Source: Alkalihalobacterium alkalinitrilicum
GTDB lineage: Bacteria > Bacillota > Bacilli > Bacillales > Bacillaceae_F
DNA length: 64,000 nt
Reading direction: 5' to 3'
NCBI RefSeq assembly: GCF_002019605.1
Contig: NZ_KV917368.1
Span: forward strand, 5,405,885 to 5,469,884
Shown here: one piece after another, positions 1 to 64,000 of the stretch
How positions within the stretch are numbered: the first letter of the stretch is position 1
Layout: each line of letters opens with the position of its first letter
The notes under the pieces: generated by a model
The model's input: the letters and a program-made list of their open reading frames with translations, nothing else
The model's database searches: none
Told to the model about the DNA's origin: nothing
Translations under genes and position numbers: made by a program

Positions 1-1463
1 CTGTTATGGGGTCCGTCCATTATCTATCACCTGAACAAGCAAGAGGTGGAGTTGTTACTTACAAGTCAGATATTTACTCTCTAGGAATTGTTCTTTATGA
101 GATGGTAACGGGTCAGGTTCCTTTCTCGGGAGATACAGCGGTAACAATTGCTTTAAAACATCTTCAAAATGATGTTCCCTCCCCAAGACAAATCAATCGA
201 TTGATCCCGCAAAGTGTTGAGAATATTATTCTACGTTCTACTGCAAAAGATGCATTTCATCGATATGAAAGTGCTTTAGAAATGGGGGAGGATCTAGAAA
301 CAGCTTTAGATTCGTCACGTGCAAATGAACCCAAATTTACAGCTTCGGATGATGATGATGATGTCACAAAAGCGATTCCAGTCATTAAAGATCAAGGTCA
401 TTTAGAAAATTTAGATAAAACGATAGAAGTTAAGCCTTTAGATAATAAAACTGAGAAAAAAAAGCCTGCCAAACCACCAGAAAAGAAAAAAAAGAAAAAA
501 CGTTGGTTAACGACGTTACTCGTTATATTTTTCTTAATTATTGGCTCAGGAATAGCTGCTTTTGCCATTTTTCCAACTCTTTTAAAAGTAGATGAAGTAG
601 AAGTTATCGATGTCATCGGTAACGAAATTCAAGAAGCTGAAGATTTGTTAGACGACCTTGGCCTTATCGTAGTACAGGAAAGAATTCCTGATGATGAAGT
701 TCAAGCAGATCATGTTATACGTCAAGATCCTGCGGGGGGATCAGTGGTAAAAGTAGGGAGTACGGTGAAGTTGTTCGTAAGTGAAGGTCAAGAAAAGTAT
801 GAAATGCCTAATGTTGTCGGTATGCAAAGAGATCGAGCAGAGCGCATCTTGATTGATTTCGAGAATATCGAGTATCAGGAACGGCAATCGGATGAACCGC
901 CAGGGATTATTTTAACACAAGAACCACAATCAGGCACTCATATCATTGCCGAAGAAACGACGGTTTATTTAACATATAGTGTTGAGCAAACTATAACTTT
1001 AAATAATTTACGAGGATTAACAGAACAAGAAGCGTATAATTACTTAGATGGAGAAGGTCTTTTAGCAAATGTAACATATGAACACTCGAATAATGTACAA
1101 AAAGATCATATCATTTCGCAGTCCCCAAGTGCTTTTACACAAGTTAGGAAAGGTTCAGAAGTAGCAATCACAGTTTCAAAAGGTCCTGAGCCGCAAAAAC
1201 CAGTGGAGCCGAAAGAAGAAGAAAAAGAACCAACGAAAACGATTACCAGTGTACTTCCAGTTCAAGTAGATGAAGGAGATTCACCGCATATATTGATACG
1301 TTATGAAGATGCTACGACAGATGGGGAAAAAGTATTTTTTGATGATACGATTACAGAGTCTGTAACATTTCGAATTCCGTTAACAGTTACGCCAACTATA
1401 GATGGTTCTTATAAACTTTACATCGATGGAGAACTTTATAATACGTATGATTACACGTACTAA
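1..1463 (+). CDS. prkC: Serine/threonine protein kinase PrkC, 3' part (5' end outside window)
   Basis: Membrane-anchored Hanks-type kinase that senses peptidoglycan fragments and signals germination and growth state. The reading frame is open to the window edge, so the N-lobe and catalytic loop are missing; the part seen begins at the activation segment (SPEQ, subdomain VIII). Counting from the first Met at position 6: C-lobe to about 100, an acidic/basic juxtamembrane stretch with a long Lys run (about 150-166), one membrane helix about 167-190, then three PASTA repeats (about 196-262, 264-328, 330-393). After a Pro/Glu/Lys linker comes a beta-rich C-terminal module typical of Bacillus PrkC. 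rsgA follows as in B. subtilis, where prpC-prkC-rsgA are grouped. Confidence 0.95.
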   Translation, partial: VMGSVHYLSPEQARGGVVTYKSDIYSLGIVLYEMVTGQVPFSGDTAVTIALKHLQNDVPSPRQINRLIPQSVENIILRSTAKDAFHRYESALEMGEDLETALDSSRANEPKFTASDDDDDVTKAIPVIKDQGHLENLDKTIEVKPLDNKTEKKKPAKPPEKKKKKKRWLTTLLVIFFLIIGSGIAAFAIFPTLLKVDEVEVIDVIGNEIQEAEDLLDDLGLIVVQERIPDDEVQADHVIRQDPAGGSVVKVGSTVKLFVSEGQEKYEMPNVVGMQRDRAERILIDFENIEYQERQSDEPPGIILTQEPQSGTHIIAEETTVYLTYSVEQTITLNNLRGLTEQEAYNYLDGEGLLANVTYEHSNNVQKDHIISQSPSAFTQVRKGSEVAITVSKGPEPQKPVEPKEEEKEPTKTITSVLPVQVDEGDSPHILIRYEDATTDGEKVFFDDTITESVTFRIPLTVTPTIDGSYKLYIDGELYNTYDYTY

Positions 1464-1478
1464 CAATTTATTTAATAA

Positions 1479-1579
1479 TGAGGCTGTTTTCATAAAAATA
1501 ATGGAAATAACTCAACAGGCGTTGGTTGTATTAATGGCCAATTCTGAATGAAGAGTCTAATCAGTAGGAGACAGTCTCA
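1479..1579. repeat. Long-range inverted repeat between prkC and rsgA
   Basis: TGAGGCTGTTTT at 1479-1490 can pair over its whole length, with G-U pairs, with GAGACAGTCTCA at 1568-1579. The 77-nt intervening sequence carries no gene. No T-run follows, so it is a poor intrinsic terminator. The arm sequence resembles the repeats at 6169-6265 and 13856-13935. It ends only a few bases before the rsgA ribosome binding site and could affect its access; that is inference. Confidence 0.5.
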
Positions 1580-1596
1580 AAGATCAGGAGGATTTC

Positions 1597-2478
1597 ATGC
1601 CAGAAGGAAGAATAGTTAAAGCCCTGAGTGGCTTCTATTATGTCCACAATGAAGAGGGTATGTTTCAATGTCGTGGTCGAGGTGTTTTTCGTAATCAAAA
1701 CATTAAGCCACTTGTTGGTGATTTTGTTCATTTTGAAGCAGAAAACCGAACAGACGGCTATATTTTGGACATTTTTGAACGTGAAAATGAAATGATTCGT
1801 CCACCAATTGCAAATATCGATCAGGCTATTTTAGTTTTTTCCGCTTTAGAGCCTGATTTTAGCCCGCTTTTATTAAATCGTTTTTTAGTCCATATCGAAG
1901 CTCACTATATTGAACCACTTATTTGTATAAGCAAAGTCGATTTATTAGACGATATTAAACAGCAAAAAATTATAAAATACAAAAGTGATTATGAGAGTAT
2001 TGGTTACCAGGTGATTATGACATCGATAGAAACGAAGGAAGGGATTGGAAATGTCATCCCGTTCTTAAAGGATAAAGTAACTGTTATCGCAGGACAATCA
2101 GGAGTAGGGAAGTCATCATTACTAAATACTTTACATCCTGAATTAAATATTGAGACGAATGAAATATCCACTCATTTAGGACGTGGTAAACATACGACGA
2201 GACACGTTGAATTATTAGCAGTCGGAGAAGGTTTGGTTGCAGATACCCCTGGATTTAGTTCGTTAGATTTTGTCGGGATTGAAGCAGAAGATTTGTCCTT
2301 ATATTTCCCAGAAATGAAAGAAAGAATGGGAGCTTGTAAATTCCGTGGGTGCACTCATACGAGTGAACCGAAATGTGCAGTGAAGGCAGCGGTTGAAGCA
2401 GAAGATATTCTAGAATATCGGTATGAACATTATTTACAGTTTTTAGATGAAATAAAAAGCCAAAAGCGGAGGTATTAA
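1597..2478 (+). CDS. rsgA: Ribosome small-subunit biogenesis GTPase RsgA
   Basis: Circularly permuted GTPase that binds the 30S subunit late in assembly and dissociates on GTP hydrolysis. 293 aa: N-terminal OB fold (about 1-70), G4 SKVD at 112-115 ahead of G1 GQSGVGKS at 166-173 and G3 DTPG at 216-219, which is the permuted order that defines the family. The C-terminal zinc site uses C247, C252, H254 and C260. The start has a strong AGGAGG about 6 nt upstream. rpe follows after two bases, so the pair is probably cotranscribed and coupled. Confidence 0.97.
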
Positions 2479-2480
2479 TC

Positions 2481-3125
2481 ATGATAAAAATAGCACCCTC
2501 GATTTTATCAGCAAATTTTGCAAAACTTGGAGAAGAGGTTAAAGATGTGGAACGTGGAGGTGCGGATTATATCCATATCGATGTGATGGACGGTCATTTT
2601 GTTCCGAATATTACAATTGGACCCTTAATTGTAGAAGCGATCCGACCAGTTACAACACTTCCACTAGATGTTCATTTAATGATTGAAAATCCTGATTTAT
2701 ATATTCCTCAATTTGCAAGTGCAGGTGCAGATATTATCACCGTTCATGTTGAAGCTTGTCCGCATCTTCATCGAACCGTTCACCTGATTAAAGAACATGG
2801 TGTCAAAGCGGGAGTAGTCTTAAATCCTGCCACTCCTGTAGATACAATCCAACATGTCATTAGTGACCTAGACATGGTGTTGTTAATGACTGTAAACCCT
2901 GGTTTCGGGGGGCAAAAATTCATACATAGTGTATTACCGAAAATTACTGCTGTATCTGAAATGGCTAAATCAAAAAAACTAAATATTGATGTTGAAGTAG
3001 ATGGTGGAGTTAACGAAGAAACAGCAAAATTATGTATCGAAGCTGGTGCCAATGTATTAGTTGCAGGTTCAGCTATCTATAATAAAGATGATCGTTCTGC
3101 GGCTATTCAAGCGATTAGAGGATGA
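2481..3125 (+). CDS. rpe: Ribulose-phosphate 3-epimerase
   Basis: Interconverts ribulose-5-phosphate and xylulose-5-phosphate in the non-oxidative pentose phosphate pathway. 214-aa TIM barrel. Metal ligands are visible as H32, D34, H65 and D174; D34 and D174 are the catalytic acid/base pair in the family. The phosphate-binding loops NPGFGGQ and the VAGSAI motif near the C terminus are present. SD AGCGGAGGT lies at the end of rsgA. Position between rsgA and the thiN/spoVM region matches B. subtilis. Confidence 0.97.
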
Positions 3126-3324
3126 AGAACATACCTCCTCCAAATCGATTAATGAAAAAATGGTTTGTCCTATTTCTTAAACCAAGTTGCATAAGAGTGG
3201 TAGTTTTGCATATGAATGGTTGTAGGGTAGAACTAAATGGTGAAACTCAGTGGGGAACTCACATGAAAAAAAAGGGTACTATTTTGTCAGTGATGAATAT
3301 ACTAGTATAAATGAGCATTCATGA
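3122..3324 (+). pseudogene. thiN: Probable relic of thiamine pyrophosphokinase gene (thiN)
   Basis: In B. subtilis thiN (about 214 aa) sits between rpe and spoVM. Here only about 255 bp separate them. An ATG at 3122 overlaps the rpe stop (ATGA) and starts MKNI, like the MKTI start of ThiN, but the downstream frame is unrelated. At 3159-3191 another frame reads NGLSYFLNQVA, close to the ThiN segment TGFKYPLNN. In a third frame 3244-3309 reads NSVGNSHEKKGYYFVSDEY, resembling the ThiN end (CISNEL..RGTFSF). Stops and frame changes break the pieces. A large internal deletion plus frameshifts explains this best. Homology was judged by eye from remembered ThiN sequence, so it is tentative. A 62-codon frame at 3122-3310 exists but I see no case for it as a functional gene. 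Confidence 0.35.
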
Positions 3325-3380
3325 AATCATCCTTCATTTATTCGTTAGTCGGTAGCAATTCATGTTGAGGAGGAGGAGCT

Positions 3381-3461
3381 ATGAAATTTTATACGATCAA
3401 GCTGCCTAAATTTATTGGCGGGTTTGTAAGAGCGATCCTAGGTTCGTTTAAAAAAAATTAA
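3381..3461 (+). CDS. spoVM: Stage V sporulation protein SpoVM
   Basis: 26-residue amphipathic peptide MKFYTIKLPKFIGGFVRAIL followed by GSFKKN. It matches B. subtilis SpoVM in length and in nearly all positions, including Pro9, which is needed for its unusual helix. SpoVM recognises the positive curvature of the forespore membrane, anchors SpoIVA and so starts coat assembly; it is also an FtsH substrate. A very strong SD (GAGGAGGAGGAG) precedes the ATG. It is easily missed because of its size. Confidence 0.95.
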   Translation: MKFYTIKLPKFIGGFVRAILGSFKKN

Positions 3462-3470
3462 GAATCCAAA

Positions 3471-3508
3471 AATGCACCGTACCTGCCTAAAGACGGTGCA
3501 TTATTTGG
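3471..3508 (+). terminator. Intrinsic terminator after spoVM
   Basis: AATGCACCGT at 3471-3480 pairs perfectly with ACGGTGCATT at 3493-3502, with a 12-nt loop and a weak T-rich tail. It starts 10 nt after the spoVM stop codon. Confidence 0.7.
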
Positions 3509-3553
3509 TTTGAAAAAACACTCTTTTGATTAAATAATTCTAGGAAAAATACA

Positions 3554-3590
3554 AAAAAACAAGAGGTCGACAAGTGTCAGCCTCTTGTTT
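3554..3590 (-). terminator. Terminator of rpmB
   Basis: The arms AAACAAGAGG (from 3557) and CCTCTTGTTT (to 3590) form a hairpin with extra pairing of the inner GTC/GAC bases. The A-run at 3552-3558 becomes a U-run on the - strand transcript, so it terminates rpmB. The arm core GTCAGCCTCTT recurs in other terminators and repeats of this window. Confidence 0.7.
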
Positions 3591-3646
3591 CTTCAACGAA
3601 GCATGAAAGGACTTCGTTTAGTCTACACTGATAGTAGACATAATTC

Positions 3647-3835
3647 TTATACGCGTTCTACTTTACCAGACTTTAATGCACGAGCTGAAACATAAACTCG
3701 CTTCGGTTTGCCGTCAACTAAAATACGAACCTTTTGAACGTTAGCTCCCCATTTGCGCTTTGTTTTATTCAACGCGTGTGAACGCTGGTTTCCTGTGCGT
3801 GCTTGTCTACCAGTAATATAACATTTACGTGCCAT
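3647..3835 (-). CDS. rpmB: 50S ribosomal protein L28
   Basis: 62-aa structural protein of the large subunit, [20 protein letters not shown] at the start and [14 protein letters not shown] at the end, nearly identical to B. subtilis L28. The in-frame GTG three codons upstream was rejected because it lies inside the Shine-Dalgarno (AAGGAGGTG); the ATG at 3835 has about 8 nt spacing. It is monocistronic and opposed to its neighbours, as in B. subtilis, where rpmB also faces spoVM. Confidence 0.97.
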
Positions 3836-3904
3836 AATACGCACCTCCTTAAACCCAATTAATCCAACCGAAATTTTTGTTCGGTTTTTAATTCATACTC
3901 GAAT

Positions 3905-3933
3905 ATCTTAGCATAGGGATTTTTATAATGCAA
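3905..3933 (-). promoter_or_regulatory. Sigma-A promoter of rpmB
   Basis: Read on the - strand: -35 TTGCAT (3928-3933), 17-bp spacer, -10 TAAGAT (3905-3910). The 5' UTR of about 60 nt contains a 7-bp hairpin (AACCGAA 3866-3872 with TTCGGTT 3880-3886) upstream of the SD. Confidence 0.6.
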
Positions 3934-4091
3934 CAGTTTCCAACTAATATTCAGTAAATATAACGAATCAAAACTTAACTTTATCAATGGATGTTTCTTG
4001 ACAGCAACTTTCAGTAGAGTTAGCTTTTAAATTAAGGGATAGTATAGTAAAATGACGATACCCAAACATATTATAAAAGGGGGACATGTTA

Positions 4092-4454
4092 ATGCCTGTA
4101 GAATTAAAAACACAAATGGGAGTTATTGATGTTTCTAAAGATGTTGTTGCAACAATAGCTGGTGGAGCTGCTGTCGATTGTTATGGAATCGTAGGAATGG
4201 CTTCGCAAAAACAATTAAAAGATGGTTTAAGTGAAATCTTAGGGAAAGAAAACTTTCAACGTGGTGTCATCATTCGAGAAGAAAATGAAGAAATTCATAT
4301 TGATATGTACATCATTGTAAGTTATGGTACAAAAATTTCTGAAGTAGCTCATAATGTGCAAACGAAAGTGAAGTACCAACTAGAGAAAATGTTAGGTTTG
4401 GTTGTAGACTCAGTGAACATTTTTGTTCAAGGGGTGCGAGTGATCAACCCTTAA
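4092..4454 (+). CDS. yloU: Asp23/Gls24 family protein YloU
   Basis: 120-aa alkaline-shock (Asp23) family protein, the same length as B. subtilis YloU. Diagnostic stretches are GGAAVDCYGIVGMAS and IDMYIIVSYGTKISEVAHNV. The family is linked to the cell envelope, but the molecular function is not settled. The ATG at 4092 is chosen over the one at 4086 because AAGGGGG ends only 2 nt before 4086 and 8 nt before 4092. It precedes fakA, an association conserved across Firmicutes that suggests a link with lipid supply. Confidence 0.93.
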   Translation: MPVELKTQMGVIDVSKDVVATIAGGAAVDCYGIVGMASQKQLKDGLSEILGKENFQRGVIIREENEEIHIDMYIIVSYGTKISEVAHNVQTKVKYQLEKMLGLVVDSVNIFVQGVRVINP

Positions 4455-4475
4455 GTGAGTTAGGAGGAAAGATTT

Positions 4476-6158
4476 GTGTCAACAAATGGAATTGAGGCAA
4501 TTCAATTAGCGCAAATGTTTATTCAAGGTGGCGCTAATTTAACAAAACATGCAAAAATCGTTGACTCATTGAATGTGTTTCCTGTGCCAGACGGCGATAC
4601 GGGAACAAATATGAATTTGACGATTACTTCTGGAGTAAAAGAAGTTAGACAAGCATCGCAACAAAGTATTGCTGTAGTTGCCCAAGCATTTTCTAAAGGA
4701 CTCTTAATGGGTGCGAGAGGTAACTCTGGTGTTATTTTATCCCAGCTTTTTAGGGGGTTTGCTAAAGGTGTCGAAGGAAAAACAACAATGGGTGGTAAGG
4801 ACTTAGCGGTTGCTCTCGAATTAGGAGTGACAACAGCTTATAAGGCTGTAATGAAGCCAGTTGAAGGAACGATATTAACAGTGGCAAAAGATAGCGCTAA
4901 AGCAGCTGAAAAAGCTGCGAAAAAAAGTGAAGATCCAATCTCAGTAATGGAATACGTATTAACAGAGGCCAAAGCTTCTTTAAAACGGACACCAGATTTG
5001 TTGCCTGTTTTAAAAGAGGTGGGAGTTGTTGATTCGGGTGGACAAGGTCTTGTTTATATTTACGAAGGGTTCCTAGCGGTCTTAAAAGGTGAAACAATTT
5101 CAGGCCAAGAAGTGGAAACGCCTTCAATGGAAGACCTCGTTAAAGTTGAACATCATAACGCTCAAAGTATGTTAGCTACCGAAGATATTGAATTTGGCTA
5201 TTGTACTGAAGTGATGGTTAAGTTCGACGAGGAAAAATTAAGACTAACACCTTTTAGTGAAAATGATTTCCGACAAGAATTAAATTCATTTGGTGATTCT
5301 CTTCTTGTTGTTTCCGATGATGACTTGCTAAAAGTACATATTCACGCCGAGTCACCTGGTGAAATTCTAAATCGAGCACAACGTTTTGGAAACTTAATCA
5401 ATATTAAAATTGAAAATATGAGAGAACAACATACTCATTTATTAGATGAAACGAAAGCGGTTTATGGTGATGAAGCGGTTAGCCAAATTCCAACAGAAAA
5501 GAATGAGTATGGGGTCGTTACGGTATCGATGGGCGATGGAATTGAAGATTTATTTAAAGGGCTTGGGGCAAGCGTGGTCATACCAGGCGGACAAACGATG
5601 AATCCAAGTACAGAAGATATTGTTTCCGCAATACATAAAGCAAATGCTCATAAAGTGATTGTGCTTCCGAATAACGGCAATATTATTATGGCAGCTGAAC
5701 AAGCTGCAGAGGTAGCAGATGCTGAAGTTATTGTTATTCCTTCCAAGTCTGTACCTGAAGGGTTAGCGGCGCTGCTTGCATTTAATCCTTTAACTTCCCT
5801 CGATAACAACGGGACAACCATGACGGATGCGATGGCAGGTGTAAAAACAGGGCAAGTCACATATGCTGTTCGTGATACGAATATGGACGGTATCGAAATT
5901 AAAAAAGATGACTATATGGGAATTTCTGAAAAAGAAATTGTTTCTGCTGGTTCATCTTTAGTTGATGTAACAAAACAATTGTTACAAGTTATGTTAGACG
6001 AAGATTCCGAAATTTTAACGGTTATCTGGGGAGTAGGAGCAACTGAAGATACAGTAGCTGATATAACTTCTTTCGTGAATGAAAAATTTGAAGATGTAGA
6101 TGTAGAAATTCATGAAGGTAAACAACCTTTGTATTCGTTTATATTAGCAGTTGAATAA
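4476..6158 (+). CDS. fakA: Fatty acid kinase subunit FakA (YloV)
   Basis: ATP-binding catalytic subunit that phosphorylates fatty acids held by FakB (DegV-family) carriers, giving acyl-phosphate for PlsX/PlsY. 560 aa: an N-terminal DhaL/DAK2-type kinase domain with PVPDGDTGTNM at about 36-46 and GARGNSGVILSQ near 77-88, a middle domain, and a C-terminal domain that interacts with FakB. GTG start with AGGAGG 7 nt upstream. It lies 21 nt after yloU, so an operon is likely. Functionally it belongs with plsX and fapR further downstream. Confidence 0.93.
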   Translation: MSTNGIEAIQLAQMFIQGGANLTKHAKIVDSLNVFPVPDGDTGTNMNLTITSGVKEVRQASQQSIAVVAQAFSKGLLMGARGNSGVILSQLFRGFAKGVEGKTTMGGKDLAVALELGVTTAYKAVMKPVEGTILTVAKDSAKAAEKAAKKSEDPISVMEYVLTEAKASLKRTPDLLPVLKEVGVVDSGGQGLVYIYEGFLAVLKGETISGQEVETPSMEDLVKVEHHNAQSMLATEDIEFGYCTEVMVKFDEEKLRLTPFSENDFRQELNSFGDSLLVVSDDDLLKVHIHAESPGEILNRAQRFGNLINIKIENMREQHTHLLDETKAVYGDEAVSQIPTEKNEYGVVTVSMGDGIEDLFKGLGASVVIPGGQTMNPSTEDIVSAIHKANAHKVIVLPNNGNIIMAAEQAAEVADAEVIVIPSKSVPEGLAALLAFNPLTSLDNNGTTMTDAMAGVKTGQVTYAVRDTNMDGIEIKKDDYMGISEKEIVSAGSSLVDVTKQLLQVMLDEDSEILTVIWGVGATEDTVADITSFVNEKFEDVDVEIHEGKQPLYSFILAVE

Positions 6159-6168
6159 GATCATAATT

Positions 6169-6270
6169 AATGAGGCTGACTCTAAGTTTCTGTGCGCTCT
6201 ACTCTTACACGGTATTTCATTTTCGTGTAGAGATGCCTAGCACTTTGCTTTTGGTCAACCTCATTTTTAA
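6169..6270 (+). terminator. Large inverted repeat, probable terminator after fakA
   Basis: AATGAGGCTGAC at 6169-6180 pairs with GTCAACCTCATT at 6254-6265 (one G-U pair), and TTTTTAA follows immediately. A smaller hairpin, with CTCTAC and CGTGTAGAG segments, lies inside the 73-nt loop. Position and the T-run favour termination before sdaAB. The outer arm belongs to the TGAGGCTG-type family seen elsewhere in the window. Confidence 0.55.
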
Positions 6271-6285
6271 AGTGAGGTGAAAGGA

Positions 6286-6948
6286 TTGAAGTACCGTACA
6301 GTGTTTGACATTATTGGTCCAATCATGATAGGTCCATCTAGTTCTCATACTGCAGGAGCTGCAAGAATTGGTCGCGTGGCTCGAACGTTGTTTGGCAGAG
6401 AACCAAAATGGGCCAATATTTACTTTTATGGATCTTTTTCAAAAACGTATAAAGGTCATGGTACCGATGTGGCAATTGTAGGTGGTCTTTTAGATTTTGA
6501 TACTTTTGATAAACGTATTACAAGTGCCATTCAAATTTCCAAAACAAAAGGAATTGAAATTAATTTTTATGAAGAGGAAGCGGTGACAGATCATCCGAAT
6601 ACGGCAAAAATTATTCTTGGTGATGAAACAGATAAATTGGAGTTAGTTGGGATATCCATTGGTGGCGGAAAAATAGAAGTTATTCAACTCAACGGTTTCG
6701 ACTTAAGACTTTCAGGTAATCATCCCGCAATACTTGTTGTGCATAACGACCGCTATGGTGTCATTGCGAGTGTATCCAATATATTAGCCAAATACCAAAT
6801 TAATATTGGTCATATGGAAGTATCAAGAAAGGAAAAAGGACAAGAAGCTCTTATGGTTATTGAAGTTGATCAAAATGTAGACGAGTCTTTACTAAAAGAG
6901 ATGGAAGCTTTACCTAATATTCATAAAGTGACTAAAATCCATGACTAG
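6286..6948 (+). CDS. sdaAB: L-serine dehydratase, beta subunit
   Basis: With SdaAA it forms the iron-sulfur L-serine deaminase that turns serine into pyruvate and ammonia. 220 aa, starting MKYRTVFDIIGPIMIGPSSS and including SSSHTAGAARIGR. The C-terminal ACT domain (about 147-220, AILVVHNDRYGVIASVSNIL) is the likely serine-sensing part. The TTG at 6286 is preferred over the GTG at 6277: it gives the B. subtilis length and leaves GAGGTG at 5-6 nt spacing. sdaAA follows after 17 nt. Confidence 0.93.
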   Translation: MKYRTVFDIIGPIMIGPSSSHTAGAARIGRVARTLFGREPKWANIYFYGSFSKTYKGHGTDVAIVGGLLDFDTFDKRITSAIQISKTKGIEINFYEEEAVTDHPNTAKIILGDETDKLELVGISIGGGKIEVIQLNGFDLRLSGNHPAILVVHNDRYGVIASVSNILAKYQINIGHMEVSRKEKGQEALMVIEVDQNVDESLLKEMEALPNIHKVTKIHD

Positions 6949-6965
6949 TAAATTGGAGGTTAATG

Positions 6966-7853
6966 ATGTTTCGAAATGTTGCGGAATTAATTGAGTTAGC
7001 AGAGTCCAATCAAATTCCAATTTCTGAAGTGATGATTAAGCAAGAGATGGAAGTATCGGAAAAAAGTCAAGAAGCCGTATTTTCTTTAATGGAAAAAAAC
7101 CTCGATATTATGGAAGAAGCAGTGAATCGAGGAATAAAAGAAAACATTAAATCCGTATCGGGTCTAACTGGCGGTGATGCTGTTTTATTACAAACATACA
7201 TCCAATCAGGAAAGTCACTTTCTGGAGATGTTGTTTTAGATGCAGTAAGTAAAGCTATTGCAACAAATGAAGTCAATGCTGCGATGGGAACGATTTGTGC
7301 AACACCAACAGCAGGTTCCGCAGGTGTCGTGCCTGGCACATTATTTGGATTGCAAAATAAACTTAATCCGACAAAAGAACAAAAAGTAAGGTTTCTTTTT
7401 ACAGCAGGGGCCTTTGGGTTTGTGGTAGCTAATAATGCTTCCATTTCAGGAGCGGCAGGTGGATGTCAAGCTGAGGTAGGATCTGCAACAGGTATGGCAG
7501 CAGCAGCGATCGTTGAGTTAGCTGGTGGAACACCAAGTCAATCTGCTGAAGCGATGGCTATTGCTTTAAAGAATATGCTCGGACTCGTTTGTGATCCAGT
7601 CGCAGGTCTCGTGGAAGTTCCCTGTGTAAAAAGAAATGCAATAGGAGCATCGATTGCCATTGTTGCTGCTGATATGGCATTAGCAGGTATCACAAGTCGG
7701 ATTCCGTGTGATGAAGTGATCGATGCGATGTACAAAATAGGGCAGACGATGCCTATTGCTTTGCGCGAAACAGCACAAGGTGGATTAGCGGCTACCCCAA
7801 CTGGCCGAGAGTTAGAAGCTAAAATATTTGGGATTTCTCTTGATAAAAAATGA
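6966..7853 (+). CDS. sdaAA: L-serine dehydratase, alpha subunit (Fe-S)
   Basis: Catalytic subunit carrying the 4Fe-4S cluster that binds L-serine. 295 aa. The cluster cysteines are visible in GTICATPTAGSAG, GGCQAEVGSATG and GLVCDPVAGLVEVPCVKRN. The second of two adjacent ATGs (6966) gives about 6 nt from GGAGG and matches MFRNV of B. subtilis; 6963 is possible. Its stop overlaps the recG start by 4 nt (ATGA), so translation of recG is probably coupled. Confidence 0.95.
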   Translation: MFRNVAELIELAESNQIPISEVMIKQEMEVSEKSQEAVFSLMEKNLDIMEEAVNRGIKENIKSVSGLTGGDAVLLQTYIQSGKSLSGDVVLDAVSKAIATNEVNAAMGTICATPTAGSAGVVPGTLFGLQNKLNPTKEQKVRFLFTAGAFGFVVANNASISGAAGGCQAEVGSATGMAAAAIVELAGGTPSQSAEAMAIALKNMLGLVCDPVAGLVEVPCVKRNAIGASIAIVAADMALAGITSRIPCDEVIDAMYKIGQTMPIALRETAQGGLAATPTGRELEAKIFGISLDKK

Positions 7854-9892
7854 GTCATTTAGTACAACCTGTAACCATATTAAAGGGAGTAGGAGAAGAA
7901 ACTGGAAAACAGTTGGGGAATTTAGGAATTCATACGGTTGGAGATTTGCTAGAATATTTTCCGTTTCGTTATGAAGATTATCGAATAAGAGAAATACATG
8001 AAGTACAACACGATGAAAGAGTAACGATCGCAGGGATCGTTCATAGTGAGCCAACCGTAAGGTATTTCGGTAAAAAGAAAACAAGACTATCTGTCCGGGT
8101 ATTAATCGACAATGTACTGATTACAGCTGTCTTTTTTAATCAAGGATTTATAAAAAAACAATTACAGATTGGCAGTTCTATTACTCTAACAGGTAAATGG
8201 GATCGTCACCGTTTGACCTTAACAGTGAACGAATTTAAGCTTGGTGACGTAACTCGACAAGATGAAATAGCACCAGTTTATTCTGTTGGAGGAAACCTAA
8301 AGATGGCCACGTTAAAAAAAATAATCTATCAGGGACTAAAGGAGTATTCTAATGAAATTCCAGAAATACTCCCTCCTTTTATTTTAAAAAAGTATAAATT
8401 ACTATCCAAAAAAGATGCTGTCCTAAGGTTACACTATCCACAAACATTGGAACTGGTCAAACAAGCTCGGCGACGAATGGTCTACGAAGAATTTCTCCTT
8501 TTTCAATTAAAAATGCAATCGTTTCGTAAGTTTAAGCGAGAACAGACAAAAGGTCTACCGATGCCGATTGAACGTGAAAAAGTTGAACAATTTATTCAGA
8601 CCTTACCGTTTCCCCTAACAGGAGCACAACAGAGAGTCGTTAAAGAAATTATGAAAGACTTGGTATCTGATTATCGGATGAACCGCTTGTTACAAGGAGA
8701 TGTTGGCTCAGGAAAAACAGTTGTAGCAGCTATTGCCATGTATGCAACGGTTCAAGCAAGTTTTCAAGCCGCTTTAATGGTGCCAACCGAAATTCTAGCG
8801 GAACAACATGTTAGTTCCATTACGGAATTATTATCTCCATACGGTATAGAAGTCGCACTTCTATCAGGGTCTATAAAAGGAAAAAAACGTCGTGAACAAC
8901 TTGAAAGGGTACGAACAGGGGAAATACATGTCGTCGTTGGAACACATGCACTCATTCAAGATGACGTCCACTTCAAGAAGCTTGGACTCGTCATTACAGA
9001 CGAGCAACATCGCTTTGGAGTAGAACAACGTCGTATACTTCGTGATAAAGGAGAAAATCCTGATGTATTGTTTATGACGGCAACGCCTATTCCGCGTACT
9101 TTGGCTATCTCCGTATTTGGTGATATGGATGTATCGGTTATAGATGAAATGCCAGCAGGAAGAAAAACGATTGAAACGTATTGGGTCAAACACGATATAC
9201 TAGAGCGTGTATTACATTTTATTGAAAAAGAAATAAAAAAAGGTCAACAAGCGTATGTCATTTGCCCACTGATTGAAGAATCTGAAAAGTTAGATGTACA
9301 AAATGCAATTGATGTTCATGCGATTTTACAAGCTCACTTTAAAGACTATCGAGTCGGGTTAATGCATGGGCGTCTCCATCCATCTGAAAAAGACGAAGTA
9401 ATGGAGGCATTTAGTAAAAACGAGTCACAGATTCTCGTTTCAACGACTGTTGTTGAGGTTGGAGTGAATGTTCCTAATGCAACCGTCATGTTGATTTATG
9501 ATGCAGAAAGGTTCGGTTTAGCGCAACTTCATCAATTAAGAGGTCGGGTCGGACGAGGGGAACATCAGTCTTATTGTATATTATTAGCGGATCCAAAGTC
9601 GGATGTAGGAAAAGAACGAATGAGGATTATGACTGAAACGACTGACGGTTTTACACTATCCGAGCGAGATTTAGAGCTTCGTGGACCTGGTGATTTTTTT
9701 GGTCACAAACAAAGCGGTCTTCCTAATTTTAAAGTAGCAGATGTTGTTCATGATTACCGAGCGTTAGAAGTAGCAAGACAAGATGCGGTCGAATTTGTGA
9801 ACTCTACTAGCTTTTGGAAAGATCAAGAGTATAAATCACTTGTTTATTATTTAGAAGAGCAAGGTATATTAAGTGGAGAAAAACTAGATTAA
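7850..9892 (+). CDS. recG: ATP-dependent DNA helicase RecG
   Basis: Superfamily 2 translocase that remodels stalled forks and Holliday junctions. 680 aa: N-terminal wedge OB domain (about 60-150), Walker A GDVGSGKT near 284-291, motif II DEQH near 384-387, motif III TATPIPRTL, and helicase C domain motifs VVEVGVNVPNA and QLRGRVGRG (motif VI). The C-terminal TRG region is present (ERDLELRGPGDFFG). The gene ends upstream of the fapR promoter, so the sdaAB-sdaAA-recG unit probably stops here. Confidence 0.97.
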   Translation: MSHLVQPVTILKGVGEETGKQLGNLGIHTVGDLLEYFPFRYEDYRIREIHEVQHDERVTIAGIVHSEPTVRYFGKKKTRLSVRVLIDNVLITAVFFNQGFIKKQLQIGSSITLTGKWDRHRLTLTVNEFKLGDVTRQDEIAPVYSVGGNLKMATLKKIIYQGLKEYSNEIPEILPPFILKKYKLLSKKDAVLRLHYPQTLELVKQARRRMVYEEFLLFQLKMQSFRKFKREQTKGLPMPIEREKVEQFIQTLPFPLTGAQQRVVKEIMKDLVSDYRMNRLLQGDVGSGKTVVAAIAMYATVQASFQAALMVPTEILAEQHVSSITELLSPYGIEVALLSGSIKGKKRREQLERVRTGEIHVVVGTHALIQDDVHFKKLGLVITDEQHRFGVEQRRILRDKGENPDVLFMTATPIPRTLAISVFGDMDVSVIDEMPAGRKTIETYWVKHDILERVLHFIEKEIKKGQQAYVICPLIEESEKLDVQNAIDVHAILQAHFKDYRVGLMHGRLHPSEKDEVMEAFSKNESQILVSTTVVEVGVNVPNATVMLIYDAERFGLAQLHQLRGRVGRGEHQSYCILLADPKSDVGKERMRIMTETTDGFTLSERDLELRGPGDFFGHKQSGLPNFKVADVVHDYRALEVARQDAVEFVNSTSFWKDQEYKSLVYYLEEQGILSGEKLD

Positions 9893-9895
9893 CTA

Positions 9896-9945
9896 TTGCT
9901 ATTCAATAGTTGGAATTATATACTACTATTAGTACCTAGTCATAT
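9896..9945 (+). promoter_or_regulatory. fapR promoter with overlapping FapR operator
   Basis: -35 TTGCTA (9896-9901), 17-bp spacer, -10 TATACT (9919-9924), with a predicted start near 9931. At 9929-9945 lies TTAGTACCTAGTCATAT, which fits the left half and centre (TTAGTACCTAGTC) of the FapR operators known from B. subtilis; the right half is degenerate. FapR bound here would cover the start site. Malonyl-CoA releases FapR, so this would be autoregulation that also controls plsX-fabD-fabG. Confidence 0.7.
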
Positions 9946-10046
9946 ATTTAACTTTAAGAAAGTTAATGTCTCTTAAGGAATAAAAAAAGGCATCGTTTTC
10001 GCTATTTTTTGCGGGAATTATGTTTTTCTAATGGATGGTGGCGTAC

Positions 10047-10604
10047 ATGAAAAAGTCAAAAAAAGAACGCCAAAAGCTGTTAAAAGAAACGATTGAAACA
10101 AATCCATTTGTAACCGATGAGGAACTAGCTAAAACATTTTTAGTTAGTGTTCAGACGATTAGATTAGACCGAATGGAGTTATCTATACCTGAACTGAGAG
10201 AACGAATTAAGGATGTTGCTAAGCAGCAACTTGATGAAGTAAGAGCCTTACCAATTGAAGAAGTCATCGGGGAAATTATAGATCTTCAACTTGACGAAAG
10301 TGCTATTTCACTATTGCAAATTGGGAACGAACATGTTTTTTCACGAACGAAAATCGCTCGTGGACACCATTTATTTGCGCAAGCCAATTCGTTAGCAGTA
10401 GCTATTATTAATGATGAACTCGCATTAACTGCTAAAGCGACAATCCGGTTTACTCGCCAAGTTAAAGTTGGAGAGCGTGTGATTGCAAAGGCGAAAGTGT
10501 TAAAACATGAAAAAGACCGGACCATCGTCGAAGTGAGTAGTTTTGTCAATCAAGAAAAAGTATTCTCAGGTGAGTTTGTTATGTTCAGATCGAAACAATC
10601 ATAA
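10047..10604 (+). CDS. fapR: Fatty acid and phospholipid synthesis repressor FapR
   Basis: Represses lipid synthesis genes and is relieved by malonyl-CoA or malonyl-ACP. 185 aa: N-terminal DeoR-like HTH ([19 protein letters not shown]), a linker helix, and a hotdog-fold ligand domain (about 95-180) with [20 protein letters not shown]. The ATG at 10047 (MKKSKKERQ) aligns with B. subtilis MRRNKRERQ; the ATG at 10035 adds four residues without a better SD. It heads the cluster with plsX, fabD and fabG. Confidence 0.95.
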
Positions 10605-10742
10605 ATTATGAACATCGATTGTTGGCGGTTTTTGGGTAGGTTTGTCAAAAGGTTTATCAGGTTTTTGTAAAGAAAAAGAAGGAATTAAGGCAATCGATAT
10701 TTAAACTATTATTGACCGATGAAAGAAAAGAGGTTTGCTAAC

Positions 10743-11741
10743 ATGAAACTCGCAATTGATGCTATGGGCGGTGACAAGGCACCAAAAGCCTCTATTGATG
10801 CCGCCGTAAAAGCGTTAAACGAATTTCCTGATCTTGCTATTACATTAGTAGGAAATGAACAAAAAATAACGAAATATATTCAACCAAGTGATCGTATTAC
10901 GATTTTACATACCGAAGAAAAGATTGAAGATGACGACTCACCAGCAACCGCGGTTCGACGAAAAAAAGGTGCTTCAATGGTTCTTGCTGTTAAAGAAGTG
11001 AAGGAAGGACGAGCCGATGCATGTATTTCTGCAGGTAATACAGGTGCCCTAATGGCAGCTGGACTCCTTTATGTTGGCAGAATCCAAGGCATTGATCGCC
11101 CTGCATTAGCCCCAATGTTTCCGACGGTTAATGGTAAAGGTTTTTTAATTCTCGATGTCGGGGCAAACATGGATGCAAAACCTGAACACCTAAACCAATA
11201 TGCCATTATGGGAAGCATTTATATGCAAATGGTTCGAAAAGTGAAGCAACCGAAAGTTGGTTTACTCAATGTTGGGACGGAAGATGGTAAAGGAAACGAG
11301 TTAACAAAATTAACATTCCCTTTGTTACAAGAGTTAAATATTAATTTTGTTGGCAATGTTGAAGCTAGAGATCTATTAAATGGTGCTGTTGATGTTGTCG
11401 TTTGTGATGGTTTTACAGGCAATATTGTCCTAAAAGCGACAGAGGGAGCTGCCACTTCATTATTTACCATCTTAAAACGAGAATTAACAGGTAATCTTTT
11501 TAATAAGCTTGTAGCGGGCTTGTTAAAACCTAGTTTTATGAGAATAAAGAAAACGATGGATTATTCTGAGTATGGGGGGGCCGCTTTATTTGGATTAAAA
11601 GCTCCTGTCATTAAGTCGCACGGTTCATCTGATGAAGTTGCGTTCTATCATACTATTGTCCAAGCCAGAGAAATGGTAGAACAACAAGTTGTAACAACGA
11701 TTAAAAATGAAGTCGCTAAACATAATCAACAAGCTGATTAA
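10743..11741 (+). CDS. plsX: Phosphate acyltransferase PlsX
   Basis: Peripheral membrane enzyme that makes acyl-phosphate from acyl-ACP, feeding PlsY in phosphatidic acid synthesis. 332 aa starting [30 protein letters not shown] and [13 protein letters not shown] are family signatures. The ATG at 10743 follows AGAGG by 9 nt; an ATG at 10719 would add eight residues that the family lacks and has no SD. It lies 138 nt after fapR; no separate promoter is obvious. Confidence 0.96.
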
Positions 11742-11779
11742 TAAAGATTGATTAACATTACTAATAAAAGGAGAAAAAG

Positions 11780-12721
11780 ATGGGAAAAATTGCGTTTATC
11801 TTTCCAGGACAAGGATCACAATTTGTAGGGATGGGACAAAATCTCATTGAAAATAGACCAGAGCTCCAGGCGATTTATGACATAGCTGATAAGCAGTTAG
11901 GTTATGCACTTTCAAATATAATGTTAAATGGACCCGAAGATCAGCTTAAACGTACTGAAAATACACAACCAGCATTACTAACGATGAGTGTAGCGGTATT
12001 AGAAGCATTGAAAGCATATGATATTACGCCCGATTATGTTGCAGGTCATAGTTTAGGTGAATACAGTGCACTTGTTTGTGCGAAAAGTTTATCGTTTCAA
12101 GATGCTGTTCATGCTGTTAGACAACGTGGATTGTTTATGGAGGAAGCTGTACCAGCCGGTGAAGGTGCCATGGCTGCTATATTAGGAATGGACCGTGAAG
12201 CATTATTAGAAGTTACGGAAGAAGTGTCTAACAATGGTGATGCGGTTCAGTTAGCGAATTTAAATTGTCCTGGACAAATTGTAATTAGTGGTACTGCAGA
12301 AGGAGTTCGTAAAGCTTCGGTGTTAGCGAAAGAAAAAGGAGCTAAGCGAGCACTCCCATTACAAGTCAGTGGTCCATTCCATTCGTCTTTAATGAAACCA
12401 GCGGCTGATAAGCTAACAAACGTATTGGACGGAATTACAATTTCAGAAGCAAAAATTCCAGTTATTGCGAATGTTACGGCTGCCGTCGTAACCGATTCTA
12501 AACAAATTAAAGAAAAACTGATTGAACAAGTGTATTCTCCGGTACTCTGGGAAGATACAGTTCGTCGCTTACTGGATCTTGGTGTCGACACTTTTATTGA
12601 AATAGGTGCAGGGAACGTATTAAGTGGTTTAGTGCGTAAAGTTGAACGAAGAGTCAATGTGTTTGCAGTGAATGATATGGAATCCATAGATGCGATGTTA
12701 TCGAAGTTGAAAGGAGAATAA
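11780..12721 (+). CDS. fabD: Malonyl-CoA:ACP transacylase FabD
   Basis: Loads malonate from CoA onto ACP for chain elongation. 313 aa: oxyanion GQGSQ (about 10-14), nucleophile Ser in GHSLGEYSAL (about 92), malonate-binding Arg in the VRQRGLFMEEAV segment, catalytic His in GPFHSSLM (about 199). AAAGGAG SD. It is separated from fabG by 3 nt, so the two are surely cotranscribed. Confidence 0.97.
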   Translation: MGKIAFIFPGQGSQFVGMGQNLIENRPELQAIYDIADKQLGYALSNIMLNGPEDQLKRTENTQPALLTMSVAVLEALKAYDITPDYVAGHSLGEYSALVCAKSLSFQDAVHAVRQRGLFMEEAVPAGEGAMAAILGMDREALLEVTEEVSNNGDAVQLANLNCPGQIVISGTAEGVRKASVLAKEKGAKRALPLQVSGPFHSSLMKPAADKLTNVLDGITISEAKIPVIANVTAAVVTDSKQIKEKLIEQVYSPVLWEDTVRRLLDLGVDTFIEIGAGNVLSGLVRKVERRVNVFAVNDMESIDAMLSKLKGE

Positions 12722-12724
12722 AAC

Positions 12725-13468
12725 ATGCTGAACGGAAAAGTCGCACTAGTAACTGGTGCCTCAAGAGGAATCGGAAAAGCAATTGCTCTTGAATTAGCAC
12801 AAAATGGTGCAAAAGTAGCTGTGAATTATGCAGGAAGTAAAGAAAAGGCAGAAGCGGTCGTGAATGAAATTACCGAAAACGGTGGAGAAGCATTTGCGAT
12901 CCAAGCGGATGTTGCGATTAGTGAAGATGTACAAGCAATGATTAAAGAAGTAATTTCTACGTATGGTTCTCTAGATATATTAGTCAACAATGCAGGGATT
13001 ACTCGCGATACACTTGTCATGCGTATGAAGGATGAAGATTGGGACGCTGTAATCAACACCAATTTAAAAGGTGTCTTTAATTGTGCTAAAGCAGTGACTC
13101 GTCAAATGATGAAACAACGTTCAGGTCGTATTATTAATATTTCTTCTGTCGTTGGTGTGTTAGGAAATGCAGGACAAGCGAACTATGTTGCAGCAAAAGC
13201 AGGTGTAATCGGATTAACGAAGTCATTAGCTCGTGAGCTTGCTAATCGTAATATTACGGTCAATGCCGTTGCACCAGGGTTTATTGAAACTGATATGACG
13301 GATCAATTAACTGATGACATTAAAGCGAGTATGCTAAATCAAATTCCATTAGCGAAACTAGGACAACCTCAAGAAATTGCTCGTGTTGTAAGGTTTCTTG
13401 CATCTGAGGATAGCAGTTACATGACGGGGCAAACACTTCATGTAGATGGCGGAATGTACATGCCATAA
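12725..13468 (+). CDS. fabG: 3-oxoacyl-[ACP] reductase FabG
   Basis: NADPH-dependent SDR that carries out the first reduction of the elongation cycle. 247 aa: cofactor motif [10 protein letters not shown] at about 10-19, NNAG near 88-91, and the catalytic triad Ser (ISSVVG), Tyr and Lys (YVAAKAG). SD AAAGGAGAATAAAAC lies over the fabD stop. acpP follows after 128 nt. Confidence 0.97.
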
Positions 13469-13596
13469 TAAATCTTTCTTTTTTGCTTTTAGAAAGGATT
13501 TGCTTTTATTAATCGTTTCATGCAAAATAGATACGATGTTATTTTGTACATAAAATAAGATAATAAGTAACCTTTTTGAGAGGAGGTGAACGGAAG

Positions 13597-13830
13597 ATGG
13601 CAGAAACTTTAGAGCGCATTACTAAAATTATCGTTGACCGTCTTGGGGTTGAAGAATCAGAGGTAAAGCCTGAATCTTCATTTAAAGACGATCTTGGTGC
13701 AGATTCATTAGATGTGGTTGAGCTTGTTATGGAATTAGAGGACGAGTTTGACCTTGAGATTTCTGATGAGGAAGCTGAAAAAATCTCTACTGTTCAAGAT
13801 GTAGTTAGCTATATTCAAAGCCAACAGTAG
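13597..13830 (+). CDS. acpP: Acyl carrier protein
   Basis: 77-aa acidic carrier of growing acyl chains. The phosphopantetheine site is Ser in [15 protein letters not shown]. The ATG at 13597 has a perfect AGGAGGTGAACGGAAG leader; the frame is open further upstream to 13576 but lacks family support. The 128-nt gap before it, and the need for very high expression, make a promoter of its own likely, although I cannot fix its elements with confidence. Confidence 0.97.
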
Positions 13831-13855
13831 TTCTTGGATAGGAAATATATAGTAT

Positions 13856-13935
13856 GAGGCTACTCAAATTATGTGTCCGCCCCTCTAAGTCGATACAGAA
13901 AAATGAGGAGTTCTGCACGAATTTGAGTCAGCCTC
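13856..13935 (+). terminator. Long-arm inverted repeat between acpP and rnc
   Basis: GAGGCTACTCAAATT at 13856-13870 pairs with AATTTGAGTCAGCCTC at 13920-13935 with one bulged base, across a 49-nt loop; TTGCTTTTC follows. It is the best-paired member of the TGAGGCTG-type family in the window and probably acts as terminator or attenuator downstream of acpP. The function is inferred from position. Confidence 0.6.
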
Positions 13936-13974
13936 TTGCTTTTCATCCCAGCTAAGGCAGTTTGGAGGTAAGAC

Positions 13975-14763
13975 ATGCCAAATTCTTCAAGGCATTATCG
14001 AAAAAGATATACAAACCATCATGGAGACCGAAAAAGACAACCACGTAGACTTACTTTGTCGTTAAAGCAAAAAGAGAAGTTTGATGCGTTGCTCCAAAAA
14101 ATCGGTCTAGAATTTAATAATAATAAATTGCTTATTCAAGCTTTCACTCATTCATCCTATGTGAATGAGCATCGAATTAACTCAAGTCATGATAACGAAC
14201 GACTTGAATTTTTAGGAGATGCGGTTTTAGAGTTAGCAGTTTCACAGTATTTATATAAAAAGTTTGATACGATGAGTGAAGGAGATATGACCAAGCTGCG
14301 TGCTGCCATTGTCTGCGAAGCTTCCTTAGCTAATCTAGCAAATGAGTTGTCATTTGGTGAATTAGTATTATTAGGGAAGGGCGAAGAAATGACAGGAGGA
14401 AGACAACGACCGGCGCTGCTTGCTGATGTTTTCGAATCCTTTATTGGATCACTTTATTTGGATCAAGGACTTGATTCTGTATACTGTTTCCTCGATAAAA
14501 CGATATATCCAAAGATTAATGACGGTGCTTTTTCGCATATGATGGATTTCAAAAGCCAATTACAAGAATTTGTCCAACGAGATAACATCGGGCAAATTCA
14601 TTATGAAATTGTACAAGAAAGAGGACCAGCGCATAGTCGTGAGTTTGTTTCAGAAGTATTATTAAATGAACAAATCCTCGGAGTGGGAGTAGGGCGTTCA
14701 AAGAAAGAAGCCGAACAACATGCTGCTCAACAAGCATTACTAAAATTAAGTGAAAAACTATAA
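13975..14763 (+). CDS. rnc: Ribonuclease III
   Basis: Double-strand-specific endoribonuclease that matures rRNA and scRNA. 262 aa, about 13 longer than in B. subtilis because of a basic N-terminal tail (first 30 residues rich in Arg, Lys and His). The catalytic signature [13 protein letters not shown] is near 79-91, with metal ligands also in the DVFESFIG segment; a dsRNA-binding domain (about 185-258) ends [29 protein letters not shown]. It precedes smc and ftsY, as is usual in Bacilli, but here with a gene inserted on the other strand. Confidence 0.97.
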
Positions 14764-14799
14764 AAACGAGGGAGATAATAGTCTTTCTCTTATGTATTG

Positions 14800-14839
14800 A
14801 GAAACCCCCACTTTTCTGAAAAAAAAAGTGGGGGTTTCT
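14800..14839. terminator. Bidirectional terminator between rnc and the YfkK-like gene
   Basis: A 16-bp perfect stem (AGAAACCCCCACTTTT 14800-14815 with AAAAGTGGGGGTTTCT 14824-14839) lies between convergent genes, 37 nt after rnc and 32 nt from the end of the - strand gene. The T-rich stretches are mostly within the stem and loop. Confidence 0.8.
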
Positions 14840-14870
14840 ACAAATATTCTAAATTACATCACCATTTATG

Positions 14871-15092
14871 TTATTTACGAAGGCGACCTAATTCAGAAAC
14901 GATCGCGTCTAATTCAGATACACTAAAGTTACTTTGACGCTGTACTAAATCATAAATATCTTTTAAATCTTCGTATTTGTCGGTCTCAAAACTTGCAGCT
15001 TTTAAGGCTCCTGCATTGACAATTTGTAACTTCTTCTTTATTTCCTCTAACATATATTCGATATTTTCACGGCTCGAAACAGATAAATCCAT
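14871..15092 (-). CDS. UPF0435/DUF1128 family protein (YfkK-like)
   Basis: 73 aa with no membrane segment. The core [31 protein letters not shown] and [15 protein letters not shown] matches the small helical UPF0435 family (B. subtilis YfkK). The function is unknown. SD AAAGGA is about 8 nt from the ATG. On the - strand AAGACA-17-TATGAT could be its promoter (elements within about 15132-15160). In B. subtilis yfkK is at a different locus, so its place between rnc and smc is a lineage-specific rearrangement. Confidence 0.85.
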
Positions 15093-15340
15093 TTTAGCAT
15101 TCCTTTCTTTTTGAAGGTTTCATGCGGTTATCATATCATAGAATAACTCATTTGTCTTAAAACATTCATTCAGAGAACTTTTTGAACAACTTCGATTAGT
15201 GGTATGATAAAATAGGAAAGTTGTTATTTACACTTTAGGAAAGGTTACTTTTTTAAAGAATTAAAGTATATGAAAAGACATTGATTTTCTCCACTCTTGG
15301 CGAAAAATCCTGTTTTTCTAATTATTGAGGGGGAAGGAAC

Positions 15341-18300
15341 ATGTTCCTCAAACGATTCGAGGTAATGGGCTTTAAGTCATTCGCAGACAGGATGACAATA
15401 GAATTCGACTCTGGAGTAACAGCTGTCGTCGGCCCGAATGGAAGTGGGAAAAGTAATATTTCGGATGGGATCCGTTGGGTACTTGGTGAACAATCGGCAA
15501 AGTCACTACGGGGATCAAAAATGGAAGATATCATTTTTGCAGGTAGTGATACGAGAAAACCATTAAATTTTGCAGAAATTACGCTAGTTCTTGATAACCA
15601 AGATCAGCATTTAGCGATAGATTACACTGAAGTAAGTGTCACGAGGCGAGTATATCGTTCAGGTGAAAGTGAATATCAGCTTAATAAGCAAACCTGTAGA
15701 TTGAAAGATATTGTTGATCTATTTATGGATTCCGGTTTAGGTAAGGAAGCTTTTTCTATTATCGGTCAAGGAAAAGTAGAAGAAATATTAAGCAGTAAAG
15801 CTGAAGACCGCAGAGTTATTTTTGAAGAAGCTGCGGGAGTACTTAAATATAAAAACCGTAAGCTTAAAGCTGAAAAGAAGCTCTGGGAAACACAAGAAAA
15901 CTTAAACCGTGTAGAAGACATTCTTCACGAATTAGAAGGACAAATTGAGCCTTTACGAATTCAATCATCAGTTGCTAAAGATTTCTTACAAAAAAAAGAA
16001 GAGTTAAAAGAAGTTGAAGTAGCATTAATGGTCTACGAAATCACCGAACTCCATGAAAAATGGAAAACGGAAAAAGCGCAGTTACAATCGTTAGAACAGA
16101 GTCGAGATGAACTTTCTTTAAAGGTTAAAGAAAAAGAAGAAAAGTCTGAGAGTGTTCGTGCGGAATTGCGTCAACTTGATACGTCATTAAATGAGCTTCA
16201 AGACGAATTGCTTCAATCAAGTCAGGCCCTAGAAAAAAGTGAAGGGCAAAAGGAAGTTCTAAAGGAAAGAAAGAAGAACTTTCACTTTAATCGAGACCAA
16301 CTCATTAAAACGATCAACGAGCTCAAAGAAAAAAGGCAGTTGCTCGACAAACAATTAACGGCTGAAAACGAGTCATTACGAAAAATTGAAAAAGAATTTC
16401 AAACGAGAACAATGGAGTTAACGGAACGTCAAGAACGATTAGCCTTAGCGCAAGAAGACTTAGAAGGTGAACTTGACCGTTTAAAGTCAGATTACATAGA
16501 GATTGTAAATGAGCAAGCTTCGATTCGGAATGAAATTCGTTACCTAGAAGAACAAGTCACTGTAACAAGTCGCAAAAAGAAAATATTAATTGAAGATAAC
16601 GAACAACTTCTTCAGTTACGAGAAGAAGTGTTGTTAAAGAAGGAAGAGTACGAACGACTCGTAAATAATCGCCAAGAGGACCTCCATGGAATAGTAGACC
16701 AATTCCGAGCTTTAGAATCTAAGCTTGAAAAATTAAATAAAGAGTATGAGACTAGACAAACACAACTTTATGAAGCCTTCCGCATAATTCAACAAGTTCG
16801 TTCTAGGAAAGATGTTATTGAAGAAATGCAAGCTGATTTTTCTGGTTTTTTTCAAGGAGTCAAAGAAATTTTAAAAGCAAAAAATAAACAACTCCAAGGG
16901 GTTGTTGGTGCAATTGCAGAGTTGGTCAACGTTCCAAAACAGTATGAAACAGCAATTGAAATTGCGCTAGGTGGAGCTACTCAACATATAGTTGTTGAAA
17001 CAGAAGAAGCAGCGAGACAGGCCATTGCATTTTTGAAAAAAAATGGCTTTGGTCGAGCAACATTTTTACCGTTACCTGTCATTAAAGGACGTGGAATTCG
17101 AGCAGACGTGATTCAGCAAATTGAAAGGCACGACGCTTTTATTGGGATTGCCTCACAATTAATTCATTTTGATCCTAGATATGATCAAGTGATTGGAAAT
17201 CTGTTAGGTCATGTGATTATAGCGAAGAGTATAGAAGGAGCGAATGAGTTAGCACGTAAAATTGGCTACAGCTACAGAATCGTTACAATAGAAGGTGATG
17301 TCGTAAACCCAGGAGGTTCGATGACAGGTGGAGCTATTAAGCAAAAATCCACCCCTTTAATCGGGCGGCAACGAGAGTTAGAAAGTTTAACCGAAAAACT
17401 TATTGGAATGGAAGACAAAACAACAAAATTAGAGTCGTATGTAAAAGAGTTGAAACTACAGTTACAACAAAATGAACAAAAATTACAACAATTAAGAGAA
17501 GCTGGAGAAGTAGCTCGTGAATCAGAGCGGGAATCGAGAAACTTCCTTCGTGAAGTGGAATTAGAAGAGAAAAGCGTCAATGAACGCCTCTCTTTATTTG
17601 ATCGAGAACAGGACTTACACATGAAAGACGAGGAAGCTGCGATACGGAGATTAGAAGCGCTATCTACTGAATTAAAGCAATCTTCAGCTACAACTGCGCT
17701 TCTTGAAAGTCAAGTTAAAGAGATCGAAGCAAAACAAAAGCTACAGCAAACGTCCAAGGAAACCATTCAAGGTGAATTAACCGACTTAAAGGTAAATCTT
17801 GCAAAAGATGAAGAAAGGTTAGCTAATCAACGTGAGACAGTCGTGCGTCTCAAACATGAAGTTGAGGAATTAACTGCAGTGTTAAAAGATACCGAAGAAC
17901 AGTATTGGTTACTTGAAAATGAAATGAATAATAGTACAAGTGGTGAGGGTCATCTAGAACAGAAAATTGAAGTGAGCCGAAAGAAAAAAGACGAAGCGAT
18001 CACACTTATTAGTCAAATTCGTCAAGAGCGAACTACAAAACAAACTATATTAGATGAGCTAGAAGCGAGTTTAAAAATAGAAAAAGGTCATATAAAGTTA
18101 CTACTTGATGAATTACATCAATGTGAAGTTCTAACAAACCGTTATGATGTACAATTAGATCATCGTTTAACACATCTTCGCGAAGAATATGAGTTGAGTT
18201 ACGAAGCGGCAAAAGTCGACCACCCATTGCTCATCCCACTAGATGACGCAAAAACGAGGGTAAAATTAATAAAACTTGCCATCGAAGAACTTGGAACAGT

Positions 18301-18907
18301 GAACTTAGGTGCGATTGAAGAATACGACCGTGTTAGTGAACGTCATCAATTTCTCCACGACCAAAAAGAAGATTTAGTGATGGCAAAAGAAAATTTATAT
18401 CATGTTATTATGGAAATGGATGAAGAAATGACAAAGCGCTTTAAAGAAACTTTCGATCAAATTAGCGCCCATTTTAAAGTTGTTTATCAGCAATTATTTG
18501 GTGGTGGGCATGCTGACTTAGTTTTAACTAATCCAGAGCAATTGTTAACAACAGGGGTAGAGATTATGGCTAGGCCACCAGGAAAGAAATTGCAAAATCT
18601 CGCTCTTTTATCGGGTGGTGAGCGTGCATTAACAGCAATCGCATTACTATTTTCGATTCTTAAAGTAAGACCAGTACCGTTTTGTGTATTGGATGAAGTT
18701 GAAGCTGCATTAGATGAAGCAAATGTTAACCGTTTTGCTTCTTACTTAAAAGCTTTTAGTGGTCAAACTCAATTTATCGTCATTACTCACCGGAAAGGGA
18801 CGATGGAAGAAGCAGATGTACTTTATGGTGTAACAATGCAGGAGTCTGGAGTTTCAAAGCTTGTTTCCGTCAAATTAGAAGAAACGAAAGAATTAATTGA
18901 AAGCTAA
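15341..18907 (+). CDS. smc: Chromosome condensation ATPase SMC
   Basis: Core of the SMC-ScpAB condensin loaded at parS to align chromosome arms. 1188 aa: Walker A GPNGSGKSN at about 32-40, a long coiled coil, a hinge at about 510-650 (GVVGAIAELVNVPKQYE), a return coiled coil, the ABC signature LLSGGERALTAIAL near 1089, and Walker B FCVLDEVEAALDEA. The segment before it (15093-15340) holds divergent promoters; TATGAT at 15203-15208 is a possible -10, but no convincing -35 is seen. ftsY follows after 12 nt. Confidence 0.98.
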   Translation: MFLKRFEVMGFKSFADRMTIEFDSGVTAVVGPNGSGKSNISDGIRWVLGEQSAKSLRGSKMEDIIFAGSDTRKPLNFAEITLVLDNQDQHLAIDYTEVSVTRRVYRSGESEYQLNKQTCRLKDIVDLFMDSGLGKEAFSIIGQGKVEEILSSKAEDRRVIFEEAAGVLKYKNRKLKAEKKLWETQENLNRVEDILHELEGQIEPLRIQSSVAKDFLQKKEELKEVEVALMVYEITELHEKWKTEKAQLQSLEQSRDELSLKVKEKEEKSESVRAELRQLDTSLNELQDELLQSSQALEKSEGQKEVLKERKKNFHFNRDQLIKTINELKEKRQLLDKQLTAENESLRKIEKEFQTRTMELTERQERLALAQEDLEGELDRLKSDYIEIVNEQASIRNEIRYLEEQVTVTSRKKKILIEDNEQLLQLREEVLLKKEEYERLVNNRQEDLHGIVDQFRALESKLEKLNKEYETRQTQLYEAFRIIQQVRSRKDVIEEMQADFSGFFQGVKEILKAKNKQLQGVVGAIAELVNVPKQYETAIEIALGGATQHIVVETEEAARQAIAFLKKNGFGRATFLPLPVIKGRGIRADVIQQIERHDAFIGIASQLIHFDPRYDQVIGNLLGHVIIAKSIEGANELARKIGYSYRIVTIEGDVVNPGGSMTGGAIKQKSTPLIGRQRELESLTEKLIGMEDKTTKLESYVKELKLQLQQNEQKLQQLREAGEVARESERESRNFLREVELEEKSVNERLSLFDREQDLHMKDEEAAIRRLEALSTELKQSSATTALLESQVKEIEAKQKLQQTSKETIQGELTDLKVNLAKDEERLANQRETVVRLKHEVEELTAVLKDTEEQYWLLENEMNNSTSGEGHLEQKIEVSRKKKDEAITLISQIRQERTTKQTILDELEASLKIEKGHIKLLLDELHQCEVLTNRYDVQLDHRLTHLREEYELSYEAAKVDHPLLIPLDDAKTRVKLIKLAIEELGTVNLGAIEEYDRVSERHQFLHDQKEDLVMAKENLYHVIMEMDEEMTKRFKETFDQISAHFKVVYQQLFGGGHADLVLTNPEQLLTTGVEIMARPPGKKLQNLALLSGGERALTAIALLFSILKVRPVPFCVLDEVEAALDEANVNRFASYLKAFSGQTQFIVITHRKGTMEEADVLYGVTMQESGVSKLVSVKLEETKELIES

Positions 18908-18919
18908 GGAGGAAATAAG

Positions 18920-19921
18920 ATGAGTTTCTTTAAAAAATTAAAAGAAAAAATTACGGGTCAAACAGAATCAGTTACTGAGAAGTTTAAGTCCGGGCTAGAA
19001 AAGACAAGAGAATCATTCGTTGGAAAAATGAATGAACTTGTTGCACGCTACCGAAAAGTAGACGAAGATTTCTTTGAGGAATTAGAAGAACTGTTAATTA
19101 GTTCAGACGTAGGTGTTGCAACTGTCATGGAATTAATTGATGACTTAAAAGATGAAGTCCGCCTTCGCAATATAAAAGATACATCGGAAATTCAACCTGT
19201 CATTTCAGAAAAATTAGCTGAACTTTTACAAAAAGAAGAGGAAGATACTTCACTAAACATTCAGGATAATGCAATGACGGTTATTCTTTTCGTTGGTGTA
19301 AACGGCGTTGGTAAAACAACGACGATTGGGAAAATGGCACATATGTTTAAAGGACAAGGGAAGTCTGTACTCTTAGCAGCGGGGGATACGTTCCGTGCGG
19401 GTGCGATTGAGCAGTTAGAAGTATGGGGAGAACGTGTCGGGGTAGATGTTATTAAACAACAAGCAGGAAGTGACCCTGCAGCAGTCATGTTCGATGCAGT
19501 TCAAGCCGCTAAATCAAGAAATGCGGATATTTTACTTTGTGATACAGCTGGTCGATTACAAAATAAAGTGAACTTAATGAAAGAGTTAGAAAAAGTAAAG
19601 CGTGTGATTGAACGTGAAGTTCCCAATGCACCGCATGAAGTTTTGCTCGTACTCGATGCAACGACAGGTCAAAATGCAATGAGTCAGGCTAAACAATTTA
19701 GTGAGACAACAGATGTTAGTGGAATTGTATTAACGAAGCTCGACGGAACAGCTAAAGGTGGAATTGTCCTTGCGATCCGTCATGAATTAGATATTCCAGT
19801 TAAATACGTGGGTTTAGGTGAAAAGATGGATGACTTACAGCCATTTGACGCCGAGCAGTTTGTTTATGGACTTTTTAAAGATGTACTTGAAGAAAAGCTT
19901 GAAGAAGAAGAAGAAAATTAA
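18920..19921 (+). CDS. ftsY: Signal recognition particle receptor FtsY
   Basis: Membrane-associated SRP GTPase that docks Ffh-bound ribosomes to the translocon. 333 aa with a short A-region (the first 40 residues form an amphipathic, Lys/Glu-rich membrane-binding helix), an N domain, and a G domain with GVNGVGKTTT (about 124), DTAGRLQNK, TKLDGTAKGG and GLGEKMDDLQPFD. SD AAGGAGG. Acidic C-terminal tail. Together with ylxM and ffh it makes a complete SRP set. Confidence 0.97.
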   Translation: MSFFKKLKEKITGQTESVTEKFKSGLEKTRESFVGKMNELVARYRKVDEDFFEELEELLISSDVGVATVMELIDDLKDEVRLRNIKDTSEIQPVISEKLAELLQKEEEDTSLNIQDNAMTVILFVGVNGVGKTTTIGKMAHMFKGQGKSVLLAAGDTFRAGAIEQLEVWGERVGVDVIKQQAGSDPAAVMFDAVQAAKSRNADILLCDTAGRLQNKVNLMKELEKVKRVIEREVPNAPHEVLLVLDATTGQNAMSQAKQFSETTDVSGIVLTKLDGTAKGGIVLAIRHELDIPVKYVGLGEKMDDLQPFDAEQFVYGLFKDVLEEKLEEEEEN

Positions 19922-19942
19922 TTATTTAATAAAGGTAGTTCT

Positions 19943-19986
19943 AAAAGTGAGATAAAATAGCGAGTGAACCTTCTCGGACACTTTTT
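19943..19986 (+). terminator. Possible terminator after ftsY
   Basis: AAAAGTG (19943-19949) pairs with CACTTTT (19979-19985), with an inner CGAG/CTCG stem (19961-19964 and 19973-19976), followed by T residues. Pairing is interrupted, so the call is moderate. It lies just upstream of the ylxM promoter. Confidence 0.4.
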
Positions 19987-20041
19987 ATCCTCCTTATGAA
20001 CACTTTGTTTTAGTAAGTAAAAAGTCTTTCAAGAAAAAAAC

Positions 20042-20070
20042 TTGACACTCATTTTCTTTTCGTGTAGTAT
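20042..20070 (+). promoter_or_regulatory. Sigma-A promoter for ylxM-ffh
   Basis: Perfect -35 TTGACA (20042-20047), 17-bp spacer, -10 TAGTAT (20065-20070). The predicted start near 20077 leaves a leader of about 37 nt before the TTG start of ylxM. It also argues against any start upstream of 20070 in that frame. Confidence 0.6.
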
Positions 20071-20113
20071 GATTTCTTGTAAAGGGAATTCACTTAACAA
20101 GGGGATGGTCCGT

Positions 20114-20446
20114 TTGCTCGATAAAACATTAAGGATGAATTATTTACTTGATTTCTATCAGTCCTTACTAACATCTAAGCAACGACAGTATATGGAACTC
20201 TATTATTTAGATGATTTTTCCCTAGGTGAAATTGCCGAAGAATTTGAGATTAGCCGTCAAGCCGTTTTCGATAATATTAAGCGGACAGAGGCAATGCTAG
20301 AGGAATACGAAGCAAAATTATCGCTTCTCGAAAAATTCGAGCAGCGTTCCAACTATATTGCACAGTTAAAATCGGCAATCTTAAAACCAGAAGCGACTCC
20401 TGAAGAGATCATGAGCGTCATCGAAGCTCTTGAAAAACTAGAGTAG
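20114..20446 (+). CDS. ylxM: UPF0122 protein YlxM, SRP-associated HTH protein
   Basis: 110 aa, the same length as B. subtilis YlxM. It contains a sigma-factor-like HTH ([20 protein letters not shown]) followed by [16 protein letters not shown]. The family is encoded beside ffh and is reported as an SRP component or stimulator in Gram-positives. The TTG at 20114 follows AAGGGG by 9 nt; the ATG at 20105 abuts the SD and was rejected. ffh begins 13 nt later. Confidence 0.9.
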
Positions 20447-20459
20447 GAGGCGACGGCCA

Positions 20460-21806
20460 ATGGCATTTGAAGGTTTAGCGGAACGACTGCAAAGTACGAT
20501 GCAGAAAATCCGTAGCAAAGGAAAAGTAACAGAAGCTGATGTTAAAGAAATGATGCGAGAAGTTCGACTTGCGTTATTAGAAGCAGATGTTAACTTTAAA
20601 GTTGTAAAAGAATTTATTGCACGTGTAAAAGAGCGTGCCGTCGGACAAGAAGTATTAAAAAGTTTAACGCCTGGTCAGCAGGTTATTAAAGTAGTAAACG
20701 AAGAGTTAACTTCTTTAATGGGCGGGGAACAAAGTAAAATTGCGGTTGCTAATAAGCCACCAACCATAGTTATGATGGTCGGTTTGCAAGGGGCAGGTAA
20801 GACGACAACAACGGCAAAGTTAGCAAACCACTTACGAAAGAAACATAATCGTACACCAATGCTCGTTGCAGCAGATATCTATCGTCCAGCCGCGATTAAA
20901 CAGCTTGAAACATTAGGAAAGCAACTTGATATGCCAGTATTTTCATTAGGTGATCAAGTGAGTCCAGTGCAAATTGCTGAAGAAGCGATTAAGAAGGCAA
21001 AAGAAGAACATAACGATTATGTCATTATTGATACAGCGGGTCGTTTGCATATTGATGAAGAGTTAATGGATGAGTTAAAACAGGTAAAAGAAATTACCAA
21101 ACCTGATGAAATTCTCCTCGTTGTAGATGCGATGACAGGCCAAGATGCCGTCAATGTTGCTGAGAGCTTTAACGAACAGTTAGATATTACAGGTGTCGTA
21201 TTAACGAAGCTCGATGGTGATACTCGTGGTGGTGCAGCTTTATCTGTTAAGGCGGTCACCAATACTCCGATTAAATTTGCGGGTATGGGTGAAAAAGTTG
21301 ATCAACTTGAACCTTTTCACCCAGAGCGAATGGCATCAAGAATTCTTGGCATGGGAGATGTTTTAACTTTAATTGAGAAAGCTCAATCGAACGTCGATGA
21401 AGAAAAAGCGCGTGAGCTTGAAAGAAAAATGCGAACGATGGACTTTACGTTCGACGATTTCTTAGAGCAGCTCGATCAAGTTAAAAGTATGGGCCCATTA
21501 GATGAACTTCTTGGAATGATGCCGGGCATGAATAAGGTGAAGGGCATGAAAAATCTGCAGGTCGATGATAAACAAATCGGTCGTGTAGAAGCGATTGTCC
21601 GGTCGATGACAAAACAAGAAAAGCAAGACCCTAGCGTTATTAATGCAAGTCGTCGTCGTCGAATTGCTAAAGGAAGTGGTACATCGATCCAAGATGTCAA
21701 CCGACTTTTAAAGCAGTTTGAAGATATGAAGAAGATGATGAAGCAAATGACAAACATGGGGAAAGGAAAGAAAAAAGGAAAAATGCCTTTTAAGTTTCCA
21801 TTTTAA
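20460..21806 (+). CDS. ffh: Signal recognition particle protein Ffh
   Basis: SRP54 GTPase that binds signal sequences and 4.5S/6S scRNA. 448 aa: N domain, G domain with GLQGAGKTTTTAKLA (about 108), DTAGRLHID, TKLDGDTRGG and GMGEKVDQLEPF, then a methionine-rich M domain (about 310-430) with SRRRRIAKGSGTSIQDVN for RNA binding and a Met/Lys-rich tail. SD AGGAGGCGACGGCC. It overlaps no neighbour; rpsP follows from its own promoter. Confidence 0.98.
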   Translation: MAFEGLAERLQSTMQKIRSKGKVTEADVKEMMREVRLALLEADVNFKVVKEFIARVKERAVGQEVLKSLTPGQQVIKVVNEELTSLMGGEQSKIAVANKPPTIVMMVGLQGAGKTTTTAKLANHLRKKHNRTPMLVAADIYRPAAIKQLETLGKQLDMPVFSLGDQVSPVQIAEEAIKKAKEEHNDYVIIDTAGRLHIDEELMDELKQVKEITKPDEILLVVDAMTGQDAVNVAESFNEQLDITGVVLTKLDGDTRGGAALSVKAVTNTPIKFAGMGEKVDQLEPFHPERMASRILGMGDVLTLIEKAQSNVDEEKARELERKMRTMDFTFDDFLEQLDQVKSMGPLDELLGMMPGMNKVKGMKNLQVDDKQIGRVEAIVRSMTKQEKQDPSVINASRRRRIAKGSGTSIQDVNRLLKQFEDMKKMMKQMTNMGKGKKKGKMPFKFPF

Positions 21807-21829
21807 AATCAGTTTTCAATTTTTCCTAG

Positions 21830-21856
21830 TTGCAAGCTAGTGAAAATTACTATAAT
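21830..21856 (+). promoter_or_regulatory. Candidate promoter for the rpsP operon
   Basis: -10 TATAAT at 21851-21856 is a perfect match. The best -35, TTGCAA at 21830-21835, gives only 15 bp spacing. The predicted leader is about 33 nt with SD GGAGGTG. Confidence 0.45.
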
Positions 21857-21895
21857 ATAAATTATTGTGTGAAATTATTTGGAGGTGTACAACGA

Positions 21896-22168
21896 ATGGC
21901 AGTTAAAATTCGTTTAAAACGTATGGGATCTAAAAAATCCCCATTTTATCGTGTAGTAGTAGCAGATTCTCGCGCACCGCGTGATGGACGTTTCATTGAG
22001 GAAATCGGTACTTACAATCCGTTAACTCAACCAGCAAAAGTTGAAATTAAAGAAGAGAAAGCTTTAGACTGGATGTTAAAAGGTGCAAAGCCTTCTGACA
22101 CAGTTCGTAACCTTTTCTCTAAAGCTGGTTTAATGGAAAAGCTACACAACGAAAAAAACAGTAAGTAA
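21896..22168 (+). CDS. rpsP: 30S ribosomal protein S16
   Basis: 90-aa small-subunit protein starting [20 protein letters not shown], with [19 protein letters not shown], as in B. subtilis. The ATG at 21896 has GGAGGTG 8-9 nt upstream; the frame is open further back but overlaps the predicted promoter. It heads the conserved rpsP-khpA-ylqD-rimM-trmD-rplS run. Confidence 0.98.
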
Positions 22169-22186
22169 TCAGCATTTATAATTTGA

Positions 22187-22254
22187 GTTCAAAAAGAAGG
22201 ACTAAAAGAGCCAACGAAGAAATTCGATAGCTACTTATCTTAGACTTTTTGAAC
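22187..22254. repeat. Inverted repeat GTTCAAAAAG...CTTTTTGAAC
   Basis: A 10-bp perfect arm pair (22187-22196 and 22245-22254) encloses 48 nt between rpsP and khpA. The right arm with its flank (ACTTTTTGAACAAC) recurs at 15178-15191 upstream of smc. This looks like a dispersed intergenic repeat of Bacilli; a role as attenuator or processing site in the rpsP-khpA mRNA is possible. Confidence 0.5.
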
Positions 22255-22287
22255 AACCTTATTATGTCTGAAACGAAAGGGAATGCA

Positions 22288-22530
22288 ATGAAAGAGTTAG
22301 TTGAACATATTGCAAAAGCTCTTGTTGACCATCCCGAAAGAGTTCATGTCACAGCAACGACTGACAACGAAACAGTTCATCTTGCTTTGTCGGTTCATCC
22401 TGAAGATATGGGCAAAGTCATTGGAAAGCAAGGGCGCATAGCTAAAGCTATTCGCTCTGTCGTGCATGCGGCTGCTACCAATACGAATAAGCGAGTCCGC
22501 ATTGATATTGTAGACGAAATAAAAGGGTAG
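22288..22530 (+). CDS. khpA: KH-domain RNA-binding protein KhpA (YlqC)
   Basis: 80-aa single KH domain; the GKVIGKQGR loop (GXXG type) binds RNA. In Firmicutes KhpA pairs with KhpB/Jag and influences elongation and division. The ATG at 22288 follows GAAAGGGA; the open frame extends to 22249 but that part lacks family similarity. The gene end overlaps the left arm of a terminator. Confidence 0.93.
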   Translation: MKELVEHIAKALVDHPERVHVTATTDNETVHLALSVHPEDMGKVIGKQGRIAKAIRSVVHAAATNTNKRVRIDIVDEIKG

Positions 22531-22556
22531 GGGGAAACCTCGCCCTTTTATTTTTG
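22519..22556 (+). terminator. Intrinsic terminator overlapping the khpA stop
   Basis: ATAAAAGGG (22519-22527) pairs with CCCTTTTAT (22543-22551), followed by TTTTG. The stem uses the last khpA codons. It splits rpsP-khpA from ylqD-rimM-trmD, at least partly. Confidence 0.75.
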
Positions 22557-22674
22557 TATAAGCTTCTATAAAATAAAAGAAGGTTGTTTTTCTTTAAATA
22601 ATACACAAAAGAAATTTTATTAAGGCTAAAACGAGTTTAAAAAAAGAATGAGACCCTTTTATGTGAGGTGAACT

Positions 22675-23073
22675 ATGAAGATAATAAAAACGGTCGCCAT
22701 AAAGCAAGTTTTAACAGAAAACAGAAAAGGTCAGCTGTTAAATGAGTTACACATTGAAAAGGAACAAGTTGTAAAAGAATTAGAGCAATTAAAATTTCAA
22801 TTACATAAAAAAATAAAACAGCATACAAGTCATGAACAAAATCATAGCTTGAGAAGTAGTTTCCAAAAAGAGATCAATCAACGCGAAGAAAAATTAAGAG
22901 GAATTGATTTTAAATGCCACCAGCTTCACAAGCTAGAAATTGGAACAGAGCTTAGGGACGGTCAAATTCAATCAATCTGTGAACTAAAGATTGGCGACAA
23001 TTGGGATGATATTTCTTCAGAAGCAGAAATTATTATTAAGGACGGAATCGTTCACGATATTAGAAAAGGATGA
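22675..23073 (+). CDS. ylqD: YlqD family protein, function unknown
   Basis: 132 aa, collinear with B. subtilis YlqD: N-terminal [13 protein letters not shown], a central Lys/Glu/Gln-rich coiled coil (about 20-75), and a C-terminal beta-rich part with IGDNWDD and [15 protein letters not shown], reminiscent of a small RNA- or nucleotide-binding fold. No catalytic motif is evident. SD AGGTG. rimM starts 7 nt after its stop, so they are translationally linked. Confidence 0.85.
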
Positions 23074-23080
23074 AACGATT

Positions 23081-23599
23081 ATGACAAAATGGTTTAAAGT
23101 AGGGAAAATCGTTAATACCCACGGAATTCGTGGGGAGGTACGTGTAATTTCAACGACTGATTTTGAAGAAGAGCGGTATGCGATTGGGGCAGAATTATTT
23201 ATTGAACACCCTGAATTTCGAGAAATGGTGCGTGTGATTGTAGAAACACACCGTAAGCATAAAAACTTCGATTTACTAACATTTGAAGGATATACAAATA
23301 TTAGTCACGTCGAGAAATTTAAAGGGGGTTCATTAAAAGTATCTGAAGATGCATTAAGTGAGTTAGATGAGGGTGAATTTTATTATCATGAAATAATCGG
23401 ATGTCAGGTTTTTACAGAAGATGGTCTTGAGCTTGGTAAAATAAAAGAAGTTCTTTCACCAGGAGCAAATGATGTATGGGTGATTCAATCCAAAACGGGT
23501 GGAAAAGATATTTTAATCCCATATATTGACGATGTTGTAAAAGAAGTAAACATTGCTGAAAAGAAAGTTATAATTGAACTACTCGAGGGGTTAATTTAA
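23081..23599 (+). CDS. rimM: Ribosome maturation factor RimM
   Basis: Binds S19 and helps 30S 3'-domain assembly. 172 aa: an N-terminal RimM barrel ([16 protein letters not shown] at about 7-22) and a C-terminal PRC barrel ([15 protein letters not shown]). The ATG at 23081 is used; the open frame reaches back over ylqD but lacks similarity there. Its stop directly abuts the trmD GTG, so coupling is likely. Confidence 0.96.
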
Positions 23600-24280
23600 G
23601 TGAAGATTGATATTCTGACACTATTTCCAGAAATGTTTTCAGGTGTATTTGGTTCTTCAATTTTGAAGCATGCAGCGGAAAGAGGACTTGTTTCTTATAA
23701 TGTAGTTGATTTTCGGAATTACGCACAAAACAAACATAGAAAAGTGGATGATTATCCGTACGGTGGAGGAGCAGGAATGGTGTTAATGCCACAACCAATC
23801 TTTGATGCGGTCGATGATTTGGTAATAGAACAAGACTCGAAGCCGAGAGTTGTTTTACTATGTCCTCAAGGAGAACGATATACACAAAAAAAAGCAGAGC
23901 AACTTGCAAAAGAAGAGCATCTTATTTTAGTGTGTGGACATTATGAAGGTTTTGACGAACGAATTCGTGAGCATCTTGTCACTGATGAGATTTCCATAGG
24001 AGATTATGTTTTAACGGGTGGTGAACTTGGTGCGATGGTTATTTCCGATAGTGTTACCAGGTTGTTACCAGGTGTATTAGGAAATGAGACAAGTGCAGTA
24101 ACTGACTCATTTTCAACAGGATTACTAGAACACCCACATTATACTAGACCAGCTGACTTTCGTGGTATGAAGGTTCCAGACGTGTTATTATCGGGTCATC
24201 ACGAAAATATTAAAAAGTGGCGTCACGAACAATCATTAGAACGTACTAAGAAACGCCGTCCAGATCTATTAAATGACTAG
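23600..24280 (+). CDS. trmD: tRNA (guanine-N1)-methyltransferase TrmD, shortened C terminus
   Basis: Methylates G37 of tRNAs reading CNN and some other codons, preventing +1 frameshifting. 226 aa with a SPOUT knot: [35 protein letters not shown], and catalytic Asp in [19 protein letters not shown]. It ends at RRPDLLND, about 17 residues earlier than B. subtilis TrmD (243 aa). The stop codon coincides with the first base of a 19-nt repeat also present at 35872, so the 3' end may have been cut by a mobile-element end. All catalytic motifs are intact, so activity is expected. Confidence 0.95.
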
Positions 24281-24298
24281 ATGGAAGTTTCACTTTAT
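24280..24298. repeat. 19-nt repeat at the trmD 3' end
   Basis: GATGGAAGTTTCACTTTAT is identical to 35872-35890, where it ends a block of strong hairpins. Similarity continues three bases to the left with a one-base gap (ACTA/ACT) and stops sharply on the right after TTTAT. A chance 19-nt match in 64 kb is very unlikely. Confidence 0.7.
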
Positions 24299-24327
24299 AA
24301 GATTTAAAGAGAATTTTTTCTTTTTTC

Positions 24328-24356
24328 TTGTTCTAAAGAGAGAAATATGTTATTAT
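24328..24356 (+). promoter_or_regulatory. Promoter of rplS
   Basis: -35 TTGTTC (24328-24333), 17-bp spacer, -10 TATTAT (24351-24356). The predicted start near 24363 coincides with the beginning of the leader RNA described next. Confidence 0.6.
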
Positions 24357-24359
24357 ATT

Positions 24360-24444
24360 CGTTGTGGCTAAGGCCCGTGATTACGATGTTCCGCTGCAGG
24401 TAGAAGACTGGTATGAACATCTTGGATGGAAGGAGGGGAATAGG
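24360..24444 (+). promoter_or_regulatory. L19-leader-like structured 5' UTR of rplS
   Basis: The 80-nt leader begins CGTTGTGGCTAAGG and has a clear hairpin GATGTTC (24385-24391) / GAACATC (24415-24421), followed by the SD AAGGAGGGG. Sequence and position fit the L19 ribosomal protein leader known in Bacilli, thought to mediate feedback by L19. The leader frame is open but not coding-like; treating it as an N-terminal extension of L19 is wrong. Confidence 0.7.
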
Positions 24445-24789
24445 ATGAGCAATATTATCCGTGAAATCGCAAAAGAACAACTACGCACTGATCTTCCTGC
24501 GTTCCGTCCTGGAGACACTTTACGTGTACACGTTAAAGTTGTTGAGGGAAATCGTGAGCGTATTCAGGTGTTTGAAGGTGTAGTCATCAAACGTCGTGGA
24601 ACAAGTGTAAGTGAAACTTTTACTGTACGTAAAGTTTCTTATGGCGTAGGTGTTGAGCGTACATTCCCATTACACTCACCGAAAATCGATACGATTGAAG
24701 TGAAGCGTCGCGGTAAGGTACGTCGTGCTAAACTTTACTACTTACGTGCACTTCGTGGTAAAGCCGCGCGTATTAAAGAAATTCGATAA
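24445..24789 (+). CDS. rplS: 50S ribosomal protein L19
   Basis: 114-aa large-subunit protein at the 30S-50S interface. [39 protein letters not shown] and [13 protein letters not shown] are typical. The start at 24445 ([13 protein letters not shown]) is set by the family and by the strong SD 7 nt upstream. It closes the translation cluster and is followed by a strong terminator. Confidence 0.98.
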
Positions 24790-24801
24790 TTGTTTGAAAA
24801 G

Positions 24802-24830
24802 AAAGGAGCTTGATTATCAAGCTCCTTTTT
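24802..24830 (+). terminator. Intrinsic terminator after rplS
   Basis: AAAGGAGCTTGA (24802-24813) pairs perfectly with TCAAGCTCCTTT (24817-24828) around a 3-nt loop and runs into a T-run. Confidence 0.9.
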
Positions 24831-25044
24831 ACACTTTCTGAAAGTCTACTTTTTACAGAGTTACCTTCGTTAGAACAGACATTGCCTTTTGGACAATATA
24901 ATGTGAATACATGTAACAATAGGATTTTGACCTTGGTCATACTTAGTGTTAATCGTGTTTTTCTAAAAAAAATTATGTTATGATCTAAAATAGGGAAGTA
25001 ATACATTCCTCATAATAGAGAATTTATATTGTGGAGGAGTAAAT

Positions 25045-25596
25045 ATGAATTTTGGTAGAAGCGAAACATATGAGTGGATAAAAGCAGTTTTAATTGCTTT
25101 ACTTTTAGCAGTTCTTATTCGCTATTTTTTATTTGCCCCAATTGTTGTAGAGGGGGAATCAATGGTCCCTACATTGCATCATAGTGACCGTATGATTGTT
25201 AATAAAATTGGGTATACCATTGGAGACCCAGAACGTTTTGATATTATTGTTTTTCATGCAAGCGAAGAAAGTGACTACATAAAGCGCGTTATAGGTTTAC
25301 CTGGGGATGAAATTGAATTTATTGATGATACGTTATATATTAACGGCGAAGCATATGAAGAGCCTTATTTGGACGAACTAAAAGAAGAATTAAATGGTGC
25401 TACACTTACATATGATTTTTCATTAGAAGAAGTAACTAATTCTGTTGTAGTTCCTGAAGGTTATTTATTCGTGATGGGTGACAATCGCAGAAGAAGTTTA
25501 GATAGTCGTGATATTGGATTTATTCCATATGGAGAAGTTGTAGGAGAGGCTAATTTTGTATTTTGGCCGTTCGCAGATATTCGAATAGCAAAGTAG
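25045..25596 (+). CDS. lepB: Signal peptidase I
   Basis: Removes signal peptides from secreted preproteins on the outer face of the membrane. 183 aa, the usual size of Bacillus Sip proteins: one N-terminal membrane helix (about 12-31), nucleophile S39 in EGESMVPTL, general base K80 in [13 protein letters not shown], and box [27 protein letters not shown]. It is next to the SRP genes; the stop codon is inside the rbgA SD, so the two are coupled. Confidence 0.95.
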
Positions 25597-25604
25597 GTGT
25601 TAAC

Positions 25605-26456
25605 TTGACGATACAGTGGTTTCCAGGACATATGGCAAAAGCTCGCCGAGAAGTAACAGAGAAGTTGAAATTAATCGATGTCGTTATCGAGTTGCTTGAT
25701 GCACGAGTCCCGATGTCATCAAGAAACCCAATGATTGATGAGATTGTAGCTCATAAGCCAAGGTTAGTATTATTAAATAAAGCTGATTTAGCAGATCAAA
25801 AAGTGACCGAAAACTGGAAGAGATATTTTACAAAACAAAATGTGAAAGTATTAGCGATTGATAGTCAATCTGGTAAAGGTGTCTCTGCTATTAGCCCGAG
25901 TTGTAAAGAACTAGCCGCCCCATTATTAGAAAAAATGAAGTCTCGTGGTATGAAACCGCGAGCGATCCGTGCGATGATCCTTGGTATACCTAATGTAGGG
26001 AAAAGCACCTTAATCAATCGATTGGCTGTTAAAAAGATTGCTAAAACAGGAGATCGTCCAGGTGTGACAAAGCAACAACAATGGATTAAGGTTGGTAATG
26101 AAATGGAACTGCTAGATACACCAGGAATTTTATGGCCTAAATTTGAGGATCAAGCCATCGGTTTTCGTTTAGCAGCAACAGGCGCGATCAAAGATGAGTT
26201 ACTCGATTTCCAAGATGTCGCCCTATTTGTACTTAATTATTTAAAAGACCGCTATGAAGGACAAGTTAAAGAGCGATTTAAACTTGAGATAATCCCAGAA
26301 GAGGGTTTGCAATTGTTTGACGAAATCGGTAAAAAACGTGGTTTCCTACAAAGTGGTGGATATATAGATTATGATAAAACAGCTGAAGTCATTTTACGCG
26401 AGCTCCGTTCAGGTAAAATAGGAAGAATTACTTTAGAAACACCAGATGAATATTAA
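25605..26456 (+). CDS. rbgA: Ribosome biogenesis GTPase RbgA (YlqF)
   Basis: Circularly permuted GTPase essential for a late 50S step (L16 incorporation). 283 aa starting [17 protein letters not shown]4 NKAD precedes G1 GIPNVGKST and G3 [11 protein letters not shown], and the C-terminal ANTAR-like RNA-binding domain follows. The TTG at 25605 gives the B. subtilis N terminus; the frame is open upstream within lepB but not conserved. SD AGGTG overlaps the lepB stop. Confidence 0.95.
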
Positions 26457-26469
26457 TAGAGTAAATGTC

Positions 26470-26504
26470 ACGCAGTGGTCTTTCGTCGCCACTGTGTATT
26501 TTTC
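26470..26504 (+). terminator. Intrinsic terminator after rbgA
   Basis: ACGCAGTGG (26470-26478) pairs with CCACTGTGT (26489-26497), one G-U, then ATTTTTCT. It separates lepB-rbgA from rnhB. In the gap to 26659, 26511-26583 reads as an open stretch ending PDGQPIGYATII, but without a start codon. Confidence 0.8.
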
Positions 26505-26659
26505 TATTAGGGGAAGTGTGTACTAAGAGAGTATGATTATTTAGCTCCTGATGGACAACCAATAGGTTACGCTACCATTATTTAAAGTAGCTTACATAAT
26601 AAATAATTTTCTATAACCAACCGATATAAAAAGTAAGTCGATAGAGGAGTAGATCTTTT

Positions 26660-27439
26660 ATGAATCAATTCACAATTAAACAAGTAGAGCAACTATTATT
26701 TAATAATGAGACGGAGCTTTCAGATGAACTTTTCTCAAGTATAAAAATCGATGAGAGAAAAGGAGTTCAAAAGTTAGTCGAAAGATATGAAAAACAGCGT
26801 CAAAAAGAAATGCAGTTAAAAGAGATGTTTATAGGCATGAGTCGTTATGAAACCAATCTTCGTAATGAAGGAGTAGAGTGGATAGCAGGTGTTGATGAAG
26901 TTGGTCGGGGACCATTAGCTGGCCCAGTTGTCTGTTGTGCAGTCATCCTTCCTAAAGATTTCTATTTACCTGGATTAACAGATTCTAAAAAACTTTCAAA
27001 AGAAAAAAGAGATGCGTTCTATGTTACTATTTTACAAGAAGCAGTTGCAGTAGAAACGAGTATTATTTCAGCTGCTGTTATTGATAAAATCAACATATAT
27101 GAAGCTACAAAAATGGGGATGACAGAAGCGATAAACGGATTAAAGATTCAACCAGAACATGTATTAATAGATGCTATGAAACTAGCAATTTCAATTCCAC
27201 AGACGTCAATTGTGAAAGGAGATGCAACGAGTATTACAATAGCAGCAAGTTCGGTGGTGGCAAAAGTAACAAGAGATCGTTATATGGAACAGCTTGGAGC
27301 CAGATATCCTCTTTATGGATTTGAACGTCATATGGGGTATGGAACGAAGGAGCATTTACATGCAATAAATACATACGGGATTATCGATAGAGAGCATCGA
27401 ATGAGCTTTAGTCCTGTGAAAGAAAGCATTTCAAGTTAA
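26660..27439 (+). CDS. rnhB: Ribonuclease HII
   Basis: Cleaves RNA of RNA-DNA hybrids and single ribonucleotides in DNA. 259 aa with the Bacillus-type N-terminal substrate-binding extension (about 1-70). The active-site acids are D79 and E80 in AGVDEVGRGPLAGPVV plus Asp in VLIDAMKL; SVVAKVTRDRYM is also typical. SD GAGGAG about 10 nt upstream. ylqG follows after 23 nt, as in B. subtilis. Confidence 0.96.
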   Translation: MNQFTIKQVEQLLFNNETELSDELFSSIKIDERKGVQKLVERYEKQRQKEMQLKEMFIGMSRYETNLRNEGVEWIAGVDEVGRGPLAGPVVCCAVILPKDFYLPGLTDSKKLSKEKRDAFYVTILQEAVAVETSIISAAVIDKINIYEATKMGMTEAINGLKIQPEHVLIDAMKLAISIPQTSIVKGDATSITIAASSVVAKVTRDRYMEQLGARYPLYGFERHMGYGTKEHLHAINTYGIIDREHRMSFSPVKESISS

Positions 27440-27462
27440 TTTTTTTAAGGGAGGGTGTCTCG

Positions 27463-29232
27463 TTGTTTAACAAAATACAGCAATCATCTCAGAAAGCTTC
27501 TACAACAAAACCACAAAAACTGCACCTTTCCCAAGGGCAATTGTTTCAAGGTAGAATCATTAAGTTTTTCCCAAATAATATTGCCGCTCTGCAATTAGGA
27601 AATAAAACCGTATCCGCCAAACTTGAAGCTCCGCTATCAGCAGGACAGACTTATTGGTTAGAAGTTGTTCGAGCTGGTGGAATCCCACAGCTTAAAATAC
27701 TAGATGATAATTCTGTTCGAAGGGGTGAACAACAAACACAAGCGCAAGTTCTTCAACAATTGGGGATTCCTGCGAATAAAGTAAATGATATTTTAATTCG
27801 ACATCTCGCAACAGAACAAATTCCGTTTACAAAAGAGGTATTTGAAAAAGGTGCTCAACTATTACTACAAACTGAAACAATAACAAAGGAAGGGCTTCAA
27901 ACCTTAACGACTTTACTACAGAAAAATTTACCGCTTACTCAAGAAAGTTTTCAAGCAATAAAAGCGGTTGAACGCTCACAAGCACCATTAATTCAACAAA
28001 TAGCAGAACTTCATTCTTCTTTACAGCTAATCGAAAAAGACAATCCTTCACTTCGTTCATATGTGAATGGCTTACAAAACATCATGAAAGAAACGCAAAT
28101 GGTAGAGGGTAAACATCCACTCTTTCATTTACTTCATTCGGTATCTTCACAAGGCGTTTCACAGGATATACGAGAAGGAGCAACACAACTTTTACAGAGA
28201 ACAGGTTTAATTACAGGCAGTGATTCAGTGGACAAGCTTTTTGAATTGTTTAAGGCACAATTGATAGATCCTACAAATAGAGCTAGTGTAAGTAAGTTGT
28301 GGCCGTTTTTATTACAAAATGGTACTGGTGGTATCCCGATAGATTCTATGGATGGAAAAACTGTTTTTCAATTACTACATTCTCGACTCGACCAACCTGT
28401 GAACAAAGGAGATCAACAGCAACAATTGCAGTTACTTTTGCAATTGTTCCAAAGTAAAGAAAGTGCAAAAAATGTAACGCAAACTCTTTTAAGTATGCAG
28501 CATTCCTTACAGCATTTTTCATCACAAGAAAAAAGTGCTATTGCGTATATGTGGAATCAGACGGTTAGTAATGAACAAGAAAATGTTCGTTCAACGATAG
28601 CTAGTCAGTTCATGAGAATTATTACTGGCGTCGGATATTTGCAAGAAAGAGAATTATCTCAATTTTTTCAGGGGCAACTTTCGTTTAATGAAGAAAATAG
28701 AGGAGCGCGGCTAAAAAGTCTTCTTTTACAACTTAATCAGCTGCAATTATCGAAGGAGATGAAAGAAAAAGTAGGATTGGTACTTCATCGATTAACAGGT
28801 CAGCAACTGTTAGCTCAAGAACAACAAGGGCCAATTCAACAAACTGTATTGCAAATTCCTTTGCAATTAGGTGATTGGCAAACTGAAATGACGGTTCAAT
28901 GGGAAGGAAGAAAATCAACTAACGGAAAAATTGATCCTGATCATTGTCGAATTCTTTTTTATCTCAATTTAACCCAGTTACAAGAGACGATTATTGATGT
29001 TCACATCCAGAAAAAAGTCCTTTCTGTTCAAGTGTTTAATGAACATGAAAAGCCAAATGGTTTAATTCATGCACTTCTACCTTTATTGAAAAAAAAGCTA
29101 TCAGAAATGGGGTATACTCTATCTTCGATTAAGTGGGTACAATTCCAAGAACAGAAAATATTGAAAGCCAATTCCGCTCAACAAGCTTATGCACAAAGAC
29201 AGGGATATGAAGGAGTGGATGTGAGAATATGA
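27463..29232 (+). CDS. ylqG: YlqG-like protein with FliK-type N- and C-terminal modules
   Basis: 589 aa, Gln-rich and soluble, in the position of B. subtilis ylqG. The N-terminal 25-90 (LSQGQLFQGRIIKFFPNN, then LGNKTVSAKLEAPLSAGQTYW) looks like a small beta-barrel. The middle is a long helical, Gln/Leu-rich region. The C-terminal 490-570 has the pattern of the hook-length-control (Flg_hook) fold: LQETIIDVHIQKKVLSVQVF, then LLPLLKKKLSEMGYTLSSI. This arrangement recalls FliK-like proteins. The function is not established. The stop overlaps the ylqH start by 4 nt. TTG start with GGAGGG SD. Confidence 0.7.
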   Translation: MFNKIQQSSQKASTTKPQKLHLSQGQLFQGRIIKFFPNNIAALQLGNKTVSAKLEAPLSAGQTYWLEVVRAGGIPQLKILDDNSVRRGEQQTQAQVLQQLGIPANKVNDILIRHLATEQIPFTKEVFEKGAQLLLQTETITKEGLQTLTTLLQKNLPLTQESFQAIKAVERSQAPLIQQIAELHSSLQLIEKDNPSLRSYVNGLQNIMKETQMVEGKHPLFHLLHSVSSQGVSQDIREGATQLLQRTGLITGSDSVDKLFELFKAQLIDPTNRASVSKLWPFLLQNGTGGIPIDSMDGKTVFQLLHSRLDQPVNKGDQQQQLQLLLQLFQSKESAKNVTQTLLSMQHSLQHFSSQEKSAIAYMWNQTVSNEQENVRSTIASQFMRIITGVGYLQERELSQFFQGQLSFNEENRGARLKSLLLQLNQLQLSKEMKEKVGLVLHRLTGQQLLAQEQQGPIQQTVLQIPLQLGDWQTEMTVQWEGRKSTNGKIDPDHCRILFYLNLTQLQETIIDVHIQKKVLSVQVFNEHEKPNGLIHALLPLLKKKLSEMGYTLSSIKWVQFQEQKILKANSAQQAYAQRQGYEGVDVRI

Positions 29233-29528
29233 GTGAAAAACAATTCCAAAAAGCAATAGCACTTACTTATAGTGAAACAACAGATAACGCGCCACGAGTC
29301 AAAGCAACAGGAAAAGGCTTTGTTGCCGAAGAAATTATTGCGCTTGCAAAAGAGCACCAAATCCCTATCCAAGAAGACCCCTCATTAGTGGAGTTGCTTA
29401 GTCAATTGGAGATTAATGAGACGATACCAAGTGAATTATACGAAATAGTAGCTGAAGTTTTTGCATTTATATATCGTATTGATAAAAATGTCGACTACAC
29501 CCAGTCGAACAAATACTCAAATTCGTAG
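29229..29528 (+). CDS. ylqH: YlqH, standalone FlhB C-terminal-like protein
   Basis: 99 aa. Residues 8-85 align along their whole length with the part of FlhB that follows the NPTH autocleavage site: AIALTYSETTDNAPRV here against AVVLKYDGVKMDAPVV in FlhB of this window (58150-59235), and YEIVAEVFAFIYRI against FMAVAEVLAYVYRL. There is no membrane part and no NPTH. FlhB(CC) controls substrate switching of the flagellar export gate together with FliK, so a YlqG-YlqH pair copying FliK-FlhB(CC) is suggestive. The ATG overlaps the ylqG stop (ATGA). Confidence 0.85.
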   Translation: MSEKQFQKAIALTYSETTDNAPRVKATGKGFVAEEIIALAKEHQIPIQEDPSLVELLSQLEINETIPSELYEIVAEVFAFIYRIDKNVDYTQSNKYSNS

Positions 29529-29548
29529 CAATGTTAAAACAATCTTCT

Positions 29549-29578
29549 TTCATTGTTTCATACACGTTGGACATACTA
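29549..29578 (+). promoter_or_regulatory. Sigma-G (or sigma-F) type promoter for the SASP gene
   Basis: -10 CATACTA (29572-29578) is an exact forespore-sigma consensus; TTCATT (29549-29554) at 17 bp is a fair -35 (consensus TGCATA-like). It lies 28 nt before a spore protein gene, where such a promoter is expected. Confidence 0.6.
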
Positions 29579-29605
29579 TGTATATGAAATGAAAGGAGTG
29601 AAATG

Positions 29606-29791
29606 ATGGCAAAAAAGAATTTATTAGTTGTTCCTGAATGTGAACAAATGCTTCAGAATTATCGAGAAGAAATTGCAAGTGAGTTCGGAATCCATCGAAG
29701 TGTTCAAGAGATGGACGCAGTTAGTCGAAATATGACTAAAAAAGTAATATCGGAGACAAATGAAAAAAAAAGTTCGGAGGACTGTGAATGA
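29606..29791 (+). CDS. Divergent alpha/beta-type small acid-soluble spore protein
   Basis: 61 aa. NLLVVPECEQMLQNYREEIA then SEFGIH matches the first helix of alpha/beta SASPs, including the EIASEFG site that the germination protease GPR cleaves. The second helix is abbreviated: SRNMTKKVI stands where SASPs have R-NG-VGG--TK(R/K)LV, so the conserved GG and about five residues are missing. DNA binding may be altered. The second of two adjacent ATGs is preferred (AAAGGAG spacing 7). It is preceded by a forespore-type promoter and overlaps the next gene by 4 nt. Confidence 0.7.
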   Translation: MAKKNLLVVPECEQMLQNYREEIASEFGIHRSVQEMDAVSRNMTKKVISETNEKKSSEDCE

Positions 29792-30090
29792 TGGGGAAGG
29801 ACAGAGAATTTAATCCTAATCCGAAAACACCATTAGACCATTGGGATGAAAATATAGACCCTGCGCAAATGTCTGGAGACCATTGGGTGCAAGAAGAAAA
29901 TGCCCCATTAGAGAATAAAGGTATTGTCGATTCTTCAGAGTGTGAAGTTGTCGAAGAAAAAATGATTCCACCAGCTTCAATGTTCATGCACCCTTCCATA
30001 AATGTTTCCTATGGTAATGATGGTTTAACAGGAACGAGTCCAAAAAAAAGTGAAAAGATAGGAAATGAAGAGAATAACAGTGAAAATTGA
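29788..30090 (+). CDS. Small hydrophilic protein, DUF3905-like
   Basis: 100 aa, acidic, Asn/Pro/Glu-rich, with no membrane or signal sequence. Motifs LDHWDENIDPAQMSGDHWVQ and MFMHPSINVSYGNDG resemble the DUF3905 family of small Bacillus proteins as I remember it; the function is unknown. ATG overlap (ATGA) with the SASP gene means cotranscription, so forespore expression is likely. SD: the TCGGAGG near the end of the SASP gene. Confidence 0.55.
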   Translation: MMGKDREFNPNPKTPLDHWDENIDPAQMSGDHWVQEENAPLENKGIVDSSECEVVEEKMIPPASMFMHPSINVSYGNDGLTGTSPKKSEKIGNEENNSEN

Positions 30091-30105
30091 AGAAAATGTG
30101 TCGAT

Positions 30106-30150
30106 TTTTTAAATTTTTGGAGGGTTTTTCCCTCCAAAAAAATTTAAAAA
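30106..30150. repeat. Long hairpin between the spore genes and sucC
   Basis: The GC core GGAGGG (30119-30124) / CCCTCC (30130-30135) with a 5-T loop is extended by T-rich (30106-30118) and A-rich (30136-30150) arms for about 18 pairs in all. Without a U-run after the stem it is an unusual terminator; it may end the spore transcript or shield the sucC promoter. Confidence 0.6.
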
Positions 30151-30170
30151 GTGTTAAAATAAAAAGGAAT

Positions 30171-30199
30171 TTGACATTTCATCACGAAATATCTGTATT
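30171..30199 (+). promoter_or_regulatory. Candidate sucCD promoter
   Basis: Perfect -35 TTGACA (30171-30176) but a poor -10 (TGTATT at 17 bp, 30194-30199). An alternative is -10 TATAAT at 30239-30244 with a weak TTAAGT 18 bp upstream. I cannot decide between them. Confidence 0.4.
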
Positions 30200-30265
30200 G
30201 GAAGGACTGGCTGTTTAAGTTTTGTCTTTCAAAACGGATATAATTGATAGGAGGATGGAGAGAGA

Positions 30266-31426
30266 ATGAATATCCACGAGTATCAAGGTAAAGAGCTCCT
30301 TCGTAAGTACGGAGTAGCAGTACCAAATGGAAAAGTGGCTTTTTCTGTAGAAGAAGCAGTAGAAGCTGCAAAAGAATTAGGTTCTAGCGTTTGTGTTGTG
30401 AAAGCACAAATCCATGCTGGTGGCCGTGGGAAAGCTGGCGGTGTAAAGGTTGCTAAAAATCTTGATGAGGTTCGTACATACGCACAAGAAATTTTAGGGA
30501 AAGTTCTAGTTACACATCAGACAGGACCAGAAGGTAAAGAAGTAAAGCGCTTACTTATCGAAGAAGGTTGTGATATTCAAAAAGAATATTACGTAGGTCT
30601 TGTTTTAGACCGTGCAACTTCTAGAATAGCTATGATGGCTTCTGAAGAAGGCGGAACTGAAATTGAGGAAGTGGCTGAAGCTACTCCAGAGAAAATTTTC
30701 AAAGAGTACATTGATCCTGCTGTAGGTTTACAAGGATTCCAAGCTCGTCGATTAGCATTTAACATTAACATCCCTAAAGAGTTAGTGAACCAAGCAGTTA
30801 AATTTATGATGGGCTTATATCAAGTATTTGCTGATAAAGATTGCTCAATCGCAGAAATAAACCCGCTAGTTACTACTGGAGACGGTAAAGTAATGGCACT
30901 TGATGCGAAACTAAACTTTGACTCTAATGCTTTATATCGTCAAAAGGATATTTTAGAATATCGCGACTTAGATGAAGAAGATGTAAAAGAGATTGAAGCT
31001 TCTAAATATGACCTTAGCTACATTGCGTTAGATGGTAATATTGGTTGTATGGTTAATGGTGCTGGACTTGCAATGGCAACTATGGATATCATTAAGCACT
31101 ACAATGGTGACCCAGCTAACTTCCTTGACGTTGGGGGCGGTGCTACAGCTGAAAAAGTTACAGAAGCATTTAAAATTATCCTTTCAGATGAAAATGTTAA
31201 AGGAATTTTCGTTAACATCTTCGGTGGTATTATGAAGTGTGACATCATTGCACAAGGTGTAGTTGAAGCTACAAAACAAGTTGGTTTAGAATTACCACTT
31301 GTTGTGCGTCTTGAAGGAACGAACGTAGAAAAAGGTAAGAAAATTCTTGAAGAGTCTGGTTTAAATATCACTTCAGCTGATTCTATGGCTGACGGTGCAC
31401 AAAAAATCGTATCTCTAGTGAAATAG
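30266..31426 (+). CDS. sucC: Succinyl-CoA synthetase, beta subunit
   Basis: ATP-grasp subunit that, with SucD, converts succinyl-CoA to succinate with substrate-level phosphorylation. 386 aa: [17 protein letters not shown], the ATP-grasp loop [17 protein letters not shown] (metal binding) and the C-terminal phosphohistidine-interaction helices ([12 protein letters not shown]). SD TAGGAGGATGGAGAGAGA. sucD begins 18 nt after the stop. Confidence 0.98.
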
Positions 31427-31444
31427 AAAGGCGGGACGTGGAGA

Positions 31445-32353
31445 ATGAGTATCCTTATTAACAAAGATACAAAAGTTATTGTACAAGGGATTACTGGTGC
31501 TACAGGTTTATTCCATACGCAACAAGCGATAGAATATGGTACAAACATTGTAGGTGGAGTTACACCAGGTAAAGGTGGAACAGAAATCGAAGGTGTTCCT
31601 GTATTTGATACAGTTGAGCAAGCAGTTAAGGCAACAGGTGCTAACGCAACGGTTATTTACGTGCCACCTGCATTTGCTGCTGATGCGATCATGGAAGCAG
31701 TTGATGCAGATCTAGATTTAGCAATTTGTATCACTGAAGGAATTCCTGTAAACGATATGATCAAAGTTAAACGTTACATGGAAGGTAAGAAAACACGTCT
31801 AGTTGGACCAAACTGCCCAGGTGTTATTACACCAGAAGAATGTAAAATTGGTATCATGCCTGGTTATATCCATAACAAAGGTCATGTAGGCGTTGTTTCA
31901 CGTTCTGGTACGTTAACATACGAAGCAGTTCATCAGCTTTCAACAAACGGCATTGGTCAATCGACTGCTGTAGGTATTGGTGGAGACCCTGTAAATGGAA
32001 CAGATTTCATCGATGTATTAAACCTATTTAACGAAGATCCAGATACTTATGCAGTGATCATGATTGGTGAAATCGGTGGTACTGCAGAAGAAGAAGCTGC
32101 AGAGTGGGTTAAAGCAAACATGACAAAACCTGTAGTTGGTTTCATTGGCGGTCAAACGGCACCTCCAGGAAAACGTATGGGTCATGCTGGTGCGATTATC
32201 TCTGGCGGTAAAGGTACTGCTGCTGAGAAAATTAAAACAATGGAAAGCTGCGGAATTAAAGTAGCTGAAACTCCATCTGTTATGGGTGAAACGCTAATTT
32301 CTGTGCTTAAAGAACAAGGGCTACTTGAAAAATGTATTACACATAAAATCTAA
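31445..32353 (+). CDS. sucD: Succinyl-CoA synthetase, alpha subunit
   Basis: 302 aa CoA-binding subunit. The N-terminal Rossmann fold has [17 protein letters not shown] and GGVTPGKGG; the active-site His that is phosphorylated lies in [18 protein letters not shown] (about 246). The acidic pair in [13 protein letters not shown] binds metal. SD AAAGGCGGG. Followed by a strong terminator. Confidence 0.98.
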
Positions 32354-32361
32354 TTGATAAG

Positions 32362-32388
32362 AAGAGGCTGACTTGTCAGCCTCTTTTT
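32362..32388 (+). terminator. Intrinsic terminator after sucD
   Basis: AAGAGGCTGA (32362-32371) pairs perfectly with TCAGCCTCTT (32376-32385), 4-nt loop, then T-run. The arm is the same GAGGCTGA core as in the dispersed repeats. Confidence 0.92.
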
Positions 32389-32493
32389 CCCTTGTTTAGC
32401 GAAAAAGGAGATACAGATATTAAAAAATACCGATTAACTGCTTTATGAGGCTCAGTCAATAGTTTTTATATTTTAATTGAATAAGGTGATTTT

Positions 32494-33369
32494 ATGGATA
32501 TTGCAAAAAAACGTTTAATTCAAATCCATCACTGTAGAGGTGTCGGCTGGAAAACGATCCACTCATTTTTTCAACAAGATCCAACTTTTGCCCTTATCTA
32601 TCAGTTATCCCCTCATGAGTTAATTTCTAATTTCGCGATGAAGAGAAATCATGCAGAATTATTTCATTACGATCTCCACCATATAAATATAGATAAAATC
32701 CTTCAAACTCTACATTCTCATCAAATTAAGATGATTACTCCATTAGATCCTAATTATCCATCACTTCTATCGAATATCTTTGATCCACCGTGGGTTCTTT
32801 ATTGTAAGGGAAACATAGATTATTTAACAAATACAAGGACGCTTGCTGTCGTTGGGACTAGGTATCCATCGCAAAGTGGTCTCACTAGTGTTGACCAATT
32901 GTTACCTCCAATAATTGAAAAGGAATGGACGATCGTGAGTGGACTTGCTTTAGGTATTGATAAAAAAGCTCATGAATTAACAATGCGTTTAGGAGGTTCC
33001 ACTATTGCAGTACTAGGGTCTGGTCTATTTCATATTTATCCCGAAAAAAATATTCCACTTGCACAATTAATGGCAAAAAACCACTTGTTACTATCTGAAT
33101 ATCCTCCTCACCAAAAACCACAACGATGGCAATTCCCTGAACGAAATCGAATTATTAGTGGTTTAAGTCGAGCTATACTTGTAGTAGAAGCAAAAGAGAA
33201 AAGTGGTGCACTAATAACGGCTGACCAGGCTTTAGAACAAGGAAGAGAGGTTTTGGCGGTACCAGGTTCGATATTAGAAGAGCGCGCAACGGGAACTAAT
33301 TTATTAATTCAAAATGGTGCAAAACTTATACAAAGAGCAAGTGATATTTTAGATGAATTAAATTACTAA
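32494..33369 (+). CDS. dprA: DNA processing protein DprA (Smf)
   Basis: Loads RecA on incoming single-stranded DNA in natural transformation. 291 aa: an N-terminal SAM-like region, then the extended Rossmann fold LAVVGTRYPSQSG (about 109-121), VSGLALGIDKKAH, STIAVLGSGL, PERNRIISGLSRAILVVEA and SGALITADQALEQGREV. GT replaces the more usual GSR in the first loop. The C-terminal winged-helix domain of some homologues is absent, as in B. subtilis. Whether the strain is competent cannot be told. Confidence 0.95.
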   Translation: MDIAKKRLIQIHHCRGVGWKTIHSFFQQDPTFALIYQLSPHELISNFAMKRNHAELFHYDLHHINIDKILQTLHSHQIKMITPLDPNYPSLLSNIFDPPWVLYCKGNIDYLTNTRTLAVVGTRYPSQSGLTSVDQLLPPIIEKEWTIVSGLALGIDKKAHELTMRLGGSTIAVLGSGLFHIYPEKNIPLAQLMAKNHLLLSEYPPHQKPQRWQFPERNRIISGLSRAILVVEAKEKSGALITADQALEQGREVLAVPGSILEERATGTNLLIQNGAKLIQRASDILDELNY

Positions 33370-33416
33370 AACTTGGTGAAATTGATCTATATTTCAAATT
33401 ATTTAATAAGTAATGT

Positions 33417-33446
33417 TTGACAAATGCTAAAAATGTATTTAATAAT
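33417..33446 (+). promoter_or_regulatory. Sigma-A promoter for topA
   Basis: Perfect -35 TTGACA (33417-33422), 18-bp spacer, -10 AATAAT (33441-33446). Confidence 0.6.
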
Positions 33447-33488
33447 AGGGAAGATTTATATTAATCCTCAAAGGGGGAGGAAACGAAC

Positions 33489-35561
33489 ATGGCTGATTAT
33501 TTAGTAATTGTTGAATCTCCCGCAAAAGCTAAGACGATTGGTAAATACTTAGGGAAGAAATTCACAGTTAAAGCGTCAATGGGACATGTGAGAGATTTAC
33601 CAAAGAGTCAAATGGGAGTAGACGTAAATGAGGGCTTCAATCCTAAATATATAACGATACGTGGTAAAGGTCCTGTAATGAAGGATTTAAAAGCAGCAGC
33701 TAAAAAGGTAAAGAAAATTTATCTCGCAGCTGACCCCGATCGCGAAGGTGAAGCGATTGCCTGGCATTTAGCACACAGTCTCAATATAGATGAGACTTCT
33801 GAGTGCCGAGTTGTTTTTAATGAAATTACGAAGCAAGCGATAAAAGATGCCTTTAAAACACCACGAACCATAAACATGGATCTTGTTGATGCCCAACAAG
33901 CACGGCGAATCCTTGATCGATTAGTAGGATATAATATTAGCCCTATATTATGGAAGAAAGTAAAAAAAGGCTTAAGTGCGGGAAGAGTACAATCGGTTGC
34001 AGTTAAAATGATCATCGACCGAGAAAATGAAATCAAGGCATTTATTCCAGAAGAATACTGGAGTATTCAAGCAAAGTTTTCAATGCATGAAGATAGTTTT
34101 GAAGCTAAATTTTATGGCATTGGCTCAAAAAAAGTTGAGTTAAAAACAGAGTCTGAAGTAAATGATGTTCTAGGAAAACTAAAGGGTGAGAACTTCATTA
34201 TAGACTCGGTGAAAAAGAAAGAAAGAAAGCGAAACCCTGTGGCACCGTTTACAACATCTTCCTTACAACAAGAAGCGGCGCGTAAGTTAAATTTCCGGGC
34301 AAAGAAGACAATGATGCTAGCTCAACAATTATATGAAGGAATTGATTTGGGTAAGGAAGGCACCGTCGGATTAATTACTTATATGCGTACAGATTCTACA
34401 CGTATTTCTGATACAGCAAAGCAAGAAGTAAAAGCTTATATTGAAGAAACGTATGGTAAGGAGTATACGCGTCAAGGAGAGAGAATCGTTAAGCAAGATA
34501 AGAAAGCTCAGGATGCTCATGAAGCGGTTAGACCGACTTCAGTAAACAATGACCCTAAAACGGTTAAAAGCTTCTTATCTCGTGATCAATTTCGTCTCTA
34601 TAAGTTGATTTGGGATCGACTAGTTGCAAGTGAAATGGCGCCTGCGATTATGGATACAATGACGGTTGATTTAAAAAATGAAGATGTTGTTTTTAGAGCA
34701 ACAGGTTCAAAAGTAAAGTTTGCTGGATTTATGAAAGTTTATATTGAAGGTAATGACGATGGAAAAAATGAAGAAGATCGATTTTTACCAAATTTAGAAG
34801 AAGGTAAATCCGTAAAAAAAGAAGAAATTACGCCAAATCAACATTTTACGCAACCACCACCTAGATATTCGGAAGCTAGACTCGTAAAAACGTTAGAAGA
34901 GCTCGGTATAGGAAGACCGTCTACCTTTGCGCCAACATTAGATACAATTCAACGCAGAGGCTATGTAGCCCTCGATGAAAAACGATTTGTGCCAACAGAA
35001 CTAGGTGAGATTGTTATTGAGTTAATCCATGAATTTTTCCCAGAAATTTTAGATGTAGACTTTACAGCAAAGATGGAGAATGATTTGGATGCAGTTGAAG
35101 ATGGGAAAGAAAATTGGGTCCGAGTTATTGATGGGTTTTATCGTGGGTTTGAGAAGCAAGTAAAACATGCCGAAGAAGAAATGAAAGAAGTCGAGATAAA
35201 AGATGAACCTGCGGGTGAAGATTGTGAAAAATGTGGACATGAGATGGTATATAAAATGGGGCGCTTTGGTAAGTTTATGGCTTGTTCTAATTTTCCAGAT
35301 TGCCGAAATACAAAAGCCATTGTAAAGGATATTGGGGTAAAGTGTCCAACATGCCATGAAGGTAATATCGTCGAAAGAAAAAGTAAAAAACGTAGAATTT
35401 TTTATGGGTGTGACCGTTTTCCAGATTGTGAGTTCGTATCATGGGATAAGCCAATTGCAAGAAAGTGTCCTAAATGTGAGCATATGCTGGTGGAGAAGAA
35501 AACGAAGAAAGGTGTACACGTTCAATGTACATCTTGTGATTACAAAGAAGAGACAAATTAG
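33489..35561 (+). CDS. topA: DNA topoisomerase I
   Basis: Type IA enzyme that relaxes negative supercoils. 690 aa: TOPRIM domain with [15 protein letters not shown] (about 81-95), catalytic Tyr in [11 protein letters not shown] (about 298), and three C-terminal four-cysteine zinc modules (CEKC...CSNFPDC, CPTC...CDRFPDC, CPKC...CTSC), all intact. SD GGGGGAGGAAACGAAC. The B. subtilis order dprA-topA-trmFO is kept, but here with a 398-nt gap after topA. Confidence 0.98.
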
Positions 35562-35705
35562 TGAACTTAATTGAAAGTAAAGCATTAGTAGTATATGATA
35601 TTAGAGGTCTGACTTCTAAAATTAATACAAAGTAAAACATCAAATAGGATGACTAAATAAAAGTGAGTAAAATTAATGATCGAATTTACTATTTATCCCG
35701 TATCA
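35562..35705. other. Gene-free A/T-rich stretch after topA
   Basis: No coding frame, terminator or repeat was recognised in this stretch. It leads into the inverted-repeat block that follows. Confidence 0.5.
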
Positions 35706-35890
35706 ACTGGCAGTAATACCCCACTTCAAGACTTCGAGGAAATCAAAGGAGGATAAGTGGGGGATAATTTCCAGTCACAACTATAACAACTATTTGAACA
35801 CAGACGCGGCCACGTCTGTGTGACCCACATCGTGTGGTCTCTACCATCAGTGGGGAAGAAAAACCCTCACTGATGGAAGTTTCACTTTAT
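35706..35890. mobile_element. Structured repeat block, candidate mobile-element end (IS200/IS605-like or MITE-like)
   Basis: Four hairpins lie in tandem. (1) 21-nt arms 35706-35726 and 35755-35775 (core CCCCACTT / AAGTGGGG) with 4-5 mismatches. (2) 9-bp perfect arms ACACAGACG / CGTCTGTGT at 35798-35806 and 35813-35821. (3) CCACA/TGTGG near 35825-35837. (4) CCATCAGTG (35844-35852) / CACTGATGG (35868-35876) with inner GGG/CCC. The block ends with GATGGAAGTTTCACTTTAT (35872-35890), repeated at 24280-24298. No transposase or tnpB remnant is seen. Tandem subterminal hairpins with a sharp shared end resemble an element terminus or a guide-RNA-like scaffold. The family is inference. Confidence 0.45.
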
Positions 35891-35959
35891 GGGGCATCCT
35901 AAAACAATGGAAACTAGATATACAAAAATGATTCAACACGGTACGGAGGTTAAAATCTA

Positions 35960-37267
35960 TTGGAGACAATACATATTAACGTAGTAGGGGCTGGTTTAGC
36001 AGGAAGTGAGGCGGCTTGGCAAATTGCCAATCTTGGCATCCCTGTGCATTTATATGAAATGCGACCAGTGAAACAAACCCCAGCTCATCACACAGACAAA
36101 TTTGCTGAACTGGTTTGCAGTAATTCATTAAGAGCAAATACACTTACAAATGCGGTAGGGGTATTAAAAGAAGAAATGCGCATATTAAATTCTGTTATTA
36201 TATCATCAGCTGATGCGTGCTCTGTTCCTGCTGGGGGTGCTTTAGCTGTTGATCGACATGAATTTGCGGAGCATGTAACGAGTCGAGTCCGTAATCATCA
36301 ATTGGTTACAGTTATGAACGAAGAAGTTAGTCAAATTCCAGACGGTCCAACTGTGATAGCGACTGGTCCATTGACGTCAGAAAGTCTCTCTAAAGATTTA
36401 AAAGCACTAACAGGAGAAGAATATTTATATTTTTATGATGCTGCAGCCCCTATAATTGAAAAAGATTCTATCGACATGAATAAAGTGTATTTAAAATCTC
36501 GTTATGATAAGGGAGAAGCGGCCTACTTAAACTGTCCTATGACAGAAGAGGAGTTTGACCGTTTTTACGAAGCGTTAATATCTGCTGAAACTGTTCCGCT
36601 TAAGGAGTTCGAAAAAGAAATTTTCTTTGAAGGATGTATGCCGATTGAAGTGATGGCACAGCGAGGCAAAAAAACGATGCTATTTGGACCGATGAAACCT
36701 GTTGGACTTGAACATCCTGAAACAGGGAAAAGACCATATGCTGTTGTTCAACTTCGTCAAGACAATCAATCAGGAACGTTATATAACATAGTTGGATTTC
36801 AAACGCACTTAAAATGGGGACCGCAAAAAGAAGTTCTTAAACTTATTCCTGGTCTTGAAAATGCTGAAGTTGTTCGTTATGGTGTCATGCATCGAAATAC
36901 ATTTATCAATTCCCCAAAAGTGTTACGACCAACTTATCAATTTAAAGAACGAGACGATTTATTTTTCGCAGGACAAATTACTGGTGTTGAAGGATATGTA
37001 GAGTCAGCTGCATCAGGACTTATTGCTGGGATTAACGCAGCGCGTTTTGTCGAGCAGAAAGAATTATGTGTTTTCCCAGAAGAAACGACGATTGGTAGCA
37101 TGGCCCAATATATTACGACGGCAAATCCAAAAAACTTCCAACCGATGAATGCTAACTTTGGATTGCTTAAACCATTAGAACAGCGAATTAAAAATAAAAA
37201 AGAGCGTAATGAGGCATTAGCTAACCGTGCATTGGAAACAATTCAGAATTTTGTGAAAAAAATGTAA
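35960..37267 (+). CDS. trmFO: tRNA (uracil-5-)-methyltransferase TrmFO
   Basis: Folate- and FAD-dependent enzyme forming T54 in the T-loop. 435 aa: FAD motif [13 protein letters not shown] (about 8-20), [15 protein letters not shown], active-site Cys in [15 protein letters not shown], and [15 protein letters not shown] near the C terminus. TTG start with GGAGG about 10 nt upstream, somewhat long. The preceding 400 nt are noncoding and carry the repeat block. Confidence 0.96.
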
Positions 37268-37273
37268 ACTTCC

Positions 37274-37302
37274 TTGAAAGGGCTACTAAGTTGTGTTACA
37301 AT
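37274..37302 (+). promoter_or_regulatory. Sigma-A promoter for xerC-clpQ-clpY-codY
   Basis: -35 TTGAAA (37274-37279), 17-bp spacer, -10 TACAAT (37297-37302); both deviate by one base from consensus. The predicted start near 37309 leaves about 19 nt before the ATG, containing the SD. Confidence 0.65.
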
Positions 37303-37314
37303 TTAGTAGCTTTT
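37282..37314 (+). terminator. Terminator after trmFO, overlapping the xerC promoter
   Basis: GCTACTAA (37282-37289) pairs with TTAGTAGC (37303-37310), followed by TTTT. The hairpin forms only in RNA from upstream; transcripts from the promoter in its middle would lack the left arm. Confidence 0.55.
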
Positions 37315-37327
37315 GTGAGGTGTTAAT

Positions 37328-38239
37328 ATGGGAGATACAACCACTCGTAAATCGATTGATGATTTTGTTTTTTATTTACAAGTTGAAAAGAATTGTTCGA
37401 AACATACAATTGAAAATTACCTGCTTGATATAGAAGATTTTGTCTCATATATGAAGGAGAATAACCTTAGTGAGTTTTCGGTTGTAACTTATCATTTCGT
37501 TAGGGGCTATTTATCGGCGTTACATGAATATAAATATGCTAGGACTACAATTGCGAGGAAAATCTCAGCATTGCGAAGTTTATATCGTTTTTTATTAAGA
37601 GAAAATAAAGTGAATGAGAACCCATTCGCTTCAACTCACTCCCCTAAGACTGGAAAACGATTACCGACTTTTTTGTATGAACAAGAGATGGAACAGTTAT
37701 TTTCTTCTTTTGACGATTCAAAGGTACTCGATCAACGGGATAAGGCGCTGATCGAAATATTATACTCTTCAGGATTACGAGTAAGTGAATGTTGTCAGTT
37801 AAAAACAGAAGATATTGATTTTTCAATTGGTACTGCATTTGTTATAGGTAAAGGAAGAAAAGAACGTTATGTCCCAGTAGGAAGCTATGCTCTAGATGCT
37901 TTACAGAACTATATAGAAGATGGACGCAATCAATTGTTGAGTAAGTCGAAGTCTGGCCCTCATGATGTGTTATTTCTGAATTTTCGCGGTGGACCTTTAT
38001 CCGACAGAAGTGTACGGGATATTTTAAAAAAACGCGTAGAAAAAGCATCTTTAATCATGCACGTAAGTCCACATATGTTACGTCATACGTTTGCAACACA
38101 TCTATTGAATAATGGTGCAGATTTACGTGTAGTGCAAGAGTTATTAGGACATTCACATTTATCTTCTACGCAAATATACACTCATGTCACAAAGGATAGA
38201 CTGAAAGATGTATATAATAAACACCATCCAAGAGCATAA
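37328..38239 (+). CDS. xerC: Tyrosine recombinase XerC (CodV)
   Basis: Acts with XerD at dif to resolve chromosome dimers. 303 aa: N-terminal SAM-like core-binding domain and a C-terminal catalytic domain with Arg in YSSGLRVSE, Lys in GKGRKERYVP, HxxR in SPHMLRHTFATHLL, His in LLGHSHLSSTQ and the nucleophile in IYTHV. First gene of the xerC-clpQ-clpY-codY group conserved in Bacilli. SD TGAGGTG. Confidence 0.96.
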   Translation: MGDTTTRKSIDDFVFYLQVEKNCSKHTIENYLLDIEDFVSYMKENNLSEFSVVTYHFVRGYLSALHEYKYARTTIARKISALRSLYRFLLRENKVNENPFASTHSPKTGKRLPTFLYEQEMEQLFSSFDDSKVLDQRDKALIEILYSSGLRVSECCQLKTEDIDFSIGTAFVIGKGRKERYVPVGSYALDALQNYIEDGRNQLLSKSKSGPHDVLFLNFRGGPLSDRSVRDILKKRVEKASLIMHVSPHMLRHTFATHLLNNGADLRVVQELLGHSHLSSTQIYTHVTKDRLKDVYNKHHPRA

Positions 38240-38334
38240 ATGAATACATATTGAACTCATCATATCCGTATGTACAACTGTAACGAGAAATTACAACTAA
38301 TGAATATTACTGATCTCTAAAGAGGAGGGTTCTC

Positions 38335-38880
38335 ATGTCGGAAGCGAATTTTCATGCAACAACGATCTTTGCTATTCAACATAACGGGCAATGTGCAATG
38401 ACAGGTGACGGACAAGTAACGTTTGGTAATGCTGTAGTTATGAAACATACCGCAAAAAAAGTAAGAAAAATATATCAAGGCAAAGTAATTGCTGGTTTTG
38501 CGGGTTCTGTTGCTGATGCCTTTACTTTATTTGAGAAATTTGAAGGACGTTTAGAAGAATACAATGGTAATCTTCAAAGAGCGGCCGTTGAATTGGCAAA
38601 AGAGTGGAGAAGTGATAAAGTTCTACGACGACTTGAAGCGATGCTAATCGTCATGAACAAAGAACATTTATTACTCGTTTCTGGAACTGGAGAAGTGATT
38701 GAGCCAGACGATGGGGTATTAGCAATCGGCTCAGGTGGTAATTATGCTCTTTCAGCTGGTCGTGCGTTGAAAAAGCACGCACCACAACTTTCGGCAAAAG
38801 AGATTGCGATGGCTGCACTTGAAACAGCAGGCGATATTTGTGTGTACACGAATAAACAAATTGTCATCGAAGAGCTATAA
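38335..38880 (+). CDS. clpQ: ATP-dependent protease subunit ClpQ (HslV, CodW)
   Basis: Proteasome-like peptidase working with ClpY. 181 aa, starting [15 protein letters not shown]. In most bacteria the protein begins Met-Thr-Thr and Thr1 is the nucleophile; in B. subtilis the N terminus is MSSFHATTIF and an N-terminal Ser is used. Here the extension is two residues longer still (SEAN before FHATT). [18 protein letters not shown] and [10 protein letters not shown] are otherwise canonical. SD GAGGAGG. clpY follows closely. Confidence 0.95.
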
Positions 38881-38906
38881 AAACTTTGAGAGCGGAGGAT
38901 GTTGAG

Positions 38907-40301
38907 ATGCAAAATAACTTAACGCCAAGACAAATTGTTGAACGTTTAAACCAATACATTGTAGGTCAAGAATCAGCGAAGAAATCAGTAGCCGTTGCCC
39001 TAAGAAACCGTTATCGTCGTAGTTTACTCGATGAAAAACTACGAGATGAGGTAACGCCAAAAAATATTTTAATGATTGGGCCTACAGGTGTAGGGAAAAC
39101 TGAAATTGCTCGTCGACTTGCTAAATTAGTAGGTGCTCCTTTTGTAAAAGTAGAAGCAACAAAATTTACTGAAGTAGGTTATGTTGGACGAGATGTAGAG
39201 TCAATGGTTCGTGACTTAGTGGATACGTCTATTCGGATTGTAAAAGAAGAAAAGATGAATAGTGTCCGTGATAAAGCAGAAGAACAAGCCAACCAAAGAA
39301 TTGTGGATTTACTTGTACCTTCAGCTAAAAAGCAAACACAATACAAAAATCCACTAGAAATGCTCTTCGGTAATCAAGGACAACCTGTCCAAGATACGAA
39401 CGAGTCATCTGAAAGTCAGGATATTCAACAAAAAAGACGACAAACAGCTCACAAATTAGCGTTAGGTGAACTTGAAGATCATATTATAACGATAGATGTA
39501 GAGGAGCAAACATCAGGATTCCTCGATATGTTCCAAGGATCTGGCATGGAACAGATGGGTATTAACATGCAAGATATGTTAGGTAATATGATGCCGAAAA
39601 AGAAAAAGAAACGGCGCTTAACTGTGAAAGAAGCACGAAAATATCTTCTTGAAGAAGAAGCTCAAAAACTTATTGATATGGATGAAGTTAATCAAGAAGC
39701 GGTTTCAAAAGCAGAACAACTGGGTATTATCTTTATAGATGAGATTGATAAAATTGCTGGCAAAAGTCAGAATAGTGCTGATGTATCTCGTGAAGGGGTG
39801 CAACGTGACATTCTTCCTATCGTTGAAGGCTCGACCATTGTTACAAAATACGGACCTGTAAAAACAGATCATATTTTATTTGTTGGTGCAGGTGCATTTC
39901 ATATGGCAAAGCCTTCTGATCTAATTCCTGAACTACAAGGACGTTTTCCGATCCGAGTTGAGCTTTCAAATTTATCAATTAATGATTTCGTAAGAATTTT
40001 AGTGGAGCCAGATACTGCTTTAATTAAACAATATACTGCTTTATTAGAAACAGAAGGTATAAAAGTAAAGTTTTCTGACGAAGCTATTCATAAGATTGCG
40101 ACAATTGCAACAGATGTTAATCAAGATACAGAGAATATTGGTGCAAGGAGATTGCATACGCTTTTAGAAAAATTATTAGAAGATTTATCATTTGAAGCAC
40201 CTGATATTACACTAGAAGAGATTGTTATTACACCAGCTTATGTTGAAGAAAAGTTAGCAACGATCGCAAAAAATAGAGATTTAAGCCAATATATATTATA
40301 G
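38907..40301 (+). CDS. clpY: ClpQ-associated unfoldase ATPase ClpY (HslU)
   Basis: AAA+ hexamer that unfolds substrates for ClpQ. 464 aa: [17 protein letters not shown], Walker [10 protein letters not shown] (about 56-64), a central I-domain (about 110-240), Walker [12 protein letters not shown], sensor and arginine-finger region [12 protein letters not shown], and the C-terminal SQYIL tail that docks into ClpQ. The ATG at 38907 is 7-8 nt from GGAGG; the frame is open to 38886 upstream but overlaps that SD. Confidence 0.97.
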
Positions 40302-40326
40302 TATGGATTTTTTAGGAGGAAAAGGA

Positions 40327-41106
40327 ATGGATTTACTAACAAGAACGAGAAAGATTAATGAGATGCTACAAAAGTCAGGAGGTCAACACGTTAACTTTAA
40401 AGATATGGCTGAAACCTTACGCGATGTAATTGAAGCAAATATTTTTGTTGTAAGCCGTCGTGGGAAGTTACTCGGTTTTTCTATCAAACAAGAGATTGAA
40501 AACGAACGAATGAAAAAAATGTTAGAAGAACGACAATTTCCTGAAGAGTACACGTCTAACTTATTCAAACTAGAAGAAACGAGTGCGAACCTCGATATTG
40601 GTAGTGAATACACAGCGTTTCCAGTTGAGAATAAAGACTTATTCGGATCGGGCTTAACAACTATCGTGCCCATTTTAGGCGGTGGCCAAAGATTAGGGAC
40701 TCTAGTATTAGCGAGATTAAGCAAGTCATTTGATGATGATGATTTAATCTTAGCAGAATATGGAGCTACGGTAGTTGGAATGGAAATTCTTCATGAAAAA
40801 ACGCAGGAAATTGAAGAAGAAGCGCGTAGTAAAGCAGTTGTACAAATGGCTATTAGTTCACTATCATACAGTGAGTTAGAAGCGGTAGAACATATTTTTG
40901 AAGAGCTAGAAGGCAAAGAAGGTTTACTCGTAGCTAGTAAAATTGCAGACCGAGTTGGAATAACACGTTCTGTAATTGTAAATGCATTACGTAAACTTGA
41001 AAGTGCTGGTGTAATCGAATCGCGATCACTCGGTATGAAGGGGACTTATATTAAAGTACTAAACGACAAGTTTCTAGCTGAGTTAGATAAGATTAAACAA
41101 GGCTAA
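40327..41106 (+). CDS. codY: GTP- and BCAA-sensing pleiotropic repressor CodY
   Basis: Global regulator of nutrient-limitation genes. 259 aa as in B. subtilis: N-terminal GAF domain that binds Ile/Leu/Val (about 1-155; [31 protein letters not shown]) and a C-terminal winged HTH with [20 protein letters not shown]. The ATG at 40327 is set by this length and by SD TAGGAGGAAAAGGA; an ATG at 40303 upstream is not supported. It lies directly before the fla/che region, a known CodY target in B. subtilis. Confidence 0.98.
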
Positions 41107-41180
41107 TACAACAGTTCATATTTAACTTGTTACAGGAATTAAATATATAACCTTTAGATTTTAGAGGGTTGTATAATACT

Positions 41181-41222
41181 AAAGAGGTCAATTTCAATTT
41201 GAAATGACCTCTTTTTCTTTTT
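41181..41222 (+). terminator. Intrinsic terminator after codY
   Basis: AAAGAGGTCA (41181-41190) pairs with TGACCTCTTT (41205-41214), with inner TTTCA..TGAAA pairing, followed by a long T-rich tail. Confidence 0.9.
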
Positions 41223-41640
41223 TTATTAAGGAGAGTAACATTTTTTAGTAAAATCCTACAGATTAATTTATTAGAAAAAATAAATTATTATATTTCATCA
41301 CTAATATTATCAAGGGTTTGTAGAGTGAAAAATTTATTACGTCTTTTTAATTAGGAAATAGTAGGATTAAACTAAGTGACAATACCGTAAATACATTAAA
41401 AGGAAACAATAAAAACACTTTTTTTTACTTAATTTATATTATACTATACATAGTGTTACACAATTCGACATTGGAAGTTCCTGAAATGAAGCTTTAATAG
41501 GACTTTAGGACCATCGGGATGCAGGACTTTTTAATCCATTCCGACAAAAATTAATTGATTATTAGACATTTACTTTAAGATCTAATACAATTTATTAGCA
41601 GGATTAACCAATTATCGCGAATTTACGACAAGGAGCGACT
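41223..41640 (+). promoter_or_regulatory. fla/che operon control region
   Basis: No gene in about 420 nt. A T-rich track followed by TATTATACTATACA (41437-41450) offers -10 hexamers (TATACT 41440-41445, TATACA 41445-41450), but only T-tract -35s. AAGTTCCTGAAATGA (41475-41489) keeps the centre of the CodY box (AATTTTCWGAAAATT) with about five mismatches. AGGACTTT occurs twice (41499-41506, 41523-41530), flanking a GC-richer segment that may be structured. No sigma-D promoter was convincing. SD AAGGAG precedes flgB. Confidence 0.45.
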
Positions 41641-41643
41641 AAA

Positions 41644-42045
41644 ATGAACTTATTTACAAATCTTTCTTTTAGTACGCTGGAGAAGGCATTAGATGGTGCT
41701 GCATTAAGACAGAGAACAATCTCTCATAATATAGCAAATGTGGATACACCAAATTACAAGACGAAAAAAGTGAACTTTCAGCACACGTTAGATCAAGCAG
41801 TTTCGCAAAATTCATTTAACGCTATACGAACGGACAATAGGCATATGAATTTTAGCACAGGTAAACAAAGAGAGGCCTACGTTACTAGTGTGAACAATAC
41901 AATGTACAATCATAATTTGAATAATGTGGATATTGATAAAGAAATGTCGGCTCTTGCAGAAAACCAAATCTATTATAATGCACTAATTGACCGGTTAAAT
42001 GGTAGATTTAATAGTCTTCAAACTGTAATAAAAGGTGGGAAATAA
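41644..42045 (+). CDS. flgB: Flagellar basal-body rod protein FlgB
   Basis: 133 aa proximal rod subunit. The N-terminal rod signature LRQRTISHNIANVDTPNYKTKKV (residues about 21-43, written in part) and the helical C-terminal ENQIYYNALIDRLNGRF are typical of rod/hook proteins. First gene of the fla/che operon, SD AAGGAGCGACTAAA. flgC starts 2 nt after its stop. Confidence 0.97.
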   Translation: MNLFTNLSFSTLEKALDGAALRQRTISHNIANVDTPNYKTKKVNFQHTLDQAVSQNSFNAIRTDNRHMNFSTGKQREAYVTSVNNTMYNHNLNNVDIDKEMSALAENQIYYNALIDRLNGRFNSLQTVIKGGK

Positions 42046-42047
42046 AC

Positions 42048-42500
42048 GTGACGATTTTCAATGGGTTTAATGCTTCGGCATCAGCGTTAACTGCACAACG
42101 GTTACGTATGGATGTTATATCAGCGAATATGGCTAATGCTGAAACTACACGTGCGAATTTTGTAGATGGAGAGTGGCAACCATATCAACGTAAAATGGTT
42201 GTAATGCAGCCTAATCAACAAGATTTTTCTAGTTATTTAAATATGGCTATGAAACAAACGAATAATCCAGGTGAAGGAGTGAAAGTATCCCGCATTATCG
42301 AGGACCAGACACCCTTTAAATTGATGTACCAACCGGAACATCCTGATGCTGATGAAATTGGTTATGTAAAATTACCTAATGTTGACCCTTTACGAGAGAT
42401 GGTTGATTTAATGAGTGCAACTCGTTCGTATGAAGCGAACGTAACTACTTTAAATGCAACGAAAAATATGTTAATGAAAGCATTAGAAATAGGTAGATAA
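42048..42500 (+). CDS. flgC: Flagellar basal-body rod protein FlgC
   Basis: 150 aa rod subunit. N terminus MTIFNGFNASASALTAQRLR with ISANMANAETTRA; C terminus EMVDLMSATRSYEANVTTLN followed by a helical tail, the classic FlgC ending. GTG start with AAAGGTGGG at suitable spacing overlapping the flgB end. Confidence 0.97.
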   Translation: MTIFNGFNASASALTAQRLRMDVISANMANAETTRANFVDGEWQPYQRKMVVMQPNQQDFSSYLNMAMKQTNNPGEGVKVSRIIEDQTPFKLMYQPEHPDADEIGYVKLPNVDPLREMVDLMSATRSYEANVTTLNATKNMLMKALEIGR

Positions 42501-42514
42501 GGAAGGTAACGAAA

Positions 42515-42823
42515 ATGGAATTGAATAAAATAAGTTCACCATTTACGATTCAACGACAGCCGATAGAAACACAAGTGGTTAAAAAAACACCTGCAGTAGC
42601 ACAGAATGAGTTTAAGGCAGCCCTCAGCGACGCAATAAAAAATGTTAATGCAGCTCAAAATGAATCTTCAGAAGCCACGTTACGACTTGCTAGAGGTGAA
42701 GCAGATAATCTTCATGAAGTCATGATTTTAGGACAAAAAGCTAGCATTACATTACAAGCAACTGTGGAAGTTCGTAATAAAGTAATCGAAGCATATCAAG
42801 AAATCATGCGAATGCAAGTGTAA
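42515..42823 (+). CDS. fliE: Flagellar hook-basal body protein FliE
   Basis: 102 aa adaptor joining the MS ring to the rod, and an early export substrate. FKAALSDAIKNVNAAQNES and the C-terminal VRNKVIEAYQEIMRMQV are diagnostic. SD GGAAGGTAACGAAA. It follows flgC by 14 nt. Confidence 0.96.
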   Translation: MELNKISSPFTIQRQPIETQVVKKTPAVAQNEFKAALSDAIKNVNAAQNESSEATLRLARGEADNLHEVMILGQKASITLQATVEVRNKVIEAYQEIMRMQV

Positions 42824-42860
42824 CAAAATGATGGTTTACGTCGTATAGGTGGGAGGGCAC

Positions 42861-44441
42861 ATGAACGAAAAGCTTGTACAATACAAAGAAAAAGGAACAT
42901 CGTTTTGGAAAGAGCGTACTAGTGCCCAAAAGGGTATTATTGTCGGCTCTATTTTACTGTTAATTACTATGCTAATATTATTAACTATTTTTGGAACAAA
43001 ATCAAGTTTTGTTCCACTTTATAGCAATTTAACAGTTCAAGAAACAGGGCAAATTAAAGAAACGTTAGATGCTAGAGGAATCGCATCTGAGATTTCAGAT
43101 AATGGAACTACAATTAGTGTTCCAGACACGATGGTTGACACATTAAAGGTGGAGTTAGCTGCTGAAGGAATTCCAAGAAGTGGTAGTATTGATTATGGAT
43201 TTTTTAGAGACCGAATGGGTATCGGTATAACTGATAATGAATTTTCCCTTATGGAAAGAGCAGCAGTTCAAACTGAGCTAGGAAATTTAATCCGGAATAT
43301 TGATGGTGTAAATGGTGCCAATGTCATGATAACTTTACCTGAGGAACGAATTTGGGTTTCTGATGAATTAATGACAGCATCAGCATCGATTGTTATAAAT
43401 ACAGCTCCTGGATACCAACTTGAGCCGAGGCAAATTCGTGCTCTATACCATCTAGTTTCAAAGAGTGTACCAAACCTTCCTGTAGATAATATCGTCATCA
43501 TGAACCAAATGTTTGAGCATTATGAGTATAGAGATGAAAATTCCCAAGATTATTCAACAATGACAGCTTATGAACATCAAAGAAAAATTAAACAAGACAT
43601 TGAAAGAGATTTACAACGACAATTAACGCAAATGCTCGGTACGATGATGGGCCGTGATAGTGTATTAGTCTCTGTAACGACAGACATTGATTTCACTCAA
43701 GAAAATCGCCAAGAAGAGATCGTTACACCAGTTAATGAAGAAAATATGGAAGGTCTTGCTGTTAGTATTGAAAGGATAACTGAAACGTACGAAGGCGAAG
43801 ATGTTCCTGAAGGTGGAGTAGCTGGTACAGGAGAAGCGATACCAGGTTATCCAGGTGTTGTTGGTGGTGGAAATGGATCTTATGAAAGAATTGAAGAACG
43901 AGTCAATAATGATGTAAATCGAATTCGCCGTGATATCGTCGAGAGTCCTTATAAAATTCGCGATTTAGGAATTCAAGTGATGGTTGAGCCTCCTGATGGT
44001 GAAGACGAATTACCAATTGAACGTCTTAATGATATACAGCAAATATTAAGTACGATCGTCCGCACAAGTATCGATGGGAACTTGGCAATGCAACTTACAC
44101 CTGAAGAAATTAACGAGAAGATTTTTGTCTCTTCACAGCAGTTTGCAGGAAAAGTTGAAATTGAAGCTATTCCAGAACAAACGGTACCCAATTGGTTATA
44201 TGTTATTGGTGGTATATTAGTTGCTATTATTATTCTATTAATCTTCTTATTGTTTAGAAAGAAGAAGCAGAGTGAAGAAGAGGAAGAAGTAATTGAAGAG
44301 GCTGTAAGTAATGAGATTCCCGATTTACCAAATGAAGATGATAGTATATCAGCTACAAAACGAAAACAGCTTGAAAGAATGGCAAGAGAAAAACCAGATG
44401 AATTCGCCAAGCTTATTAGAACATGGCTGGCAGATGACTAA
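42861..44441 (+). CDS. fliF: Flagellar MS-ring protein FliF
   Basis: 526 aa. Membrane helix about 25-45, ring-building motifs (RBM1-3) with LYSNLTVQETGQI and ASASIVINTAPGYQL, a beta-collar region (Gly-rich AGTGEAIPGYPGVVGGGNG), a second membrane helix about 445-467, and a cytoplasmic tail LERMAREKPDEFAKLIRTWL that binds FliG. The ATG at 42861 is chosen (family N terminus); spacing to GGGAGG is short (4 nt). The GTG at 42849 overlaps that SD. Confidence 0.97.
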   Translation: MNEKLVQYKEKGTSFWKERTSAQKGIIVGSILLLITMLILLTIFGTKSSFVPLYSNLTVQETGQIKETLDARGIASEISDNGTTISVPDTMVDTLKVELAAEGIPRSGSIDYGFFRDRMGIGITDNEFSLMERAAVQTELGNLIRNIDGVNGANVMITLPEERIWVSDELMTASASIVINTAPGYQLEPRQIRALYHLVSKSVPNLPVDNIVIMNQMFEHYEYRDENSQDYSTMTAYEHQRKIKQDIERDLQRQLTQMLGTMMGRDSVLVSVTTDIDFTQENRQEEIVTPVNEENMEGLAVSIERITETYEGEDVPEGGVAGTGEAIPGYPGVVGGGNGSYERIEERVNNDVNRIRRDIVESPYKIRDLGIQVMVEPPDGEDELPIERLNDIQQILSTIVRTSIDGNLAMQLTPEEINEKIFVSSQQFAGKVEIEAIPEQTVPNWLYVIGGILVAIIILLIFLLFRKKKQSEEEEEVIEEAVSNEIPDLPNEDDSISATKRKQLERMAREKPDEFAKLIRTWLADD

Positions 44442-44453
44442 GAGGGTGATCGT

Positions 44454-45470
44454 GTGAGTGTGACAAAAAAAGGAAGCTTAACAGGACGTCAGAAAGCTGC
44501 TACCCTCCTTATTTCTCTAGGACCAGATGTGTCTGCCCAAGTGTATAAACATTTAACAGAAGAAGAAATAGAGAAGTTAACGTTGGAAATTGCTAATGTA
44601 AGAAAAGTAGATAGTTCTTTAAAAGAAGAAATCCTTGATCAATTTCACCAATTAGCAATGGCTCAAGACTACATCGCACAAGGTGGGATTGGGTATGCAA
44701 AAAGTGTCCTAGAGAAAGCGTTAGGAGAAGCGGAGGCGATGGAAATTATTAATCGCCTAACATCAACTTTACAAGTTCGGCCATTTGATTTTGCAAGAAA
44801 AGCCGACCCTTCACAAATCTTAAATTTTATTCAAAATGAGCATCCGCAAACGATTGCACTTATCCTATCTTATTTAGATTCAGTACAAGCAGCGCAAATA
44901 TTGTCTGAATTACCACAAGAAGTTCAGGCAGATGTAGCGAAGAGAATAGCACTCATGGATAGCACTTCACCTGAGATTGTCAACGAAGTGGAAAGTATTT
45001 TAGAACAGAAACTATCTGCAACTGTGACACAGGATTATACAGCTGCTGGTGGTATTGAAGCGGTTGTTGAAGTGTTAAATAGTGTCGACAGAAGTACGGA
45101 ACGTACAATTCTTGATGCACTTGAAATTCAAGATCCAGAACTTGCTGAGGAAATTAAGAAGAGGATGTTTGTCTTTGAAGACATTGTTACTTTAGATAAT
45201 CGTTCTATTCAAAGAGTCATTCGAGATGTTGAAAATGAAGATCTACAACTGTCTCTAAAAGTCGCAAGTGATGAAGTTAAAGATATTATTTTTACGAATA
45301 TGTCTCAACGAATGGCTGAAACATTCAAAGAGGAAATGGAGTTTATGGGTCCAGTTCGTTTACGTGATGTAGAAGAAGCTCAATCTCGAATTGTCGCGGT
45401 TATTCGTCGACTTGAAGAAGCAGGCGAAATTGTTATAGCACGTGGCGGAGGAGATGATATTATTGTCTAA
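44454..45470 (+). CDS. fliG: Flagellar motor switch protein FliG
   Basis: 338 aa, the same length as B. subtilis FliG. N domain binds FliF, the middle domain carries the EHPQT motif (NFIQNEHPQTIALILSYL), and the C domain has the torque helix with charged residues in FVFEDIVTLDNRSIQRVIRD and MAETFKEEMEFMGPVR. GTG start. Its last bases overlap fliH. Confidence 0.98.
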   Translation: MSVTKKGSLTGRQKAATLLISLGPDVSAQVYKHLTEEEIEKLTLEIANVRKVDSSLKEEILDQFHQLAMAQDYIAQGGIGYAKSVLEKALGEAEAMEIINRLTSTLQVRPFDFARKADPSQILNFIQNEHPQTIALILSYLDSVQAAQILSELPQEVQADVAKRIALMDSTSPEIVNEVESILEQKLSATVTQDYTAAGGIEAVVEVLNSVDRSTERTILDALEIQDPELAEEIKKRMFVFEDIVTLDNRSIQRVIRDVENEDLQLSLKVASDEVKDIIFTNMSQRMAETFKEEMEFMGPVRLRDVEEAQSRIVAVIRRLEEAGEIVIARGGGDDIIV

Positions 45471-46275
45471 AATAATTAAATCCTCTTATGCTAGTCCAGA
45501 AAGCAATGGATCGAAAACAATTGCAATTAAGAAAATTAATCTTTCGGATACGAATGAAGGTCTTTTTCCTGATGGAGAACCCGATACATCAAATGGAGAT
45601 CATCCAGATTTTCAAACGGAAGAACAAGCAAGGCAGCTTATTGAACAAGCTGAACAACAGGCACAATTGATAATACAACAGGCCGAAAACGCAGCAAACC
45701 AAGGTCGTGACGAAATAGAATTGGAGAGACAACACGTATATAATGAGCTCGAACAATTAAAGGAACAAACAAGACAACAAGGGTACGAGGATGGTTTTCA
45801 GCAAGGGTTAGAAGCAGGGGAATTACAGTATCGCGAAACTATCGAGCAAGCCATTCAGATAATAGAAGCTTCGAAAAAAGATTACCATGAGGTTATTGAA
45901 CAAGCTCAGCCCACCATTATTGATTTAGCATTTACGATTTCACAGAAAATTATTGGTAATGCGGTTCGTAACGAGGAGGAAGCGTGGTTAACACTTGTTA
46001 AAGAAGCTATTCTAGAAGTCAGAGACCAGGATGAAGTAAAAGTGTATGTTCATCCTGATTGGTACGAACGTACACTATATCATAAAAGTGAATTGTTGAG
46101 CCTCCTAAGTCATACAGAGCAATTATTTATATACCCTGATTTACAGTTACAAGAAAATGGATGTGTCATTGAAACGTCCTATGGGCGTATTGATGCAAGC
46201 ATGGACAGCCAATTAACAGAACTTAAACATTTACTCCACGAAAAATTGAAGGAGGGGAAGCATGGAAGCACGTGA
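45463..46275 (+). CDS. fliH: Flagellar assembly protein FliH
   Basis: 270 aa stator/inhibitor of the FliI ATPase. Gln/Glu-rich coiled coil (about 50-125, with QQGYEDGFQQGLEAGE) and a C-terminal V-type-ATPase-E-like domain (IDLAFTISQKIIGNAV, then IDASMDSQLTELKHLL). The TTG at 45463 is 9 nt from GGAGG inside fliG; an ATG at 45454 or GTG at 45442 is possible but badly spaced. Overlaps fliG by 8 nt and fliI by 14 nt. Confidence 0.9.
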   Translation: MSKIIKSSYASPESNGSKTIAIKKINLSDTNEGLFPDGEPDTSNGDHPDFQTEEQARQLIEQAEQQAQLIIQQAENAANQGRDEIELERQHVYNELEQLKEQTRQQGYEDGFQQGLEAGELQYRETIEQAIQIIEASKKDYHEVIEQAQPTIIDLAFTISQKIIGNAVRNEEEAWLTLVKEAILEVRDQDEVKVYVHPDWYERTLYHKSELLSLLSHTEQLFIYPDLQLQENGCVIETSYGRIDASMDSQLTELKHLLHEKLKEGKHGST

Positions 46276-47578
46276 TTTAATTAATGTTGTTCCCCACCTG
46301 AACTCATATAAGTGGTATGGGAAGGTAACTAGAGTAGTCGGTTTAATGATTGAGTCAAAAGGTCCACAAGCGTCGATAGGAGACCTGTGTTATATTCATC
46401 TAGGAAAATTGCAAAAAACGAAAGTTATGGCTGAAGTCGTCGGTTTCCGAGAAGAACATGTTTTACTTATGCCTATTAATGGTACAGGTGAAATATCACC
46501 AGGAAGTTTAGTGGAAGCCACAAGACATCCGCTGCAAATAAAAGTCGGATCTGGTTTAATTGGAAAAATTATTGATGGTTGTGGTCAACCGCTTGATCGC
46601 TCCCCTTTACCAGATGGATTATCATCTTTCCCTACGGATAACGACCCACCAAATCCGTTAGAAAGACCAAGAATTACAGAACCGATGAGTATCGGTATAC
46701 GGTCAATTGATAGTGTCTTAACAGTCGGAAAAGGTCAGAGAGTTGGTATTTTTGCTGGTAGTGGTGTTGGTAAAAGTACGCTATTATCGATGATCATAAA
46801 AAACTCTGATGCGGACCTAAATATAATAGCGCTGATCGGAGAACGTGGACGAGAAGTTAGAGATTTTATAGAGCGGGATTTAGGTGAAGAAGGGCTTAAA
46901 AAAAGTATTGTAGTAGTTGCTACATCAGATCAACCTGCATTAATGAGAGTTAAAGGCGCAATGACCGCTACGGCAATTGCAGAATATTTTCGTAACCAAG
47001 GAATGCATGTTAATTTAATGATGGATTCGGTTACGCGATTTGCAATGGCACAGCGGGAAATTGGATTGGCTGTTGGGGAACCACCGACGACAAAAGGTTA
47101 TACACCATCAGTCTTTGCCATGTTACCTAGACTATTAGAGCGTTCTGGTACGAGTGCAAACGGTTCAATAACTGCTTTTTATACCGTGCTTGTGGATGGT
47201 GACGATTTAAATGAACCCATTTCGGATGCTGTTCGTGGAATATTGGACGGGCATTTTGTCTTAGACCGAAAATTAGCTAACAAGGGACAATTTCCAGCTA
47301 TTAATGTCTTAAAAAGCGTTAGTCGTGTAATGCATGATATTGTATCACAAAATCATCTCGTTGCTGCTGAACGGTTAAGGACTCTGTTATCTACTTACTA
47401 TGAATCAGAAGATTTGATTAATATTGGTGCATATAAAAGAGGTTCATCAAGAGAAGTAGATTTAGCGATCCAAGCATATCCAAACATTATTTCTTTTTTG
47501 AAACAGGGAATTAAAGAAGACAGTAATTTAGTAAAGGCAGTGACCATGCTACAAGAACAGATTGGGAAAGGTGAATAG
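46262..47578 (+). CDS. fliI: Flagellum-specific ATP synthase FliI
   Basis: Export ATPase of the flagellar type III system. 438 aa, F1-beta-like: Walker A FAGSGVGKSTL (about 163), Walker B LMMDSVTRFAMAQREIG, and GERGREVRDFIE. The start is supported by AAGGAGGGGAAGC. Overlaps with fliH and closeness to fliJ show tight coupling of the ATPase complex genes. Confidence 0.98.
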   Translation: MEARDLINVVPHLNSYKWYGKVTRVVGLMIESKGPQASIGDLCYIHLGKLQKTKVMAEVVGFREEHVLLMPINGTGEISPGSLVEATRHPLQIKVGSGLIGKIIDGCGQPLDRSPLPDGLSSFPTDNDPPNPLERPRITEPMSIGIRSIDSVLTVGKGQRVGIFAGSGVGKSTLLSMIIKNSDADLNIIALIGERGREVRDFIERDLGEEGLKKSIVVVATSDQPALMRVKGAMTATAIAEYFRNQGMHVNLMMDSVTRFAMAQREIGLAVGEPPTTKGYTPSVFAMLPRLLERSGTSANGSITAFYTVLVDGDDLNEPISDAVRGILDGHFVLDRKLANKGQFPAINVLKSVSRVMHDIVSQNHLVAAERLRTLLSTYYESEDLINIGAYKRGSSREVDLAIQAYPNIISFLKQGIKEDSNLVKAVTMLQEQIGKGE

Positions 47579-47582
47579 TGTT

Positions 47583-48020
47583 ATGTCGTTCCGCTACACT
47601 CTCCAAAAAGTACTTGATATAAAAGACAGAGAAAAAAAAACGTCAGAAAATGAATATAACAAGGCAACAAAACAATTTGAAGAGATGGCAACGAGACTTT
47701 ATGATCTATTAAAGAAAAAAGAAGACTTAGAATCTAGTTGTCAACAACAAATGAATCAAGGAATTCCGATTCATCAATTACAACAACATCAAACCCTTTT
47801 GATGCGTTTAAATGTCGATATTGATAGGCAACAACAGTCAACGAACTTAGCGCGTAATATCATGTATCAAAAGCAAGAAGATTTTGTTGAAGCTTCAATT
47901 GAATTAAAAAAGTATGAAAAGATGAAAGAAATTAGGTATGAAGAGTATATCGAAGAACAAAAAAGGATGGACAATATGCGGATGGATGAAATTTCTTTAC
48001 AGCTATATGTAAACCGCTAA
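47583..48020 (+). CDS. fliJ: Flagellar export chaperone FliJ
   Basis: 145 aa, nearly all coiled coil, starting MSFRYTLQKVLDIKDREKKT. It sits in the FliI ring like the gamma stalk of F1. The ATG at 47583 with AAAGGTG about 9 nt upstream is preferred; a longer frame to 47562 runs inside fliI. C terminus KRMDNMRMDEISLQLY. Confidence 0.92.
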   Translation: MSFRYTLQKVLDIKDREKKTSENEYNKATKQFEEMATRLYDLLKKKEDLESSCQQQMNQGIPIHQLQQHQTLLMRLNVDIDRQQQSTNLARNIMYQKQEDFVEASIELKKYEKMKEIRYEEYIEEQKRMDNMRMDEISLQLYVNR

Positions 48021-48036
48021 AAACAAGGTGAAGCTA

Positions 48037-48603
48037 ATGAGTAATGAAAAAGAGTATAGTAAAATCCAATGGTTCTTCTTTGTTATTTTAATCCCAACTA
48101 TTTTTGCGATTATTTTATTTGCTGTAATTTTAATCTTTCTCGGGGTTGACTTGAAAGAAAAGGCAAAAGAAGTTGGTGGAAACCTTCCTTTTATTGGTGA
48201 ACATTTCGATGAAGAAGTAGAAGAACAAGAACACGAAGATGTAAACATCGATGAGTTATACGAACAAATTGCCGCTCAACAAGCACAAATTGACCAGTTA
48301 GAACAGCAACTTACCCAGAAAGATGAAGAGTTACTCCAAGTTCAACAGGAAGCAAGTTCATTAGAAGCACAAGTTGAATTACAAGAAGAAGCTGTTGTTG
48401 AAGTTAGGCAGGATCTAAAGGAAATTGCCAAAACATATGAGGCAATGTCAACGAAAAACGCTGCTAACATATTGTCTGAACTTCCAACATCAGAAGCGCT
48501 CCTTCATATCTCTCAAATCTCAACACAACCTAGAGCTGGGATCCTTGCTAAAATGGAACCAGAAAAAGCAGCAGAAATTATGTCGTTGTTAGCCAATCAG
48601 TAA
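48037..48603 (+). CDS. ylxF: MotE-like / YlxF flagellar operon protein
   Basis: 188 aa: one membrane helix near the N terminus (about 12-35), an acidic linker, a coiled coil (about 70-130), and a C-terminal domain like the MgtE N-terminal domain (MSTKNAANILSELPTSEALL, then MEPEKAAEIMSLL). It occurs between fliJ and fliK in Bacilli; a chaperone or assembly role, as for MotE, is probable but not proven here. The ATG at 48037 follows AAGGTG by 6 nt. Confidence 0.85.
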   Translation: MSNEKEYSKIQWFFFVILIPTIFAIILFAVILIFLGVDLKEKAKEVGGNLPFIGEHFDEEVEEQEHEDVNIDELYEQIAAQQAQIDQLEQQLTQKDEELLQVQQEASSLEAQVELQEEAVVEVRQDLKEIAKTYEAMSTKNAANILSELPTSEALLHISQISTQPRAGILAKMEPEKAAEIMSLLANQ

Positions 48604-48633
48604 AGAATGATCTACTTGAAAGGAGGTGAAAAC

Positions 48634-49815
48634 ATGAACGTAGCAGGAGTTATTAATTCAGCTCAGCGAAATGCGGGCAGTGGACCATCTGGAGAGAAGA
48701 GAATGACAAAGGGTAACTCAACTTTTGCTAAGCTTCTCGGAAATGTTACTTCTGAACGAGGGAAGAAAGAAGCAACTAATACCTCAATTGCAAATAAACA
48801 AAATGAAGTACTTAGCAATAAAGATCAGTTACAAGATGTGTTACAAAGAATAGCAGGGGAAATCCCATTTCAAGAAGGGTTTCTTACTAAAGAGAAGCTT
48901 TACGATAAAGATGTACAAGAATTCCTCCAATTATTACCCCAAGATTTGCAGCTAGAAATTGAGGATTTCTTTCAAGGTGCTTTCCCAATCGAATCTCTCA
49001 TACAAACAGCTGATATGATGAACCAGCCTGCGAATATGCTTGCTTATTTCATTGCGTTAAGTAGGTCAATGTCAGAGTATGTAGCACCATCGAATCAAGA
49101 TATTACCCATTTCCTAAAACATATAGAGCAACTACTAAATACAGTGGAAAGATTGAGCGTCATTGAAATTAAAGACCCAAAAGACATAATGCGCCAATTC
49201 ATTCAAGCTCTTCAAAAAGAAGTGCAAGGACCAAACCAAAGCCAATTTCTCCAGTCTTTAATGCAAAGATCAGGGATAGGAGAAAGCAGGTCGGATGGAT
49301 CACAAGGAATCACGTTAAATGCGGATGGCCAAAATATGTCTCGTGTTCAACAAATGGTTATACATATTGGTGAACAACCGACAAAAGAGGCTGAACAAAG
49401 GCAATTTGTGCGTCAATTTCAAGAGTTACTTGGAAGAGGAGTTTTGAAAAATTTAAACAACGGTTCGCAAATATCGATTAAATTCTTCCCAGAACATTTA
49501 GGAAGACTGGATATTCGCTTGTCGCAAATTAACGGTGTCATTACTGCGCGAATTCTTGCAAGTTCAAGTACTGCTCGTGAACTAATCGAATCTCAAATTC
49601 AACAATTAAGGCATGCTTTTGCGCAACAACAATTAAGTGTAGAACGCATTGAAGTAGCACAGCAACATCAACAAACTGCTAGTAATTTAAATAAAGATGG
49701 CAAAGGAAGACAAGCAGACCGTGATGAACGTGAAGAGCAAGAAGATGATAACGAAGCCAACAATGAAACATTCTCGCAAGTACTTGAAGAAATAACGATA
49801 AATGAGAAAGTTTAG
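48634..49815 (+). CDS. fliK: Flagellar hook-length control protein FliK
   Basis: 393 aa exported ruler. The N-terminal two thirds are polar and poorly conserved; the C-terminal Flg_hook domain (about 275-350) has SIKFFPEHLGRLDIRLSQIN and ARILASSSTARELIESQIQQ, which triggers FlhB switching. Highly charged tail. The ATG at 48634 has a perfect AAAGGAGGTGAAAAC leader. Confidence 0.92.
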   Translation: MNVAGVINSAQRNAGSGPSGEKRMTKGNSTFAKLLGNVTSERGKKEATNTSIANKQNEVLSNKDQLQDVLQRIAGEIPFQEGFLTKEKLYDKDVQEFLQLLPQDLQLEIEDFFQGAFPIESLIQTADMMNQPANMLAYFIALSRSMSEYVAPSNQDITHFLKHIEQLLNTVERLSVIEIKDPKDIMRQFIQALQKEVQGPNQSQFLQSLMQRSGIGESRSDGSQGITLNADGQNMSRVQQMVIHIGEQPTKEAEQRQFVRQFQELLGRGVLKNLNNGSQISIKFFPEHLGRLDIRLSQINGVITARILASSSTARELIESQIQQLRHAFAQQQLSVERIEVAQQHQQTASNLNKDGKGRQADRDEREEQEDDNEANNETFSQVLEEITINEKV

Positions 49816-49824
49816 GTGTTGAAT

Positions 49825-50274
49825 ATGTACAATAATACAATTGATCAAAGTCTTTTTTATCATAACCGTCCTCGTGAAATAAAGAACACAGGAGAAGGTG
49901 CATTAGGAAAAGACGATTTCTTAAAAATATTAATTACTCAGTTACAAAATCAAGATCCGACTAATCCAATGGATGATCGTGAGTTTATCTCACAAATGGC
50001 GCAATTTTCATCATTAGAACAAATGACGAACATGAACAAATTGCTAGAGAGTTTTATCGAATCACAAACGGAGAATAAGCTTGTTCAAAATAGTCATCTA
50101 ATTGGTAAAGAAATTCAATGGCAACCTGAAAATGCCATGTCCGATAGAGACTTAGTAACTAATGTTGTAAAAGCAATACGTCAACGTGATGGTAATGTAT
50201 CTGTTCAATTAGATAATGGAAACTGGATCTTAGTTGACCAAGTAAAGCAAATTAGTGCTGGTAAAAAAGACTAA
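49825..50274 (+). CDS. flgD: Hook cap scaffolding protein FlgD
   Basis: 149 aa hook cap. [20 protein letters not shown] and [20 protein letters not shown] are the family signature; the rest is a short beta domain. The ATG at 49825 (SD TAGGTG, 6 nt) is preferred over the TTG at 49816, which directly abuts the fliK stop. Confidence 0.95.
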
Positions 50275-50293
50275 GTGAATAGGAGGTGATGTG

Positions 50294-50677
50294 ATGGACC
50301 CTCATATATATTCACAGCAACTAAGGCCATTGCCTCAAACACAATATCCTAAAAACAGCATCACGCTTACGAGGCAAGGAAATTTCCATGAAATTTTACA
50401 AACTGAGATTAATAGCAACCAGGGAATCAAACTTAGTAAACATGCTGAAAAGCGCTTGCAGGAAAGAGGAATTTCCATCGATCAGGATAAATGGTCGCTT
50501 ATTCAAGATAAATTAAGTGAAGCAAAGTTAAAAGGCATTAACGACTCTTTGGTTGTACTAAGCAATGCAGCATTGGTCGTAAATGCAAAAAGCAACACTG
50601 TAATCACCGCATTAGGTCGTGAAGAAGCTAACTCACAAATATTTACAAACATAAATGGAACCATTCTTATTGATTAA
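50294..50677 (+). CDS. TIGR02530 family flagellar operon protein
   Basis: 127 aa, soluble. The core SKHAEKRLQERGISIDQDKW, then GINDSLVVLSNAALVVNAKS and NTVITALGRE matches the small protein found between flgD and flgE in many Firmicutes. The role is unknown; position suggests a hook-assembly accessory function. SD AGGAGG with 7 nt spacing to the ATG at 50294. Confidence 0.85.
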   Translation: MDPHIYSQQLRPLPQTQYPKNSITLTRQGNFHEILQTEINSNQGIKLSKHAEKRLQERGISIDQDKWSLIQDKLSEAKLKGINDSLVVLSNAALVVNAKSNTVITALGREEANSQIFTNINGTILID

Positions 50678-50757
50678 AGAGGCTGGACCGAAAGGAAGCC
50701 TTGGTTGTGGACTGACAGAAGCAATCAACGAACTATGATAGTGAAGGGGAAATATAT

Positions 50758-52197
50758 ATGCTGCGTTCAATGTATTCAAGTATTGGCGGATTAAAAAACT
50801 TTCAAACCAAGTTAGATGTGATCGGGAACAATATAGCTAATGTAAATACATTTGGGTATAAAAAAGGTCGAACTACGTTCCAAGATATTATGAGCCAACA
50901 AATAACAGGAGCGACAACACCGACGGCTGATCGGGGTGGGACGAACCCGATGCAAGTAGGACTTGGTGGAACAATTGCGACAATTGATACTATCCATACA
51001 CAAGGAAGTATGCAATCGACAGGACGATCTCTAGATGTGGCGGTTTCAGGTGACGGATTTTTCGTTGTAAATAATGGAAATCTCAATTCCTATACACGTG
51101 CAGGAAATATCTATCTAGATCAAAATGGTACGCTCGTGAATGGTGATGGACTTCGTGTAATGGGTTACGGATTGCAAGCGGGAACGACGGATCAACTCGA
51201 TTATACACAAATTCAACCACTTCAAATTCAAGCAGGTAGTCAAATGGCACCTGAAGCGACTACAAATATTACGTATAAAGGTAACTTTAATGCGGACCTT
51301 CCACCTGTAGGAACTGCTGAAGGTGGTGTAGCTTTAGTTGATGGCGAAGAAGAATTAACACAACAACAAATTAATGAAGCTATGAAAAGTGGATTTATGA
51401 TTACTCATAAAGTTGTCGATTCACTAGGTGCTACACACGATGTTAAATTAGCGTTTCAAAAAACAGCCACTGGAGAATGGACAGTCGGGATTGTAAGACC
51501 ATCAATTGATCCTGCTTCTAGAGAGCAAAATCAAGACCCATTGACAGGGCAGTTGTTCTACACATATGAAAGCTTAACTAGTGCTAATACTCCTTTTCCT
51601 GGGTTAACCGATGATTTTATTAAATTCGGTTCAAATGGTTATGTAATCCAAGATGACCCGAATGCAAATAATACCAATTCTATGAAGGAAGTAAATCTAA
51701 CTTTAAACCTTAATAATCGACCACTTGGACCAGGAGAATTCAATGGTGCTGACCCACTTCAGTTAACATTCGACTTCTCACAGTTTACCCAGTTTTCTGG
51801 ATCAAACACAGCGGATGTTAATCAAGTAACTGGAAATATTGATGGTTTTTTAGATAGCTTTAATATTGGACAATCTGGTGAAATTATTGGAGTTTACTCA
51901 AACGGGCGTGTTCAACTCCTTGGTCAACTGGCACTAGCAACATTTAATAACCCTGGTGGATTGAGTAAGTCAGGAAGTAATATTTACCAAGCTTCAAATA
52001 ACTCAGGTCAGCCGAATATTGGTGTTCCAGGGGAAGGCCGTGGACTTTTGATGGGAAGTACATTAGAAATGTCGAACGTGGATATTTCAGAAGAATTTAC
52101 CGAAATGATTGTAGCTCAACGAGGTTTCCAAGCAAATACAAGAATTATTACAACTTCCGATGAAATCTTACAAGAGCTTGTTAACTTAAAACGATAA
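50758..52197 (+). CDS. flgE: Flagellar hook protein FlgE (long form)
   Basis: 479 aa. N terminus LRSMYSSIGGLKNFQTKLDV with NNIANVNTFGYKKGRTTFQD, and C terminus SEEFTEMIVAQRGFQANTRI with ITTSDEILQELVNLK, are the conserved D0/D1 parts. The middle (about 140-390) holds the variable surface domains, making it much longer than the 264-aa hook protein of B. subtilis. SD GAAGGGGAAATATAT. The gap upstream (50678-50757) starts with AGAGGCTGG, like the repeat arms, but has no partner arm. Confidence 0.95.
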   Translation: MLRSMYSSIGGLKNFQTKLDVIGNNIANVNTFGYKKGRTTFQDIMSQQITGATTPTADRGGTNPMQVGLGGTIATIDTIHTQGSMQSTGRSLDVAVSGDGFFVVNNGNLNSYTRAGNIYLDQNGTLVNGDGLRVMGYGLQAGTTDQLDYTQIQPLQIQAGSQMAPEATTNITYKGNFNADLPPVGTAEGGVALVDGEEELTQQQINEAMKSGFMITHKVVDSLGATHDVKLAFQKTATGEWTVGIVRPSIDPASREQNQDPLTGQLFYTYESLTSANTPFPGLTDDFIKFGSNGYVIQDDPNANNTNSMKEVNLTLNLNNRPLGPGEFNGADPLQLTFDFSQFTQFSGSNTADVNQVTGNIDGFLDSFNIGQSGEIIGVYSNGRVQLLGQLALATFNNPGGLSKSGSNIYQASNNSGQPNIGVPGEGRGLLMGSTLEMSNVDISEEFTEMIVAQRGFQANTRIITTSDEILQELVNLKR

Positions 52198-52252
52198 TTT
52201 CGTATATTTCCTAATGGGAAAAGAATATTTCTGTTCCATTAACATTGACGGA

Positions 52253-52319
52253 TTGGAGGATGGAGGCAGTTCTTTGGACTGCGTTTTCAGAAAAGAACGG
52301 TTCTTGAACGAGCCTCCAA
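52253..52319 (+). promoter_or_regulatory. Hairpin that could bridge a distant Shine-Dalgarno to swrD
   Basis: GGAGGA lies at 52255-52260, 69 nt before the swrD ATG. TGGAGGC and GTTC (52261-52267, 52269-52272) pair with GAAC and GCCTCCA (52306-52309, 52312-52318). Folding would leave about 11-12 nt between GGAGG and the ATG. A competing pairing of TTGGAGG (52253-52259) with CCTCCAA (52313-52319) would instead hide the SD. Confidence 0.45.
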
Positions 52320-52329
52320 AATTATCACG

Positions 52330-52548
52330 ATGATTAAGTTAACAAGATTAAATAATAGTACGTTCTTATTAAATGTGTTACTAATTGAACAAGTTGAGGC
52401 TTTTCCTGATACAACTATTACCCTTGTCAATGGAAAAAAGATAGTAGTGCGTGAGTCCATTAACGATGTTATGCTTATGACTAATGAACTATATCGAACG
52501 ATCGGTCTTGCTTCAATTTATAGTAACAAAGATTCGGAGGGTTCTTGA
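52330..52548 (+). CDS. swrD: Flagellar protein SwrD (FlbD family)
   Basis: 72 aa, MIKLTRLNNSTFLLNVLLIE, then VNGKKIVVRESINDV. SwrD raises flagellar motor torque and is needed for swarming in B. subtilis. The N terminus is fixed by the family, yet the 18 nt before the ATG contain no Shine-Dalgarno. fliL begins directly after its stop. Confidence 0.92.
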   Translation: MIKLTRLNNSTFLLNVLLIEQVEAFPDTTITLVNGKKIVVRESINDVMLMTNELYRTIGLASIYSNKDSEGS

Positions 52549-52980
52549 TTGTTTAAAAATAAATTAGTCAATATCATGATTATTCTCCTCGTATCGCTTA
52601 CATTAATTGGAGTTGTTACGTTAGTACTTATTAATTATTTATCAACTGAAGATAATGAGTTTGCGGAACCGACAATTGATGAGATCATTGCAAATTCATA
52701 TGATACACCTGAAATGACAACGATGTTATTAAGTAATGAATTTGCGAAGGTGCAATTCAAAATTCACGTCGATAACCGGAAAGCCTTAGCGGAAATTTCA
52801 AAACGAGATTTTCAAATTGAAAATATTATTGTACATGAATTAGCTGGAATGAAATCCACTGAACTTTCAGGATCAGAAGGATTATCGAAATTAGAGAGCC
52901 AGATTAAATTTAAAATCAATGAATTAATGACAGAAGGAACTGTCGTTGATATTTATACACGACGATTCATTATCCAATAA
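52549..52980 (+). CDS. fliL: Flagellar basal body-associated protein FliL
   Basis: 143 aa, single membrane helix (about 8-30: VNIMIILLVSLTLIGVVTLV) and an extracytoplasmic stomatin-like domain with NEFAKVQFKIHVDN. It supports stator function near the motor. TTG start, GGAGG 8 nt upstream within swrD; zero-nt gap to the swrD stop. Confidence 0.93.
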   Translation: MFKNKLVNIMIILLVSLTLIGVVTLVLINYLSTEDNEFAEPTIDEIIANSYDTPEMTTMLLSNEFAKVQFKIHVDNRKALAEISKRDFQIENIIVHELAGMKSTELSGSEGLSKLESQIKFKINELMTEGTVVDIYTRRFIIQ

Positions 52981-53014
52981 ATTTACGTCTGGAATAGTTT
53001 GAGAGGTGAGGCTC

Positions 53015-54007
53015 TTGGCTGACATTTTGTCACAAGGTGAGATTGATGCGTTACTATCCGCTCTATCAACTGGGGAAATGGATGCTGAGGAACTGAAAAA
53101 AGAAGAAACAGAAAAAAAGGTGAAGGTTTACGATTTTAAAAGAGCTTTACGTTTTTCGAAAGATCAAATTAGAAGTTTGACGAGAATTCATGAAAATTTT
53201 GCCAGACTATTAACTACTTTTTTTTCTGCTCAACTAAGGACATTTGTCCAAATTTCAGTTGCTTCAGTTGACCAATTACCTTATGAAGAGTTTATACGTT
53301 CTATACCGAAAATGACGATACTAAATGTCTTTGAACCCTATCCTTTAGATGGTCGATTTTTAATGGAGGTCAACCCGAATATCGCTTATTCGATGTTAGA
53401 TCGCCTGCTCGGCGGAAAAGGAGTTGCGGTTAATAAAATTGACAACTTAACAGAGATTGAAACTAGAATTATGTCACAGCTATTTTTACGAACATTAGAA
53501 AGTTTTACAGAAGCTTGGAGTTCCGTAGTGGAATTAGATCCAGTGATGGAAGATTTAGAAGTAAATCCACAATTTTTACAAATGGTTTCTCCTAATGAAA
53601 CTGTTGTTGTCATCTCACTTTCAACCACAATTGGGGAAACTTCAGGGATGATTAACTTATGTTTACCTCATGTTACGTTAGAAGAAATTCTTCCGAAGTT
53701 GTCTGTTCATTACTGGATGCAAACGAAGAAAAAACAACGACAACCTGGTGAAGTGGAATCTTTAGAAGCATCGGTTCGAAAAGCGCCATTACTTATTCAA
53801 GCAGAACTTGGACGATCAGAAATTACGATTGAAGAATTTTTACAACTTAGTAAAGGTGATGTGATTGAGTTAGATCAAAGTATAAATCATTCTCTGTTAG
53901 TGGCTGTAGGTGGGGAGCCTAAATATAAAGCTCAACCAGGAAAGTCCAAAAATAAATTGGCAATCCAAATAACAGAGGTTATGGAGGAGGCAATGGAAGA
54001 TGAATGA
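53015..54007 (+). CDS. fliM: Flagellar motor switch protein FliM
   Basis: 330 aa. N-terminal CheY-P-binding peptide ILSQGEIDALLSALS, a middle CheC-like domain (with FSAQLRTFVQISVASVDQLP), and a C-terminal SpoA/FliN domain (AELGRSEITIEEFLQLSKGD). TTG at 53015, 6 nt from GAGGTG, is preferred; the GTG at 53006 lies inside that SD. Overlaps fliY by 8 nt. Confidence 0.96.
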   Translation: MADILSQGEIDALLSALSTGEMDAEELKKEETEKKVKVYDFKRALRFSKDQIRSLTRIHENFARLLTTFFSAQLRTFVQISVASVDQLPYEEFIRSIPKMTILNVFEPYPLDGRFLMEVNPNIAYSMLDRLLGGKGVAVNKIDNLTEIETRIMSQLFLRTLESFTEAWSSVVELDPVMEDLEVNPQFLQMVSPNETVVVISLSTTIGETSGMINLCLPHVTLEEILPKLSVHYWMQTKKKQRQPGEVESLEASVRKAPLLIQAELGRSEITIEEFLQLSKGDVIELDQSINHSLLVAVGGEPKYKAQPGKSKNKLAIQITEVMEEAMEDE

Positions 54008-55262
54008 CGATATGCTTTCCCAAGAAGAGATTAACGAACTCTTAAAGGGAGTTGGAATCGAAGAAGATGATGAGCCAACCTCAGAAGAAGAGGAAATGAA
54101 TAGTTCGGATACATTAAGAATTGAGGATTACTTATCTCCTTTTGAACAAGATGCATTAGGTGAAATTGGAAATATTTCGTTTGGAAGTGCAGCTACAGCA
54201 TTATCTACCTTACTTAATCAAAAAGTTGAGATAACAACACCGCAAGTAACAGTAATAAACCGAAGTTCATTAGATAAAGAGTTTCCACAACCTCACGTAG
54301 CGGTATCTGTTCAATATACTGAAGGTTTTGAAGGGATGAACTTGCTTGTCATTAAATCAACAGATGCAGCCATTATTGCAGATCTTATGTTAGGTGGGGA
54401 TGGTTTAAGCGCATCAACGGATTTAAGTGAAATGCAAATTAGTGCAGTCCAGGAAGCGATGAACCAGATGATGGGGTCCGCTTCTACTTCTATGTCGACG
54501 ATTTTTAATAAAAGAGTAGATATTTCTCCTCCAGGAATTGAGTTAATGAATGTTCCTGAAGAAAAAGGAATCGAAAGTATCCCAACAGATGAAATCTTGG
54601 TTAAAATTTCGTTTAGATTAAAAATTGGTAATTTAGTTGATTCATCGATTATGCAACTTTTAACAGTATCATTTGCAAAGCAGCTTGTTGATGAACTTAT
54701 GAATCCGCCAGTACCTGAGCCTGTTCAAGTGGAATTAGAACAGCAACAAGTAACACAATCTGCTCATGAGCCAGCTGTTCAAGAACCTGTACAGCCAATG
54801 CCACAGCAACAACCTGCAACAGTACAACACAAGCAGCCGATTTCTCAGACGATGGATAACCAACCTGTTGCGCCGTATGAACAACCACAATATGAGCAAC
54901 GCGGACAACAATATTTGGGAACACAATTTCAACAACGACAAGTTGATGTACAACCTGCTGCGTTCTCGACTTTTGAACCACCTTCACTTTCGCAAAATGA
55001 GGTCAGCAATTTAAATATGCTACTAGATATTCCTTTACATGTGACTGTCGAGCTTGGTCGAACGAAACGTTCGATAAAGGAAATTTTAGAATTTGGCCAA
55101 GGCTCTATCATTGAATTAGATAAATTGGCTGGAGAACCTGTTGATATTTTAGTAAATCAAAAATTAATAGCAAAAGGTGAAGTAGTTGTTATTGACGAAA
55201 ACTTTGGGGTACGTGTAACGGATATTGTTAGTCAACAAGAAAGAATTAAAAACCTCCGCTAA
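54000..55262 (+). CDS. fliY: Flagellar switch phosphatase FliY
   Basis: 420 aa, longer than the 378 of B. subtilis. N-terminal CheY-P-binding motif MLSQEEINELLKG, a CheC-type phosphatase domain (about 45-225) with two expected Glu/Asn helices (FEQDALGEIGNISFGSAATA and MQISAVQEAMNQMMGSASTS), a Gln/Pro-rich linker (about 240-335), and a C-terminal FliN domain (VELGRTKRSIKEILEFGQGS). It dephosphorylates CheY-P at the motor. Start is inside fliM. Confidence 0.95.
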   Translation: MNDDMLSQEEINELLKGVGIEEDDEPTSEEEEMNSSDTLRIEDYLSPFEQDALGEIGNISFGSAATALSTLLNQKVEITTPQVTVINRSSLDKEFPQPHVAVSVQYTEGFEGMNLLVIKSTDAAIIADLMLGGDGLSASTDLSEMQISAVQEAMNQMMGSASTSMSTIFNKRVDISPPGIELMNVPEEKGIESIPTDEILVKISFRLKIGNLVDSSIMQLLTVSFAKQLVDELMNPPVPEPVQVELEQQQVTQSAHEPAVQEPVQPMPQQQPATVQHKQPISQTMDNQPVAPYEQPQYEQRGQQYLGTQFQQRQVDVQPAAFSTFEPPSLSQNEVSNLNMLLDIPLHVTVELGRTKRSIKEILEFGQGSIIELDKLAGEPVDILVNQKLIAKGEVVVIDENFGVRVTDIVSQQERIKNLR

Positions 55263-55342
55263 TCAAAATGTGTTCTAAATAGGGTTAGATCCGACCCTTT
55301 AATCAAACATCTAATTGCAGTGAATAGAAAGGATGATAATAA

Positions 55343-55705
55343 ATGTCAGGAAAAATTCTAATTGTAGATGATGCAGCGTTTATGAGAATGATGATTAAAG
55401 ATATATTATCTAAAAATGGTTTTGAAGTTGTGGGTGAAGCAACGGATGGTGCTCAAGCAGTTGAAAAATATAAAGAACTGTCACCTGACTTAGTGACGAT
55501 GGATATTACAATGCCAGAAATGGATGGTATTACTTCTTTGAAAGAAATTAAGAAAATTGATCCTAATGCAAAAGTAATTATGTGTTCAGCAATGGGACAA
55601 CAGGCGATGGTCATTGATGCGATCCAAGCAGGGGCAAAAGATTTTATTGTGAAGCCATTTCAAGCTGATCGTGTGTTAGAGGCAATTAAAAAGACATTAG
55701 GGTAA
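55343..55705 (+). CDS. cheY: Chemotaxis response regulator CheY
   Basis: 120-aa single receiver domain: acidic pocket D9/D10 in ILIVDDAAFMR, phosphorylation site D54 in VTMDITMPEMDG, Lys104 in IVKPF. Phospho-CheY binds FliM/FliY and in Bacillus promotes counterclockwise rotation. A small hairpin (AGGGTT 55281-55286 / GACCCT 55293-55298) lies in the 80-nt gap after fliY and may act as a weak terminator. SD AAAGGATGATAATA. Confidence 0.97.
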   Translation: MSGKILIVDDAAFMRMMIKDILSKNGFEVVGEATDGAQAVEKYKELSPDLVTMDITMPEMDGITSLKEIKKIDPNAKVIMCSAMGQQAMVIDAIQAGAKDFIVKPFQADRVLEAIKKTLG

Positions 55706-55722
55706 GGGAGGGTGATGACCCC

Positions 55723-56421
55723 TTGTACCGTAACTATATATATTTTCTATGTGGTTTACTAGTTGTTTTGATACTTAATTTCACTGAGCCAGTTTTTGCC
55801 GAGGAAACTGGAACTGGCTCGGTATTTGACTCTTTACCAGCCCATGATGAAGTAATCAGTGAAGAAGTTGAGGTAGCACCAATAGAAACAGAACCTGTTC
55901 CAACGGAAAATGCACCATTTGCTGATACTGCAGATACGCCATTTGAAAGTGGGACAAGTTTCTTTATGTTATTCTTGCAAATGATTGCGGCTTTAGTTGT
56001 AGTCATTGCATTAATCTATATAATGCTTCGTTTTGTTAGTAAACGAACACGTTCTTTCAGGGACCACCAAACAATGCAGAGTATTGGTGGTGTTCCACTA
56101 GGAACAAACCGTTCTTTACAAATGATTAAACTAGGAGATCGGATTCTCGTGGTTGGAGTTGGTGAATCGATTCAACTTATTAAGGAAATTGAAGACAAAG
56201 ATGAAATTAAAAAAATATTGGCCCAACCAGAATTTGAGTTTGATCGAATTGAACAACCATTAAATAGAGCATCTACGTGGATTAATCAAATACTGTTAAA
56301 AAAGGGTCAAAATGATACGAATAATAAGCTCGATTTTAGTGAGCTATTAAATAAACAGTTAAAAGATGTTTCTAAGTCGCAAAAACAAATCCACGAGGCG
56401 ATGAAGGAGCATAAGAAATGA
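55723..56421 (+). CDS. fliO: Flagellar export protein FliO (FliZ)
   Basis: 232 aa: signal peptide at the N terminus (YIYFLCGLLVVLILNFTEPV, probable cleavage after VFA), an acidic extracytoplasmic part, one membrane helix (about 86-108, LQMIAALVVVIALIYIMLRF), and a cytoplasmic FliO domain (IGGVPLGTNRSLQMIKLGDR). It helps FliP assembly. TTG start with GGGAGGG about 10 nt upstream; this is the only fitting start. Overlaps fliP by 4 nt. Confidence 0.9.
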   Translation: MYRNYIYFLCGLLVVLILNFTEPVFAEETGTGSVFDSLPAHDEVISEEVEVAPIETEPVPTENAPFADTADTPFESGTSFFMLFLQMIAALVVVIALIYIMLRFVSKRTRSFRDHQTMQSIGGVPLGTNRSLQMIKLGDRILVVGVGESIQLIKEIEDKDEIKKILAQPEFEFDRIEQPLNRASTWINQILLKKGQNDTNNKLDFSELLNKQLKDVSKSQKQIHEAMKEHKK

Positions 56422-57074
56422 CAGAATTCTTGCCAACATTTAATGATGATTTATCTACTACAATACAAATTTTAATATTATTAACAGTACTATCATTAGC
56501 ACCAAGTATTCTTATTCTAATGACTTGTTTTACGAGAATCATAATTGTCCTATCGTTTGTTAGAACAGGACTTGCAACACAACAAATGCCACCTAACCAG
56601 GTGTTAATTGCTCTAGCATTATTTATCACTTTTTTTATCATGGCTCCTGTATTTTCAGAAGTAAATGAACAAGCACTATCGCCATTATTAGCTGGTGAAA
56701 TTGAACAAGATGAGGCCTTTGATCGTGCGGTTTTACCAATGAAAGAGTTTATGGCCAAGCATACGAGAGAAAAAGACTTGGCACTATTTATGGGGTATGC
56801 AGGCATGGATAGACCACAAACATTGGATGATATACCATTAACAGCTTTAGTTCCTGCTTTTGCGATAAGTGAAATCAAAACGGCGTTTCAAATCGGCTTT
56901 TTTATTTTTGTACCGTTTCTTGTTATCGATATGATTGTGGCGAGTGTATTGATGGCCATGGGGATGATGATGTTACCTCCAGTCATGATCGCGCTACCGT
57001 TTAAGATATTACTTTTCGTTATGGTTGACGGTTGGTATTTAGTAGTTCAATCATTATTGCTTAGTTATAGTTAG
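56418..57074 (+). CDS. fliP: Flagellar export gate protein FliP
   Basis: 218 aa with four hydrophobic segments; MTCFTRIIIVLSFVR, TQQMPPNQVLIALALFITFF and PFLVIDMIVASVLMAMGMMM are typical. No cleavable signal peptide is evident, as in Bacillus FliP. It forms the FliPQR pore core. ATG overlaps the fliO stop (ATGA). Confidence 0.97.
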   Translation: MTEFLPTFNDDLSTTIQILILLTVLSLAPSILILMTCFTRIIIVLSFVRTGLATQQMPPNQVLIALALFITFFIMAPVFSEVNEQALSPLLAGEIEQDEAFDRAVLPMKEFMAKHTREKDLALFMGYAGMDRPQTLDDIPLTALVPAFAISEIKTAFQIGFFIFVPFLVIDMIVASVLMAMGMMMLPPVMIALPFKILLFVMVDGWYLVVQSLLLSYS

Positions 57075-57100
57075 CCCAACAATAAAAGTAGGTGAAAATA

Positions 57101-57370
57101 TTGAGTGCTGAACAAGTCATTTCTCTAGCTGAAAATGGAGTATGGACCGTTCTAATGGTTGCTGGTCCGTTATTATTAATTGCATTATCTTTAGGGTTAC
57201 TCGTCAGTATTTTTCAGGCGACAACCCAGATTCAAGAACAAACGTTAGCATTTATTCCAAAGATTGTCGGGGTATTCGTCGGATTAGTATTTTTTGGTCC
57301 GTGGATGTTGTCTCAATTAATTAATTTTACGTACCATATTTTTAATAACTTACACCGGGTTGTTGGGTAA
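57101..57370 (+). CDS. fliQ: Flagellar export gate protein FliQ
   Basis: 89 aa, two membrane helices, with VSIFQATTQIQEQTLAFIPK as signature. The TTG at 57101 gives the B. subtilis length and leaves AGGTG at 6 nt; the GTG at 57092 lies within that SD. Its stop codon shares one base with the fliR ATG. Confidence 0.95.
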   Translation: MSAEQVISLAENGVWTVLMVAGPLLLIALSLGLLVSIFQATTQIQEQTLAFIPKIVGVFVGLVFFGPWMLSQLINFTYHIFNNLHRVVG

Positions 57371-58146
57371 TGTTAGAATGGATTAACTTTTTGCCTGCTT
57401 TCTTATTAATTTTTATTAGAGTGCTGGCTTTTTTTACAGTCATGCCTATCTTCTCTTATCGAACGATACCAAATACGTTTAAAGTTGGACTTGCTGTCTA
57501 TTTAGCCTGGATTATGTTCTTTACGCTTGATGCACCAGAACTACCGATGGATGAAACATATTTTCTTCTAATTATAAAAGAAGTTATGGTTGGGTTACTC
57601 GTCGGATTAGTTGCTATGATTCTTTTATATGCCATTCAAGTTGCGGGTGCATTTATTGATATAAAGATGGGCTTTATGATTGCTAACGTTGTAGACCCTG
57701 GAACGGGTGCTCAATCTCCTTTAATTGGAGGGTATTTATATACGTTTGCTCTTTTATTACTTCTTGTCAGTGACGCCCATCATTTGTTAATTGATGGTGT
57801 TTTCTATAGTTATCAGTTTATTCCGTTAGAGCAACCATTTTTACCACTTGGAAACGAAAATGTAATTGAGTTTATCTTTTTAACTTTCAATAAAATGTTT
57901 ATTATCGCTTTCCAAATGGCATTTCCAATTGTAGGATCATTATTTTTGGTCGATGTGGCTCTTGGAATGATTTCGCGTGCGGTTCCGCAAATGAATGTAT
58001 TTGTCGTTGGGATGCCTTTAAAAATTCTTGTTGGTCTGCCATTATTAATGTTATTTTTAGGGGTATTTTATATGATTGTTCAACAGCTGTTTGAAACAAT
58101 TGTTCTAACGATGAGAACGCTCATGCAATTACTAGGGGGGGGCTAG
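57370..58146 (+). CDS. fliR: Flagellar export gate protein FliR
   Basis: 258 aa with about six hydrophobic segments; FLPAFLLIFIRVLAFFTVMP, PNTFKVGLAVYLAW and VDVALGMISRAVPQMNVFVV are conserved. It completes the helical FliPQR assembly and contacts FlhB. No SD spacing problem: coupling with fliQ through TAATG. flhB starts 3 nt after its stop. Confidence 0.96.
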   Translation: MLEWINFLPAFLLIFIRVLAFFTVMPIFSYRTIPNTFKVGLAVYLAWIMFFTLDAPELPMDETYFLLIIKEVMVGLLVGLVAMILLYAIQVAGAFIDIKMGFMIANVVDPGTGAQSPLIGGYLYTFALLLLLVSDAHHLLIDGVFYSYQFIPLEQPFLPLGNENVIEFIFLTFNKMFIIAFQMAFPIVGSLFLVDVALGMISRAVPQMNVFVVGMPLKILVGLPLLMLFLGVFYMIVQQLFETIVLTMRTLMQLLGGG

Positions 58147-58149
58147 TCG

Positions 58150-59235
58150 GTGCCTTACATCCAATTAGATCTACAATATTTCGCCCAAGAAAAAACGGAA
58201 AAAGCGACACCGAAGAAACGTCAAGACACTCGAAAAAAAGGTCAAGTTCCTAAAAGTACTGACGTAAATACAGCTATTATTTTATTACTTGTTTTTTTAT
58301 TTCTTTGGTTCATCGGCCATATCGTCGGTGATTATTTGTTAGCGATGTTGAAACATACGTTTCAGAACTACATGTTATTAGATTTAACAGAACTGACACT
58401 ACAAATGGTTCTAAATGAAGTAACGTATACATCAGCCATAGTGGTATTACCAATCATGCTTGTCGCTTTAATAGCAGGTGTGTTTAGTAGTTATTTGCAA
58501 GTTGGTCCGCTATTTTCAACAGAAGCCATCCAACCAAAACTATCAAAATTAGATCCAATCAAAGGTTTCAAAAGAATTTTTTCTGTTAGAGCTATCGTCG
58601 AATTATTAAAATCACTTTTGAAAATTTCGTTTGTCGGCACTGTTGTTTTTATGGTTTTATGGCTGAGTCTTGACTCGGTTATGATCTTATCCCAAAAGGC
58701 AGTTGCTGACGGGTTTTATCAAATTGCACAATTAACAGTCATTATGGGAATTATTGTTGCGATATTGTTACTAATTTTATCCATTCCTGATTATTTATAT
58801 CAAAAATACGACCATGAAAAGCAAATTAAAATGTCAAAACAAGACATTAAAGATGAGCATAAAAACATGGAGGGTGACCCAAAAGTTAAATCAAAACGAA
58901 AACAAAAGCAAATGGAAATGGCGATGTCTCGGATGATGCAAGAAGTTCCAAAAGCAGACGTTGTCATTACGAACCCAACTCACTATGCCGTAGTCTTAAA
59001 ATACGACGGAGTAAAGATGGATGCTCCAGTTGTTACTGCAAAAGGAGTCGATTATGTTGCTTTTAAAATTCGTTCCATTGCGAAAAATCACGATGTTACA
59101 ATCGTTGAAAATAAACCTTTAGCTCGGGCTTTGTATGCACAAGCTAATATTGGCAATCCAGTCCCAGAGGATTTGTTTATGGCTGTTGCTGAGGTCCTTG
59201 CTTATGTGTATCGTCTAAAAAAGCAAGAAGTTTAG
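58150..59235 (+). CDS. flhB: Flagellar export switch protein FlhB
   Basis: 361 aa: N-terminal LQYFAQEKTEKATPKKRQDT, four membrane helices (to about 215), linker helix, and the cytoplasmic autocleavage domain with VVITNPTHYAVVLKYDG (cleavage N|PTH). After cleavage and FliK contact the export system changes from rod/hook to filament substrates. GTG start. Compare the standalone homologue ylqH at 29229-29528. Confidence 0.98.
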   Translation: MPYIQLDLQYFAQEKTEKATPKKRQDTRKKGQVPKSTDVNTAIILLLVFLFLWFIGHIVGDYLLAMLKHTFQNYMLLDLTELTLQMVLNEVTYTSAIVVLPIMLVALIAGVFSSYLQVGPLFSTEAIQPKLSKLDPIKGFKRIFSVRAIVELLKSLLKISFVGTVVFMVLWLSLDSVMILSQKAVADGFYQIAQLTVIMGIIVAILLLILSIPDYLYQKYDHEKQIKMSKQDIKDEHKNMEGDPKVKSKRKQKQMEMAMSRMMQEVPKADVVITNPTHYAVVLKYDGVKMDAPVVTAKGVDYVAFKIRSIAKNHDVTIVENKPLARALYAQANIGNPVPEDLFMAVAEVLAYVYRLKKQEV

Positions 59236-59269
59236 TAGTAAATGTTGGTAGAAGGGGAGAGAGGTTCAA

Positions 59270-61312
59270 TTGTCCATTAAAGATTTATCTGTATTACTAG
59301 GCGTAATCTTAATCATTATTATGTTGATCATTCCTTTACCGCCTGCAATGCTGGATGTTCTCATTATTTGTAATATCTCTCTTGCTCTTGTAATTATATT
59401 AGTAGCAATGAATACGCGGGAACCACTTCAATTTTCCATTTTCCCGACCCTTTTGCTACTTGTTACCCTGTTTAGACTGGGACTTAATGTTTCAACAACA
59501 CGTTCAATTCTTGGAAACGCAGAAGCTGGGAATGTGATTGAAACGTTTGGGTCGTTTGTTGTTGGTGGAAATGCGCTCGTTGGTTTTGTCGTTTTCCTTA
59601 TCTTAATTATCATTCAGTTTCTAGTCATTACAAAAGGAGCTGAGCGTGTATCTGAAGTAGGTGCACGTTTTACATTAGATGCAATGCCAGGGAAACAGAT
59701 GAGTATTGATGCTGATTTAAATGCAGGAATGATTTCAGATATAGAAGCGAAAGAGCGTCGACAAAAGATCGAACAAGAAGCAGATTTTTACGGTTCGATG
59801 GATGGTGCGAGTAAGTTTGTTAAAGGTGACGCTATTGCGGGTATTGTTATTGTAATTATTAACCTTATATTTGGTTTAGTCATTGGAATGACGCAACTTG
59901 GGATGGGAATTGGGGAAGCTGCCAATACGTTCACATTGCTTACGGTTGGAGATGGACTAGTCAGCCAAATTCCTGCGTTATTAATTTCAACGGCAACGGG
60001 CATCGTTGTTACTCGTGCTACTTCTGAAGGGAATTTAGGGCATGATATTACCAAACAGTTGTTAGCTTATCCAATGATGCTCTATGTAGCAGGTGGAACG
60101 ATCTTTTTATTAGGGGTCATTACACCGATTACACCGTACGTGACTTTTCCGATTGCAGGACTTCTTGTATATGGTGGATGGTATTTATCGAGAGCACAAA
60201 AGAAATCACTCGAAGAAGAGGCATCTAAAACGGATGAAACAGAAGATACAAATGAAGATTTGAAGTCGCCAGAAAGTGTTGTTAATTTATTACAAATTGA
60301 CCCGATTGAATTTGAGTTTGGGTATGGGCTTATTCCGTTAGCAGATGCAAATCAAGGTGGAGATTTACTAGACCGTGTCGTGATGATCAGACGTCAACTT
60401 GCTTTGGAGTTTGGTATGATCGTTCCTGTTATTCGAATAAGAGACAATATACAATTACAACCGAATGAATATGTCATCAAAATTAAAGGCAATGAAATTG
60501 CCAAAGGTGACCTGCTTTTAGATCATTATATGGCGATGAGTCCAGGTATTGATGATGAGTCAATCGTCGGTATTGACACGATTGAACCTGCATTTGGATT
60601 ACCTGCATTATGGATTGGGGAAGATATGAAAGAACAAGCTGAGTTGTCAGGTTATACCGTTGTCGATCCTCCATCTGTTGTTTCTACTCATTTAACAGAG
60701 GTTATTAAACGTCATGCACACGAGTTAATCGGAAGACAAGAAACAAAGCAACTCGTGGATCATTTAAAAGAAGCATACCCTACTCTTGTAGAGGATGTGA
60801 CACCAAATCCATTGACCATCGGTGAAATACAAAAAGTACTTGCTAAATTATTACGTGAAAATGTCTCTATACGAAACTTACCGATTATATTTGAAGTGTT
60901 AGCAGACTATGGACCAATGTCAAAAGATATGGACCTTATTACGGAATATGTTCGACAAGGGTTATCAAGACAAATTTCAAAGCAATACTCTATACCAGGA
61001 GAGCCTCTTTATGTTGTAACGTTAAGTGGTTCTGTAGAAAAACGAATTGCAGAAGCGGTACAGCAAACAGAACATGGAAACTTTCTATCAATCGATCCAA
61101 ATCAATCACAACAAATAGTTGAAATGGCATCACAGGAAGCGGATCGTCTATCGCAAATGGGGCAAGTTCCAATTATACTATGCTCTCCTGCTGTAAGGAT
61201 GTACGTTCGTCAATTATTAGAACGATATATGCCGAGTGTACCTGTATTATCATATAACGAGTTAGAACCAGATGTTGAGGTACAAAGTGTTGGGGTGGTG
61301 AATGTAGATTGA
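59270..61312 (+). CDS. flhA: Flagellar export gate protein FlhA
   Basis: 680 aa: eight membrane helices in the first about 320 residues, the FHIPEP region (FPTLLLLVTLFRLGLNVSTT; GARFTLDAMPGKQMSIDADL), an acidic linker, and a C-terminal cytoplasmic domain (about 340-680) that forms the nonameric ring docking chaperone-substrate complexes. TTG start, SD GGGGAGAGAGG. Overlaps flhF by 4 nt. Confidence 0.98.
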   Translation: MSIKDLSVLLGVILIIIMLIIPLPPAMLDVLIICNISLALVIILVAMNTREPLQFSIFPTLLLLVTLFRLGLNVSTTRSILGNAEAGNVIETFGSFVVGGNALVGFVVFLILIIIQFLVITKGAERVSEVGARFTLDAMPGKQMSIDADLNAGMISDIEAKERRQKIEQEADFYGSMDGASKFVKGDAIAGIVIVIINLIFGLVIGMTQLGMGIGEAANTFTLLTVGDGLVSQIPALLISTATGIVVTRATSEGNLGHDITKQLLAYPMMLYVAGGTIFLLGVITPITPYVTFPIAGLLVYGGWYLSRAQKKSLEEEASKTDETEDTNEDLKSPESVVNLLQIDPIEFEFGYGLIPLADANQGGDLLDRVVMIRRQLALEFGMIVPVIRIRDNIQLQPNEYVIKIKGNEIAKGDLLLDHYMAMSPGIDDESIVGIDTIEPAFGLPALWIGEDMKEQAELSGYTVVDPPSVVSTHLTEVIKRHAHELIGRQETKQLVDHLKEAYPTLVEDVTPNPLTIGEIQKVLAKLLRENVSIRNLPIIFEVLADYGPMSKDMDLITEYVRQGLSRQISKQYSIPGEPLYVVTLSGSVEKRIAEAVQQTEHGNFLSIDPNQSQQIVEMASQEADRLSQMGQVPIILCSPAVRMYVRQLLERYMPSVPVLSYNELEPDVEVQSVGVVNVD

Positions 61313-62472
61313 AAGTAAAAAAAATTATAGCTCAGTCGATGCCAGAAGCGATGAAAAAAATACGGGAAGAGTTGGGTCATGATGCAGTCATTTTAAATTC
61401 AAGAGAAATTGTAACAGGTGGATTTCTAGGCTTTTTTACTAAGAAGAATATTGAAGTTATTGCAGCCGTTGACCAGACACCCACGATTAAACGACCAAAC
61501 CCCAAAAAACAACAGATCAACAAGGAAGGGCGCCATGAACCATCAGGCGTCCTTCGGCAAAATAGAGTGAAAGTTCCTGAACCAAATCAAGATCACTTGA
61601 TGAAAGAAATCAAACATCTTAAAACATTAATTTCTTCGTTAACGAGCAAACCATCAGAAACACAACAAGATTATCCTGAACCTTTTCAGTCTATACATGA
61701 TTTGCTAGAAGACCAAGAGGTAGGTAAATCACTTCGATTAAAAACGATGAAGCATTTATTAAAAAAATGGTACGAAAGAGAAACTGAAACACCAACAAAA
61801 GAAGAAGTGCATGCATGGTTAAGAGATTATTTACTATCTTCATTTAGTGACCTACATATGGGTGGGATTTCATTTACTAAGCGTTTTGTTAATATTGTTG
61901 GACCAACAGGTGTTGGGAAAACGACGACGATCGCAAAAATTGCTGCGCATAGTGTTTTAAAAAAGCATAAAAAAGTGGCGCTTATTACGACGGATACATA
62001 TCGGATCGCAGCCGTTGAACAATTAAAAACATATGCCAAAATTTTAAATATTCCGCTTGAAGTTGCTTATTCAATCGAAGATTTTAAAAAGGCAAAAAAT
62101 CTATTTGCTAATTATGACCTCGTGCTAGTCGATAGTGCAGGACGTAATTTTAGAAATCCGCTGTATGTAGAGGAACTACAAAAAGTAATGGACTTCACGG
62201 ATGAAGTTGAAACGTATTTGGTTCTTGCCCTTACGTCCAAATACCGAGATATGGAAGCGATTTATGAACAGTTTTCGCTGATTCATATTGATAAAGTAAT
62301 TTTTACGAAAAAAGATGAAACCTCATATTACGGAACAATGCTAACATTTGTTGAAAAATATAAAATTGGAGTTGCTTATATTACACTCGGTCAAAATGTC
62401 CCAGATGACATCGTAGAAGGTAGTGCAACAGAAATTGTAAATTCTATAGTTGAGGTAAAAAATGATGAATGA
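61309..62472 (+). CDS. flhF: Flagellar placement GTPase FlhF
   Basis: 387 aa SRP-type GTPase: basic B domain at the N terminus (VKKIIAQSMPEAMKKIREEL then GHDAVILNSR), variable linker, N domain, and G domain with [17 protein letters not shown] (about 197), DTYRIAAVEQLKTYA, DSAGR and TKKDETS in place of the usual TKLD. It sets flagellar position. TTG start in the overlap with flhA; 11-nt overlap with flhG. Confidence 0.96.
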   Translation: MKVKKIIAQSMPEAMKKIREELGHDAVILNSREIVTGGFLGFFTKKNIEVIAAVDQTPTIKRPNPKKQQINKEGRHEPSGVLRQNRVKVPEPNQDHLMKEIKHLKTLISSLTSKPSETQQDYPEPFQSIHDLLEDQEVGKSLRLKTMKHLLKKWYERETETPTKEEVHAWLRDYLLSSFSDLHMGGISFTKRFVNIVGPTGVGKTTTIAKIAAHSVLKKHKKVALITTDTYRIAAVEQLKTYAKILNIPLEVAYSIEDFKKAKNLFANYDLVLVDSAGRNFRNPLYVEELQKVMDFTDEVETYLVLALTSKYRDMEAIYEQFSLIHIDKVIFTKKDETSYYGTMLTFVEKYKIGVAYITLGQNVPDDIVEGSATEIVNSIVEVKNDE

Positions 62473-63328
62473 CCAAGCACAAAGTTTAAGGGAAATAATG
62501 GAAAACCAAGACAGCAAGAAGGATACAAAGGTCATTTCAGTAGTAAGTGGGAAAGGCGGCGTTGGAAAGTCGAATTTTGCAATTAACTTTTCCTTAGGCC
62601 TTTCACGTGCTGGAAAACGCGTATTATTATTTGATTTGGATATTGGAATGGCCAATATAGATATTTTAATGGGCGTTTCTAGTAAATATAACATTGTTGA
62701 TATGATTGAAAATGAATTAACGATCTGGGAAATTATCGAGTTAGGTCCAGAAAATATATCATTCGTTTCTGGGGGATCAGGATTTACCCAACTATTTAAA
62801 CTTAACGAACAAAAATTTCAACGGTTTGTTTCACAGCTTGAATTATTAAGAGATCAATTTGATTATATTATTTTTGATATGGGTGCAGGAGTCTCTGATG
62901 ATAGTATGCAATTTATTTTATCATCAAATGAAGTCATTCTAGTGACGACACCTGAACCGACTTCCATCACTGACGCTTATGCGATGCTTAAATATATTAA
63001 TATCAAAATAGATGAAATTCAGTGTTTATTGATTATAAACCGAACAGAAACTGATAAAGAAGGGCAGCTGACTGCTCAAAACTTTCAACGTGTCGTCAAA
63101 CAATTTTTACAAAAAGACATAATGTATCTTGGTAATATTCCAAATGACAAAACGGTTACTAAAGCAGTCAAATCTCAAATACCGTTTCTACTTTTAGACC
63201 CGAAAGCAAAGTCGAGCAGGGCTCTGGAGTTAATAGTTCAGCAATTTTTAGGTGAACAAAACGAAGAACCATTAAAACCTCACTTTAATTCGTTTATCAA
63301 GCGCTTTAAACTCCTGTTTAGTTCTTAA
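62462..63328 (+). CDS. flhG: Flagellar number regulator FlhG (YlxH)
   Basis: 288 aa MinD/ParA ATPase that stimulates FlhF GTPase and controls flagellar pattern. An N-terminal activator helix containing DQAQSLREIM precedes the deviant Walker A SGKGGVGKSNFAINF (about 28-42); FDLDIGMANIDILMG and YIIFDMGAGVSDDSMQF follow; the C terminus is an amphipathic membrane-targeting segment. ATG at 62462 or the adjacent 62465; GAGGT is 6 nt upstream of the first. Confidence 0.95.
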   Translation: MMNDQAQSLREIMENQDSKKDTKVISVVSGKGGVGKSNFAINFSLGLSRAGKRVLLFDLDIGMANIDILMGVSSKYNIVDMIENELTIWEIIELGPENISFVSGGSGFTQLFKLNEQKFQRFVSQLELLRDQFDYIIFDMGAGVSDDSMQFILSSNEVILVTTPEPTSITDAYAMLKYINIKIDEIQCLLIINRTETDKEGQLTAQNFQRVVKQFLQKDIMYLGNIPNDKTVTKAVKSQIPFLLLDPKAKSSRALELIVQQFLGEQNEEPLKPHFNSFIKRFKLLFSS

Positions 63329-63367
63329 TTACAATAGATAATTTGTTTCATGGTGAGGGGGGATTTT

Positions 63368-64000
63368 GTGCAAGACAAAATCACTGTTTTAGTTGTTGAT
63401 GATTCTGCATTTATGAGGAAGGTCATCACTGATCTATTACAACAAGATGAGCGGATTGAAGTAGTTGGTACGGCAAGAAACGGACAGGATGCTCTTAATA
63501 AATTAACAACGATAACGCCATCAGTTATTACTCTAGATGTCGAAATGCCAGTAATGGACGGGTTGGTAACGTTAAGAAAGATAATGAAAAAAAAACCTAT
63601 TCCTGTCGTGATGGTCAGTAGTATAACATTACAAGGTGCTGAAAATACGGTGTTGGCGATGGAATATGGTGCCGTTGATTTTATTACCAAAACATCTGGA
63701 GCCATATCACTTGATATTTATAAAATTAAGGATGAATTGATTGAGAAAGTGATTTTGGCAGCTCAATCAAAAGTGAATAATTTTATGAAGAATGCCCGAA
63801 AGGACTTAATTAATTCGATTCATAGTAAGGATAGTCATAAATCGGGAACATCTTATCAATTTATGGCAGATAGTAGGAAAAAGGTGGTTGCGATCGGTAC
63901 TTCCACAGGAGGCCCCAAAGCTTTACAAGAAGTATTAACTAAGATACCGTCTGCAATTAATGCTCCAATCCTTGTCGTACAGCATATGCCAGCAGGGTTT
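63368..64000 (+). CDS. cheB: Chemotaxis methylesterase/response regulator CheB, 5' part (3' end outside window)
   Basis: 211 codons seen, running off the window edge. N-terminal receiver domain (VLVVDDSAFMRK at about 7-18; phosphorylation Asp in ITLDVEMPVMDG; IPVVMVSSITLQGAENT), a linker, then the start of the methylesterase domain with nucleophile Ser in AIGTSTGGPKALQEV and catalytic His in VVQHMPAGF. GTG start at 63368 with GAGGGGGG about 7 nt upstream. It removes methyl groups from chemoreceptors. It has no stop codon in the window. Confidence 0.96.
   Translation, partial: MQDKITVLVVDDSAFMRKVITDLLQQDERIEVVGTARNGQDALNKLTTITPSVITLDVEMPVMDGLVTLRKIMKKKPIPVVMVSSITLQGAENTVLAMEYGAVDFITKTSGAISLDIYKIKDELIEKVILAAQSKVNNFMKNARKDLINSIHSKDSHKSGTSYQFMADSRKKVVAIGTSTGGPKALQEVLTKIPSAINAPILVVQHMPAGF

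Follow-up and report, generated by a model that had tools for sequence, protein, structure and literature searches.

Between two genes which, from their translations, appear to be topA and trmFO, the window (the whole analysed stretch of 64,000 nucleotides of the Alkalihalobacterium alkalinitrilicum genome, below called the source genome) contains a block of hairpins. This block is a short, geneless mobile repeat, present here as a whole copy, its completeness following from the recovery of both ends in aligned genomic copies whose flanks are unrelated. The features are listed here with the evidence for each.

24280–24298, + strand: right-end-only remnant of the repeat family at the trmD stop codon (sequence; genome positions 5430163–5430182, one mismatch)
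35646–35654, + strand: left arm, AGGATGACT, of an older intergenic hairpin (sequence; the joined site folds into a hairpin)
35692–35696, + strand: TTTAT, left flanking target pentanucleotide (sequence; found without mismatch in 58 of the 74 own-genome copies whose left end was recognised)
35697–35890, + strand: mobile repeat, complete copy of 194 nt (30-copy alignment in which similarity is lost abruptly at both ends; covariance model match)
35706–35775, + strand: left-end compound hairpin with outer stem ACTGG/CCAGT (fold; covariation of left-end stems in the repeat family)
35719–35726 with 35755–35762, + strand: inner stem of the left-end hairpin, CCCCACTT with AAGTGGGG (fold; covariation)
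35789–35838, + strand: shortened Bacillaceae-1 RNA module, RF01690 (cmscan, 27.6 bits)
35798–35809 with 35810–35821, and 35825–35837, + strand: arms of the first hairpin and the second hairpin of the Bacillaceae-1 module
35841–35879, + strand: right-end hairpin, arms 35841–35855 and 35865–35879 (hairpin search, fold, covariation)
35886–35890, + strand: terminal TTTAT on the right side of the element (without mismatch in 60 of 74 own-genome copies)
35891–35900, + strand: right arm, GGGGCATCCT, of the interrupted intergenic hairpin (sequence; joined-site fold)

The four strong hairpins of the preliminary description were confirmed by folding, as a compound left-end hairpin, two short ones in the middle and a right-end hairpin: the + strand of 35695–35900 reached −74.3 kcal/mol compared with −52.2 ± 4.5 for shuffled sequences (z −4.96; none of 200 as stable), and the opposite strand of the block gave a z of −6.07. 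The block was also described as non-coding, and no open reading frame of at least 80 amino acids was found inside it. As to its extent, the right boundary at 35890 holds to the base, while the 30-copy alignment and the covariance model shift the left boundary from 35706 to 35692 with the target TTTAT or 35697 as the first base of the element. The covariance model used for the window, built from 20 repeat copies of other organisms, matches 35692–35890 with 64.2 bits (E 5.8e-11). No terminator-like site was detected in 35500–36000, and terminal inverted repeats were not found, the only two hairpin pairs detected in 35600–36000 not joining the two termini. The sharing of the end sequence with trmD, a gene name taken over from the preliminary description, is real: the remnant, GATGGAAGTTTCACTTTAT, begins at the final base of the stop codon of that gene. 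Against the full covariance model it scores 15.9 bits (E 0.41), which is not significant.

Copies, structure and distribution of the repeat

A comparison of 35700–35895 with its own genome gave at least 40 matches of 74–100% identity, 40 having been scored of 212 first-look candidates. In co-oriented alignment, 30 of the genomic copies begin with TTTAT followed by CCCGCAACAACTGGCAGT and finish with ACTGATGGAAGTTTCACTTTAT, and their flanks are unrelated. The right end TGATGGAAGTTTCACTTTAT occurs 120 times at up to two mismatches (76 forward, 44 reverse; reversed control 0), at least one of these matches (4336882) resembling a chance hit within a gene. This bears out the earlier proposal of a gene-free, multi-copy mobile element with sharp ends and subterminal hairpins. 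Flanks were available for 99 of the 120 right ends, the remainder being two-mismatch matches. Among these flanked copies, a left end was recognised in 59 long and 15 short ones, the short forms measuring 54 nt or 98–115 nt; in the other 25 none was recognised, in some because it has diverged. In the 54-nt forms the left foot is joined to the right end, apparently via short direct repeats. A second subfamily has a right end starting TGAATGAAG and, in its right stem, a change that compensates; it was seen at G000:C1 441933, 999797, 1037294, 1951491 and 2141613 (L176, L177, L179, L182 and L183).

The module-free core measures 144–162 nt in named genomes, and subterminal hairpins are present at both ends of the element, as seen in folds and in three covarying helices. 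In an alignment of 22 module-free elements, 92.9% of the cells of the three-helix structure are paired. Pair changes on both sides numbered 12 compared with 4.9 ± 1.4 in shuffles (reached in 0 of 500) and 2–7 with slid pairing; for 20 of the rows the figures were 11 and 4.9 ± 1.3. The shuffles leave kinship uncorrected, and the slid-pairing controls correct for relatedness. Further pair types were not above the shuffles in the 22 elements (19 compared with 17.7; 146 of 500 shuffles). Alignment A1, which consists of a starting set of 22 elements without L084 (which carries a module), L099 and L115 (both with deletions) and with L267 added, and alignment A2, in which L099 and L115 were restored, led to the same outcome, and RNAalifold recovered largely identical helices. 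Since covariation exceeds both the shuffled and the slid controls, the pairing is under constraint, as single-stranded DNA or as RNA. IS200/IS605 elements have, 5′ of each palindrome, a guide tetranucleotide that pairs with the cleavage site; in most rows of A1 the two stems are preceded by TTAA and CTAA, and the left end of the source genome differs there. Long members of up to about 490 nt (L094; also L077, L116 and L118), all from Bacillaceae bacterium Marseille-Q3522, have extra hairpin modules within the loops of the core element.

No element was found between topA and trmFO in any of the three congeners (G001–G003). Each of their spacers holds a hairpin whose sequence differs between species, and the hairpin is kept in all four genomes of the genus despite this sequence change (window 35646–35900; L187, L188, L189). 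In the window, the element split the older hairpin, the arms of which are now 236 nt apart. Of 14 joined-flank queries, 5 found one or more congeners with a sequence that spans the join and lacks the element, one of the five alignments extending just a few bases past the join. TTTAT stands at both ends, but the relatives with empty sites are 71–79% identical, too diverged for base precision, so that joining at a single base of TTTAT is not proven. At up to one mismatch, the source genome has 73 right ends compared with 1, 0 and 1 in the three congeners.

These observations bear on a non-mobile reading, in which the block is a host-selected structure behind topA, such as a UTR, a terminator or a processing element. 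It lies directly behind topA in place of an older hairpin, and in two B. cereus strains 84 of 165 and 62 of 155 copies of interspersed repeats belong to a transcript (PMC3446304). The preliminary description had set a single-copy topA 3′ UTR conserved in relatives against its own proposal; what was found instead are 120 right ends, about 100 copies elsewhere in the genome, spacers without the element in all three congeners and no terminator-like site. As an origin of the block this structure is refuted, and we give the reading hardly any credence. A later effect of the element on topA or trmFO mRNA may nevertheless exist.

The distribution is patchy. In 120 genomes of the order, 28 were positive and 8 had at least 10 copies, with same-genus contrasts of 54/0, 17/0/0, 42/3 and 19/1; as a counter-case, G061 and G100 belong to one genus and are both copy-rich (33 and 96). 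The right end occurs in many genera of the Bacillales (at least 120 stretches in named genomes). Phages gave no match to the repeat, viral contigs one. A short element of the family lies at about 2974–3064 of L266 on plasmid CP079755.1, a record labelled Klebsiella grimontii, which points to transfer or an assembly mix-up. Right-end matches were also seen in records labelled Modestobacter (a 4.6 kb contig, L079), Chryseobacterium (L128) and Clostridia MAG (L148); the first may be a contaminant, and the second looks like a chance match within a gene.

The Bacillaceae-1 RNA module

For the Bacillaceae-1 family, terminal loops RUCCU and nearness to rRNA operons have been noted. The middle of long repeat copies is this Rfam RNA (RF01690). 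The window copy, which scores 27.6 bits and thus falls under the gathering score of 35, has lost part of the module; longer copies score up to 80.9 bits. In 20 chosen loci, 20 hits above the gathering score were obtained, distributed over 18 of the loci. The source genome contains at least 106 hits, 98 of them above the gathering score (150 scored of 544 candidates). At least 74 of the 106 listed hits lie in the repeats described here: 54 stand before a listed right end, 5 more are inside own-genome matches to 35700–35895, and 15 of 16 further non-rRNA loci that were read belong to elements of the family, some of them decayed.

Eight hits share the identical score of 56.5 bits. Four of them, checked with Rfam, are located between 23S and 5S rRNA genes, and the remaining four are assumed to occupy the same spacer.

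G000:C1 3635858, 3642229, 3182898 and 1856494 (L366, L367, L368 and L384), rRNA strand: Bacillaceae-1 RNA in the 23S–5S spacer (Rfam)

The tally is completed by one hit elsewhere (L375) and 23 that are counted in none of these groups. L375 (G000:C1 2303760–2303825) is a module of 71.2 bits outside the repeat family; its stretch has inverted GTTCAAAAAG-like ends and an interior resembling rRNA spacer flanks, and it possibly represents another repeat family sharing the module. An idea involving CsrA that concerns the reverse strand of this RNA family (PMC4333381) was set aside for the source genome: in the four checked spacer copies the other strand is the rRNA strand.

In L057, L080, L082, L092, L103 and L112, six loci from three genera, the module is inverted relative to the element; in Cytobacillus, Bacillus sp. 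FJAT-29790 and the source genome it points the same way as the element. Its occurrence in either orientation marks it as a separate module outside the mobility core. It is seemingly not needed for mobility, since it is missing or inverted in many members of the family. Bacillaceae-1 has been listed as a structured motif, judged RNA 'Y' and not cis-regulatory (PMC2864571). In the present data most of its occurrences are cargo that a mobile repeat carries, oriented either way, and others form part of the 23S–5S spacer. A limited literature search returned no description of it as part of a mobile repeat, which is not a claim that none is in print.

Orientation with replication and the mode of movement

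Origin and terminus of the source genome were placed using dnaA (3.75 Mb) and the sign changes of GC skew (about 3.75 Mb, and between 1.20 and 1.25 Mb), the skew being sampled in 20 stretches of 12 kb. On this basis, 92 of the 99 flanked copies are oriented with the replication fork; of the genes of at least 100 amino acids in the same stretches, 159 of 203 run with it. Between convergent neighbouring genes the elements are 17 to 1 with the fork and between divergent ones 9 to 1. When the two neighbours are both directed against replication, all 11 elements follow the fork; when both are directed along it, 49 do so and 5 point the other way. Because the bias persists where neighbouring genes do not run with the fork, orientation in this genome tracks replication and not transcription. 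On the opposing side, 85 of 98 non-rRNA RF01690 hits are fork-oriented, and of the 44 without a listed right end no more than 35. The strand with TTTAT at its 5′ side is the lagging-strand template in the source genome (92 of 99 copies), the template also used by IS608 and ISDra2 (PMC6006769), and the fork-linked orientation fits IS200/IS605-like movement through single-stranded DNA of the lagging strand. In other organisms, 77 of 123 copies agree with local GC skew (26 of 41 where neighbouring genes converge or diverge, and 18 of 28 of these at strong skew) and 72 of 127 with the majority coding strand. By these local proxies, which are poor and confounded by local gene direction, other species show little bias, and the strong bias is not repeated. 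For the source genome, we consider movement via single-stranded DNA linked to the fork likely.

The same orientation would be expected if a structured transcript were reverse-transcribed into single-stranded DNA of the lagging strand in the manner of a group II intron. The structured RNA module and the 25 of 99 copies without a recognised left end are compatible with such RNA-mediated copying. Against it, the left TTTAT is mostly exact (58 of 74 copies with a left end), and 304 kb of sequence selected without regard to the repeat contain as many left-end-only as right-end-only pieces (3 and 3), which gives no sign of a bias towards 5′ truncation. Several short forms, moreover, resemble losses between short direct repeats. 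Copying through RNA is therefore regarded as improbable.

The search for a mobilising enzyme with matching ends gave none in the source genome or in the other loci examined. The source genome has 13 Y1_Tnp and 12 TnpB-domain hits, and no gene framed by repeat ends was found within 1.5 kb of any of them; among these loci, L040, L046 and L054 have a copy or a right end some distance away, and L049 has a weak match. Likewise, none of 28 loci (L308–L335) or 26 loci (L387–L412) of other genomes is framed by repeat ends; at L312 and L401 a copy or a right end lies about 1.3 kb or less from a Y1 gene, on one side only. Two resident IS605 types were rejected as parents, the four-copy type for its different ends (TTAAC...GTTCAC) and the second (L036) for its right end, which finishes in GTGGAGTTTCAG. 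The end comparison covered these two types. The four-copy IS605 (L033, L034, L035 and L037 with L045, L046, L047 and L050) has open tnpA and tnpB genes and the target TTAAC, and its right-end hairpin shares CCCCCACTTCAA with the left hairpin of the repeat. Autonomous long copies did not emerge either: for 94 of 144 right ends in 120 named loci a left end lies upstream on the same locus, in five cases at more than 450 nt (486, 492, 760, 3087 and 5195 nt). Of the three that were read entirely or partly, the 492-nt pair consists of extra hairpin modules, and the 760-nt and 3087-nt pairs span unrelated sequence or genes.

The results also bear on the remnant proposed in the preliminary description, in which the block is a guide-RNA (omega RNA) scaffold or an IS605 end that outlived its element. 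Its geometry, with a TAM-like TTTAT, hairpins and a variable flank, is that of an IS605 right end. The window copy, however, has both ends and is no orphan, no tnpB or iscB gene overlaps it or lies next to it, and no TnpB gene with these ends was found within 1.5 kb of the 12 TnpB-domain hits. In the loci read, the left–right pairs are too short to accommodate tnpB or, if longer, enclose modules or unrelated genes. Beyond TTTAT, the sequence on the right side of the copies has no constant motif, which is expected for any mobile element and lends no support to guides. We regard this origin as very improbable. What stands of the likeness to IS200/IS605 is the fork-linked orientation and the end hairpins; the transposase with these ends did not turn up.

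Presence of a Y1 transposase fails as a predictor of copy number. One genome with 54 copies (G075) has no Y1_Tnp match at E 0.001, another with 42 (G026) has a single 24-bit fragment with a stop, among 16 named genomes with the repeat, 3 lack a Y1 match (G041, G044 and G046, drafts by their titles), and congeners with 0–1 copies do carry Y1 proteins. This leaves three cases: the mobiliser is gone, it is encoded outside the assembled sequence, or it belongs to a class other than Y1. The last case would describe the same mobile element with a mover outside Y1/HUH, for instance a tyrosine recombinase acting on folded single-stranded DNA or an undescribed enzyme. The two copy-rich genomes and the missing relation to copy number speak for it, but the mobilising gene may have been lost or may lie on a plasmid or in unassembled sequence, and hairpins, a fixed target and fork orientation are traits of IS200/IS605. 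Such a mover has a minor yet appreciable chance of being the right one; for a Y1/HUH enzyme we see about even odds.

Relation to known elements and significance

By description rather than by sequence, bcr1 is the closest known kind. It shares TTTAT motif repeats, tens to more than 100 dispersed copies, strong secondary structure and mobility without a named enzyme (PMC6542083), its lengths of 147 and 167 (PMC2267715) compare with 144–162 for the module-free elements, and the traits of bcr1 group A (bcr1–bcr3), namely TTTAT repeats, about 150 bp and many dispersed copies, are all seen in the repeat. The first BCR element has been described as confined to the B. cereus group (PMC6542083), whereas the present repeat occurs in many other named genera and, unlike bcr1, carries the Bacillaceae-1 module. 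No B. cereus-group record was among its plasmid hits. The closest mechanistic models are PATEs, ends-only derivatives of IS200/IS605, and the REP elements moved by TnpA_REP. Like the repeat they have hairpins near both ends and no gene, a fixed short target and fork-linked orientation, the latter for the repeat in the source genome only (PMC6006769, PMC8266576, PMC7290912). In contrast to them, the repeat has no parent insertion sequence with matching ends and no linked TnpA that could be found, bears identical TTTAT at both termini, is longer and modular, and is abundant in one genome entirely without Y1 matches. MITEs of DDE transposons, under which bcr1 has been filed by others (PMC3733652, PMC3446304), are similarly small, geneless and repeated with a 5-bp sequence on either side; the repeat differs in that no terminal inverted repeats were found, in its single target sequence and in its orientation tied to replication.

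That the hairpin block is a mobile element is, in our view, nearly certain. The best explanation as a whole, to which we assign a probability of roughly 0.55, is a non-autonomous structured mobile repeat, PATE- or MITE-like and similar to bcr1, that is moved by a Y1/HUH enzyme via single-stranded DNA. It takes as observed the high copy number, the mostly exact TTTAT...TTTAT ends, the compensatory hairpin changes, the absence from three congeners, the patchiness among sister species and, for the source genome, the orientation with replication rather than transcription. The TTTAT-bearing strand would be cut as single-stranded DNA on the lagging-strand template by an enzyme acting in trans, for which a Y1/HUH transposase of the IS200/IS605-TnpA_REP superfamily is the most likely candidate. 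This enzyme would recognise the end hairpins and excise the unit, which would be joined 3′ of another TTTAT, giving one TTTAT on each side, and the Bacillaceae-1 module would be carried as cargo between the end hairpins.

A more far-reaching proposal, which we put forward as doubtful, is that a Bacillales repeat family, moved via lagging-strand single-stranded DNA by an unrecognised enzyme other than the resident Y1 proteins, shuttles the Bacillaceae-1 module between dispersed sites and 23S–5S spacers, in which case RF01690 would be largely mobile and bcr1 one branch of a wider superfamily.

The kind of element is already known; new are its spread, its fork orientation and its cargo. Short TTTAT-flanked repeats have so far been treated as a speciality of the B. 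cereus group, with the mechanism of their mobility unsettled, and the wider family together with the fork orientation in one genome yields a testable model of movement through single-stranded DNA. The same-genus contrasts of 54/0 and 17/0/0 offer material for finding the mobilising gene. The source genome also shows which strand of RF01690 is transcribed with the rRNA, a point left open earlier (PMC4333381), and this RNA family of unknown function thereby gains a genomic home in mobile repeats and the 23S–5S spacer.
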